Both the position numbers and the translations under genes were made by a program. Positions 1 to 45,914 of a DNA stretch of 45,914 nt are shown here, piece after piece. The notes under the pieces were generated by a model. It was not told the origin of the DNA. It did no database searches and saw only the letters and a program-made list of their open reading frames with translations. This DNA comes from Alkalicoccus sp. (GTDB taxonomy: Bacteria; Bacillota; Bacilli; Bacillales; Salisediminibacteriaceae), in NCBI GenBank assembly GCA_007692495.1, contig REBZ01000084.1:1-45914 (forward strand), in the 5' to 3' direction. Within the stretch, counting starts at the first letter, position 1. Each line of letters begins with the position of its first letter.

Positions 1-64
1 CCCGGAAGGCGGAAGCAGGAAACCGTCTATCTATACATGAAAAACACTTAATCAACAAGCTGGG

Positions 65-103
65 AAATCTCCTTCCACAACAGATGGAAGGAGATTTTTT
101 CGT
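65..103 (+). terminator. Rho-independent terminator of the gene upstream of the window
   Basis: A perfect 13-bp inverted repeat (65-77 with 85-97) with a 7-base loop runs into a T tract. It must end a gene lying left of the window. Short open stretches end at stop codons at 38-40 and 49-51, but too little is left to tell which frame is real or what the gene is. Confidence 0.8.
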
Positions 104-179
104 TTCTTTCTTGCGCAGGAAGGATATTTTAGGTACTTTTAAAGAAGTATGAATACATAAAAGAAGGAGGATACATTAC

Positions 180-1013
180 GTGAGCATATGGTTTACAGAA
201 AAACAGACAGAGCACTTCGGCATTACAGCCAAAATCAAGCGGACTTTTGTCAGTGAGAAGACAGATTTCCAGCAGCTGGATATAGTGGAAACAGAAGAAT
301 TCGGTAACATGCTTCTTCTGGACGGCATGGTAATGACGACAGAAAAAGACGAATTCGTCTACCACGAAATGATCGCCCACGTACCCCTTCATACACACCC
401 GAACCCGGAAAACGTCCTCGTTGTCGGCGGAGGGGACGGCGGGGTTATCCGGGAAATCCTCAAGCATCCTGAAGTGCAGAAAGCTACGCTCGTGGAAATT
501 GACGGGAAAGTTATTGAGTATTCCAAACAGTACCTTCCATCCATAGCAGGAGCACTGGAGGATCCGCGCGTAGACGTAAAGGTAGCTGACGGATTTATGC
601 ACATTGCGGAAAGCAGCAGCCAGTACGACGTGATCATGGTTGATTCCACGGAACCGGTCGGACCGGCGGTTAATCTGTTTACAAAAGGCTTTTATGAAGG
701 CATTTCCAAAGCGCTGAAGGAAGACGGTATTTTTGTGGCACAGACCGACAATCCATGGTTTCATAAAAAGCTGATTACAGACGCCTACCGGGACATTTCG
801 GAAGTCTTTCCGGTAACCCGTCTTTATACAGCCAGCATTCCGACGTACCCGAGCGGCCTATGGACATTCACTATGGGCTCCAAAGTGTACGATCCGCTGC
901 AGCTGGACGAAGACCGTTTTCATCATTTTGATACAAAGTACTACACCAAAGATATTCATCTTGCGTCTTTCGCTCTGCCGAAGTTCGTCAAAGATCTGAC
1001 AGAAGGAGAATAA
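180..1013 (+). CDS. speE: Spermidine synthase (polyamine aminopropyltransferase)
   Basis: Transfers an aminopropyl group from decarboxylated S-adenosylmethionine to putrescine, giving spermidine; cytoplasmic. The 277-residue length is normal for the family. The glycine-rich nucleotide loop GGGDGG lies at residues 83-88 and the catalytic aspartate lies in VDSTEPVGP near residue 155; the N-terminal strand domain precedes them. The start is GTG at 180, with an AAGGAGG ribosome site at about 163-169 and no better ATG upstream. speB follows after 6 bases, so the two form an operon in which SpeB makes the putrescine that SpeE consumes, the same pair as in Bacillus subtilis. Confidence 0.97.
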
Positions 1014-1019
1014 AAAGCT

Positions 1020-1892
1020 ATGTTTTTTGATGAAGGATATTCCGGCCGGAAGTTTATCATGTCGGATAAAGGATATGATGAAGCGGACCTCGTCATTTTC
1101 GGAATGCCGATGGACTACACCGTGAGCTTCCGCCCGGGCTCCCGTTTCGGTCCGAACCGGATACGGGAAGCTTCAATCGGCCTGGAGGAATACAGCGTTT
1201 ATCTGGACCGGGATCTGGAAGAGCTGAGTGTACACGATGCCGGGGACATGCTCCTGCCTTTTGGCAACGCCGCTAAAAGTCTGGACAGAATAGAAGCATT
1301 TGCCGATCAATTATTTCAGGACGAGAAGTTCCCCGTCGGTCTTGGCGGGGAACATCTGGTATCATGGCCCGTCGTCAAAGCAGCCTGTAGAAAATGGGGC
1401 GATCTGGCAGTTATTCATATAGATGCCCATGCAGATCTTAGAGAGGAATATGAAGGAGAAACGCTTTCCCATTCCACGCCGATACGCAAAATAAGCCGGC
1501 TGCTCGGTCCGGAAAATGTTTATTCTTTCGGTATCCGTTCAGGCATGAAAGAAGAATTCACCTATGCCGAAACATCCGGCATGCACATGAGCCGGTTTGA
1601 TGTAGCGGAACCTCTGAAGAAAAAACTCCCGGAGCTTGAAGGACGAAAAGTATACGTTACTCTTGATATCGATGTGCTGGACCCGGCTTATGCTCCGGGG
1701 ACAGGGACTCCGGAGGCCGGAGGGATTACCTCCAAAGAGCTTCTCGAAGCTCTTCACGCCATCGCTTCATCTGGTGTGGAAGTCGTCGGGTGCGACCTCG
1801 TGGAAGTCTGTCCGGCATACGACCATTCCGAAAAAACGGCTGTGGCAGCGGCGAAAATGATCCGCGAAATGATGCTCGGGTTCAAATTATAA
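1020..1892 (+). CDS. speB: Agmatinase (agmatine ureohydrolase)
   Basis: Hydrolyses agmatine to putrescine and urea; member of the ureohydrolase (arginase) family with a binuclear manganese centre. The metal-binding motifs are visible: GGEH near residue 108, DAHADLR near 133 and DIDVLDP near 216. The 290-residue length is standard. The start ATG at 1020 is preceded by AGAAGGAGAA. It is the second gene of the speE-speB operon. Agmatinase is preferred over arginase because of the operon partner and close likeness to Bacillus SpeB. A bidirectional terminator follows. Confidence 0.96.
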   Translation: MFFDEGYSGRKFIMSDKGYDEADLVIFGMPMDYTVSFRPGSRFGPNRIREASIGLEEYSVYLDRDLEELSVHDAGDMLLPFGNAAKSLDRIEAFADQLFQDEKFPVGLGGEHLVSWPVVKAACRKWGDLAVIHIDAHADLREEYEGETLSHSTPIRKISRLLGPENVYSFGIRSGMKEEFTYAETSGMHMSRFDVAEPLKKKLPELEGRKVYVTLDIDVLDPAYAPGTGTPEAGGITSKELLEALHAIASSGVEVVGCDLVEVCPAYDHSEKTAVAAAKMIREMMLGFKL

Positions 1893-1921
1893 AAGAAGCT
1901 GAAAAAAGCCGGAACACATGC

Positions 1922-1961
1922 ACAAAAGAAGGCCGCGGTAATTTACACGGCCTTCTTTTGT
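1922..1961 (+). terminator. Terminator of speE-speB (symmetric stem)
   Basis: A perfect 14-bp inverted repeat (1922-1935 with 1948-1961). It has an A tract on one arm and a T tract on the other, so it could stop transcription from both sides. Confidence 0.85.
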
Positions 1962-2031
1962 CATCCAGGGTCCCCCGGCATTGGCTGCACAGTAAAAAAG
2001 CTGCAGCCCCTTAAAAAGTCAGTCAGAAAAC

Positions 2032-2061
2032 TTGAAGCGTGCCCGGGTTGTCCGTTATAAT
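2032..2061 (+). promoter_or_regulatory. Sigma-A promoter of ywiB-argS
   Basis: TTGAAG (2032-2037) and a perfect TATAAT (2056-2061) are separated by 18 bp, starting transcription about 30 bases before the ywiB start codon. Confidence 0.7.
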
Positions 2062-2098
2062 TGTCTGGTTATAAAGGAAAAGGACGGGTGAAATTTAT

Positions 2099-2539
2099 AT
2101 GAAGGAAAATAGAATGCCGGTCGATATCTCTATCCGGACAACGATCCGGGACGGAAAACAGCGGGAAAAACATTCCATGGACGCTTCCGGAGAAGTACTC
2201 TGGAGAGGCGGCCTGATGGTGCTCCGCTTCCAGGAACCGAGGGAAGAGAAGGAAGCACGGACCACTCAGACAATTCAGCTCCGGGATGGGAATCTTTCGG
2301 TCCGCAGAAGCGGAGCGATTGCAATGAACCAGCGGTTTGTGGAAGGCATCAAAACGGAAGGTACTTATCACAGCGTGTACGGACCGATGGCGATGGAAAC
2401 CGACACAGAAAAAGTGAATTACGAGTGGGACGAGGAACAGGGGAAAGGAACCATTACTCTGGTGTATGTACTGACCCTCCAGGGGTCCGTTACCGGCACG
2501 TATAACATGAAAGTGACATTTGAGGAGGTTGCTCAATGA
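2099..2539 (+). CDS. ywiB: YwiB-like DUF1934 family protein
   Basis: 146 residues, predicted all-beta and cytoplasmic, of the DUF1934/YwiB family (small lipocalin-like barrel; biochemical function unknown). It has no signal peptide or membrane segment. The ATG at 2099 is used; the nearby GTG at 2088 runs straight into a stop. The purine run AAGGAAAAGGA upstream is a rather distant ribosome site. Its stop codon overlaps the argS start (ATGA at 2536-2539), so the two are translationally coupled, the same ywiB-argS pairing as in B. subtilis. Family assignment is by likeness and by position beside argS. Confidence 0.85.
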
Positions 2540-4203
2540 GCCAGGTAGAAGATCTTAAACAAGGACTGAAAGAAGAGCTGAAGCAGGCGGTACTCACCGC
2601 AGGTCTTGCATCGGAAGAGGAAATACCGGAAATCGTTATCGAAACCCCCAAAGATAAAAACCACGGGGACTTTGCCTCCAATCTGGCAATGCAGCTCGCA
2701 CGCACGGCAAAAAAAGCCCCGAAAATGATTGCAGAAGATATTAAAGCGAATATTAACTACGAAGCAGCCAGTGTGGAAAAGCTTGATATTGCCGGTCCCG
2801 GATTTATTAATTTCTTTATGAAAAAGGATTATTTGAGTGATATCGTCCGGACCGTCCTTGCAGAACCGGAGGAATTTGGCCGCTCAAATTACGGACAGGG
2901 AACAAGCGTCCAGGTGGAGTTTGTTTCCGCCAACCCTACGGGAACACTTCACTTAGGGCACGCCCGCGGTGCAGCCGTAGGAGATTCCCTTTCCAATATC
3001 CTTGATAAGACGGGATACAATGTTTCCCGCGAATATTATATCAACGACGCCGGAAATCAGATCGACAACCTGACACTTTCTCTGGAAGCTCGCTATCTCC
3101 AGGAAGTCGGAGCAGAAGCAGAGATGCCTGCAGACGGCTACCACGGGGCAGACATTATCGGTTTTGCGAAAGAAATTGCCGAAAACTACGGCGACCGTTT
3201 TAAAGAGGAAGAAGAAGAAAAGCGCCGCGATTTTTTCCGTGAATACGGGCTGAAGCGGGAAACTGATAAACTGAAAAACGACCTGGCTGATTTCCGGGTG
3301 ACGTTTAACAACTGGTTCTCTGAATCCTCCCTGTACGACGAAAATAAAATTCAGCCGGTGCTTGATGAACTGGACAAGCGCGGAAAAACATACGAGCATG
3401 AAGGAGCAGTCTGGTTCCGTTCCACAGAGTTCGGGGATGATAAAGACCGCGTGCTGATTAAAAACGATGGCACTTACACGTACCTGACTCCGGATATTGC
3501 CTATCATAAAGACAAATTCAACCGGGGCTTTGATGAACTGATCAACATATGGGGAGCAGACCACCATGGATACATTCCGCGGGTGCAGGCGGCCATCCAG
3601 GCGCTCGGTTATGAAAAAGAGCAGCTGACAGTGCAGATCATCCAGATGGTTAATCTGTTTGAGAACGGCGAAAAAGTTAAAATGAGCAAACGAACCGGCA
3701 ACGCCGTGACGATGCGTGAGCTTATGGAAGAAGTCGGCATCGACGCGACCCGCTACTTCTTTGCGATGCGCGCCGCAGAAACCCACCTTGATTTTGATCT
3801 TACGCTGGCCAAATCGGAATCCAACGAAAATCCGGTTTACTACGTACAGTATGCCCACGCCCGCATCTGCAGCATGCTTCGTCAGGCAGAGGAAAAAGGC
3901 TGGAACATTGATCCGGAAGCTGATCTTTCTCCACTTTCAAGTGAAAAAGATCAGGATCTGATGAAAAAAATCGGAGAATATCCGGAAGCACTCGTGGATG
4001 CAGCGAAACGTCATGCACCACACCGTATTACAAACTACGTTTACGAGCTGGCACAAACACTGCACAGCTTTTACAATGCAGAAAAAGTACTCACAGACGA
4101 TGAAGAGCTGACTAAAGCCCGGCTTGCTCTTGTAGAAGCCGTCCGCATTACGCTGGCAGATGCTCTGAAAGTCGTTGGAGTCAACGCTCCGGAAAGAATG
4201 TAG
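2536..4203 (+). CDS. argS: Arginyl-tRNA synthetase
   Basis: Class I aminoacyl-tRNA synthetase that charges tRNA-Arg. The 555 residues carry, in order: an N-terminal additional domain (1-~115), the HIGH-class signature as HLGH in [14 protein letters not shown] (~residues 131-144), the catalytic fold with the KMSKR loop (KMSKRTGN near 380), and the all-alpha DALR anticodon-binding domain at the C terminus. The retained KMSK lysine is typical of bacterial ArgRS of this subgroup. Start ATG 2536 overlaps the ywiB stop, with GAGGAGG-like GAGGTTG just upstream. Confidence 0.98.
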
Positions 4204-4219
4204 CAGATACAGCTTCAAG

Positions 4220-4247
4220 GCCGTCCCCGAAACGGGGGACGGCTTTT
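4220..4247 (+). terminator. Terminator of ywiB-argS
   Basis: A 9-bp GC-rich stem (4220-4228 with 4235-4243) is followed by TTTT. Confidence 0.85.
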
Positions 4248-4454
4248 AGTACGCAAAGCTGACGGAAAAAGATTAATAAATGCAGGGTTGAAAATGATAA
4301 AAAGTTCACCTGTGATGTATCTGACATTATTTCAATTTGCTATGAAATTATTTTCTAAATAGGAATTTTATCACTAGATGTCCGTACCTCTTTCTGCTAC
4401 TATGAAGAAAGTGAGAAAATTTGGTTCCAGACGAACACAAGGAAGGTGAACAAA

Positions 4455-4625
4455 ATGCAGGATGTTTTATTGGCACTGCTTGCGGGATCGATTGTAGGTT
4501 TTCTTTTTGCCTGGATAAAGCTCCCGATACCAGCTCCACCGGCACTTCCCGGAATTATGGGGATATTCGGGATATATTTCGGATATAAAATTTTCCAGTG
4601 GGTTTCCACATCATTTTTTGCTTAG
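4455..4625 (+). CDS. XapX-domain (DUF1427) small membrane protein
   Basis: A 56-residue protein. A first hydrophobic segment (residues ~4-20) is followed by the family's signature loop KLPIPAPPALPGIMGIFG and a second hydrophobic segment (~30-50), so it is a two-pass membrane protein. Proteins with this proline-rich XapX motif are found widely as single small proteins or fused to transporters; their role is unknown. Start ATG 4455 has AAGGAAGGTG 9 bases upstream, and a hairpin terminator directly follows the stop, so it is a stand-alone transcription unit. Recognised by motif, function not known. Confidence 0.85.
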   Translation: MQDVLLALLAGSIVGFLFAWIKLPIPAPPALPGIMGIFGIYFGYKIFQWVSTSFFA

Positions 4626-4630
4626 TTTCT

Positions 4631-4672
4631 GCCTTCAGGACAGCGTCTTCGGACCTGTGCTGGAGGCTTTTT
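4631..4672 (+). terminator. Terminator of the XapX gene
   Basis: Arms GCCTTCAG (4631-4638) and CTGGAGGC (4660-4667) pair with one G-U; an inner ACAG/CTGT stem extends the hairpin and TTTTT follows. Confidence 0.7.
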
Positions 4673-4692
4673 AAGTTTTCCCGCAGGTGAGG

Positions 4693-4850
4693 CCGGCAGA
4701 ATTATAAAGAAAGTTGGTAGAATTAATCTGTGATTTGGTAGTATTATTCTTATTTGATAGAAATATATGAAAAGTTGGTAGAATTTCGGCCGGAGTTTGG
4801 TACTATCCCGGAGAGAAGCTGGAAGAATTCCGCCCCTGTTTGGTAGAATT
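4693..4850 (+). repeat. Array A: 21-bp-period repeats of a TTGGTAGAATT core
   Basis: Eight copies of a degenerate core (consensus TTGGTAGAATT) begin, at the GG, at 4695, 4716, 4737, 4756, 4777, 4799, 4821 and 4842; spacings are 21, 21, 19, 21, 22, 22 and 21 bp. Sequence between cores is not conserved. The array lies in the non-coding gap between the XapX terminator and the deaminase gene. The 19-bp unit breaks any single reading frame, so it is not a coding heptad repeat. A paralogous array is at 22141-22381. No function is known to me. Confidence 0.85.
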
Positions 4851-5068
4851 GCCGTGCCTGCCCACCCTCCTGAACAATAGGACCCCCTCTTTTCCTGAAC
4901 CTGAACCATTCTCTCTCCTCATACTAACGGTTCCTGATAAACAGTCTGGCCACACGACGACCAGCAATGTCTTCCCGGATTTTTCATTCAGCCTTTCCCT
5001 CAATTTATCTCTACATAAAGCCTAAAAGAAAACAAAAGAGGGAAAAGCAGGAGCAGGAGGCGGTAAAA

Positions 5069-5521
5069 ATGGCAGAAATTCATGACTACTGGATAAAAAA
5101 ATGTATTCGGATGGCAGAGGATAACGTGAAGGCAGGGCAGAGCCCCTTTGCTTCAATTATTGTAAGAAACGGGGAAGCAGTATCGTACGGTGTGAACGAT
5201 GCCAAAGCATCCTTTGATCCGACAGCCCACGGAGAAATGCGTGCGATTCAAAAAGCAGGAAGAAAGCTGCAGACATTAAACTTGTCCGACTGCGTGCTTT
5301 ACACGAACTGTGAACCATGTCCAATGTGCCTTGGAGCCATCTACTGGAGCGGCATTACCGAAGTCTGGTATGGACTTTCCATTGAAGAACAGGCGGAATT
5401 TGATACGCTGCCCAAGGAAATGTATGAAGAATTTCAAAAAGCAGACACAGAAAAAAAGCTGTCCATGAAAGATTTGAGCAGCCGGGTCGAAGGACGGCGC
5501 CCTTTTCTTGTGAAAGAATAG
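5069..5521 (+). CDS. Zinc-dependent nucleoside/guanine deaminase family protein
   Basis: A 150-residue cytidine-deaminase-fold enzyme (tRNA-adenosine / guanine / dCMP deaminase superfamily). Zinc ligands are visible as H54, C84 and C87 in THGE-like AHGEM and EPCPMC, with E56 as catalytic acid. The stretch CEPCPMCLGAIYWSGI resembles guanine deaminase (GuaD), which would convert guanine to xanthine and ammonia. Length is close to B. subtilis GuaD, but substrate cannot be fixed from sequence. ATG 5069 is chosen over an in-frame start at 4967 because CAGGAGG sits 8 bases upstream and homology begins there. Unusual: HGE where HAE is usual. Confidence 0.85.
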   Translation: MAEIHDYWIKKCIRMAEDNVKAGQSPFASIIVRNGEAVSYGVNDAKASFDPTAHGEMRAIQKAGRKLQTLNLSDCVLYTNCEPCPMCLGAIYWSGITEVWYGLSIEEQAEFDTLPKEMYEEFQKADTEKKLSMKDLSSRVEGRRPFLVKE

Positions 5522-5625
5522 TTTTCCGCTGACCGTTATGTAAAATGACATCAGCCGAAAGGAAAACGAAACAGCAGACTAGAAGAAGGAAAGACAGGAC
5601 AATATTTGTGGAGGAGGCATCCGGA

Positions 5626-5814
5626 TTGAAAACGAGAAAAGGGAAATACCTTCTCATTGTAATTTTCCTGGTCACTACTTTCCTCATGGCTGCAGCATTC
5701 AGCTACAGCGGGTATTCAAAAAGTGTTCAGGACTGCAGGGACAGTGGAGGCACAGTCACCGAAGATCAGCTCGGATTTTTAGCAATGACCTGGTCTGTTT
5801 CCTGTGAAGAATAA
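5626..5814 (+). CDS. Small membrane-anchored or exported protein, unknown function
   Basis: 62 residues from a TTG start at 5626, chosen because GAGGAGG (5611-5617) sits 8 bases upstream; an ATG at 5545 in the same frame has no ribosome site. A short basic start (MKTRKGKY) leads into one hydrophobic segment (~residues 8-27), then an outside domain of about 35 residues with two cysteines (DCRDSGG and VSCEE) that could form a disulfide. No family recognised. It follows the deaminase by about 100 bases on the same strand and may share its transcript. Confidence 0.6.
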   Translation: MKTRKGKYLLIVIFLVTTFLMAAAFSYSGYSKSVQDCRDSGGTVTEDQLGFLAMTWSVSCEE

Positions 5815-6011
5815 TTTTCAGGATCCGGGTGAAACAGCGATTACCCCCGGACATCCGAATAGAATCGGCAGTGAAAATATGAAGTCTCGAAAAAGTTCAG
5901 GGCACCTGCTTCTGGGCTTTTCTTTTGTTCTGTCAGCTGGTTTACAGGGAAAATGCGGATCGGGCCTCAAGTAATGCAGCGGTGATTACCTTCCCTTTCA
6001 TTTTTGCCGCA

Positions 6012-6042
6012 TAAAAAAAAGTGCCCTTATTAAAAGAGCACT
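6012..6042 (-). terminator. Terminator of the P-type ATPase gene
   Basis: Read on the minus strand, AGTGCTC pairs with GGGCACT (6036-6042 with 6020-6026, one G-U) and eight T follow (6012-6019). Confidence 0.8.
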
Positions 6043-6055
6043 GCTGCTTCCTGGA

Positions 6056-7960
6056 TCAGGCCCGCAGCATACGCAGACCATTTAAAATAACGAGAATCGT
6101 ACTTCCCTCGTGGCCGATAACCCCAAGCGGAAGGCTCAGATGCACCTGCGGAAGAAAATTAGCCGTAATAAGTGTAATAATAACTGCAATAGAAAAAATC
6201 AGGTTTTGTGTTACAACTTTTTTCAGCCGGTGGGATAAACGGAAAGCAAGCCTTATTTTGGAAAGTTCACTTCTCATAAGCACAAGGTCGGCCGTTTCAA
6301 TGGCAACATCCGTACCGGAGCCCATAGCAATACCGATATCCGCTCGTGCCATCGCCGGGGCATCGTTTACGCCGTCACCGATCATCAATACAGAGCCGTA
6401 TTCTTTCTGCAGCTTTTCGATCTCTGTTACTTTTCTTTCCGGAAGACATTTGGAGATCCACGAATCAAGTCCGATTTCACGTGAGATCGCACCGGCTGTC
6501 TGTTCGTTATCCCCGGTAATCATTACCGTATGAACGTTATGACGCTTCAGCTCGCTGATGAATTGTTTTGCTTCCGGACGTATTTCATCCTTCAGTCCGA
6601 GCAGCGCCTGAGGCGAATCGTTTTTCATTATGAAAATAACGGTATGGCCTGTTTTCGTCCATTCAGCGTGCGCCTCCCGTGCTTCCGTCGACCAGAAGCC
6701 GTGTGCAGTAAGAGCTTCGTTGCCGATCAGCCACCGGTCGCCGCCGACTGCAGCTTCCACTCCATGACCGGTATGATCAGTCACCTGATCGATAGAGGCC
6801 TGCTCCGGAGTAACTTTCGCTGCATGTTTCACCACAGCCCGCGCAAGAGGATGGGAGGACTGCGCCTCCACCCCGGCAATGACCGAAAGCAGCCTTTGTT
6901 CTTCCACTGCCTGCGGTTCCAAAAATGATTTGACTACACGCGGTTCACCTTGTGTTAAAGTTCCTGTTTTATCGACCGCCACCGCACGAATGCGGGTCAG
7001 CTGTTCAAGAGGAATGCCGCCCTTGGAAAGAATACCGTGCCGGGCGCCGGTGGAAATCGCTGAAAGCAGGGCAGGCATGACTGAAGCTACGACAGCACAG
7101 GGAGAGGCAACGACGAGCAGCACCATCGCGCGGTAAAATGTTTCTTCAAAAGGGGCCGCGAATAGCAGCGGGGGAACGATAAGCATCAGTGTTACGACAA
7201 CCAGCACCGTTATAACGTAAGGTCCTTCGATACGTTCGATCAGCTGCTGGGAAGGCGGGCGGCTCGTTTTTGCCTGTTCCACAAGCTGTACCATTTTTTG
7301 AAACAGAGAATCCTTGTTTTCCTTTGTAACTTCTACGGTTAAGGAGCCGGCCCCGTTCATCGTGCCGGCAAATACGCCGTCACCTTTCAGCTTTTCTACA
7401 GGAACCGATTCGCCGGTGATCGGGGCTTCATCGACGGCAGAGCTTCCCGTAAGGACGATGCCGTCGGCGGGCACCCGTTCCCCGTTCTTCACGAGGATTG
7501 TGTCTCCCGGCCGGAGGGATTCGACTTTGACAGTAACACTTTCCCCGCGGCTGTTAAGACGCACCGCTTCCATAGGGGCCAGTTCGACGAGTTTGGAAAG
7601 GTCTTTTTCGCTTTTTTGTATCGTATACGTTTCCAGAGCGCCGCTCATCGCGAAAATAAATATGAGAATGGCGCCTTCGCTCCAAAAACCGATAACGGCG
7701 GCCCCGAGTGCAGCGAGTATCATGAGAATTTCCACGTTCAGAGAGTGATCGTGGATCAGATCCATAACACCTTCTTTTGTTTTGAAATATCCGCCGGTCA
7801 CATAGGAAAGGACATAAAACACAACAGAAAGAGGACCGGGTTCTGTGAGTAGGCCCAATACAAGGAAACCCCCGCCGGCAAGAGCGAAAATCAGCTCCCG
7901 GTGCTTAAACCCCGGGACGGTTCTTATTCCTTTATATAAAGTGGATACAGCAGTGGTCAT
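6056..7960 (-). CDS. pfeT: P1B-4-type metal-efflux ATPase (PfeT/ZosA-like)
   Basis: ATP-driven metal exporter in the membrane, 634 residues. It contains TGES in the actuator domain, the transmembrane metal motif SPC (VVASPCAVV near residue 285, in place of CPC), the phosphorylation motif DKTGT (~330), HP of the nucleotide domain (SSHPLA), GDGVNDAPA, and HEGST in the last membrane segment. SPC with HEG[ST]T defines the P1B-4 group, and there is no N-terminal CxxC metal domain, also typical. B. subtilis PfeT (ZosA/YkvW), an Fe(II) exporter, is the nearest known relative; cobalt or zinc are alternatives. Start ATG 7960 has AGAGGGGGG upstream. Confidence 0.9.
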   Translation of the reverse strand: MTTAVSTLYKGIRTVPGFKHRELIFALAGGGFLVLGLLTEPGPLSVVFYVLSYVTGGYFKTKEGVMDLIHDHSLNVEILMILAALGAAVIGFWSEGAILIFIFAMSGALETYTIQKSEKDLSKLVELAPMEAVRLNSRGESVTVKVESLRPGDTILVKNGERVPADGIVLTGSSAVDEAPITGESVPVEKLKGDGVFAGTMNGAGSLTVEVTKENKDSLFQKMVQLVEQAKTSRPPSQQLIERIEGPYVITVLVVVTLMLIVPPLLFAAPFEETFYRAMVLLVVASPCAVVASVMPALLSAISTGARHGILSKGGIPLEQLTRIRAVAVDKTGTLTQGEPRVVKSFLEPQAVEEQRLLSVIAGVEAQSSHPLARAVVKHAAKVTPEQASIDQVTDHTGHGVEAAVGGDRWLIGNEALTAHGFWSTEAREAHAEWTKTGHTVIFIMKNDSPQALLGLKDEIRPEAKQFISELKRHNVHTVMITGDNEQTAGAISREIGLDSWISKCLPERKVTEIEKLQKEYGSVLMIGDGVNDAPAMARADIGIAMGSGTDVAIETADLVLMRSELSKIRLAFRLSHRLKKVVTQNLIFSIAVIITLITANFLPQVHLSLPLGVIGHEGSTILVILNGLRMLRA

Positions 7961-7982
7961 TGAGGTTCCCCCCTCTTTATGA

Positions 7983-7997
7983 TGAGAAAGATAATCA
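7983..7997. promoter_or_regulatory. Possible Fur-type 7-1-7 operator before the ATPase gene
   Basis: On the minus strand TGATTATCTTTCTCA matches the Fur 7-1-7 consensus (TGATAAT-N-ATTATCA) at 11 of 14 positions. It lies 23 bp before the start codon. TTGAAC (7999-8004) and CATAAA (7976-7981) flank it at a 17-bp spacing, but a start from that promoter would fall inside the ribosome site, so the promoter call is doubtful. Confidence 0.3.
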
Positions 7998-8012
7998 AGT
8001 TCAACTGGGTGC

Positions 8013-8055
8013 CGAAAATAGAAATTGCTGCCACCCGTAGAAAGGCAGCAGCAAT
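8013..8055 (-). terminator. Terminator or leader hairpin after cardiolipin synthase
   Basis: On the minus strand ATTGCTGC... pairs with GCAGCAAT (8024-8055 region) and is followed by a T-rich stretch. It lies between the cls stop (8141) and the ATPase start (7960). Confidence 0.6.
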
Positions 8056-8140
8056 AAACATTAAGTTCTGAGGTGTCGATTCATGTTGTTACAGAATATA
8101 TACCCTGTCTTATCCGGGTTAAACTATTCCAGAAGATTTT

Positions 8141-9331
8141 TTAGAGCCAGGAAGAAATCATCATAGCCGTGTGCTCCCGCGTTTTTTCCCAGCGCGTACG
8201 GCTGCGCAGATAATCTAATGTGATTTTTTCACTGTGTTTGAAAAAGTCGGTTTCTACTTTTCCGACGACGCTGCTGATCCATTCGTCATCTTCAATTGTG
8301 CAGTTTACTTCATGGTTTAAGTTAAAGCTCCGCATATCAAAATTGGCCGTTCCGATATCGAGAATAGTATTATCGACGAGAATAATTTTGGAGTGGTAAA
8401 AACCATACTTGAACTGTCGGACATCCACGCCGGCTTCCAGGAGCTCCGCGAAATAATGAAGTGCCGCATCCTTCACTAACGGATGGTCTGGATTTTTCGG
8501 AATAAGTACGCGGACTTTAATTCCTCGTTTCGCGAGTTTAAGTACTTCCTTCTGCATTGCCGGCCCCGGAATATAGTAGGGGGTTCCGATTAACACGGAT
8601 TTTTCCGCCCGCTTGAAGAGCGAGGTGAAATGATCAGCGACGTGCTCCCCGTCAGAAGAAATAAACTGAATAGGTATTTCATTATCCGGCCGATGCTCCG
8701 GAAGCTCAATGTCCAGCTTTTCCCCGCAGGCGCTGTGCCAGTCTCTTGCAAACTGCCGGCCGAGCGAAGCGACCGCTACTCCCCGGATATAAAGATGATA
8801 ATCGCGCCAGGAACCGATCATTGGATCATTGCCTGTATATTCATCACCAACATTAAAGCCGCCGACGTAGGCATGTTCCCCATCGATAACAGTCACTTTA
8901 CGGTGGTTCCGCTCGTTAAGAGAATAAAAAAGGAAAGGGAGTTTCGGCTTCTGTGAATAGACGAGATTTACCCCGGCTTCTTTTAATTCCCGGCGTTTTG
9001 CTGGGGCGATACGGGCACCGAGCCAGTCGATTAAAAGATTGACGGTCACCCCTGCTCTGGCTCTTTCCATCAAGGCATCCATAATATCAGAGCCTACCTC
9101 ATCATTTCTGAAAATATAAAAGTTCATATAAATATGATTCTCCGCTCTGCGGATACGTTTAAGCATGTGGGCAAACAGTTCATCCCCGCGCCGGAAAAAA
9201 CGTGGTTTTCCGCTCGTGAAATCCGGCGGCTGAAAATGTTCTTTTTTCTTTTGATGTGCTTTCTGACCGAGATACAGATCCAGCGATATCCACGCAGCAA
9301 CCGCTGCAGCTGTCCAGCGTAATTTTTTCAT
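8141..9331 (-). CDS. Cardiolipin synthase (phospholipase D superfamily)
   Basis: Condenses phosphatidylglycerol to cardiolipin at the membrane. 396 residues from ATG 9331, chosen because GGGAGGAC lies 7 bases upstream (an upstream in-frame start at 9364 has none). One N-terminal membrane segment (WTAAAVAAWISLDLYLG), then two phospholipase D HKD motifs: HRKVTVID and HSKIILVD, each followed by the GG/GT..N..D/R elements. Length and single membrane segment match B. subtilis YwjE (ClsB), and as there it sits beside fadF (ywjF), divergently oriented here across a long gap. It could also act on other phospholipid head groups. Confidence 0.9.
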   Translation of the reverse strand: MKKLRWTAAAVAAWISLDLYLGQKAHQKKKEHFQPPDFTSGKPRFFRRGDELFAHMLKRIRRAENHIYMNFYIFRNDEVGSDIMDALMERARAGVTVNLLIDWLGARIAPAKRRELKEAGVNLVYSQKPKLPFLFYSLNERNHRKVTVIDGEHAYVGGFNVGDEYTGNDPMIGSWRDYHLYIRGVAVASLGRQFARDWHSACGEKLDIELPEHRPDNEIPIQFISSDGEHVADHFTSLFKRAEKSVLIGTPYYIPGPAMQKEVLKLAKRGIKVRVLIPKNPDHPLVKDAALHYFAELLEAGVDVRQFKYGFYHSKIILVDNTILDIGTANFDMRSFNLNHEVNCTIEDDEWISSVVGKVETDFFKHSEKITLDYLRSRTRWEKTREHTAMMISSWL

Positions 9332-9380
9332 GTCCAGTCCTCCCGTTTCCTTACAATTCAGCATAGCTTTTCATTTCTTC

Positions 9381-9389
9381 ATTATAACA
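9381..9389 (-). promoter_or_regulatory. Extended -10 promoter of cardiolipin synthase
   Basis: On the minus strand TGTTATAAT, a TGnTATAAT extended -10, lies about 50 bases before the start codon. No good -35 is seen. Confidence 0.5.
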
Positions 9390-9429
9390 AAACTGCTCCG
9401 GGAGCGTTATTTTTTGCACTGAAAGAGAA

Positions 9430-10030
9430 AACTTTTTAAATAAGGCTCTGTTTGGTGTTGTGGGCTTGAGGAAACTTCGCTCCCAACCTGCCGTGGAGGA
9501 GATCTCCGGGTGGCACTGGCGTCCTGCGGGATCATCTGACCATTTTCTTCCATTGGCGTCCGCCGGTTTCCGCTTCATTTTTCTATCCATTACAGTGGAA
9601 AGCCTTCTGTTTCCAGGAACGAATTGTTCTGTGAAAAAACGAGTGCCAAGGCGATTTTTCAAGACGCCTGCGGAAAAAGAAAGCTGAAAGATCCTCCCGG
9701 ACGGAAGGGACAGCCGAAAGCTTTCTCCGCGACTGGTGAAAATAGCCGCAGGTACTCTTCTATCAAAATGGAGTTTTAAAAGAGACATTGATGCAATGAA
9801 AAATGCACCATAAAAATGAAAATATCCAGCGCTGTGTAACGAAAGCGGGGATACCCGGAGGAACAGCCCGTTCGAGAATCCATCTTGGCGGACTGTTTCC
9901 CCGCCAAAATCAGGCGGGAACAAGCCCTCGGGTAAGCCCCGCCGAGAGTGCAGCAGCGTTATGTCCATTTCATAAACGAGCTATTTTCAAGGCAGCTTTT
10001 TAAATAAAAGCTTCTGTTGGAGCCTTATTT
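9430..10030. other. Long non-coding gap with degenerate GC-rich repeat remnants
   Basis: Between cls and fadF no open frame looks coding: a 205-codon minus-strand frame (9351-9968) has no family resemblance and low-complexity composition. Phrases such as CCTGCGGGATCATCTGACC (9525), GCTGAAAGATCC (9685), CTTTCTCCGCG (9720) and short inverted GC-rich arms near 9890-9950 recall the dispersed repeat family at 25061, 33381 and 33671, so this is probably a pile of decayed copies. Confidence 0.4.
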
Positions 10031-10188
10031 TAAATTATATGATCTGGGGGGAGGAGCCAGCGGTCAGCTGAGGGCAATGACGCCTTCATTAAAAACTATG
10101 CTTTTCAGGAAGCAGCCCAGTGAATCGGAAAGTATAAGCTGCAGCAGACGATTATAAAAATGAACTCAGATTTCATACGCAGCTGAAC

Positions 10189-10225
10189 AGAAAACGCTTT
10201 CACTTTTTGCTCAGTGTGCTATAAT
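10189..10225 (+). promoter_or_regulatory. Upstream fadF promoter with CcpA cre-like site
   Basis: AGAAAACGCTTTCA (10189-10202) matches the cre consensus TGWAARCGYTWNCW at 13 of 14 positions. It overlaps the expected -35 of an extended -10, TGCTATAAT, whose TATAAT is at 10220-10225. CcpA binding here would block the promoter in rich sugar. Confidence 0.6.
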
Positions 10226-10272
10226 TACGAAGGAGAAAAGAAAAAAAGTGTTTTTTTGTAAAAAAATATTTC

Positions 10273-10309
10273 TGAATGAATGCTCATTCATTGTAAACTA
10301 TGCTATAAT
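10273..10309 (+). promoter_or_regulatory. FadR operator overlapping the proximal fadF promoter
   Basis: TGAATGAATGCTCATTCA (10273-10290) has perfect 7-bp arms and fits the Bacillus FadR (YsiA) consensus. An extended -10 (TG at 10301, TATAAT 10304-10309) follows, so the operator covers the -35 region. Long-chain acyl-CoA would lift repression. Confidence 0.9.
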
Positions 10310-10360
10310 AATTTCACAACCAGCCAATATTTTACTAACACATAGAAAGGAGCACCCCCC

Positions 10361-12463
10361 ATGAATCCGATAGTTATTAACTGGATTATGTTTCTGCTTG
10401 TAACCGCTTACGCTGTATATCTTTTTGCAAGGCTCGTTAAAACGCGTATCGATTACATCAAGCTGGGGCATAAACCGAAATTTTTGGCCTCCACGAAGGA
10501 GCGCATCAACGCCATGGTCGTCATGGTGTTCGGCCAGAGCAAGTTATTGAAGGATAAGAAAAGCGGGATTATTCACGTCCTCTTTTTCTACGGCTTTCTG
10601 CTCGTACAGTTCAGCGCCATCGACGTCATCTGGAAAGGACTGAACCCGGGAAGTCATCTTCCGCTCGGTCCGGTCTATCCATTCTTTACGTTTTTCCAGG
10701 AAATTGTCGTCGTTCTCATTCTCGTCGCCGTCGTGTGGGCTTTTTACCGGCGCTACGTGGAAAAGCTTGTCCGCCTGAAGCGGAACTTTAAAGCCGGCCT
10801 CGTGCTCATCTTTATCGGCGGGCTGATGATCTCCAAGCTCTTCGCCAAGGGGATGGAATTTATCTGGCTCGGCAAAGAGCTGACGATGTTTGAACCGATC
10901 GCTTCCGGTATCGCTGCGGCAGCCGCACCGATCGGGGAAACTGCGGCAGCCGCCGGCTTCTTCTTTTTCTGGTGGGCCCATCTTATGTTCCTGCTCGTGT
11001 TTCTCGTTTACATTCCGCAGTCGAAGCACGCCCACCTCATCGCAGGACCGGCAAACGTCTGGCTCGGACCGACACATAAGCGCGGACAGCTGGAGCCGAT
11101 TGATTTTGAAGATGAAGAAGCAGAAAAATTCGGGAAGAACCAGATCGAAGATTTCGACCAGAAGCAGCTGCTCGATCTGTATGCCTGTGTGGAGTGCGGA
11201 CGCTGTACGAATATGTGTCCGGCAACAGGCACCGGAAAGATGCTTTCGCCGATGGATCTTATTTTAAAGATGCGGGATCATCTGACGGAAAAAGGGGCCG
11301 CAGTCACGTCCCAGAGCCCGTGGATGCCAACGCCTGCTTTCAAAAACACCCGCGGCAACCAGCTGGCAGCAGCCGGTCCGGAAGGTGTGAAAGGCATGGA
11401 AATCAACCCGTACGACGTGAACCTGATCGGGGACGTCATTACTGAAGAAGAGCTGTGGGGCTGCACGACATGCCGCAACTGTGAAGACCAGTGCCCGGTC
11501 ATGAACGAACACGTGGATAAAATTATTGATATGCGCCGCTACCTTGTCATGACCGAAGGAAAGATGGACCCGGACACCCAGCGCACGATGAAAAACATCG
11601 AGAAGCAGGGGAACCCGTGGGGCATCAACCGGAAAGAACGGGAGAAATGGCGCGACGGACGAGACGATATCGATGTACCGACGGTCCGTGAAATGAAAAA
11701 GCGCGAAGAAGAATTTGAGTTTCTTTTCTTTGTCGGATCGATGGGCTCCTACGACAACCGAAGCATGAAAGTGGCCCAGTCGTTTGCGAAAATCATGAAC
11801 GAAGCCGGCATCAAGTTCGCGATTCTCGGCAACAAGGAGAAAAACTCCGGGGATACGCCGCGCCGGATCGGCAACGAATTCCTGTTCCAGGAGCTGGCCC
11901 AGGCCAACATTGAGGAATTCGAGAAAAACGGCATTAAAAAGATCGTGACGATTGATCCGCATACGTACAATACGTTTAAAAATGAGTATCCGGACTTCGG
12001 TCTGGACGCGGAGATCTACCACCACAGCGAGCTGCTGTTCCAGTGGATCCAGGAAGGACGCATCAAGCCGACGTACGAAGTGAACGAGCAGATCGTCTAC
12101 CACGATTCCTGTTACCTCGGACGCTACAACGATGTGTACGATCCGCCGCGGGAAATTTTGAAGGCGATCCCGGGGGTCGAACTCGTGGAAATGGAACGCA
12201 ACCGCGAAAACGGCATGTGCTGCGGCGCCGGCGGCGGCATGATGTGGATGGAGGAAGACACCGGAACGCGCGTGAACATCGCCCGGACCGAACAGGCCCT
12301 CGCCACCTCCTCTTCCATGATCGGAAGCGCCTGCCCGTACTGCCTCACAATGATGAGCGACGGGACGAAGGCGAAAGAAGCGGAAGAGGACGTGCAGACG
12401 CTCGATGTTGCAGAAATTCTCGAACGCTCTATCGTGAAAAAAGAAGAACCGGCAGCCGTTTAA
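10361..12463 (+). CDS. fadF: Membrane Fe-S oxidoreductase FadF (HdrD/CCG-domain family)
   Basis: 700 residues. The first ~230 hold about five membrane segments of a heme-b/NarI-like domain. Two 4Fe-4S motifs follow (CVECGRCTNMCPATGTGK near 277 and CTTCRNCEDQC near 369), then two CCG/cysteine-rich domains ending in CCGAGGGMMWMEE and CPYC, which in relatives hold a further Fe-S centre. B. subtilis FadF (YwjF) is FadR-regulated; the family is thought to pass electrons from acyl-CoA dehydrogenases via ETF to menaquinone. Here it sits behind a FadR operator and ahead of two acyl-CoA dehydrogenases, which supports that role. Start ATG 10361 with AAAGGAGC. Confidence 0.93.
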   Translation: MNPIVINWIMFLLVTAYAVYLFARLVKTRIDYIKLGHKPKFLASTKERINAMVVMVFGQSKLLKDKKSGIIHVLFFYGFLLVQFSAIDVIWKGLNPGSHLPLGPVYPFFTFFQEIVVVLILVAVVWAFYRRYVEKLVRLKRNFKAGLVLIFIGGLMISKLFAKGMEFIWLGKELTMFEPIASGIAAAAAPIGETAAAAGFFFFWWAHLMFLLVFLVYIPQSKHAHLIAGPANVWLGPTHKRGQLEPIDFEDEEAEKFGKNQIEDFDQKQLLDLYACVECGRCTNMCPATGTGKMLSPMDLILKMRDHLTEKGAAVTSQSPWMPTPAFKNTRGNQLAAAGPEGVKGMEINPYDVNLIGDVITEEELWGCTTCRNCEDQCPVMNEHVDKIIDMRRYLVMTEGKMDPDTQRTMKNIEKQGNPWGINRKEREKWRDGRDDIDVPTVREMKKREEEFEFLFFVGSMGSYDNRSMKVAQSFAKIMNEAGIKFAILGNKEKNSGDTPRRIGNEFLFQELAQANIEEFEKNGIKKIVTIDPHTYNTFKNEYPDFGLDAEIYHHSELLFQWIQEGRIKPTYEVNEQIVYHDSCYLGRYNDVYDPPREILKAIPGVELVEMERNRENGMCCGAGGGMMWMEEDTGTRVNIARTEQALATSSSMIGSACPYCLTMMSDGTKAKEAEEDVQTLDVAEILERSIVKKEEPAAV

Positions 12464-12473
12464 CATCTGCTGC

Positions 12474-12517
12474 AAAAACACCCGCTCCGGCTTTGCCGCC
12501 GGCGGGTGTTTTTTTGT
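12474..12517 (+). terminator. Terminator of fadF
   Basis: AACACCCG and CGGGTGTT pair around an inner CCGG stem and run into seven T. Confidence 0.85.
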
Positions 12518-12548
12518 GTATGGAAAATGAGTTTTTTCCAGAAAAGAG

Positions 12549-12596
12549 CAGACAGAAAAGCTGATTTGATTTACAATGGGGATGAAAGCGCTTTTA
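12549..12596 (+). promoter_or_regulatory. Promoter of the thiolase-icmF operon with cre at the start site
   Basis: CAGACA (12549-12554) and TACAAT (12572-12577) are 17 bp apart. TGAAAGCGCTTTTA (12583-12596), 13 of 14 to the cre consensus, covers the expected +1, the classic position for CcpA repression. The mmg operon of B. subtilis, with similar genes, is likewise CcpA-repressed. Confidence 0.7.
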
Positions 12597-12613
12597 TTTT
12601 TTTAGAATTATTC

Positions 12614-12627
12614 TGAACGAGCGTTCA
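12614..12627. promoter_or_regulatory. Palindromic operator, probably for a TetR-family repressor
   Basis: TGAACGAGCGTTCA is a perfect 6-2-6 palindrome about 30 bp after the predicted start site. It differs from the FadR box but is similar in type. The TetR gene at 18054 in the same operon is the natural candidate binder (inference). Confidence 0.65.
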
Positions 12628-12709
12628 ATCGTTTGGAGCCGCTTCCAGATGTGTCATAGAGGAAGGGCACTACAGGATTACTTTTACAAAAATTACAGGG
12701 GGTCTGGAA

Positions 12710-13891
12710 ATGACTAGAACGGTAATTGTCAGCGGAGCAAGGACACCGGTAGGCCGTATGGGGGGAGCGCTTGCTTCCTTCACAGCAGCACAGCTTGGAG
12801 GAAAGGCTATCAAAGCCGCTCTCGAACGTGGAGAAGTTTCTCCGGAAAGCATTGATCACGTACTGATAGGATCCGTTCTCCAGGGCGGTCAGGGACAGCT
12901 TCCATCCAGGCAGGCGCAGCAGGAAGCCGGGATTCCGTGGCAGACCGGCACGGAAACGATTAATAAAGTATGTGCTTCCGGAATGCGTAGCGTAACGCTT
13001 GGAGACATTCTTATCCGTGCAGGAGAACAGGAAACGATTGTAGCCGGCGGCATGGAATCGATGAGCCAGGCACCTTATTTTGTGAAAGGAGCCCGTTCCG
13101 GTCTGCGGATGGGGGATCATTCCTTCACCGACATGATGATCCACGACGGTCTGACATGCTCGTTTACAGGAGCCCATATGGGAACCTACGGAAATAAAAC
13201 CGCGGAAGAGTACGGACTGACAAGAGAAAAACAGGATGAATGGTCCTATCGCAGCCACCAGAAAGCAGTGAAAGCGATGGAAGAAGGAAAGAATGAAGAA
13301 ATCGTACCGGTGGAAGTTCCTCAGCGTAAAAAAGATCCGCTCGTCGTAGAGCACGACGAAGCACCGAGGAAAGATGCTTCCATCGAAAGCCTGCAGAAGC
13401 TCCGTCCGGCTTTCGGTGCAGATGGAACGATTACGGCCGGCAATGCTCCCGGAGTAAACGACGGAGCTGCGGCAATGGTGCTGATGTCTGAAGAAAAAGC
13501 GGAATCCGAAGGGAAAAAGCCGCTCGCCGTTATTACCGGCCATACGGAGCTTGCCGTAGAACCGGAAAACTTTCCGAAAACACCGGGGCTTGTTATTAAC
13601 CAGCTGTTGGAGAAAACCGGTAAAAAACTGGAAGACATCGATCTTTTTGAAGTTAATGAAGCATTCGCAGCCGTCTCCCTTGCCAGCGGACAGATTGCCG
13701 GGCTCGATCCGGAAAAGCTGAACGTCAACGGCGGGGCAGTCGCAATCGGCCATCCGATCGGCGCGAGCGGGGCCCGGATTATTCTGACACTGGCGTATGA
13801 ACTGAAGCGACGGGGCGGAGGTACCGGTATTGCAGCCATCTGCAGCGGCGGAGGCCAGGGAGATGCTGTCATGATTGAAGTAACACCGTAA
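12710..13891 (+). CDS. Acetyl-CoA C-acetyltransferase (thiolase)
   Basis: Splits acetoacetyl-CoA (or a 3-ketoacyl-CoA) with CoA to give acetyl-CoA. 393 residues, the usual thiolase length. The nucleophile cysteine is in NKVCASGMRSV (~residue 88), and the C-terminal GHPIGASGAR and CSGGGQGDA motifs hold the catalytic histidine and second cysteine. First gene of a seven-gene operon ending in icmF; hbd follows after 23 bases. ATG 12710 has GGGGG 8 bases upstream. Equivalent to MmgA in the B. subtilis mmg operon; whether it favours acetoacetyl-CoA or longer substrates is not decided by sequence. Confidence 0.93.
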   Translation: MTRTVIVSGARTPVGRMGGALASFTAAQLGGKAIKAALERGEVSPESIDHVLIGSVLQGGQGQLPSRQAQQEAGIPWQTGTETINKVCASGMRSVTLGDILIRAGEQETIVAGGMESMSQAPYFVKGARSGLRMGDHSFTDMMIHDGLTCSFTGAHMGTYGNKTAEEYGLTREKQDEWSYRSHQKAVKAMEEGKNEEIVPVEVPQRKKDPLVVEHDEAPRKDASIESLQKLRPAFGADGTITAGNAPGVNDGAAAMVLMSEEKAESEGKKPLAVITGHTELAVEPENFPKTPGLVINQLLEKTGKKLEDIDLFEVNEAFAAVSLASGQIAGLDPEKLNVNGGAVAIGHPIGASGARIILTLAYELKRRGGGTGIAAICSGGGQGDAVMIEVTP

Positions 13892-13914
13892 AGAAGAACA
13901 AGGAGGCTTTTACA

Positions 13915-14766
13915 ATGGAAATCAAACAAATTATGGTGATCGGAGCCGGACAGATGGGATCGGGTATTGCCCAGGTCTGTGCTTCGGGAGGCTATGACGT
14001 ATATCTGCATGATCTGGAAGAAGCACTCGTAAAAAAAGGGAAAGAAGGCATCAGCAGAAGGCTGAAGCGGGAGGTGGAGAAAGACCGCATATCCGACGCG
14101 GATAAAGAACGGATTCTCCGTCGTATCCACGAATCAACAGACCTTTCCAATGCAGAAAATGTAGATATCGTTATTGAAGCAGCCGTCGAAAATATGGAAA
14201 TTAAAAAGACTCTTTTTCAGCAGCTTGATGACAGGGCTCCCGCCCACGCCATTCTTGCAACGAATACGTCATCGCTGCCGATTACAGAAATCGCTGCGGC
14301 AACAAAGCGCCCGGAAAAAGTCATCGGTATGCACTTTATGAACCCGGTACCGGTAATGAAGCTCGTCGAAGTTATCCGGGGGCTTCAGACTTCCGACGAA
14401 ACGTATAAAGCGGTGGCAGAACTGTCATCCGCACTGAAAAAAACATCAGTGGAAGTGAACGACTTTCCAGGATTTGTTGCTAACAGAATTCTCATGCCGA
14501 TGATTAATGAAGCCATTTACACGCTCTATGAAGGAGTATCTTCAGCAGAAGACATCGATGAAGTCATGAAGCTCGGCATGAATCATCCGATGGGGCCGCT
14601 TACGCTCGCTGACTTTATCGGACTCGATACGTGCCTCTACATTATGGAAACGCTCCACGAAGGGTTCGGCGACGATAAATACCGTCCCTGCCCTCTGTTA
14701 AGAAAATATGTAAAAGCCGGATGGCTCGGTAAGAAAAGCGGGAGAGGCTTTTACGCTTACGACTAG
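13915..14766 (+). CDS. 3-hydroxybutyryl-CoA dehydrogenase
   Basis: NAD(P)-dependent oxidation of 3-hydroxyacyl-CoA to the 3-keto form. 283 residues: a Rossmann domain opening with GAGQMGSGIAQ (residues ~9-19), the catalytic histidine in GMHFMNPVPVMKLVE, and the C-terminal helical domain with NHPMGPLTLADFIGLD. Length fits the short-chain Hbd/MmgB enzyme, which lacks a fused hydratase. AAGGAGG precedes ATG 13915. It feeds the thiolase encoded directly upstream. Confidence 0.95.
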   Translation: MEIKQIMVIGAGQMGSGIAQVCASGGYDVYLHDLEEALVKKGKEGISRRLKREVEKDRISDADKERILRRIHESTDLSNAENVDIVIEAAVENMEIKKTLFQQLDDRAPAHAILATNTSSLPITEIAAATKRPEKVIGMHFMNPVPVMKLVEVIRGLQTSDETYKAVAELSSALKKTSVEVNDFPGFVANRILMPMINEAIYTLYEGVSSAEDIDEVMKLGMNHPMGPLTLADFIGLDTCLYIMETLHEGFGDDKYRPCPLLRKYVKAGWLGKKSGRGFYAYD

Positions 14767-14780
14767 AAAGGGTGTGCAGT

Positions 14781-15923
14781 ATGAACCTGCAGTTTACAGA
14801 AGAACAGGAAATGACGCGGCGTATGGTACGCCAGTTTGCAGAAGAAAAAGTAGCTCCTGCTGTAAAGCAGATGGAGGAACACGAAACTTTTCCTTCAGAG
14901 ATCATTAAGCAAATGGGAGAGCTCGGACTGATGGGCATGCCGATTCCTGAAAAGTACGGCGGATCAGGCATGGATTATACGTCCTATATGATCGCAATCC
15001 ACGAGCTTTCGAAGGTCAGTGCTGCAGTAGGGGTGATACTCTCTGTACATACGTCCGTAGGTACGAATCCGATTCTTTATTTCGGGAAGGAAGAGCAGAA
15101 GCAGAAGTACATTCCAAAGCTTGCTTCCGGAGAATATCTCGGAGCCTTTGCTGTTTCTGAAGCCGGGGCGGGAAGCGATGTGTCCTCGATGAAAACGACT
15201 GCTGTTCTCAAAGGGGACCACTACGTATTAAACGGAACGAAAATGTGGATCACGAGCGGCGGCTATGCCGACACGTATATCGTATTTGCGAAAACAGGCA
15301 GTGAAGGAGGAAGCCGGGACATCAGCGCATTTATTGTAGAAAAGGATACTCCCGGCATGGAAGCGCTCACTCCCGAAAAAAAGATGGGACTCCACGGTTC
15401 GAGCACCACACCGCTTGCTTTCGATAACTGCCGCGTGCCGAAAGAAAACCTTCTCGGGGGAGAAGGAGACGGATTTAAAATAGCGATGGCCAACCTTGAT
15501 GCGGGAAGAATCGGCATCGCCGCCCAGGCTCTCGGCATCGCGGAAGGGGCGCTTGAGGCTGCCACAGCCTACGCCAAAGAAAGAAAACAGTTCGGAAAAC
15601 CGATCGGCCAGCACCAGGGACTCGGCTTTAAGCTGGCAGATATGGCGACTCAGGTGGAAGCGGCTAAGCTTCTCACGTACCGGGCAGCAGATCTGCGCAC
15701 CCGCGGCCTTCCTTCCGGTAAAGAAGCATCGATGGCCAAGATGTTCGCTTCTGACACGGCTATGAAGACAGCGGTCGAGGCCGTGCAGGTATTCGGAGGG
15801 TACGGATACACAGAAGAATATCCGGTGGAGCGGTTTTTCCGGGATGCAAAAGTAACGCAGATATATGAAGGAACAAATGAAATTCAGCGCATTGTTATTA
15901 ATAAGAGCCTTATGAAGCAGTAA
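14781..15923 (+). CDS. Acyl-CoA dehydrogenase, first copy
   Basis: FAD enzyme making the 2,3-enoyl-CoA. 380 residues from ATG 14781 (GAAAGGG 8 bases upstream; an in-frame GTG at 14772 is less likely). It has the substrate signature AVSEAGAGSDVSSMKT, the WITSGG flavin motif and the catalytic glutamate of [10 protein letters not shown] near the C terminus, as in short-chain (butyryl) dehydrogenases such as MmgC/AcdA. A second paralogue follows 56 bases on. Electrons would leave through ETF to FadF; no etf genes are in this window. Confidence 0.93.
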   Translation: MNLQFTEEQEMTRRMVRQFAEEKVAPAVKQMEEHETFPSEIIKQMGELGLMGMPIPEKYGGSGMDYTSYMIAIHELSKVSAAVGVILSVHTSVGTNPILYFGKEEQKQKYIPKLASGEYLGAFAVSEAGAGSDVSSMKTTAVLKGDHYVLNGTKMWITSGGYADTYIVFAKTGSEGGSRDISAFIVEKDTPGMEALTPEKKMGLHGSSTTPLAFDNCRVPKENLLGGEGDGFKIAMANLDAGRIGIAAQALGIAEGALEAATAYAKERKQFGKPIGQHQGLGFKLADMATQVEAAKLLTYRAADLRTRGLPSGKEASMAKMFASDTAMKTAVEAVQVFGGYGYTEEYPVERFFRDAKVTQIYEGTNEIQRIVINKSLMKQ

Positions 15924-15979
15924 AACATATTGAAGAACCGGCATTGTCGTCCGGAAACGAGTGAAAGGGGTAAATATTT

Positions 15980-17122
15980 ATGAATTTTCAACTGACAGAT
16001 GAGCAGGAAATGATCCGTAAAATGGTAAGGGATTTTGCAGAAAAGGAAGTGGAGCCGACGGCGGCAGAGAGGGACGAAGAAGAACGGTTCGACCGCGGCA
16101 TTTTTGATCAGATGGGAGAACTCGGCCTGACAGGGATCCCGTGGCCGGAAGAATACGGGGGCATCGGAGCAGACTATTTAAGCTACGTTATAGCGGTCGA
16201 AGAGCTTTCACGCGTCTGTGCCTCAACAGGTGTAACCCTGTCCGCACACGTGTCTCTTGCCGGGTGGCCGATTTATACGTTCGGTACCGAAGAGCAGAAG
16301 CAGCAGTTTCTCCGCCCGATGGCAGAAGGCCAAAAACTCGGAGCCTACTGCCTTAGTGAACCGGGATCCGGAAGTGACGCGGCAGCGATGAAAACGACAG
16401 CGAAACGTGACGGGGACGACTATATTCTCAACGGTTCCAAAGTGTGGATTACGAACGGCGGGGCAGCGGACCTGTATATCGTTTTTGCCATGACCGACGC
16501 AGAGAAAAAGCATAAAGGGATCACGGCCTTTATTGTAGAAAAAGGGATGGACGGTTTTACGATGGGCAAGAAAGAGAAAAAGCTCGGTATCCGCTCCTCC
16601 CCGACGCTGGAAGTAATTATGGATAACGTCCGCGTACCGGCAGGAAACCGTCTCGGAGAAGAAGGAGAAGGTTTCAAAGTCGCCATGACAACACTTGACG
16701 GCGGCAGAAACGGCATTGCAGCCCAGGCTGTCGGTATTGCCCAGGGAGCACTTGATAAAGCAGTGGACTACGCGAAGGAGCGGAAGCAGTTCGGAAAACC
16801 GATCGGCCAGCATCAGGGCCTCGGTTTCAAACTGGCGGATATGGCTACCAAAGTCGAAGCATCACGTCTTCTGACGTATCAGGCCGCCTGGAAAGAATCA
16901 GAAGGAGTTCCGTACGGAAAAGCTTCCGCCATGTCCAAGCTTTTTGCGGGAGATTCCGCTATGGAAGTGACGGTGGAAGCTGTGCAGGTATACGGCGGCT
17001 ACGGCTTTACAAAAGACTACCCGGTGGAGCGCTACATGCGTGACGCCAAAATCACGCAGATATATGAAGGCACAAACGAAATTCAGCGTCTCGTCATATC
17101 TAAAATGCTGATGCAGGACTAA
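15980..17122 (+). CDS. Acyl-CoA dehydrogenase, second copy
   Basis: 380 residues, collinear with the preceding dehydrogenase and identical to it over a 25-residue core around [16 protein letters not shown]. It has [21 protein letters not shown] and the catalytic glutamate in [18 protein letters not shown] precedes ATG 15980. Two tandem copies suggest division of labour between chain types, for example straight butyryl-CoA and branched isobutyryl- or 2-methylbutyryl-CoA; sequence alone does not tell which is which. Confidence 0.93.
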
Positions 17123-17133
17123 GGAGGAAGACG

Positions 17134-18057
17134 ATGGAACAATCTCAGATCGATTCCCTGCTAAGGGGCAGCGAGCGCGCTTTGGGAAAAGCTATTTCCA
17201 TCGTCGAAGACCGTGCGCCTGCCCAGCGGGAACTTATGAAACAGATTCATGCCCACACCGGCAATGCCCAGGTAATCGGTATTACCGGTTCGCCGGGAGC
17301 GGGCAAAAGCTCCCTCGTGAATCAGCTCGTCAAACACTGGCGCCGCGCCGGAGAAAAAGTAGCCGTTATAGCGGTGGACCCGACGAGCCCGTTTTCAGGC
17401 GGCGCTCTCCTCGGCGACCGCATCCGGATGCACGACCACGATGCGGACCGCGGGGTTTTCATCCGCAGTATGGGCACAAGAGGCAGCCTCGGCGGCCTTT
17501 CGGAAGCGTGCCAGGATACCGTGCGCCTGCTCGATGCGGCAGGCTATGACCGGGTGATTGTGGAAACGGTCGGTGTCGGTCAGTCGGAGCTGGATATTAT
17601 GAAGACAGCCGACACCGTGGCGCTCGTTCTGTATCCTTCCGGAGGCGATATTATCCAGGCATTCAAAGCAGGTATTATGGAAATCGCCGACCTGTTTATT
17701 ATTAACAAAGCAGACCTCCCGGGAGTTACACAGCTCCGGGCGGAACTGGAAGATCTGCTCCACATATCCGGAGCTCCCGAACACCGCCGGATTGTAGAAA
17801 CTGTTTCTACGAGCGGTAAAGGGACGGGTGAAGTAGTAGAGGCTTTAAAAGCCCACCACGGCTACTTGAAGGACAGCGGAGAAAAAGAGGAACGCAGAAG
17901 CCGTCAGCTGGAGTCCGACGTCTGGCGCCGGGTACTCGAACGCTTCAGAGAAGACGCCGCCCCGAATGTCCGGCACGTTATGGAAAATGCAGCTGGCGGC
18001 GATCCTTATGAGCTGGCAGAAGCCGTATATGAACAGTACCAAAAAGGAAGGAAGTGA
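17134..18057 (+). CDS. meaB: MeaB/ArgK-family GTPase, acyl-CoA mutase chaperone
   Basis: G3E-type P-loop GTPase that guards and reloads adenosylcobalamin-dependent acyl-CoA mutases. 307 residues: Walker A GSPGAGKSS (~residue 51), the family's [18 protein letters not shown] stretch, ETVGVGQSE (switch), and NKAD base recognition. The C-terminal helical arm needed for dimerisation is present. AAGGAGG precedes ATG 17134. Its presence in an icmF operon is notable because IcmF already carries its own fused G-protein domain. Confidence 0.93.
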   Translation: MEQSQIDSLLRGSERALGKAISIVEDRAPAQRELMKQIHAHTGNAQVIGITGSPGAGKSSLVNQLVKHWRRAGEKVAVIAVDPTSPFSGGALLGDRIRMHDHDADRGVFIRSMGTRGSLGGLSEACQDTVRLLDAAGYDRVIVETVGVGQSELDIMKTADTVALVLYPSGGDIIQAFKAGIMEIADLFIINKADLPGVTQLRAELEDLLHISGAPEHRRIVETVSTSGKGTGEVVEALKAHHGYLKDSGEKEERRSRQLESDVWRRVLERFREDAAPNVRHVMENAAGGDPYELAEAVYEQYQKGRK

Positions 18058-18710
18058 GCCCCTTGCCGAAAAAAGACGTTCCTTCCCTCGTGAAGGACCA
18101 GCGGCTGATTGATAAACGGCGCGCCCAGATCGTTAAAGCGGCTGTCCAGCTTTTTAATGAAAAAGGCTATCATAAAGCGACTACCAGGGAGGTGGCAAAA
18201 GCTTCCGGTTTCAGCATTGGTACGCTCTATGAATATATCGGATCCAAAGAAGACATTCTGTACCTCGTCTGTGACTCCGTTTACGACGAAGTCGTGCGGA
18301 AGTGGGAAAAGCTCCTCGATAAGGAACTGACAGGACTGGAGCGTCTGGAGCAGGTTGTGGAAGCTTATTTCCGGGTCGTGGATGTCCTGCAGGACGAAGT
18401 GCTTGTCATGTATCAGGAAACTAAATCGCTTTCAGGTGACGCACTGAAATACGTTCTGCAGAAGGAAATGCGCATGAAAGAAATGTTTGAAGTCGAGCTG
18501 GAGCGGGTGAGAGAAGCCGGACTGATCACCTTGAACGACCGTCAGGTATCTCTCGCTGCCAACCAGATACTCGTTCTCGGCCAGATGTGGACGTTCCGGC
18601 GCTGGGCACTCCAGAAGGAATTTACGATCGACGAGTATGTCCGGTATCAGCTTCAGCAGCTGTTCTATGGATTTTCCGTAAAAAAACCTGCCGAAAACGT
18701 CGAATCTTAA
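18054..18710 (+). CDS. TetR-family transcriptional regulator of the acyl-CoA operon
   Basis: 218 residues: an N-terminal helix-turn-helix (residues ~20-65, REVAKASGFSIGTLYEYIGSKEDIL) and a TetR C-terminal ligand domain. GTG 18054 overlaps the meaB stop by four bases, with AAGGAAGGAA upstream; TTG 18063 is an alternative. It is not close to B. subtilis FadR by eye. Lying inside the operon, it probably binds the TGAACGAGCGTTCA palindrome at 12614 and senses an acyl-CoA intermediate; both points are inferences. Confidence 0.88.
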   Translation: MSPLPKKDVPSLVKDQRLIDKRRAQIVKAAVQLFNEKGYHKATTREVAKASGFSIGTLYEYIGSKEDILYLVCDSVYDEVVRKWEKLLDKELTGLERLEQVVEAYFRVVDVLQDEVLVMYQETKSLSGDALKYVLQKEMRMKEMFEVELERVREAGLITLNDRQVSLAANQILVLGQMWTFRRWALQKEFTIDEYVRYQLQQLFYGFSVKKPAENVES

Positions 18711-18779
18711 GGACTGTATATAGAAACCAGATTCCCGGGCAATTTATTAACAGAGCTAAATTCATAAGGAGGGTTTAGA

Positions 18780-21700
18780 TTGAGCTATCAGCCAGAGCAT
18801 CCCGTTCGTTTCGTTACAGCCTCAGCCTTGTTTGACGGACACGATGCTTCCATTAACATTATGCGCCGTATGCTTCAGGCATCCGGAGCAGAAGTGATTC
18901 ACCTCGGGCACAATCGTTCCGTCGGTGAAGTCGTACAGGCAGCCATTCAGGAAGACGTGCAGGGAATTGCTATTTCCTCCTATCAGGGAGGGCACGTAGA
19001 GTATTTTAAATACCTTTACGATGAACTGGAAAGTCTCGGAGCCGGCCACATTAAACTTTTCGGGGGCGGAGGCGGAGTAATTATCCCGTCTGAAATCAAA
19101 GACCTCCACGACCACGGTATCAGCCGGATTTTTTCTCCGGAAGACGGCCGGAAAATTGGTCTGCAGGGAATGATTGATCAAATCATGGAAGCGTGCGATT
19201 TTGAAACCCCGGCACAGAAAATGTCGGTGGAGCAGCTGAAGTCGAAGGAACACCGTATCGTGGCAAAGTATATTACGATGGCCGAAAAGCGTTCCTTCGG
19301 AGAGGAACTTTCAGAAGAAGAAAACAGCGAGCTGGATGCTATTCAGCAGTCCGCCGGTACAGCAGCACCCGTTCTAGGTATTACCGGAACCGGGGGAGCG
19401 GGGAAAAGCTCCCTGACAGACGAACTCGTCCGCCGTTACCTGCGGGCATTTCCGGATAAAACGATTGCGATTCTTTCCGTCGACCCGACGAAGAAGAAAA
19501 CGGGCGGGGCACTTCTCGGCGACCGTATCCGGATGAACGCGATCCATCACGAACGCGTGTATATGAGGTCTCTTGCAACCCGTGACAGCCGCCAGGAGCT
19601 TTCCAAGGCTGTTTCGGAAGCCATTCCGGTTGTGCGTCTTGCAGGCTACGATCTGATTATTGTGGAAACGAGCGGTATCGGTCAGGGGGATGCAGCCGTA
19701 ACCGACGTGTCGGACGTATCGATGTACGTTATGACGAGCGAATTCGGTGCTCCTTCCCAGCTTGAAAAAATCGACATGATCGATTTTGCCGATTTGATCG
19801 CGATCAACAAATTTGACCGGAAAGGGTCGGAGGATGCCCGCCGGGAAGTCCGCAAGCAGTACCAGCGCAGCCATATGCGTTTTGAAGAGGATCCCGAAAA
19901 TATGCCGGTGTACGGCACCGTGGCAAGCCAGTTCAACGATCCCGGAACAAACCGGCTCTTTTACGAGCTCATTCAAGTACTCAATGAAAAAACGGATGCC
20001 GGATGGGAAACCGATCTCGGAAAGAATGACGAAATTCAGCTCCGTAACGCAGTGATCCCACCGGACCAGATTCATTATCTCCGGGAAATTGCCGCTACAG
20101 TGAAAAAATATCACAGGGAAACAGAAGGGCAGGTTGAAAAAGCCCGCCGTCTTTTCCAGGTTGAAGGTACGATGGAAGTTTTAAAAGAAGAAGGCATCGA
20201 GAATGACAGCCTTCCGGCAGTCAAAGAAAAACTGGAAGCAGAGCTGCTTCCGGACGTAAAGAAAACGCTGGATACGTGGGAAGCGACAAAAGAAGCCTAC
20301 GCCCAGGATACGTTTATAACGAAAGTACGGGACAAGGAAATTGTAACTGAGATGAAGACGCGCTCCCTTTCCGGAATTGATATTCCGAAAGTGGCCCTTC
20401 CGAAATACCGGGACTACGGAGAAATTGTCCGCTGGGTACGGCAGGAAAATGTACCGGGATCCTACCCTTATACGGCTGGAGTCTTCCCATTTAAACGCCG
20501 CGGGGAAGATCCAAAGCGCCAGTTTGCCGGAGAAGGAAGTCCCCTGCGGACCAACCGCCGCTTCCATTATCTTTCGGACGGCGAGGATGCGAAGCGCCTG
20601 AGTACGGCCTTTGACTCGGTGACGCTTTACGGGGAGGACCCGGGCCACCGTCCGGACGTCTACGGAAAAGTCGGGGAAAGCGGGGTAAGTATCTGTACGC
20701 TCGACGACATGAAGCAGCTGTATTCCGGATTCGACCTCACTGCTCCGTCCACGTCCGTGTCGATGACGATCAACGGCCCGGCGCCGATTATTCTCGCGAT
20801 GTTCATGAACACAGCGGTCGACCAGCAGATTGATAAGTTCATCGAGCAGGAAGGCCGCAGCCCGGACAGTGCCGAAATGGAAAAAATTCAGGATGAAACG
20901 CTCAATGTCGTCCGTGGTACCGTACAGGCCGATATTTTAAAAGAAGACCAGGGACAGAACACGTGTATTTTCTCCACGGAATTTGCCCTTCGTATGATGG
21001 GGGATATCCAGCAGTACTTTATTGACAAAAAAGTACGCAACTACTATTCGGTTTCCATCAGCGGCTATCATATTGCAGAAGCCGGTGCGAATCCGATCAG
21101 CCAGCTGGCGTTCACACTCTCAAACGGCTTTACGTACGTGGAGTACTACTTGAGCCGGGGCATGGATATTAATGATTTTGCACCGAATCTGTCGTTCTTC
21201 TTCAGCAACGGACTCGATCCGGAATACTCCGTCATCGGCCGGGTTGCCCGCCGCGTCTGGGCCGTGGCCATGAAACGGAAATACGGAGCCAATGAGCGCA
21301 GCCAGAAACTGAAGTACCATATTCAGACGTCCGGCCGCTCCCTGCACGCCCAGGAAGTCGACTTCAACGACATCCGTACAACGCTGCAGGCACTGATGGC
21401 GATATACGACAATTGTAATTCCCTTCATACAAATGCGTATGACGAAGCGGTCACCACACCGACAGAGGAAAGTGTACGGCGCGCGATGGCGATTCAGCTT
21501 ATTATTACAAAAGAGATGGGTCTTGCCAAAAACGAAAATTCCCAGCAGGGCGCCTTTATCATTGAAGAGCTGACGGACCTTGTCGAGGAAGCCGTGCTTC
21601 TGGAAATGGAAAGAATGAGCGACCGCGGGGGCGTACTCGGCGCGATGGAAACCCAGTATCAGCGCGGTAAAATCCAGGAAGAGTCGCTGCTCTATGAAAC

Positions 21701-22016
21701 GAAAAAGCATAACGGGGACCTGCCGATTATCGGCGTGAACACGTACCTCAACCCGAATCCTCCATCGGAAGAAGATTTCGATATGGAGCTGGCGCGTGCT
21801 TCCAAAGACGAGAAGGAAGCGCAGATCAACGAGCTGAAAGAATTCCAGAATCAGCACGCCACAGAAGGAGAAAGAGCACTCGAAGCTTTAAAGCAGACAG
21901 CGCTTGACGGAGGCAACATTTTCGCCGAGCTGATGACGACTGTACGCTCAGCAAGTCTAGGCCAGATCACCTCCGCTTTGTACGAAGTAGGAGGCCAGTA
22001 CCGGCGTAACCTGTAA
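18780..22016 (+). CDS. icmF: Fused isobutyryl-CoA mutase IcmF
   Basis: Adenosylcobalamin-dependent interconversion of isobutyryl-CoA and n-butyryl-CoA. 1078 residues with three fused parts: a cobalamin-binding domain (1-~140; [14 protein letters not shown] carries the lower-ligand histidine, GGGGG follows), a MeaB-like GTPase (~200-420; [31 protein letters not shown]), and the mutase barrel (~560-1078; [13 protein letters not shown]). This order is diagnostic of IcmF, known from Geobacillus and Cupriavidus; some members also act on pivalyl- or isovaleryl-CoA. Start TTG 18780 with AAGGAGG. Last gene of the operon, followed by a terminator. Confidence 0.96.
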
Positions 22017-22060
22017 CCCGGGTTTCAGGCGAAGGCCACCGGGAAAGGATGGTCAGTGAA

Positions 22061-22092
22061 GGTTCAGGACAGCTTAACGTCCTGAGCCTTTT
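22061..22092 (+). terminator. Terminator of the thiolase-icmF operon
   Basis: A 10-bp stem (22061-22070 with 22079-22088, one G-U) is followed by TTTT. Confidence 0.8.
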
Positions 22093-22140
22093 CCTGTTCC
22101 GGCCGTACTGGTGGGCTTCGTTAGCTGCGTACTCATTAAT

Positions 22141-22381
22141 TGGTAGAATTCCCATCCCCCTTCCCGGCCGAAACAGCACACAGAAGCGTTTTTCCTCTGT
22201 GGAGGGCAGCTGCGTCTTTGTTATCTGGTAGAATTATGAGGAAAGCTGGTAGAATCAAACGGGTATTTGGTAGTATTATTTCCATTTGGTAGAAAAAGGG
22301 CGGAGGTTGGTAGAATTCCGGAGGCAGGCTGGAACTATTCCGCCGGAAGCTGGTAGAATTCCAGGAAAAGTTGGTAGAATC
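22141..22381 (+). repeat. Array B: 21-bp-period repeats of a TTGGTAGAATT core
   Basis: Cores begin, at the GG, at 22142, then 22227, 22248, 22269, 22288, 22309, 22331, 22352 and 22373. Spacings are 85 (about four periods), 21, 21, 19, 21, 22, 21 and 21 bp. The unit order mirrors array A: a GTAGTAT unit of 19 bp, a GTAGAAA unit and an ACTAT unit occur at the same ranks. It lies between the icmF terminator and the rpoE promoter. Confidence 0.85.
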
Positions 22382-22614
22382 GAGCGGCCGCCCCTACAAG
22401 AACTACTCTTTTCCAACGATTTATGCGCTCTTTTCGTACTTGAAAAGCCGATCCCTGAAAGATGGACGGAAACCGGGGAAAAAATTCTGCGATCTGCTGG
22501 AAAAACAGACGTCTATGTGTTTATAATGGAAGGTATGAATTTATGCGTAAAGTCGATACCTGTGAATCAGGGATCATGCTGGATATATGAGAAAAGAGAA
22601 AGGGTGTGCCAAAC

Positions 22615-23115
22615 ATGAGTTTAAAAGATTACACAGAAGAACAGCTGAAGGAAATTTCCATGATTGAAGTAACGTTTGAGCTGCTGGAAGAAAAGAACAG
22701 CCCGGAAGACTACGGAGTACTTATTAACAGAGTATCGGAAATTCAAGGCCTGTCAAAAGAACGCAGAAACGAGCGCATTGCCCATCTTTATACACAAATG
22801 TCCCTTGATGGACGATTCGTCAACCTCGGGGACAACCGCTGGGCGCTCCGCTCCTGGTACCCGTTTGAGCAGACAGAGGAAGAGCTTTCCCAGATGATGC
22901 CTAAAAGACGTAAAGCTGCCAAGGAAGAAGAAGGCTTCGACGATGAACTTGAGGAATACGACGAGTTCGAAGACATTGAAGATGAGCTCGATGAACTGGC
23001 AAACGAAGACGATACGGACGTAGACGAACTGCCGGAGGATGAATTCGGGGATACCGCGGATAACCTGCCGGAAGAAGAAACAGAAGCAGAAGAAGACGAG
23101 GAAGAAGAGAAGTAA
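22615..23115 (+). CDS. rpoE: RNA polymerase delta subunit
   Basis: Binds core RNA polymerase and speeds its recycling and promoter selectivity in Firmicutes. 166 residues: a folded HARE-HTH domain (1-~90) and an unstructured tail (~100-166) made almost wholly of D and E. ATG 22615 is preferred to an in-frame GTG at 22606 because GAAAGGG is 9 bases upstream. Placed just before pyrG as in B. subtilis. A possible -10, TATAAT, is at 22522-22527; no separate terminator follows, the pyrG attenuator serving instead. Confidence 0.95.
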   Translation: MSLKDYTEEQLKEISMIEVTFELLEEKNSPEDYGVLINRVSEIQGLSKERRNERIAHLYTQMSLDGRFVNLGDNRWALRSWYPFEQTEEELSQMMPKRRKAAKEEEGFDDELEEYDEFEDIEDELDELANEDDTDVDELPEDEFGDTADNLPEEETEAEEDEEEEK

Positions 23116-23124
23116 ATCCCGTGC

Positions 23125-23163
23125 TTGACTTTTCAACGGGACGCCGATAAAATCATGTTTGGG
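23125..23163 (+). promoter_or_regulatory. pyrG promoter with GGG start for reiterative transcription
   Basis: TTGACT (23125-23130), 17 bp, TAAAAT (23148-23153). Seven bases on, the transcript would begin GGGCTC (23161). B. subtilis pyrG starts with the same sequence: when CTP is low, polymerase stutters and adds extra G residues that later block the terminator. Confidence 0.85.
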
Positions 23164-23220
23164 CTCCCTAAAAAGGAGCAGTGGTACGTGACGCACGTAT
23201 CCTGTGAATGAAACAGTCAC

Positions 23221-23257
23221 GCGCCCCCTCTTTTACATTAAAGAGGGGGCGCTTTTC
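23221..23257 (+). terminator. CTP-responsive attenuator of pyrG
   Basis: A perfect 13-bp stem (23221-23233 with 23240-23252) and TTTT lie 60 bases into the leader. The 5' arm is CCCCCTCTTT, able to pair with a poly-G 5' end, the established pyrG mechanism. Confidence 0.85.
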
Positions 23258-23350
23258 ATTTGTAAAGACCCTCCAAAAAGCTGAAAAATGGGGAGAAAAT
23301 TCCCTGAATGGACTGACAGGCAGCCTGTCTGCTGAAAATAAAGGAGATGA

Positions 23351-24955
<1,605 letters not shown>

Positions 24956-24965
24956 TAGTAAAAAG

Positions 24966-24997
24966 GAAGCCCCCTGTTATGTATGGCAGGGGGCTTC
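24966..24997 (+). terminator. Terminator of pyrG
   Basis: A perfect 11-bp stem (24966-24976 with 24987-24997); the T tract after it is weak. Confidence 0.65.
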
Positions 24998-25060
24998 AGG
25001 CTGTTTATAAAGTGTTTTTTATGTGTAGATATACGATGCCCTGCTTCCGCCTTTCAGGAC

Positions 25061-25155
25061 GCTTTCCGGGCGGGCCGGCCTCAGCTGATTTCTTCCGCCC
25101 GCAGGTTGGAAGAATTGGATCTTCGCCTCGTCCTTGATCGCCTCGGAGTCGCCCC
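25061..25155 (+). repeat. Dispersed ~95-bp repeat, copy 1
   Basis: 25061-25086 is identical over 26 bp to 33381-33406, and similarity continues through GGATCTTCG, ATCGCC and CGGAGTC to about 25155. It sits in the non-coding gap 24998-25375 between pyrG and ywjG; nothing else is seen in that gap apart from a short CTCCAG/CTGGAG hairpin near 25350 that could end ywjG. This resembles the GC-rich intergenic repeats common in Bacillaceae. Confidence 0.8.
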
Positions 25156-25375
25156 TGCGGCTGCAGCAGGAAAATAAAAAGAAGATTTCTTTTCTAAAAA
25201 AACGTGTTGATTCCGTCCTCTCTTCCATCAAGGAGATGCTTTTTCCTCCGGGGAGTGCAGGAGAAAGCTATACGCTGGAAAAATTATTCTGAAATCAAGA
25301 CTTAATCAACACATTGAATATTCGTCATCCGGAGGGAAGAGGCCCCTCCAGCGACTGGAGAAGTAATTACCCGCA

Positions 25376-25888
25376 CTACATTTCCTGATGCTCTTCGAGA
25401 ATTTCGTGAAGCTGGAAAAACAAGGCGTAATACACGTGCAGGGAAACGAGCAGGTGGGGCTCCCCGATCCGCTCTCCGGATTCGACAGGAATAAGCGGGC
25501 GTGTCACGTGGGTTTCGATCAAAAAGGAAGCAGCCTGCTCCAGCTCATGTCCGTAAGCCTCCGGGAGCACGAGCACGAGAGCGGCACCGGCTTCCTGAAC
25601 CGCCCGTATCTCCGTTTCGGTATCCTCCACCCGGGCTGTAAAAACCCAGACAGTATCAAGAGAAGAAAGAACGGTATCCTTTTCCAGACGGCTGCACTCC
25701 GGTACAGCATCTGTCCCGTGAACCGCCTGGGAAACGATCCCTCCAAGTTCCGGGGAAGCGGCTGCATAAACTTTGCCGTCGCTTAAAATACTCTGGGCTG
25801 TCACGCGGGCGGCATCCTCTATATCCATTTCTGATTTATTCAGTTTCCGCAGTATACCGGACAGCTGCGTTTCAAATATTTTCATCAT
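25376..25888 (-). CDS. ywjG: YwjG-like DUF2529 family protein
   Basis: 170 residues, cytoplasmic, of the DUF2529 family (SIS-like alpha/beta fold; function unknown). The N-terminal helix MKIFETQLSGILRKL and the central strands around KVYAAASPELGG and ALVLVLPEAYG fit a Rossmann-like sugar-isomerase-type core. AAGGAGGAA precedes a double ATG, so the start could be either methionine. It is divergent from spo0F, as in B. subtilis, and shares its control region with that gene. Confidence 0.85.
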   Translation of the reverse strand: MMKIFETQLSGILRKLNKSEMDIEDAARVTAQSILSDGKVYAAASPELGGIVSQAVHGTDAVPECSRLEKDTVLSSLDTVWVFTARVEDTETEIRAVQEAGAALVLVLPEAYGHELEQAASFLIETHVTRPLIPVESGERIGEPHLLVSLHVYYALFFQLHEILEEHQEM

Positions 25889-25953
25889 TTGATGTTCCTC
25901 CTTAAACGGTCATTTTTTTATTGTAGCAGGTCTTTTGGGGAGATCTGAAGATA

Positions 25954-25999
25954 TTGTCGAAGAGAAAACGTTGAATTTTCCATAAATATAACATACGAT
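25954..25999 (+). promoter_or_regulatory. spo0F promoter with Spo0A box
   Basis: TTGTCGAA (25954-25961) contains the TGTCGAA core of the Spo0A box. Ten bases on, TTGAAT (25971-25976), 17 bp and TACGAT (25994-25999) form a sigma-A promoter. Spo0A~P control of spo0F is established in B. subtilis. No convincing sigma-H promoter was found. Confidence 0.7.
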
Positions 26000-26053
26000 G
26001 GTAACAATAGGTAATTTATCATGACGTACATCTGAGAAGAGGAGGGGTTTATT

Positions 26054-26428
26054 ATGACGGAAAAACTGCTGGTAGTTGATGATCAGTTCGGTATTCGTGT
26101 ACTGCTGAAGGAAGTGCTGGAAAAAGACGGATATGAAACCTACGAAGCCGAAAATGGTCAGGCAGCTCTCGCAATACTCGAGCAGCATCATCCGGACCTC
26201 GTTCTCCTCGACATGAAAATTCCCGGAATGGACGGCATCGAGATTCTCCGGGAAATGCGCCGCAGGGATATGCAGACCCCGGTTTTTCTAATGACAGCGT
26301 ACGGGGAAATCGATGTAATTAAAGAAGCGGAGCATCTTGGAGCACTCGAACATTTTGCCAAGCCTTTCGACATAGAGAGCGTACGGGCACAGATACGGAA
26401 GTTCTTCGATACTAAGCAGGCGTTGTAA
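26054..26428 (+). CDS. spo0F: Sporulation phosphorelay response regulator Spo0F
   Basis: Single-domain receiver that takes phosphate from sporulation kinases and hands it to Spo0B. 124 residues, the exact B. subtilis length. The acidic pocket D9/D10, phospho-acceptor D53 (LLDMKIPGMDG), T81 (FLMTAYG) and K103 (FAKPFD) are all present and there is no output domain. GAGGAGGGG precedes ATG 26054. Its presence implies a spore former using the Bacillus phosphorelay. fbaA follows, as in Bacillus. Confidence 0.97.
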   Translation: MTEKLLVVDDQFGIRVLLKEVLEKDGYETYEAENGQAALAILEQHHPDLVLLDMKIPGMDGIEILREMRRRDMQTPVFLMTAYGEIDVIKEAEHLGALEHFAKPFDIESVRAQIRKFFDTKQAL

Positions 26429-26488
26429 GCGCTGCAACTAAATTAATATTTTATTCCCTCAAAAAACACAGGCCGGATATGCTATAAT
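26424..26488 (+). promoter_or_regulatory. fbaA promoter with upstream cre-like palindrome
   Basis: TGTAAGCGCTGCAA (26424-26437), 12 of 14 to the cre consensus, overlaps the spo0F stop codon. An extended -10 TGCTATAAT (TATAAT 26483-26488) lies ~50 bp on. Whether CcpA binds here is unproven. Confidence 0.45.
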
Positions 26489-26645
26489 GGGCTTGTGAGT
26501 TTTTCACCTGTTTTATCTGCAAACGTCCGCATGATACAGCTTTTTTGACCGGAAAAGGCATCCGGAGCTGTGTCGTACATTTGTGCAGTAAACAGGCAGA
26601 AAAGACTAAATTTGCGCGTGACCTATCGAAGGAGGATCTTATCGT

Positions 26646-27512
26646 ATGCCTTTAGTATCAATGAAAGAAATGCTGGAAACAGCAAAAGCCAATTCCTACG
26701 GAGTAGGACAGTTCAACCTCAATAACCTCGAATTTACTCAGGCGATTCTGCAGGCTGCAGAAGAAGAGCAGTCTCCGGTAATCCTTGGTGTATCTGAAGG
26801 AGCAGCAAAATACATGGGCGGATTCAAGTCCGTCGTCGCGATTGTAGAAGGCCTTATGGACAGCTACAACACGACAGTTCCTGTAGCAATTCACCTCGAC
26901 CACGGCTCCAGTTTTGAAAAGTGTGTGGAAGCGATGTATGCCGGATTTACATCCGTAATGATTGACGGTTCCCACTTTCCACTGGAAGAAAACATTGCTC
27001 TTACGAAAAAAGTAGTGGAAGTAGCCCACCTTCTCGGTGTATCTGTGGAAGCAGAGCTGGGACGTATCGGCGGTCAGGAAGACGATATCATCGTTGACGA
27101 CGCAGAAGCTGCCTACGCAATTCCGGAAGAGTGCGATCAGCTTATCCGTGAAACAAAAGTAGACTGCTTTGCACCGGCACTCGGTTCCGTACACGGCCCT
27201 TACAAAGGCGAGCCGAACCTCGGATTCGACCGTATGGAAACGATCTCCAGCAACACGGAAGTACCGCTCGTACTTCACGGTGGTACAGGTATTCCGACGA
27301 AGGATATTAAAAAAGCCATTTCTTTTGGTACAGCCAAAATTAATGTAAACACAGAAAGCCAGATCGCTTCCGCGGCGAAGGTACGTGAAGTACTTGACGC
27401 CAATCCGGAAATGATCGACCCTCGTAAATACCTGGGACCTGCACGTGAAGCGATTAAAGCAACAGTAATCGGAAAAATGCGTGAATTTGGATCTTCCGGG
27501 CAGGCAAAATAA
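26646..27512 (+). CDS. fbaA: Class II fructose-1,6-bisphosphate aldolase
   Basis: Zinc-dependent reversible cleavage of fructose-1,6-bisphosphate to DHAP and glyceraldehyde-3-phosphate. 288 residues, TIM barrel. Motifs: HLDHGS (catalytic aspartate and zinc histidine, ~85-90), [11 protein letters not shown] (~137), the zinc histidine in SVHG (~180), and HGGTGI near 211. AAGGAGG precedes ATG 26646. The 160-base leader holds a strong extended -10 promoter. Confidence 0.97.
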
Positions 27513-27520
27513 AGAATGTT

Positions 27521-27551
27521 AGGAGGTCTGTGTCTCCGGACACGGACTCCT
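27521..27551 (+). other. Intercistronic hairpin between fbaA and tal
   Basis: GTGTC-tccg-GACAC extends outwards to AGGAG/CTCCT with one bulge, followed by a pyrimidine run. It may act as a partial terminator or mRNA 3'-end stabiliser between the two genes. Confidence 0.5.
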
Positions 27552-27602
27552 TCTTCCAGTCAATAGTAAGCGTTATCATTAAGAAGAGGAGGAGAAAAGG
27601 CA

Positions 27603-28253
27603 ATGAAATTTTTTATTGATTCAGCCAACATGAACGAAATTAAGCAGGCACAGGAGCTCGGAGTACTGGACGGGGTAACGACGAATCCGTCCCTCGTAGC
27701 AAAGGAAGGAGCCGATTTTCACGATCGCCTTCGTGAAATTACAGGTCTCGTAAGCGGTTCGGTCAGTGCAGAAGTTATTTCCCTCGATGCGGAAGGAATG
27801 ATCCGGGAAGGCAAGGAACTCGCAGCGATCGCACCGAACATTACAGTCAAGGTTCCAATGACGGTGGAAGGCCTTAAAGCTGTACGGGCGTTCAGCGAAG
27901 CAGGCATCAAAACCAACGTGACCCTCATTTTTTCAGCCAACCAGGCACTTCTTGCCGCGCGCGCCGGGGCTTCCTACGTTTCTCCGTTTCTCGGAAGACT
28001 GGATGACATCGGCCAGAACGGCGTCGACCTGATCGGAACGATCTCAGAAATTTTTGATCTGCACGGCATCGACACAGAAATTATTGCCGCGTCCATCCGT
28101 CATCCGCAGCACGTAAGCGAATCGGCGCTGCAGGGGGCTCATATTGCCACACTGCCGTACAAAGTAATTGAGCAGCTGACGAAACATCCTCTCACAGACA
28201 TCGGTATCGAAAAATTCCTCAGCGACTGGCAGAAAAGCCAGGCCGGAGTTTAA
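27603..28253 (+). CDS. tal: Transaldolase (fructose-6-phosphate aldolase-like family)
   Basis: Transfers a dihydroxyacetone unit between sugar phosphates in the pentose phosphate pathway. 216 residues, the short class (TalC/FSA type). The N-terminal [11 protein letters not shown] and [13 protein letters not shown], Schiff-base lysine in NITVKVPMT (~residue 85) and SPFLGRLDD are present. GAGGAGGAGAAAAGG precedes ATG 27603. Short forms may be transaldolase or fructose-6-phosphate aldolase; the Bacillus orthologue (YwjH) is a transaldolase. Confidence 0.93.
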
Positions 28254-28258
28254 CAAAG

Positions 28259-28291
28259 AACGGCCTGCCGGAACGAGCAGGCCGTTTTTCC
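28259..28291 (+). terminator. Terminator of tal
   Basis: A perfect 10-bp stem (28259-28268 with 28277-28286) and five T. Confidence 0.9.
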
Positions 28292-28342
28292 CACATTCAC
28301 TACTCATCACGATCAAAGACCAGGCAGGGAAAGGAACAATTT

Positions 28343-29629
28343 ATGGACAAACTACTTATTGAAGGCGGTCATCCGCTGGAAGGCACAGTGACGATCAGCG
28401 GTGCCAAAAACAGTGCCGTTGCCCTCATACCGGCGGCTTTAATGGCGGACACAGCGGTCACTATCGATAACCTGCCGGATATTTCCGATATTAAAATTCT
28501 TGGAGAACTGCTCGAAGAAGCCGGGGCCACGACGGAGCGCGAAGGAGATTCCTTTACGCTTTATCCGGAAAAAATGTTTCCTATGCCGCTTCCAAACGGC
28601 CACGTTAAAAAGCTGCGCGCCTCCTATTACTTGATGGGTGCTATGCTCGGCAAATTCAACAAAGCAGTGATTGGTCTCCCGGGAGGATGCAACCTCGGAC
28701 CGCGGCCGATTGATCAGCATATTAAAGGATTTGAAGCGCTTGGGGCCAGAGTGACAAACGAGCATGGAGCTTTGTATCTTCAGGCGGAAGAGCTGCGGGG
28801 GGCACGGATTTATCTGGACGTAGTAAGTGTCGGTGCCACGATCAATATTATGCTCGCTGCTGTAAAAGCAAAAGGAAAAACCGTCATCGAAAATGCAGCG
28901 AAAGAACCGGAAATTATCGATGTCGCTACGCTTCTTTCCAACATGGGAGCAAAAATTAAAGGGGCAGGAACAAATGTAATCCGTATCGAAGGGGTGGAGG
29001 AGCTGAAAGGCTGCCGTCACACGATTATTCCGGACCGCATTGAAGCCGGTACGTACATGATTTTTGCCGCTGCCGCCGGCAGGTCGGTAACGATCGATAA
29101 TATTATTCCGCTGCACCTGGAGTCGCTCAGCTCCAAACTCCGTGAAATGGGAGTCGGGGTCGAGGCAGGAGACGACTGGGTCCGTATTGAAACGAAGGAA
29201 AAACTGGATCCGGTGGATATAAAAACTCTCGTCTATCCAGGGTTTGCAACCGATCTTCAGCAGCCGGCCACCGCACTGCTTACGAAAGCGGAAGGAAGCA
29301 GCATGATTACGGATACCATTTATAATGCCCGTTTTAAACAGGTGGATGAGCTCCGGAGAATGGGCGCCTCGATCAAAGTGGACGGCCGATCCGCTCTCGT
29401 CTTCGGCACAACAGCTCTCCAGGGAGCAAAGGTCCGGGCAACAGACCTCCGCGGAGGCGCTGCTCTCGTCACAGCCGGACTGATGGCAGACGGCGTGACA
29501 GAAATCACCGATGTGTTTCATATCGACCGGGGCTATTCCAACCTGGAAGAAAAGCTTCAAAACCTGGGTGCCGTAATCTGGAGAGAACAGCTGACAGAAG
29601 CGGAGATACAGGAAATCCAAAATTCTTAA
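28343..29629 (+). CDS. murA: UDP-N-acetylglucosamine 1-carboxyvinyltransferase (MurA2/MurZ type)
   Basis: First committed step of peptidoglycan synthesis, adding enolpyruvate to UDP-GlcNAc; the fosfomycin target. 428 residues, two inside-out barrels. The substrate residues GAKNSAV (~20-26) and the fosfomycin-binding cysteine in [12 protein letters not shown] (~115-116) are intact, so it should be drug-sensitive. Position between tal and glpX corresponds to the second B. subtilis copy, MurZ (MurAB). GGAAAGGAAC precedes ATG 28343. Confidence 0.95.
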
Positions 29630-29645
29630 ACCGGGGGGATCACAA

Positions 29646-30614
29646 ATGGAACGAAGCTTATCAATGGAACTTGTACGCGTAACCGAAGCAGCCGCTTTAA
29701 AATCAGCGCGCTGGATGGGGCGGGGCCAGAAGGAAGAAGCAGATGATGCCGCTACAGAGGGTATGCGCGACGTATTTGATACAATTCCAATGAAAGGCAC
29801 CGTAGTGATTGGAGAAGGAGAAATGGATGAAGCGCCGATGCTTTACATCGGCGAGCGGCTCGGCAACGGCTACGGCCCCCGGGTGGACGTAGCGGTCGAT
29901 CCGCTCGAAGGAACAAACATCGTCGCCAACGGAGGATGGAACGCGCTAGCGGTACTCGGAGTCGCTGACAAAGGCAACCTTCTGCACGCACCGGATATGT
30001 ACATGGACAAGATTGCTGTCGGTCCGGAAGCCGTAGGCAAAGTTGACCTGGATGCTCCCGTGGAAGAAAATATTCGAGCCGTAGCCGAAGCAAAAGGCAA
30101 GGAGATAGAAGACCTCGTCATAACTATTCTGCACCGTGAACGGCATAAAGAACTTATTTCAGCCATCCGTGCGACAGGAGCCCGGATTAAGCTCATAGGA
30201 GATGGAGACGTTGCGGGGGCTGTTAATACTGCCTTTGAAGACACAGGGGTCGATATGCTTCTCGGTTCAGGAGGCGCTCCGGAAGGCGTACTCGCCGCCA
30301 TCGGACTGAAATGTCTCGGCGGGGAAATTCAGGGTCGGCTTCTCCCGCAGAACGACGAAGAGAGAGAGCGGTGCGAAGGCATGGGCATCGATGATATTCA
30401 CCGCGTGCTGCACATGGAGGATCTCGTTTCCGGCGATGATGCCATTTTTGCTGCGACCGGCGTAACGGATGGCGAGCTTCTGAAAGGGGTGCGCTACAAA
30501 GGGGAAACAGGCACAACCCAGTCACTCGTTATGCGCGCTAAATCCGGAACGGTCCGATTTATTGACGGGAAACACCATCTTGATAAAAAGCCCGACCTCG
30601 TTATTCGTGATTAG
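29646..30614 (+). CDS. glpX: Class II fructose-1,6-bisphosphatase (GlpX)
   Basis: Gluconeogenic hydrolysis of fructose-1,6-bisphosphate. 322 residues of the lithium-sensitive phosphatase fold, with [11 protein letters not shown] (~59-69) and DPLEGTN (~87-93) binding metals and substrate. It follows murA by 16 bases (GGGGGGATC ribosome site) and is probably cotranscribed. With fbaA and tal nearby the stretch groups central sugar-phosphate enzymes, as in B. subtilis (YwjI). Confidence 0.95.
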
Positions 30615-30627
30615 CAGCCGGAAGGAG

Positions 30628-30667
30628 AAATCTGCCTGCAGCATTAAAAATGGCGGGCAGATTTTCC
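30628..30667 (+). terminator. Terminator of murA-glpX
   Basis: AAATCTGCC and its complement GGCAGATTT (with inner TGC/GCG pairing) close a hairpin followed by a T/C-rich run. Confidence 0.75.
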
Positions 30668-30721
30668 CTTCTTCTACCATTGTCAGTCCTCCGAAAATAT
30701 GCTTAGATAGATAAAGCTGAT

Positions 30722-30830
30722 TTGACACTGAACGCAGGTTCAGAACCCCCCGGATTTCTTCCAGAAGCATTATCCCAACATTCCCACATGCCCGGCGGAG
30801 CAGTTTCCGTCACTGAAACTTAGAAAAGGT
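30722..30830 (+). promoter_or_regulatory. C-rich rho leader, candidate Rho-loading region
   Basis: After a CTGAAC-gcag-GTTCAG palindrome (30728-30743) the untranslated leader is rich in C and poor in G, interspersed with CC steps, as in Rho utilisation sites. B. subtilis rho is autoregulated by Rho-dependent attenuation in its leader. The promoter is unclear; TTGACA at 30722 lacks a matching -10. Confidence 0.4.
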
Positions 30831-30842
30831 CTGGTGACATAT

Positions 30843-32132
30843 ATGGCAGTAACGTTGAAAGAAATGGAGCATATGAAGCTCAAAGAACTTTACGATCTGG
30901 CAAAAGAGCACAAAGTATCCTACTACAGCCAGCTCACAAAGAAAGAATTGATTTTTGCGATTTTTAAAAAGCAGGCAGAAAATGAAGATTTAATGTTTAT
31001 GGAAGGCATCCTGGAAATAATTCAGTCGGAAGGTTTCGGATTTCTCCGGTCCAACACGTACAAGCCGAGCCCGCAGGATATTTACATATCTGCTTCCCAG
31101 ATCCGGCGTTTTAAACTCCGGAACGGCGACCGCGTATCCGGTAAAGTCCGTAAACCAAAAGAAAACGAGCGCTACTACGGCCTGCTGCAGGTAGCTGCCG
31201 TGAACGGGGAGGATCCGGAAAAAGCGAGTGAACGACCGCATTTCCCGCAGCTTACACCGCTGTATCCGGAAAAGAAAATGACGCTGGAGCATCAGCCGAA
31301 CATGGTCGCTTCCCGCGTACTCGACATGATTGCGCCGGTCGGCTACGGCCAGCGCGGCCTGATCGTTGCTCCTCCGAAAGCAGGAAAAACGCTTTTGATG
31401 AAGGAAGTCGCCAACAGCATCGCCGCCAACCACCCCGACATGGAAATCATCGTGCTGCTTATTGATGAGCGTCCGGAAGAAGTCACCGATATGGAGCGTT
31501 CCATTAAAGGGGAAGTCGTCAGCTCCACGTTTGACGAAGTACCGGAAAACCATATTAAAGTAGCGGAGCTTGTTCTCGACCGCGCAATGCGTCTCGTGGA
31601 ATCCAGGAAGGACGTCGTAATTCTGATGGACAGCATCACCCGTCTGGCCAGGGCATATAACCTTGTGGTCCCGCCGAGCGGACGGACGCTTTCCGGGGGA
31701 ATCGATCCGGCGAGCTTCCACCGTCCGAAGCGTTTTTTCGGAGCGGCACGTAACATTGAGGAAGGCGGAAGCCTGACGATTCTCGCTACCGCTCTTGTAG
31801 AAACCGGTTCCCGGATGGATGATGTGATTTACGAAGAGTTTAAAGGAACAGGCAATATGGAACTGCATCTGGACCGGAAGCTCGCGGAGCGCCGGATTTA
31901 CCCGGCGATTGATATCCGCCGTTCCAGTACGCGCCGCGAAGAGCTGCTGCTGCCGAAAAAGCAGATCGAAGACCTGTGGGCGATCCGCCGGACCCTCAAC
32001 GATCAGCCGGATTATATGGAGCGGTTCCTTAAAAAAGTGAAAGAAACAAAAACAAACGAAGAATTTTTTGCCTCATTCGAACGTGGGAAGCAGAGCCGCA
32101 GCACACGCAGCCAGTCTTCTGGTAATTCCTGA
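30843..32132 (+). CDS. rho: Transcription termination factor Rho
   Basis: Hexameric RNA-dependent ATPase that releases transcripts. 429 residues: N-terminal helical domain (MKLKELYDLAKEH), cold-shock-like RNA-binding domain (GFGFLRS near 67, DIYIS), then the RecA-like motor with P-loop APPKAGKT (~176), DERPEE and DSITRLARAYN. ATG 30843 is chosen over the in-frame GTG at 30834 because it leaves ten residues before MKLKELY, as in B. subtilis. Rho sits before L31 and tdk in the conserved order. Confidence 0.97.
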   Translation: MAVTLKEMEHMKLKELYDLAKEHKVSYYSQLTKKELIFAIFKKQAENEDLMFMEGILEIIQSEGFGFLRSNTYKPSPQDIYISASQIRRFKLRNGDRVSGKVRKPKENERYYGLLQVAAVNGEDPEKASERPHFPQLTPLYPEKKMTLEHQPNMVASRVLDMIAPVGYGQRGLIVAPPKAGKTLLMKEVANSIAANHPDMEIIVLLIDERPEEVTDMERSIKGEVVSSTFDEVPENHIKVAELVLDRAMRLVESRKDVVILMDSITRLARAYNLVVPPSGRTLSGGIDPASFHRPKRFFGAARNIEEGGSLTILATALVETGSRMDDVIYEEFKGTGNMELHLDRKLAERRIYPAIDIRRSSTRREELLLPKKQIEDLWAIRRTLNDQPDYMERFLKKVKETKTNEEFFASFERGKQSRSTRSQSSGNS

Positions 32133-32147
32133 CGTCATAATCTTTTA

Positions 32148-32176
32148 TTGCATTCTCCTTTCTGCCTTGTTATACT
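32148..32176 (+). promoter_or_regulatory. Sigma-A promoter of the L31 gene
   Basis: TTGCAT (32148-32153), exactly 17 bp, TATACT (32171-32176). The leader is about 70 bases; no Zur box was found. Confidence 0.75.
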
Positions 32177-32251
32177 TTTTTTATGTGTGAAAGAGTTCAA
32201 CACAGACTTACTCTGTTTCGAAAGATTCAGGGCGGAAGGAGCTGAAAAGAC

Positions 32252-32494
32252 ATGAAACAAGGAATTCATCCAGAATACCGTAAAGTCGTATTCAAGGATT
32301 CAAGTACCGGCTTTATGTTCTTGACTGGTTCTACATCGTCTACGGAACAAACTGTAGAGTGGGAAGATGGCAACACTTACCCGCTTATTACAGTGGAAGT
32401 ATCTTCTGATTCTCACCCGTTCTACACAGGTAAGCAGAAGTTTGCTGACGCCGGCGGACGTGTCGACCGTTTCAAGAAAAAATACGGTATGTAA
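32252..32494 (+). CDS. rpmE2: Ribosomal protein L31, type B (cysteine-free)
   Basis: 80 residues. It contains no cysteine at all, so it belongs to the zinc-independent type B (RpmE2/YtiA-like) group, recognised by [14 protein letters not shown] at the start and the [25 protein letters not shown] tail-like pattern (given here for its HPFYTG and GRVDRF elements). GCGGAAGGAGC precedes ATG 32252. In B. subtilis the rho-tdk locus holds the zinc-binding form instead. Confidence 0.95.
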
Positions 32495-32504
32495 TGTGCA
32501 GACG

Positions 32505-32537
32505 AAACAGGCAGAAAATATTCTGCCTGTTTTTTTG
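32505..32537 (+). terminator. Terminator of the L31 gene
   Basis: A perfect 12-bp stem with a 4-base loop (32505-32516 with 32521-32532) and a long T tract. Confidence 0.95.
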
Positions 32538-32628
32538 TGACTAAATACGCTTGTTCTCTGCGGCAATTGCGCGTAGGATTACATATAAATGATCAGGAAA
32601 AAAATTATCGGAACAGGAGCGTCGCCTC

Positions 32629-33255
32629 ATGCACCTTAATCAGAAAGAAGGCTGGGTAGAAGTCGTCTGCGGAAGCATGTTTTCCGGAAAGTCGGAAGAA
32701 CTTATCCGCCGCGTCCGCCGGGCCAGCTTCGGCCGTCAGAAAATCCAGGTTTTTAAACCCCAGCTTGATAACCGTTACAGTGAAAAAGAAGTGGTCTCTC
32801 ATAACGGAACGACAGTGTACGCCTATCCTGCGACGGATGCAGAGGACATTTACACTCTGCTCGAAAAAGATACGGAAGTCGTCGCAATTGATGAGATTCA
32901 ATTTTTTGATCCAAAGATTGTGGATGTCGTCCAGACACTCGCAGACGATAAAGTCCGGGTGATCTGCGCCGGTCTGGACCAGGATTTCCGCGGGGAGCCG
33001 TTCGGCTGTGTTCCTGTGCTGTTAACACTCGCAGAGTCCGTAACAAAGCTGCAGGCTATCTGTCTTTCCTGCGGGGCTCCTGCAAGCCGTACGCAGCGTC
33101 TGATCGACGGAAAGCCGGCTTCCTACGATGATCCGATCATTCTCGTCGGAGCTTCAGAGTCGTACGAACCCCGCTGCAGGCACTGCCACGAAGTACCCGG
33201 CCGCCCAAGAACCACCCACGTCCCGGCCGTCAACCTCGCCCGGGAAAACAACTGA
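32629..33255 (+). CDS. tdk: Thymidine kinase
   Basis: ATP-dependent salvage of thymidine to dTMP. 208 residues, type II (bacterial) kinase: P-loop [11 protein letters not shown] (~residues 16-26), catalytic region AIDEIQFFD (~88), and a four-cysteine zinc lasso (CLSC near 146 and CRHC near 184). ATG 32629 follows a weak AGGAGCG site. Followed by a strong terminator that ends the conserved gene block. Confidence 0.96.
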
Positions 33256-33267
33256 TCCGTACCGAAG

Positions 33268-33302
33268 AAAAAACCTGTCAGGTCATCTGACAGGTTTTTT
33301 CT
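33268..33302 (+). terminator. Terminator of tdk (symmetric)
   Basis: A 14-bp perfect stem (33268-33281 with 33287-33300) with A and T tracts, active in principle on both strands. Confidence 0.9.
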
Positions 33303-33380
33303 GTGAAGCTGCATTTTATTGTACAGGCTGTCTTGAAAATAAAATATAGATAAAAGGAGCGCTTTCGTTTCCATGGGGAG

Positions 33381-33475
33381 GCTTTCCGGGCGGGCCGGCC
33401 TCAGCTAATTCCGTCCTCTTTTGTCGGTCGGAATGGATCTTCGGCTCGGCCTTTATCGCCCCGGAGTCCCCCCAT
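33381..33475 (+). repeat. Dispersed ~95-bp repeat, copy 2
   Basis: Same orientation as copy 1 at 25061; 26 identical bases at 33381-33406, then GGATCTTCG, ATCGCC and CGGAGTC at matching distances. Located in the non-coding gap 33303-33851. Confidence 0.8.
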
Positions 33476-33670
33476 GTCTCCTGCAGCTGCAAAGAATATT
33501 TATTCTTCAAGAGGTACAGTGTATCTGTCTCCTTCGGCACCGACAAATCATCCACTCATCCTGATTCTCGCAGAGTTACTGTATACAGTTTCAACAGGCT
33601 GTTCCGGTTTTTCATCCGGCTGCTATCAAGCGGTCTGCTGATTGGAAATTCAAGTTCCTTTCTGAAGCGG

Positions 33671-33776
33671 AAGGCGGGGACTCCGACGGGATTAAGCGAA
33701 GTCGGAAGATCCTTTCTGAAGAAGCTCAGCTTCGGCAGAAATAGCTGAAGACGAGCCCCGCGGAAAGCCTCCGCCG
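33671..33776 (-). repeat. Dispersed ~100-bp repeat, copy 3 (inverted)
   Basis: The plus strand here reads like the minus strand of copies 1 and 2: GGGGACTCCGACGGGAT, then AGATCC, AGCTGA and finally CCCCGCGGAAAGCCTCCGCC. Copies 2 and 3 thus face each other about 195 bp apart. Such GGGACTCC...GCGGAAAGCnTCCGCC elements are common in Bacillaceae intergenic DNA. Confidence 0.65.
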
Positions 33777-33851
33777 GCAAGCGTAAGAAAGCCGGTACGA
33801 ATAAACGGTCATGAGGTATTCCGGATAACTTGTCCGCAGGCAGGCCGCCGT

Positions 33852-35180
33852 CTACAAACTGCGTGAATGACGCTGAACCGGATCCCACGTGGAATTGTAG
33901 GGAGGGGCGTAGCTGATATCAAGGTCCTGTATTTCATCAACAGTCATGCGGTTAAACAGCATGACAGAAGAGGTATCGATCCGCTTGTCCACACCGTGGA
34001 CCCCGGCCGCCTGCACGCCGAGCAGCCGGTCATTTTTATTATCCTTCAAAAGCTGGAGCGTCATCGGCTCCACTCCCGGATAGTAGCCGGCAAAAGCAAG
34101 CGGTTCAAACGTTTTGCAGCTGAAGTCGAAGCCGAGACTTTTCGCTTCTTTAATGCCGATTCCAGTCCGTCCGGCAGTAATATCAAAAAACTTCAGAATG
34201 GCGGTGCCGAGCATGCCCTGAAATGTTTTTTTGTCCCCCGCAATATTGGCTCCGGCGATACGCCCCTGCTTGTTGGCATGGGTCCCGAGCGGCACGTAGT
34301 CGTCCTGCTCCTTAATCCGGTGGTACTGCGTGGCGCAGTCTCCGGCAGCATAAATATTCGGGACGTTCGTACGCATGTAGGGATCGACAATAACCGCTCC
34401 GGAAGCGTGGGTGTAGATACCGGTGTCCTCCAGAAAATCCGTATTCGGCCGGATACCGATGGCGACGAGCACCCCGTCTGTTTCATAGGAGTATTTTTTT
34501 GTTTCCACGCTTGTTACCCGCCCGTGCTGATCTCCGGTGAAGCCTGCCACGTCCTCATTCAAACAGAGTTCAACGCCGTGCTTTTCCGCTTCTTTACGAA
34601 GAACATCGCTGACCGGTTCGTCGAAGTTGCTGCCGAGTTTGTCATTACGGTTAATGATACGTACTTTTTTACCGATTTCCACGAGGTTCTCGGCGACTTC
34701 CAGACCGATATATCCCGCTCCGATAATTGTAATATGCTCCTTGTCCTTGAAGTCTTCAATAATATTTTCTGTATCAGGAATCGTCTTCATCGTATGGATA
34801 CCTTCGAGGTCCGCACCGTCCACCGGAATTACGTTTGGACTTCCACCGCTGGCCACGAGAAGCGTGTCATATTCCAAAGAAAATGATTCTCCTGAATCCA
34901 GGTTTTTACCGCTCACGATCTGGTTTTCGGCATCGACGTTCGTTACTTCATGAGAAACCCTCGCATCGATACCTTTTTTACGAAAATAGGAAACAGGCCG
35001 TGCGATCAGGTCATCGCTCTTCTCTACGAGCCCTCCCATATAATACGGCAGACCGCACTGGGCATAGGAATAAACCGGACCGCGCTCCAGTACAGTAATT
35101 TCTGCATTTTCCGCTTTATGCACGATCTGCATCGCGGCACTCATGCCGGCTGCATCTCCTCCAATAATTACAACTTTCAT
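33852..35180 (-). CDS. CoA-disulfide reductase-type FAD/NAD(P)-dependent oxidoreductase
   Basis: 442 residues from ATG 35180 (AAGGGAG upstream; an in-frame extension to 35243 lacks support). FAD-binding GGDAAGMSAA, the single redox cysteine C42 in YAQCGLPYY, a second NAD(P) loop GAGYIGLEVAENL, and the C-terminal YAPPYNSTWDPV stretch match CoA-disulfide reductases, which recycle CoA disulfide with NAD(P)H and replace glutathione redox systems in Bacilli and staphylococci. NADH oxidase or persulfide reductase of the same family are alternatives. Stand-alone gene in the accessory block. Confidence 0.85.
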   Translation of the reverse strand: MKVVIIGGDAAGMSAAMQIVHKAENAEITVLERGPVYSYAQCGLPYYMGGLVEKSDDLIARPVSYFRKKGIDARVSHEVTNVDAENQIVSGKNLDSGESFSLEYDTLLVASGGSPNVIPVDGADLEGIHTMKTIPDTENIIEDFKDKEHITIIGAGYIGLEVAENLVEIGKKVRIINRNDKLGSNFDEPVSDVLRKEAEKHGVELCLNEDVAGFTGDQHGRVTSVETKKYSYETDGVLVAIGIRPNTDFLEDTGIYTHASGAVIVDPYMRTNVPNIYAAGDCATQYHRIKEQDDYVPLGTHANKQGRIAGANIAGDKKTFQGMLGTAILKFFDITAGRTGIGIKEAKSLGFDFSCKTFEPLAFAGYYPGVEPMTLQLLKDNKNDRLLGVQAAGVHGVDKRIDTSSVMLFNRMTVDEIQDLDISYAPPYNSTWDPVQRHSRSL

Positions 35181-35243
35181 CCTGTATCGGCTCCCTTCTG
35201 TATCTACGTTTCTAATACCCCCACCCCTTCCGGAAGTAAACAT

Positions 35244-35915
35244 ATCATCCGGCCTGGTTAAATAAAAGTTGCTGAAACCTGTCTACTCAGGAAATACTGT
35301 GGGATAAAGTTAGGGAAGGAGTTAATTCACGGATGGGTTACTGATGAACAAGAAAATATTGCCTCCCGTCCTGTACCGGCCCATTATAAAAAAGCCCTGA
35401 AATAAACAGGACTTCTGAGTATAGAAAATTTCTAAAGAAAAAAATCTCATCCGATGCAGTATAGGATACAATATATGCTGGGCATCAGCCTGCTATTATT
35501 TAGACTCCGAGTGCGGAGCTGACACCCTTTCCTTCAAATTAGCTCTTAGGTAATAATCTGAGAAAATTATTTGCAGTCAGTTTCTTATGTATAAGAGGGT
35601 AATGGCAACTACAATGAATTCGTGCATCACATATTTATGAACATAACCAGCAACTTGTGTATATTATCTGCCTTAATAAGATCATCGATACAATCCATGA
35701 AACGAAAAGGTCGTGAAATCGGGAGCTGCCGTTCTGGAATTACGTCGACAATAAACCAGGAAAATGAAGAAGCCAGGCATCAAAGCTGATTCAAACTACA
35801 GTAACAATAGACGTTGTTTGATTTGCTGCCCTTGTATTTAACAGTCTGTATTAGTTGGCAAAGTGATTTATTTAATCACTTGAAAATATTAATGATGAGC
35901 AGATACAGGCGTTAA
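35244..35915. other. AT-rich non-coding gap, nothing recognised
   Basis: No coding-like frame longer than about 30 codons on either strand. AAGTGATT-TATTT-AATCACTT (35864-35881) could be the weak hairpin ending the phn operon. Otherwise I see no recognisable element; it may be decayed accessory DNA. Confidence 0.5.
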
Positions 35916-36707
35916 TTAAATAATTTTTTTTCTGATTGACGAAGATAACTGTTCAAATAAAATGACGACAACAAGAATTAAAACGATGATCATCAAAGCT
36001 TCGTCGAAATTTCTCATAGTAAACGCTGTAGAAAGCTCCACTCCGATTCCCCCCGCTCCGACAAGGCCGAGAACAACTGCCGAGCGGATTGACTTTTCAA
36101 AAGCAAACAAGCTCGTGCCTACAAATGACGGAAATCCAAGCGGCAGCACTGCCCCTGAAACAATACCGATCTGGGAAGCTCCGGTAGATTGAAGGGCCTG
36201 AGATGGTCCTTTTTCAATTTCTTCGATTCTTTCAGAAAAGAAACGTGCGCAGAACCCTATCGTGTCCACAATAATCGTCAGTATCCCCGCCAAAGGACCG
36301 AGCCCGACAGAAATAACAAATATTAATGCCCAGATTAAATCCGGAATCGTACGCATAGCTGAAACCGCCCCGCGGCTGATCCAGCGTATTGAAGGATGAG
36401 GTGCGGTATTGTGTGAAGCCAGAAGAGCTACCGGCAGACTGAGAACGACGCCTATGACGGTACCGACTAGTGCAATTTGAAAGGTTTCGTACATCGCTGA
36501 AGATATAGAAGTTATTCTTTCAGGATTGGGAGGAAAGGCCGAACCGATGAAATGTAACATATTAATGATGCCATTTATTATTCTTTCAAAGGAAAGCTGG
36601 GCATGCTGAATCCCCATAATAAATAGAAAGGTGAAAATAACGAGCAGAAAAATTGCAGGAAGTTTAGGGAGTTTGAACCGCGGCGGCATAGACGTATGCT
36701 GGTTCAT
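35916..36707 (-). CDS. phnE: Phosphonate/phosphite ABC transporter permease
   Basis: 263 residues, about six membrane segments. The cytoplasmic EAA loop that contacts the ATPase is at EKGPSQALQSTGASQIG (~residues 172-188). It forms the channel for the importer with PhnC and PhnD. Its ATG overlaps the phnC stop by four bases. Only one permease gene is present, so a homodimer is expected. Confidence 0.92.
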   Translation of the reverse strand: MNQHTSMPPRFKLPKLPAIFLLVIFTFLFIMGIQHAQLSFERIINGIINMLHFIGSAFPPNPERITSISSAMYETFQIALVGTVIGVVLSLPVALLASHNTAPHPSIRWISRGAVSAMRTIPDLIWALIFVISVGLGPLAGILTIIVDTIGFCARFFSERIEEIEKGPSQALQSTGASQIGIVSGAVLPLGFPSFVGTSLFAFEKSIRSAVVLGLVGAGGIGVELSTAFTMRNFDEALMIIVLILVVVILFEQLSSSIRKKII

Positions 36708-37471
36708 GAATGCTTCATCCGCAGTTCGTCATGGTAGTAAAGGTTGGACAAGTCCTTTTTGGAAATAGTTTTTTTGCTTCCGTCCAGTACTACTTCGCCT
36801 TTGTTCAATCCGATTAACCGTTCCCCAAATTCCATAGCAATATCCGTTTGATGAAGGATACAAAGAACCGTCCAGGATTTTTCCTCTACGATTTCCCATA
36901 AAAGCTCCATTACTTCCCTTCCCGCTTTTGGATCAAGACTTGCGATTGGTTCATCTGCCAGAATAATTTCTGGATCCTGCATCAGCATTCTTGCAATGGC
37001 CACACGCTGCTGCTGGCCTCCAGAAAGCTGATCAGCCCTTCTGCCTGCAAGATGGGCAAGTCCGACCCTCTCCAGGCAGGACATAGCCCGTTCTCTGTTT
37101 TCAGCAGAAGCAAAAGGCGTCGTTACACTTAGAAAATTACGATGGTACCCCATTCTTCCAAACAAAACATTCTGGAAAACGGATAAATTGTAGATTAAGT
37201 GAAAGTTCTGAAATACCATGCCGAGCTTTTTTCGAATAGGTTTAAATTTACTTTTTCCCAATTGTGTAATTTCTTTATTGTTTATAAATATACTTCCATC
37301 GCTCGGTTTTTCGAATCCGGCTATATTTTTAAACATTGTCGATTTCCCGGAACCGTTGTGTCCGAGCAGCACCACACCCTCCCCGCGCTTAATCTCGAAA
37401 GAAACGCTGTTCAAAGCTTTTGTGCCGTCCGGAAAGATTTTTGTTACATTGTTTACTTCAAGCGCGTTCAT
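36704..37471 (-). CDS. phnC: Phosphonate/phosphite ABC transporter ATP-binding protein
   Basis: 255 residues. Walker [10 protein letters not shown] (~38-46), signature [13 protein letters not shown] (~150), Walker B IILADEP and the switch histidine in CILHQTD are intact. PhnC-type ATPases power import of phosphonates, phosphite or related anions. GGGGGGAAG precedes ATG 37471; it follows phnD by 21 bases. Confidence 0.93.
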
Positions 37472-37492
37472 GATTTCTTCCCCCCGGATAAA

Positions 37493-38458
37493 TTAATCTA
37501 TATCAAGTCCCAGTACTTCATAAGCTTCACGCATTTGATCGTAATCACTATCAGCCGCTTCGACAAATTCAGCTTCCATGTACTTGTCATTTTCACCCGT
37601 TTCCAGAATACTGGCTATAAGTTCTTCCTGAGCGTCCATCATGGCTTCTTTCATTTCATCTACAAATTCTTCAGGCAGTTCCGGGCTTGCTATGAATACA
37701 TCATTCGGAAGCGTAGGTCCCTCATGGAGGAGGCGGTACTGATCTTCACCATCTTCTTCCACCATTTCATGGTAGTCTTTTATCCCTGTCGCCAGAACGT
37801 CTACTTCATTATTCTTAAAAGCTTCAATTCTTACACTGTCAAGCAGCTGTATATCAAAATCATTGTCCAGATCGTATCCTTCTTCGATTAAGATCGAGCT
37901 CGGGCCGACATGCCCACTTGTGGATCCTGCATCTTTCATTGCTATAGAAGTTCCGACTATATCGTCAAGGGTTTCATATTCGCTGTCTTCATGAACGATA
38001 AAAGCTGCGTGATATTCATCTCTTTCTACTCCGACAAAAGGATAAGCTTCCGGGACAACACTATTAATCTGCACATATTCAGAAGGTCCTGCAAGCATCA
38101 CGTCAACTTGATCGTATTCCAGCGCAGTTGCTCCAACAATTCTATCGGTCACGGCAAAAAACTCGACCTCGATATCAAGTGCCTCTTCCATTGCGTTCTG
38201 AAAAGGTTCAAATTCTCTCTGCAGCTCTTCCATACCTTCGACGCCTGTATCGGCAAAACGGATTTTATCCGGCCTCTCTGACTCGTCACCAGTGTTATTA
38301 CTGGTTTCTGTTGGATCGGCGTTAGCTTCTTCAGAGGACACTGAATTGCTGCTTGCTTCTACTTCATTTTCTCCTGCTTCATTTTCATTCTCCCCACCAC
38401 AAGCGGCCAGCATCGCAAAAGATACGGTAATTCCTGTTAATAAAGATATTTTTTTCAT
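37493..38458 (-). CDS. phnD: Phosphonate/phosphite-binding lipoprotein
   Basis: 321 residues: a lipoprotein signal with lipobox LAACGG (cysteine ~20), a very acidic low-complexity linker of E, N and S (~21-65), then a PhnD-type periplasmic-binding fold (KIRFADTGVEGMEELQREFEPFQ...; ATALEYDQVDVMLAGPSEYV; SIAMKDAGSTSGHVGPSS). The serine/threonine-rich SGHVGPS loop is where relatives bind the anion. The high acid content suits a salty medium. GGGGGAGGAAAAAG precedes ATG 38458. First gene of phnD-phnC-phnE. The exact ligand is unknown. Confidence 0.92.
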   Translation of the reverse strand: MKKISLLTGITVSFAMLAACGGENENEAGENEVEASSNSVSSEEANADPTETSNNTGDESERPDKIRFADTGVEGMEELQREFEPFQNAMEEALDIEVEFFAVTDRIVGATALEYDQVDVMLAGPSEYVQINSVVPEAYPFVGVERDEYHAAFIVHEDSEYETLDDIVGTSIAMKDAGSTSGHVGPSSILIEEGYDLDNDFDIQLLDSVRIEAFKNNEVDVLATGIKDYHEMVEEDGEDQYRLLHEGPTLPNDVFIASPELPEEFVDEMKEAMMDAQEELIASILETGENDKYMEAEFVEAADSDYDQMREAYEVLGLDID

Positions 38459-38551
38459 TACTTTTTCCTCCCCCTTATTCTTAATTCTTCTCCAACTCTA
38501 CAGAGAATTTATTAAGGCAGTAGTAAAAGCACGTAAAGGTTAGATGAAAAT

Positions 38552-38589
38552 TGTTAATGAAAACAATGGTGGTGTTAATTTATTATTAA
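38552..38589 (-). promoter_or_regulatory. Possible PhoP box upstream of phnD
   Basis: On the minus strand TTAATA, 5 bp, TTAACA, 15 bp, TTAACA: three of the four TT[ACT]A[CT]A repeats of a Bacillus PhoP box near the expected ~11-bp phase. It lies ~95 bp before the start codon. Confidence 0.4.
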
Positions 38590-38806
38590 TGTTTTTTTGA
38601 ATTTTTTCTGACAATTGTACTAAGCAAGAAGCCTCTTAGATTTTCTTATACAGTGGCTGAGGCTTGTTTATTGTTAAATATTGCTGCGTTCAGATGTGAT
38701 AAATAGCCATTGTTAATAAGCTTTGCTAACTGTTTTCGGCATCTGCACATTTCAAAAACGGATACTACATTCAGAAAACTCCCGATGCAGGTGAGTTTTC
38801 TATAAA
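38590..38806. other. Short non-coding gap, one unexplained hairpin
   Basis: GAAAACTC and GAGTTTTC (38775-38800) form a perfect 8-bp hairpin just before the kynA terminator. A 60-codon minus-strand frame (38646-38828) runs through but has no recognisable family. Confidence 0.4.
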
Positions 38807-38847
38807 TAAAAGCCCCTGCCATAAACAAAATATGGCAGGGGCTTTTA
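38807..38847 (-). terminator. Terminator of the kyn operon (symmetric)
   Basis: A perfect 17-bp inverted repeat (38807-38823 with 38831-38847) with A and T tracts, ending kynA on the minus strand. Confidence 0.9.
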
Positions 38848-38909
38848 TTATTTGCCGGGTATTGGCCCGGTTTCTATGTGATCAATGAGAAAACTATTCA
38901 GTTGACGGT

Positions 38910-39746
38910 TTACAGTTCAGTCCGCAGATTCCAGAGCTCCGGGAAGAAACGGTGGTCGAGTACTTTTTTCAAATAGTTTACACCGGACGAACCGCCGGTG
39001 CCTTTTTTAAAACCGATGATCCGCTCTACCGTCTTCATATGCCGGAAACGCCACTGCTGGAAGGAATCCTCGATATCTACAAGCTTTTCTGCGAGCTGAT
39101 ACAGCTCCCAGTAGCGGTCGACGTCCTGATAAACAGTCATCCATGCTTTTTTTACGGCTTCGTTTTCTTCATACAGCACGGAAAAGTCCCGGTCAGCAAC
39201 GTCCGCCGGAATATCAAAGCCGGCTTTTCGGAGCGCCTGGATGGCTGCGTCATACAGGCCAGGGGCATGGTACGCTTTTTCCAGCTGCGCGTGCAGTTCC
39301 GGGTCTTTTTCATAAATTTTCAGTATGTGACTGGTTTTGTAACCGAGCGCAAATTCAATCTTACGGTACTGATAGGACTGGAATCCGGAAGCCTGGCCGA
39401 GCGCATCGCGGAATTCTATGTATTCCGCCGGGGTGAGTGTCGAAAGCACGTCCCACCCTTGAATAATCTGTTCCTGAATTCTCGTCACGCGTGCCAGCTT
39501 TTTGAACGAGGCCGGGAGGTCATCCGCCTGAATGGCCGCAATGGCGGCATCTGTTTCATGTATAACGAGCTTCATCCACAGCTCGCTGACCTGATGGATA
39601 ATAATAAACAGCATTTCGTCATGATGGCCGGACAGCCGCTCCTGGCTGGAAAGCAGCTTATCAAGGTGCAGGTATTCGCCGTATGTCATGTCGTTTTTAA
39701 AGTCGGTATGAATCCCTTTTTCGGAAGACGGGCTGGAATATTTCAT
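38910..39746 (-). CDS. kynA: Tryptophan 2,3-dioxygenase
   Basis: Heme enzyme opening the tryptophan indole ring to N-formylkynurenine. 278 residues, mainly helical. Family landmarks: [15 protein letters not shown], the [18 protein letters not shown] helix, and [18 protein letters not shown] with the substrate-binding arginine. AAAGGAG precedes ATG 39746, two bases from the kynB stop. Last gene of kynU-kynB-kynA although it acts first. Confidence 0.96.
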
Positions 39747-39748
39747 AA

Positions 39749-40408
39749 TCAGTCTCCTTTCTCGTTTTGAAGCGGCCGGACGACAGCCCGCACCGGACTG
39801 CCGTCTGCTCCCTGAAGCGGAAGGGGGAGGGCAATCAGCTCATAGTCGCCTTCCGGAAGATCGTCGAGCATCAGATTTTCCAGGACGGCAGTTCCGGCCT
39901 CGAATAAAGTGTGATGAGCCCGGACTTCGCGGCTGTCGAGCGGATCGATCGAAGGGACGTCGACGCCAAGCAGTCGGAGGCCGGACTCTGCTAAAAATAA
40001 AGCGCCGTCCTCCGTCAGCGCCGGAACAGCCTCCGGGAAGCGCTCCGGCCGGTTCGGGACGGACGTTTTAAGAAGGAGGCGTGCCGTACCGTCCAGTTCC
40101 ATCGTCCGGAACAGCTTGTCGTCCAGAACAGCAGCGGAGGAAACGTCCACGATGCGCGCCGTGCCGAGAAAAGCATGCAGATCCAGATCCAGTATGTCTG
40201 CGCCGTCGTTATTTACGTGAAAAGGCGCATCGGCGTGCGTTCCGGAATGAAGACTTGTCGTGATACGGCCGATGTTGACGGATCCGGTTTCCTCTTTCGT
40301 CATAGCGGTCTCGTAGGAGAACGGTGTGTCGCCGGGCCAGTGGGCAGTTCCTTCGTGCAGCGGCTGGGAAATATCGATCCACGGCCGGCTTTCATCACGG
40401 ACATTCAC
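39749..40408 (-). CDS. kynB: Kynurenine formamidase
   Basis: Hydrolyses N-formylkynurenine to kynurenine and formate. 219 residues of the bacterial cyclase-like metal-dependent family, with [16 protein letters not shown] near the N terminus and the metal motif [11 protein letters not shown] (~54-64). GTG 40408 overlaps the kynU stop in GTGA, with GGGGGG upstream inside kynU. Its short form matches B. anthracis-type KynB. Confidence 0.94.
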
Positions 40409-41682
40409 GCGACAACCCCCCGTTCATTTTTAAACTTTTTGTACGTTTCCTTCTCCATAATTTCCTTCAGCGTCTGCACGCACTCCCATACTTCGGTAAA
40501 CGTATTGTATAAAGCGACGGGTGCGAGGCGGATCCCTTTCGGTGAACGGAAATCAGGAACAATTCCGGCTTCTTTTAAGGCACGGCAGATGCGGGCAGCC
40601 TCCGGATGTTCCACGTAAATGTGCCCGCCCCGGCGCTCATCCTCCAGCGGATTCCGGATTTGAAACCCATGGGGGTGAAGCTCCTGATCAACAAGTTCCA
40701 TCAGGAATCGTGTAAGCTGAAGCGATTTAAGACGGATATTTTCAATGCCTGCTTCTTCAAAAATAGGAAGCGAGCCGAGAAGCGGAGCCGTACTCAGTAC
40801 GTGCGGCGTTCCGATCTGAAAGGCGCCGGCGTCCTCTGCCGGTGTGAGGGTGTGCTTCATATCAAACTGACGGTCTTTACGGGAACTGAACCAGCCGGCA
40901 AGCCCCGGTTCTGTCCCGAAATGTTTTTCGTTGACGTAAAGAGCCCCGACGCCTCCCGGACCGCTGTTTAAATGTTTATACGTACACCAGAAAGCAAAAT
41001 CGACACCCCAGTCGCTCAGTTCGTGGGGCAGAGAACCGATTGAATGAGAGAGGTCGAAACCGATCACGATACCGCGCTTATGAGCTTCTTTTGTCAGAAG
41101 TTTCATATCGAGCAGCTGGCAGCTGCGGTACAGAACACTCGGCAGGACGATAAGCGCCGTCTCCTCCGTCATCGCTTCGATAATTTTTTCTTCATCAATT
41201 GTATGGCCGTCGCTGCTTTCCACCTGGACGAGATGTTCTTCCGGATCCAGTCCTTTTAAACGGATCTGGCTTTTCAACGCATAAATGTCACTTGGAAAGG
41301 TGAGGGAATCTGCAAGGATTTTCGTTTTCCTGCCGGAAGGGTTATAAAATGTGCCCGCAAGCTGGTGGAGATTAACAGTGGTGGAGCCTGTAACGATGAC
41401 TTCCTCCGGGCGGGCTCCAAGAAGCGGAGCCATCCTGGTCCCGAGCTTTTCGGACAAGTAAAACCACGGATGCTCCCCGCCTGTCCATCCGCCGATGCCT
41501 TCCTGCTTCCACATGGCGAGCAGATCCAGCGCTGCCTGCTCTGAACGTTTTGACAGAAGCCCGAGGGAATTGCCGTCAAAATAAATGCTGTTTTCCTGCA
41601 CGTAAAATTCACTGCGGAAGGAGGCAAGAGGATCCTCCTGGTCAAGTTTCTGCGCGTACTCTCTGGAATGTGTGATCGTCAT
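40405..41682 (-). CDS. kynU: Kynureninase
   Basis: PLP enzyme splitting kynurenine to anthranilate and alanine. 425 residues, fold type I aminotransferase. The PLP lysine is in [18 protein letters not shown] (~residue 233), with FDGNSLGLL at the N terminus and [10 protein letters not shown] holding the ring-contact aspartate. No kynurenine monooxygenase is encoded, so the operon ends at anthranilate. Start ATG 41682 with GCAGGTGA. Confidence 0.96.
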
Positions 41683-41714
41683 TCACCTGCTTTCCTAAAA
41701 GTCTATTCAGCTGC

Positions 41715-41759
41715 ATTGTATACTTATGGTGACGAATAGTCAATGACATCGTGTCAATG
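41715..41759 (-). promoter_or_regulatory. kyn promoter and overlapping palindromic operator
   Basis: On the minus strand TTGACT (41738-41743), 17 bp, TACAAT (41715-41720). The palindrome TGACA-tcg-TGTCA (41744-41756), extended by CA/TG outside one mismatch, abuts the -35. It lies in the 230-bp gap shared with the divergent TetR gene, which is the likely binder (inference). Confidence 0.65.
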
Positions 41760-41796
41760 TCAGAAAAATCCGTATTGCAGGAGCTGAAATTACGTG

Positions 41797-41870
41797 TAGA
41801 ATAGGAAATAGATAAATCAAGGCTCTGTAAAGCTCCGTGTTGATAGAAGAGTGCCAGCGGCTCTTTTTTC
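41797..41870 (+). promoter_or_regulatory. Promoter and leader hairpin of the TetR gene
   Basis: TTGCAG (41775-41780), 16 bp, TAGAAT (41797-41802). In the leader an AGAG-GCC/GGC-TCT hairpin with a bulge followed by six T (about 41849-41870) looks like a leader terminator before the coding region. Confidence 0.45.
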
Positions 41871-41912
41871 TTCACCTGCCGCAAAGCAGAATCGAAAAAA
41901 AGAGGTGGACGT

Positions 41913-42548
41913 ATGGAGGAAAGGCACGGACTGACAGCGAGGGAAAGAAAGGCACTGAAAACAAAAAATAAACTGCTGGAGGCAGGAAAAAAAGTACTTC
42001 TCGAGCAGGGGTTTCAAAAAGCAACCGTCACGCAGATTATCCGGGAAGCCGGTACCGGTTACGGCACAGCCTACGTATATTTTAAAAACAAAGACGAACT
42101 GCTTATCGTTCTGATGGAGGACGTCATGGCGAAGTTTTATGCCGTTGCCGGAAGGACGTTTGCACCGGAAACTTCCGGGGAAGCCTACGAGCTGATTGAG
42201 GATCAAGTAAGAAGCTTTCTTTCACTGGCTGTGGAGGAGAGGGATATCCTCCGTGTCGTAAAGGAAGCATCAGGCGTCTCGGAAGCCGTGGCCTCCTACT
42301 GGGAGGACGTCCGCAGCCGTTTTATCGGTAGTATCGCTGCGGACATACGGCGCGTACAGGAAAAAGGGCTCGCCGGGAAACACTTCGATCCCGAATTTAC
42401 GGCGAGAGCCTGGTACTATGCCAACGAAATGTTTCTCTGGGACGGCGTAAGGGACGGAAGCAGTTTTCCTTCACAGAAGGTGATTCAGACACTGACGGAC
42501 CTTTACACAGGTGGCCTGTACAAAGATCAGGAAGGTCCCTCCCATTGA
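41913..42548 (+). CDS. TetR-family regulator, probably of the kyn operon
   Basis: 211 residues: helix-turn-helix at ~20-65 (TVTQIIREAGTGYGTAYVYFKNKDELL) and a helical ligand domain. It is divergent from kynU with a palindromic operator between, the classic layout for a local repressor. Candidate inducers are tryptophan or kynurenine; neither is shown by the sequence. AAAGAGGTGG precedes ATG 41913. A wider fatty-acid-type regulator is the alternative. Confidence 0.85.
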   Translation: MEERHGLTARERKALKTKNKLLEAGKKVLLEQGFQKATVTQIIREAGTGYGTAYVYFKNKDELLIVLMEDVMAKFYAVAGRTFAPETSGEAYELIEDQVRSFLSLAVEERDILRVVKEASGVSEAVASYWEDVRSRFIGSIAADIRRVQEKGLAGKHFDPEFTARAWYYANEMFLWDGVRDGSSFPSQKVIQTLTDLYTGGLYKDQEGPSH

Positions 42549-42573
42549 TTTTAACGGTTTTTACGCCTATACT
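42545..42573 (+). promoter_or_regulatory. Sigma-A promoter of prfA-prmC
   Basis: TTGATT (42545-42550), 17 bp, TATACT (42568-42573); the -35 overlaps the stop codon of the TetR gene. Confidence 0.75.
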
Positions 42574-42621
42574 GGGAAGAGGTATGAAAGTTGTACGAAT
42601 TTTAAGGTGAGGTGAAGTTAG

Positions 42622-43689
42622 GTGTTTGATCGCCTGCAGGCAGTAGAGGACCGCTATAACCAGCTGACAGAGCTGCTTATGGATCCCGACGTAATTAACG
42701 ACAATAAGAAGCTCCGCGAATATTCAAAGGAGCAGTCCGATATTCAGGAAACAGTAGAAACGTATAAACAGTACAAGGACGTAACGACCCAGTATAATGA
42801 AGCGAAAGAAATGCTTCACGACAATCTGGACGAGGACATGCGTGAAATGGTGAAAATGGAAGTCGACGAGCTCGGCGACCAGATTCCGGAACTCGAGGAA
42901 AAGCTGCACGTGCTGCTGATGCCGAAAGATCCGAACGACGATAAAAACGTCATCATCGAAGTGCGTGGAGCAGCCGGCGGGGACGAAGCAGCGCTTTTCG
43001 CCGGCGATCTATACCGCATGTACTCCCGGTACGCGGAAAAGCAGAACTGGAAGATCGAAGTGATCGAAGCGAACGAAACAGGACTCGGCGGCTTTAAAGA
43101 AGTCATTTTCATGATCAACGGTAAAGGCGCGTTTTCCCGGATGAAATATGAAAACGGAGCACACCGCGTACAGCGGGTTCCGTCGACCGAATCCGGCGGA
43201 CGGATCCATACGTCCACGGCAACGGTTGCTGTACTTCCGGAAGCAGAGGAAGTGGAAGTCGACATCCACGACAAGGATATCCGTGTAGATACCTTTACTT
43301 CAAGCGGCCCGGGCGGCCAGAGTGTTAACACGACGATGTCCGCCGTCCGTCTGACGCACGTACCGACAGGCGTCGTCGTTTCCTGTCAGGACGAAAAATC
43401 CCAGATTAAAAACAAAGAAAAAGCAATGAAAGTGCTGCGTGCACGTATTTATGACAAGTTTCAAAAAGAAGCCCAGGCGGAGTACGACGAACACCGGAAG
43501 TCCGCTGTCGGCTCCGGTGACCGCTCCGAGCGGATCCGCACGTATAATTTCCCGCAGAGCCGTGTCACGGACCACCGCATCGGCCTGACGATCCAGAAGC
43601 TCGACCAGATCCTTGAAGGAAATCTGGATGAAATTATCGATCCGCTGATTGTCGAAGAACAGTCCCGACTGATGGAAAACGCGGAGTAG
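42622..43689 (+). CDS. prfA: Peptide chain release factor 1
   Basis: Recognises UAA and UAG and triggers peptide release. 355 residues. The stop-codon reader PxT is present as PST in [12 protein letters not shown], and the catalytic GGQ is in [11 protein letters not shown] (~231-233). The start is GTG 42622, with AAGGTGAGGTGA upstream. prmC follows after 9 bases and encodes the enzyme that methylates the GGQ glutamine. Confidence 0.97.
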
Positions 43690-43698
43690 GAGGAAACA

Positions 43699-44544
43699 AT
43701 GTCTGTTCCACACGTTCATGAAGCCCTGAAATGGGCTTCTTCTTTTTTGGAAAGCTGGCACCGGGAAAAAGAAATAGGCTATATTCTTCTGGAGTTTCAT
43801 ACCGGATGGAGCCGGTCCCGGCTGCTGGCGGAAATGCAGTCACCGCTTCCCGATATAACAGCCGCCCGCTTCAAGGAAGATGTAATGAAAGCGGCAGCCG
43901 GCACCCCGGTTCAGCATATTACCGGACTGGAAACCTTTTACGGACGGAAATTCCGGGTCAACCCGGACGTGCTGATCCCCCGTCCGGAAACGGAGGAGCT
44001 CATTGAAGCAGTCCTCAAGAACGTTCCGGCCGGACCTCTTCGGGTCGCGGATATAGGGACCGGCAGTGGAATCATCGCCATCACTCTCGCGCTGGAACTG
44101 CCGGCAGCGGACGTCACTGCCGTGGATATTTCCACCCAGGCACTGGAAACAGCCCGCGTAAACGCTTATGCCCACGGCGCAGAAGTTCAGTTTCAGGAAG
44201 GGGATTTATGCGGACCGCTGCTCCAGGCGGAAGCCCCCTTTAATATCATCGTTTCCAATCCGCCCTATGTGCCGAAAAGGGACAGGGGGAATATGGATAC
44301 GAACGTAAAAGATCACGAACCGGAAGGCGCCCTGTTTGCAGGGGAGGACGGGCTGGATATTTACCGCCGCCTCGCAGTGCAGCTGCCTGCCGTGCTGAAG
44401 AAACCCGGTTTGGCAGCATTCGAAATCGGCCACGGCCAGGGAGCTGCTGTCGGGGAGCTGATTAAAAAGGAACTTCCGGAAGCTTCCGTGGAGCTCCTGC
44501 TGGATATAAATGAAAAAGAGCGGATCATACTCGTCCACATATAA
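43699..44544 (+). CDS. prmC: Release factor glutamine methyltransferase
   Basis: Methylates the GGQ glutamine of RF1 and RF2 with S-adenosylmethionine. 281 residues: N-terminal helical substrate domain, SAM loop VADIGTGSGIIAI (~115-127) and the amino-methyltransferase motif NPPY (VSNPPYVPK, ~190). AGGAGGAAAC precedes ATG 43699. Operon with prfA as in most Bacilli. Confidence 0.96.
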   Translation: MSVPHVHEALKWASSFLESWHREKEIGYILLEFHTGWSRSRLLAEMQSPLPDITAARFKEDVMKAAAGTPVQHITGLETFYGRKFRVNPDVLIPRPETEELIEAVLKNVPAGPLRVADIGTGSGIIAITLALELPAADVTAVDISTQALETARVNAYAHGAEVQFQEGDLCGPLLQAEAPFNIIVSNPPYVPKRDRGNMDTNVKDHEPEGALFAGEDGLDIYRRLAVQLPAVLKKPGLAAFEIGHGQGAAVGELIKKELPEASVELLLDINEKERIILVHI

Positions 44545-44555
44545 ATGTTCCCCTT

Positions 44556-45545
44556 AGTGGATAACTTTTTCAGCCCTCCACAAAGTTATCAACAGAAACC
44601 GCATCACTTATCCACTGAATTTGTGGATAAGTGATATTTTTCTACCTTAGAATAAGAAAGGTATATACGAACAAAAAGAAAAAATATGCCGGGAGGTGAA
44701 TAAGTCATGACTTATCAACACACCATCCACTGGACTGTGGATAAAGATGTGAGTAACTTAAAAGAAAGTGTGGAAATCAAGGAAGCCGCACAGAAATTGG
44801 CCTCCGGGGAGCTGGTTGCTTTTCCGACGGAAACAGTCTACGGACTCGGCGCCAGCGCGCGTTCGAACGCTGCTGTGAAATCAATCTTCACGGCAAAAGG
44901 CCGTCCATCCGACAATCCGCTGATTGTCCACATCGCACGTGCGGAGGATGTGAATAACTATGTGGAAGAAGTGCCTGAAACCGCCTGGAAATTGATGAAT
45001 TCTTTCTGGCCGGGGCCTTTGACGATCATTCTGCGTCATAACGGTGTGTTATCCACAGGTGTAACAGCCGGTCTGCCGACTGTTGCGCTCCGCATGCCGG
45101 ATCATCCGGTCGCTCTGGCGCTCATTGAAGCGAGCGGTGAGCCTGTCGCTGCCCCGAGCGCAAACCGTTCCGGCCGTCCAAGTCCAACGACTGCCGGACA
45201 CGTCCGGGAAGACCTCGATGGAAGAATTGCTGGAATCGTAGACGGAGGAGCAACCGGTGTCGGTCTCGAATCCACCGTTGTGGACTGCACGCAGCATCCT
45301 GTGATGATTCTGCGTCCAGGCGGGGTAACAAAAAGCCAGCTGGAAGCGATTGTCGGGCCGGTGGATGTCGATCCTTCCCTGCAGCAGGATACGGCTGAAG
45401 AGGCCCCTCGGTCCCCCGGAATGAAATATAAACATTATGCACCGGAAGCTCCGCTGACATTAATTGACGGAGACGAAGCATTTTTCCACATGTGCATAAC
45501 TGAAGCGAAAGAAAAAGGGTCCCGCATCGGTGTAATTGTGGATAA
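44556..45545. other. DnaA-box cluster around ywlC
   Basis: Six perfect TTATNCACA boxes: minus strand at 44622-44630, 44736-44744, 44949-44957, 45491-45499 and 45537-45545; plus strand at 45049-45057. One-mismatch boxes lie at 44556, 44586, 44608, 44712, 44748 and 45482. The ywlC region is one of the known DnaA-binding clusters outside oriC in B. subtilis. Four of the perfect boxes lie well inside the coding sequence. Confidence 0.8.
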
Positions 45546-45762
45546 AAAAGAAGCCGCGGACGTGGAAGCCCACAAAATATATCTCCTTGAAAACAGCGAC
45601 GGAGAAACAGTCGCCCGGGAGCTTTACGCCGCCCTCCGTTATTTCAGAAAAGAGGACGTCGACCATATCTTCATGCGTGTCCAGCCCGCAGACGACATCG
45701 GCTTTGCCATCATGAACCGTCTGATCAAAGCTGCCGGAGGACGCATCCTCTCCCAATACTGA
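44707..45762 (+). CDS. ywlC: L-threonylcarbamoyladenylate synthase (Sua5/YwlC)
   Basis: Makes threonylcarbamoyl-AMP from threonine, bicarbonate and ATP for the t6A37 tRNA modification. 351 residues, the long Sua5 form: YrdC/TsaC domain (~20-210; FPTETVYGLGASA, KGRPSDNPLIVHI, APSANRSGRPSPT) and a C-terminal Sua5 domain (~230-351). The linker motif SPGMKYKHYAPEAP closes over the active site. GGGAGGTG precedes ATG 44707. The gene body and its leader carry the DnaA boxes. Confidence 0.96.
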   Translation: MTYQHTIHWTVDKDVSNLKESVEIKEAAQKLASGELVAFPTETVYGLGASARSNAAVKSIFTAKGRPSDNPLIVHIARAEDVNNYVEEVPETAWKLMNSFWPGPLTIILRHNGVLSTGVTAGLPTVALRMPDHPVALALIEASGEPVAAPSANRSGRPSPTTAGHVREDLDGRIAGIVDGGATGVGLESTVVDCTQHPVMILRPGGVTKSQLEAIVGPVDVDPSLQQDTAEEAPRSPGMKYKHYAPEAPLTLIDGDEAFFHMCITEAKEKGSRIGVIVDKKEAADVEAHKIYLLENSDGETVARELYAALRYFRKEDVDHIFMRVQPADDIGFAIMNRLIKAAGGRILSQY

Positions 45763-45789
45763 CCGCTGCGGACTCAGATCAATAGAACG

Positions 45790-45824
45790 GCATCCGCCTT
45801 CGTCTTAGAGGCGGATGCTTTTTT
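45790..45824 (+). terminator. Terminator of ywlC
   Basis: A perfect 9-bp stem (45790-45798 with 45810-45818) and six T. Confidence 0.9.
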
Positions 45825-45871
45825 ACTGCGCACAAAAACCCGGATAGTAAGGAATCCGAACGGGCATTTTT

Positions 45872-45902
45872 CTGACAGAAAACCTTTGAAATATGGTAAA
45901 CT
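45872..45902 (+). promoter_or_regulatory. Possible promoter for the next gene to the right
   Basis: An extended -10 TGGTAAACT ends at 45902, with a CTGACA/TGACAG -35 at 18-19 bp. The gene it would serve is outside the window. Confidence 0.35.
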
Positions 45903-45914
45903 AGAAGTAAGATT

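Follow-up and report, generated by a model that had tools for sequence, protein, structure and literature searches.

The kynurenine operon of Alkalicoccus sp. raises the question of which protein controls tryptophan breakdown in this bacterium, and in response to which signal. The operon, kynABU, lies in a contig of 45,914 nucleotides, analysed here as a whole and referred to as the window. It comprises kynU for kynureninase (40405..41682; TIGR01814, 404.7 bits, cut-off 246.4), kynB for arylformamidase, or kynurenine formamidase (39749..40408; TIGR03035, 277 bits, cut-off 223.05), and kynA for tryptophan 2,3-dioxygenase (38910..39746; TIGR03036, 431.9 bits, cut-off 390.7), all on the minus strand and all three above their NCBIfam equivalog cut-offs. 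The gene for a TetR-family regulator of 211 aa (tetR, 41913..42548, plus strand) is divergent from kynU-kynB-kynA, and a 230-bp spacer separates tetR from kynU. A first-pass annotation, made from the window alone, had described this spacer as a local tryptophan/kynurenine-responsive switch, with one palindromic operator overlapping a sigma-A promoter of kynU and a separate promoter for tetR. On the same strand, genes for a phosphonate-type ABC transporter (phnE, phnC, phnD) occupy 35916-38458, about 450 bp beyond kynA.

The assignment of the 41913 protein to the TetR family is supported by an N-terminal TetR_N helix-turn-helix domain (PF00440, 44.3 bits, cut-off 24). The C-terminal part is an EthR-like ligand domain (PF21313 EthR_C, 30.8 bits, cut-off 27), and a Pfam scan with E up to 0.001 found no domain beyond these two. 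The structure predicted from an alignment of 26 rows, window included, is all-helical, with nine helices and a C-terminal ligand domain (pLDDT 91.3), as expected of the family. Its best solved structural match is EthR of Mycobacterium tuberculosis (Z 19.8, rmsd 2.9, 187 residues aligned, 19% identity), which shares the PF21313 domain but differs in target genes and operator. The best NCBIfam match by E-value, the FadR equivalog of Bacillus (NF053878), a model named for fatty-acid metabolism, covers only residues 19-103 and reaches 51 bits against a cut-off of 200.

Two operator palindromes were recognized in the spacer. Palindrome 2, TGACATCGTGTCA (41744..41756), is the TGACA-tcg-TGTCA site of the first-pass annotation; it is present exactly as described and is the sole match to TGACANNNTGTCA in the window, where shuffles lead one to expect 0.01 (one of 100 shuffles had a match). 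Palindrome 1, TGACGAATAGTCA (41730..41742), is a second copy, and the operator thus proved to be a double site rather than a single palindrome. Both copies are 13 bp long, have the same outer letters and are separated by a one-base linker, which gives an offset of 14 bp. The predicted kynU promoter was found by the promoter scan on the minus strand at 41743-41715 (TTGACT-17-TACAAT, 10/12 consensus), with the -10 box TACAAT at 41715..41720 and the -35 box TTGACT at 41738..41743, the latter consisting of the right half-site of palindrome 1 and the linker base 41743. The overlap of operator and promoter therefore belongs to palindrome 1, which covers the -35 box; the 13-bp palindrome 2 merely abuts it, and only an imperfect extension of the latter (41741-41759, 7/9 pairs) reaches into the box.

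The probability of finding such elements by chance depends on how they are defined. Of 20,000 shuffles of the spacer by a first-order Markov model, six contained TGACANNNTGTCA and 51 contained TGACN5GTCA, which never occurred twice in one shuffle; an equally spaced repeat of any 4-bp inverted half-site was found in eight of 1000 spacer shuffles. A generic palindrome score on its own does not single the site out, a value as high being reached in 381 of 500 shuffles, and the match to the kynU promoter is by itself not rare (two promoter-like sites in 41000-43200 against a shuffle mean of 1.4). The significance of the operator rests on its conservation among related sequences and not on chance statistics within the spacer.

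The separate tetR promoter of the first-pass annotation remained unconfirmed. The scan of 41000-43200 listed no promoter directed towards tetR in the spacer, and the only candidate, a weak and uncertain TTGCAG-16-TAGAAT (41775..41802, plus strand), was read by eye. A scan of 79 related spacers, carried out with no shuffled control, placed the putative tetR promoter over the operator in 67 and beyond it in 12. Autoregulation of tetR may occur; it gains plausibility only from the Cytobacillus-type loci, where a predicted TTGATT-16-TATAAT promoter runs into palindrome 2. At about 41848-41869 the tetR leader contains a terminator-like hairpin and a run of T, which were considered as an attenuator and rejected; a similar hairpin is present in L032, but the close relative L031 has a different sequence there. 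No Rfam family scored above threshold in 33200-45914.

A scan of GTDB contigs with the TetR protein yielded 72 loci, 45 of which (L031-L075) are 40-95% identical to it over nearly its full length. The remaining 27 (L076-L102) had E-values of 5e-11 or weaker, mostly over short N-terminal stretches and once over 167 residues at 25%, and were dropped from the counts. In 39 of the 45 orthologous loci kynU is divergent from the TetR gene. Together with the window these make 40 kyn-linked loci, all of which contain counterparts of palindromes 1 and 2 as a double site with 0-3 mismatches over 16 letters. The eight columns of GTCAATGA are invariant in all 40 and the flanks vary, although the placement of rows by best match makes the matched columns lean towards the pattern. 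The linker base, which lies outside the matched pattern, is A in 40/40. Judged by this conservation, the palindrome pair is a deep phylogenetic footprint. L032 only appeared to be operator-less; its contig begins inside the operator. A gene for a sodium-dependent transporter stands beside the kyn genes in 29/45 loci, which would fit a regulon that includes substrate uptake.

The geometry of the operator was followed in a larger set of 91 TetR loci, joined from two collections in which species may repeat (window = L131; L127 and L130 omitted). Of these, 82 are kyn-linked, 69 with a palindrome pair and 13 more distant ones (42-46% identity) with a single palindrome. Across the 82 loci, 67 pairs have an offset of 14 bp (two of them within one triple array) and one of 28 bp, formed by the outer copies of the triple array; no further offset was seen up to 40 bp, and 20 shuffles of each locus produced three pairs in total. 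The half-site nearest kynU reads as a -35 box in the form TTGACA in 69 loci, TTGACT in nine, TTGACG in three and GCGACA in one, and a -10 box with at least 5/6 matches is present in 66/82 loci against 142/1640 shuffled controls. In the 12 spacers read, of 13 with a single site, the lone palindrome corresponds to the -35 copy. According to a quick tree of 58 thinned sequences, at least three changes between the single and the double operator are needed.

The strict pair was found in 30 of 397 genomes from the window's order (reversed-letter control, 1/397), located between the TetR gene and kynU in 29. The TetR profile matched 47 genomes at E 1e-30, and kynU scored above its cut-off in 241, including 45 of those 47; the other two carry distant TetR matches. 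In 44/47 genomes kynU adjoins the TetR gene, once (L143) in convergent orientation. The regulator nearly always accompanies kynU, whereas most kynU genes do without it. Within the window's own genus, kynU is present in all seven sampled genomes and the TetR gene in two of the seven; at 95% identity or more the regulator is found in 3/8 genomes. One genome (G135) has a second operator before an amino-acid permease gene. A second site in G271 and the sole site in G044 are not at kyn or tna genes and look like chance matches.

No relative of the TetR protein was detected on plasmids at E 1e-30. In IMG/VR the exact pair occurs in three viral contigs (L178, L179, L180), among several TGACANNNTGTCA-type palindromes that possibly form a phage repressor or replication array. 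These contigs gave no match to the kyn or TetR proteins of the window or to TnaA at E 1e-3, and were treated as unrelated to the regulon. More distant members of the protein family were also seen. A TetR paralog (34% identity) in L141 (2361-3148) is divergent from a FAD_binding_2 oxidoreductase gene; the stretch between the two genes holds the 13-bp palindrome with one mismatch, and a related operator may serve another gene there. Another distant paralog (34%) in L152 (2230-4173) is divergent from a Glu/Leu/Phe/Val dehydrogenase gene and is perhaps an amino-acid catabolic switch. A shortened relative of 133 aa in L145 (3306-3707), from a genome lacking kynU, has no DNA-binding part and looks like a decaying copy.

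Five of the 45 orthologous loci are not cut off and still have no kynU: two from Chengkuizengella (L062, L063) and three from Caryophanon (L070, L074, L075). In C. marina the TetR gene follows a gene of the tryptophanase family, and the palindrome pair stands before that gene. In C. axinellae the genome's only strict pair precedes the same tryptophanase-type gene, about 12 kb from the TetR gene (taking contig C1 as the TetR contig). Neither genome encodes kynU or kynA above the cut-offs. A second scan of 296 genomes around C. marina (reversed-pattern control, 1/296) found the strict pair in nine, namely C. marina, C. axinellae, G411, G419 and five others. In G411 and G419, both with the TetR gene and neither with kynU above the cut-off, the pair precedes the gene of a lyase that shares about 93% identity with the C. 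marina enzyme. All four genomes of the C. marina group thus combine the regulator with a double or triple operator before a tryptophanase-type gene and have no kynU above the cut-off. Triple arrays with 14-bp steps are located before the lyase gene of G411 (L182, near 1501) and between tetR and kynU in G067 (L132, near 1501). The tryptophanase-type enzymes of the group are 81-93% identical, and the tryptophanase-linked operators, all in one group of relatives, may go back to a single event. In the five other genomes with the pattern (G422, G448, G524, G531, G562) the TetR protein is absent at E 1e-25; a weak TetR-like match (33% over 57 residues) lies close to the G422 site, and G531 carries kynU on another contig. 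Like those in G044 and the second site of G271, these matches away from kyn and tna genes are read as chance or as sites of other regulators.

The substrate of the Chengkuizengella lyase was considered from its sequence. The enzyme belongs to the subfamily NF009709 (731.7 bits, cut-off 285) and stays below the equivalog cut-offs for both tryptophanase (TIGR02617, 651.8 against 825.8 bits) and tyrosine phenol-lyase (TIGR02618, 648.6 against 720.7 bits); overall, its score places it slightly closer to tyrosine phenol-lyase. An Asp/Ile as opposed to a Thr/Arg pair sets the specificity of tryptophanase versus tyrosine phenol-lyase. The Chengkuizengella enzyme has Asp and Ile at the positions of Asp137 and Ile396 of E. 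coli TnaA; the corresponding residues of tyrosine phenol-lyase, located by manual counting along the alignment, are Thr124 and Arg381. The three Caryophanon loci encode a diverged TetR ortholog, and no strict pair was found in any of the three genomes. Beta-eliminating lyases present in two of these were rejected as a second tryptophanase case; they have the Thr/Arg pair of tyrosine phenol-lyase and no operator before them.

What the sequences show is the arrangement of the genes, the geometry of the operator and its overlap with the promoter, the conservation of these elements and the recurrence of the operator ahead of a tryptophanase-type gene, and on these grounds the 41913 protein is probably a TetR-family, EthR-fold repressor of tryptophan catabolism that is released by L-tryptophan. 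We infer that this protein is itself the binder and that two of its dimers would occupy the adjacent 13-bp palindromes at 41730-41756. Since palindrome 1 contributes one of its halves to the kynU -35 box, the bound repressor would keep RNA polymerase away from kynU-kynB-kynA; given this predicted blocking of the -35 box by the occupied palindromes, the protein is best read as a repressor rather than an activator. L-tryptophan, upon accumulation, would occupy the EthR-like C-terminal domain and make the repressor leave the DNA, and tryptophan would then be degraded to anthranilate and alanine. EthR occupies its long operator as several cooperating dimers, and QacR-like TetR repressors place two dimers on each operator. 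Two dimers per site would be a feature in common with the QacR-like repressors; the palindromes of the present operator, however, lie side by side with a one-base linker and do not overlap.

The choice of tryptophan as the putative inducer derives from Chengkuizengella, where the TetR gene and the operator are paired with a tryptophanase-type gene; L-tryptophan is the simplest signal common to the kynurenine-pathway and tryptophanase targets, as the sequences suggest. The proposal of a local switch made in the first-pass annotation is thus strongly supported as regards the TetR regulator and the operator over the kynU promoter, and the effector that it had left open between tryptophan and kynurenine is more probably tryptophan. 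Retention of the regulator where kyn genes are absent, which had been expected to speak against the switch, does occur in Chengkuizengella, alongside the tryptophanase-type gene, and refines the idea. Several observations count against the overall reading: the many kyn operons that have no such protein, the Caryophanon loci with an ortholog but neither kynU nor operator, the two genomes with distant TetR matches and no kynU, and the restriction of the tryptophanase-linked operators to one group, whose lyase falls below the tryptophanase cut-off.

With repressor and operator unchanged, kynurenine or N-formylkynurenine could be the inducer instead. L-kynurenine is the effector listed for KynR of Burkholderia xenovorans (PMC4349456), and the linkage of 39/45 orthologs to kyn genes agrees with such a signal. 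It should not be made in Chengkuizengella, where C. marina and C. axinellae lack kynU and kynA above the cut-offs and the two further genomes lack kynU; effector specificity could, however, have changed in that lineage. A kynurenine-type inducer is unlikely. Still less probable is that the protein is an activator, or a repressor responding to indole, anthranilate, tyrosine or some other aromatic signal. The Chengkuizengella lyase, near the tryptophanase and tyrosine phenol-lyase models and above neither equivalog cut-off, leaves some room for such a signal, but it carries the Asp/Ile pair of TnaA, indole is no intermediate of the kynurenine route, and a site covering the -35 box has the geometry of repression.

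The 12 kb between operator and TetR gene in C. axinellae could mean that another protein binds the palindromes and that the divergent TetR controls something else. This is very improbable, as the TetR gene adjoins the strict pair in 29 of 30 genomes, it is present in all four genomes whose tryptophanase-type gene is preceded by the operator, against none of the five unrelated-looking pattern genomes at E 1e-25, and no pair within 3 mismatches was found in 16 kynU stretches sampled from the 196 TetR-less genomes. That the conserved sequence is the kynU promoter only and no operator can hardly be maintained, even with an exact TTGACA -35 box in the half-site of 69/82 loci, since palindrome 2, upstream of the -35 box, is conserved too and both palindromes are symmetric at a fixed 14-bp offset.

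The tryptophan-released repressor proposed here may be compared with KynR of Pseudomonas and Burkholderia, which is likewise a local regulator of tryptophan catabolism through kynA, kynB and kynU. KynR differs in being an Lrp/AsnC-type protein with L-kynurenine as its listed effector (PMC4349456), whereas the Pfam domains of the TetR-family 41913 protein are, at E up to 0.001, TetR_N and EthR_C alone, with no Lrp/AsnC-type domain. The Lrp-type KynR of Gram-negative bacteria was the only kynurenine-pathway regulator met in the literature read; the best open-access matches included none for Bacillota and no TetR regulator of kyn genes in Bacilli, in agreement with the first-pass annotation. The distinctive traits of the 41913 regulator are its double-site geometry and the swap of target pathway.

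Taken more broadly, and with somewhat more reserve, the data favour an undescribed TetR repressor that senses tryptophan, is widespread among Bacillota and would control the destruction of tryptophan by whatever enzyme performs it: the kynurenine route in most genomes having it and tryptophanase in Chengkuizengella, together with genes for uptake. In its evolution the operator would pass between one, two and three copies of the 13-bp palindrome, the step staying at 14 bp and the -35 box remaining within a half-site. If this is true, many Bacillales would gain a regulator, an operator and a regulon for tryptophan breakdown, with free tryptophan as the predicted signal, and a small repressor acting at one promoter and releasable by tryptophan would also be useful as a sensor part. 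The placement of the same operator ahead of a tryptophanase-type gene where kynU is missing would then clearly exemplify a regulator that tracks the substrate and not the pathway.
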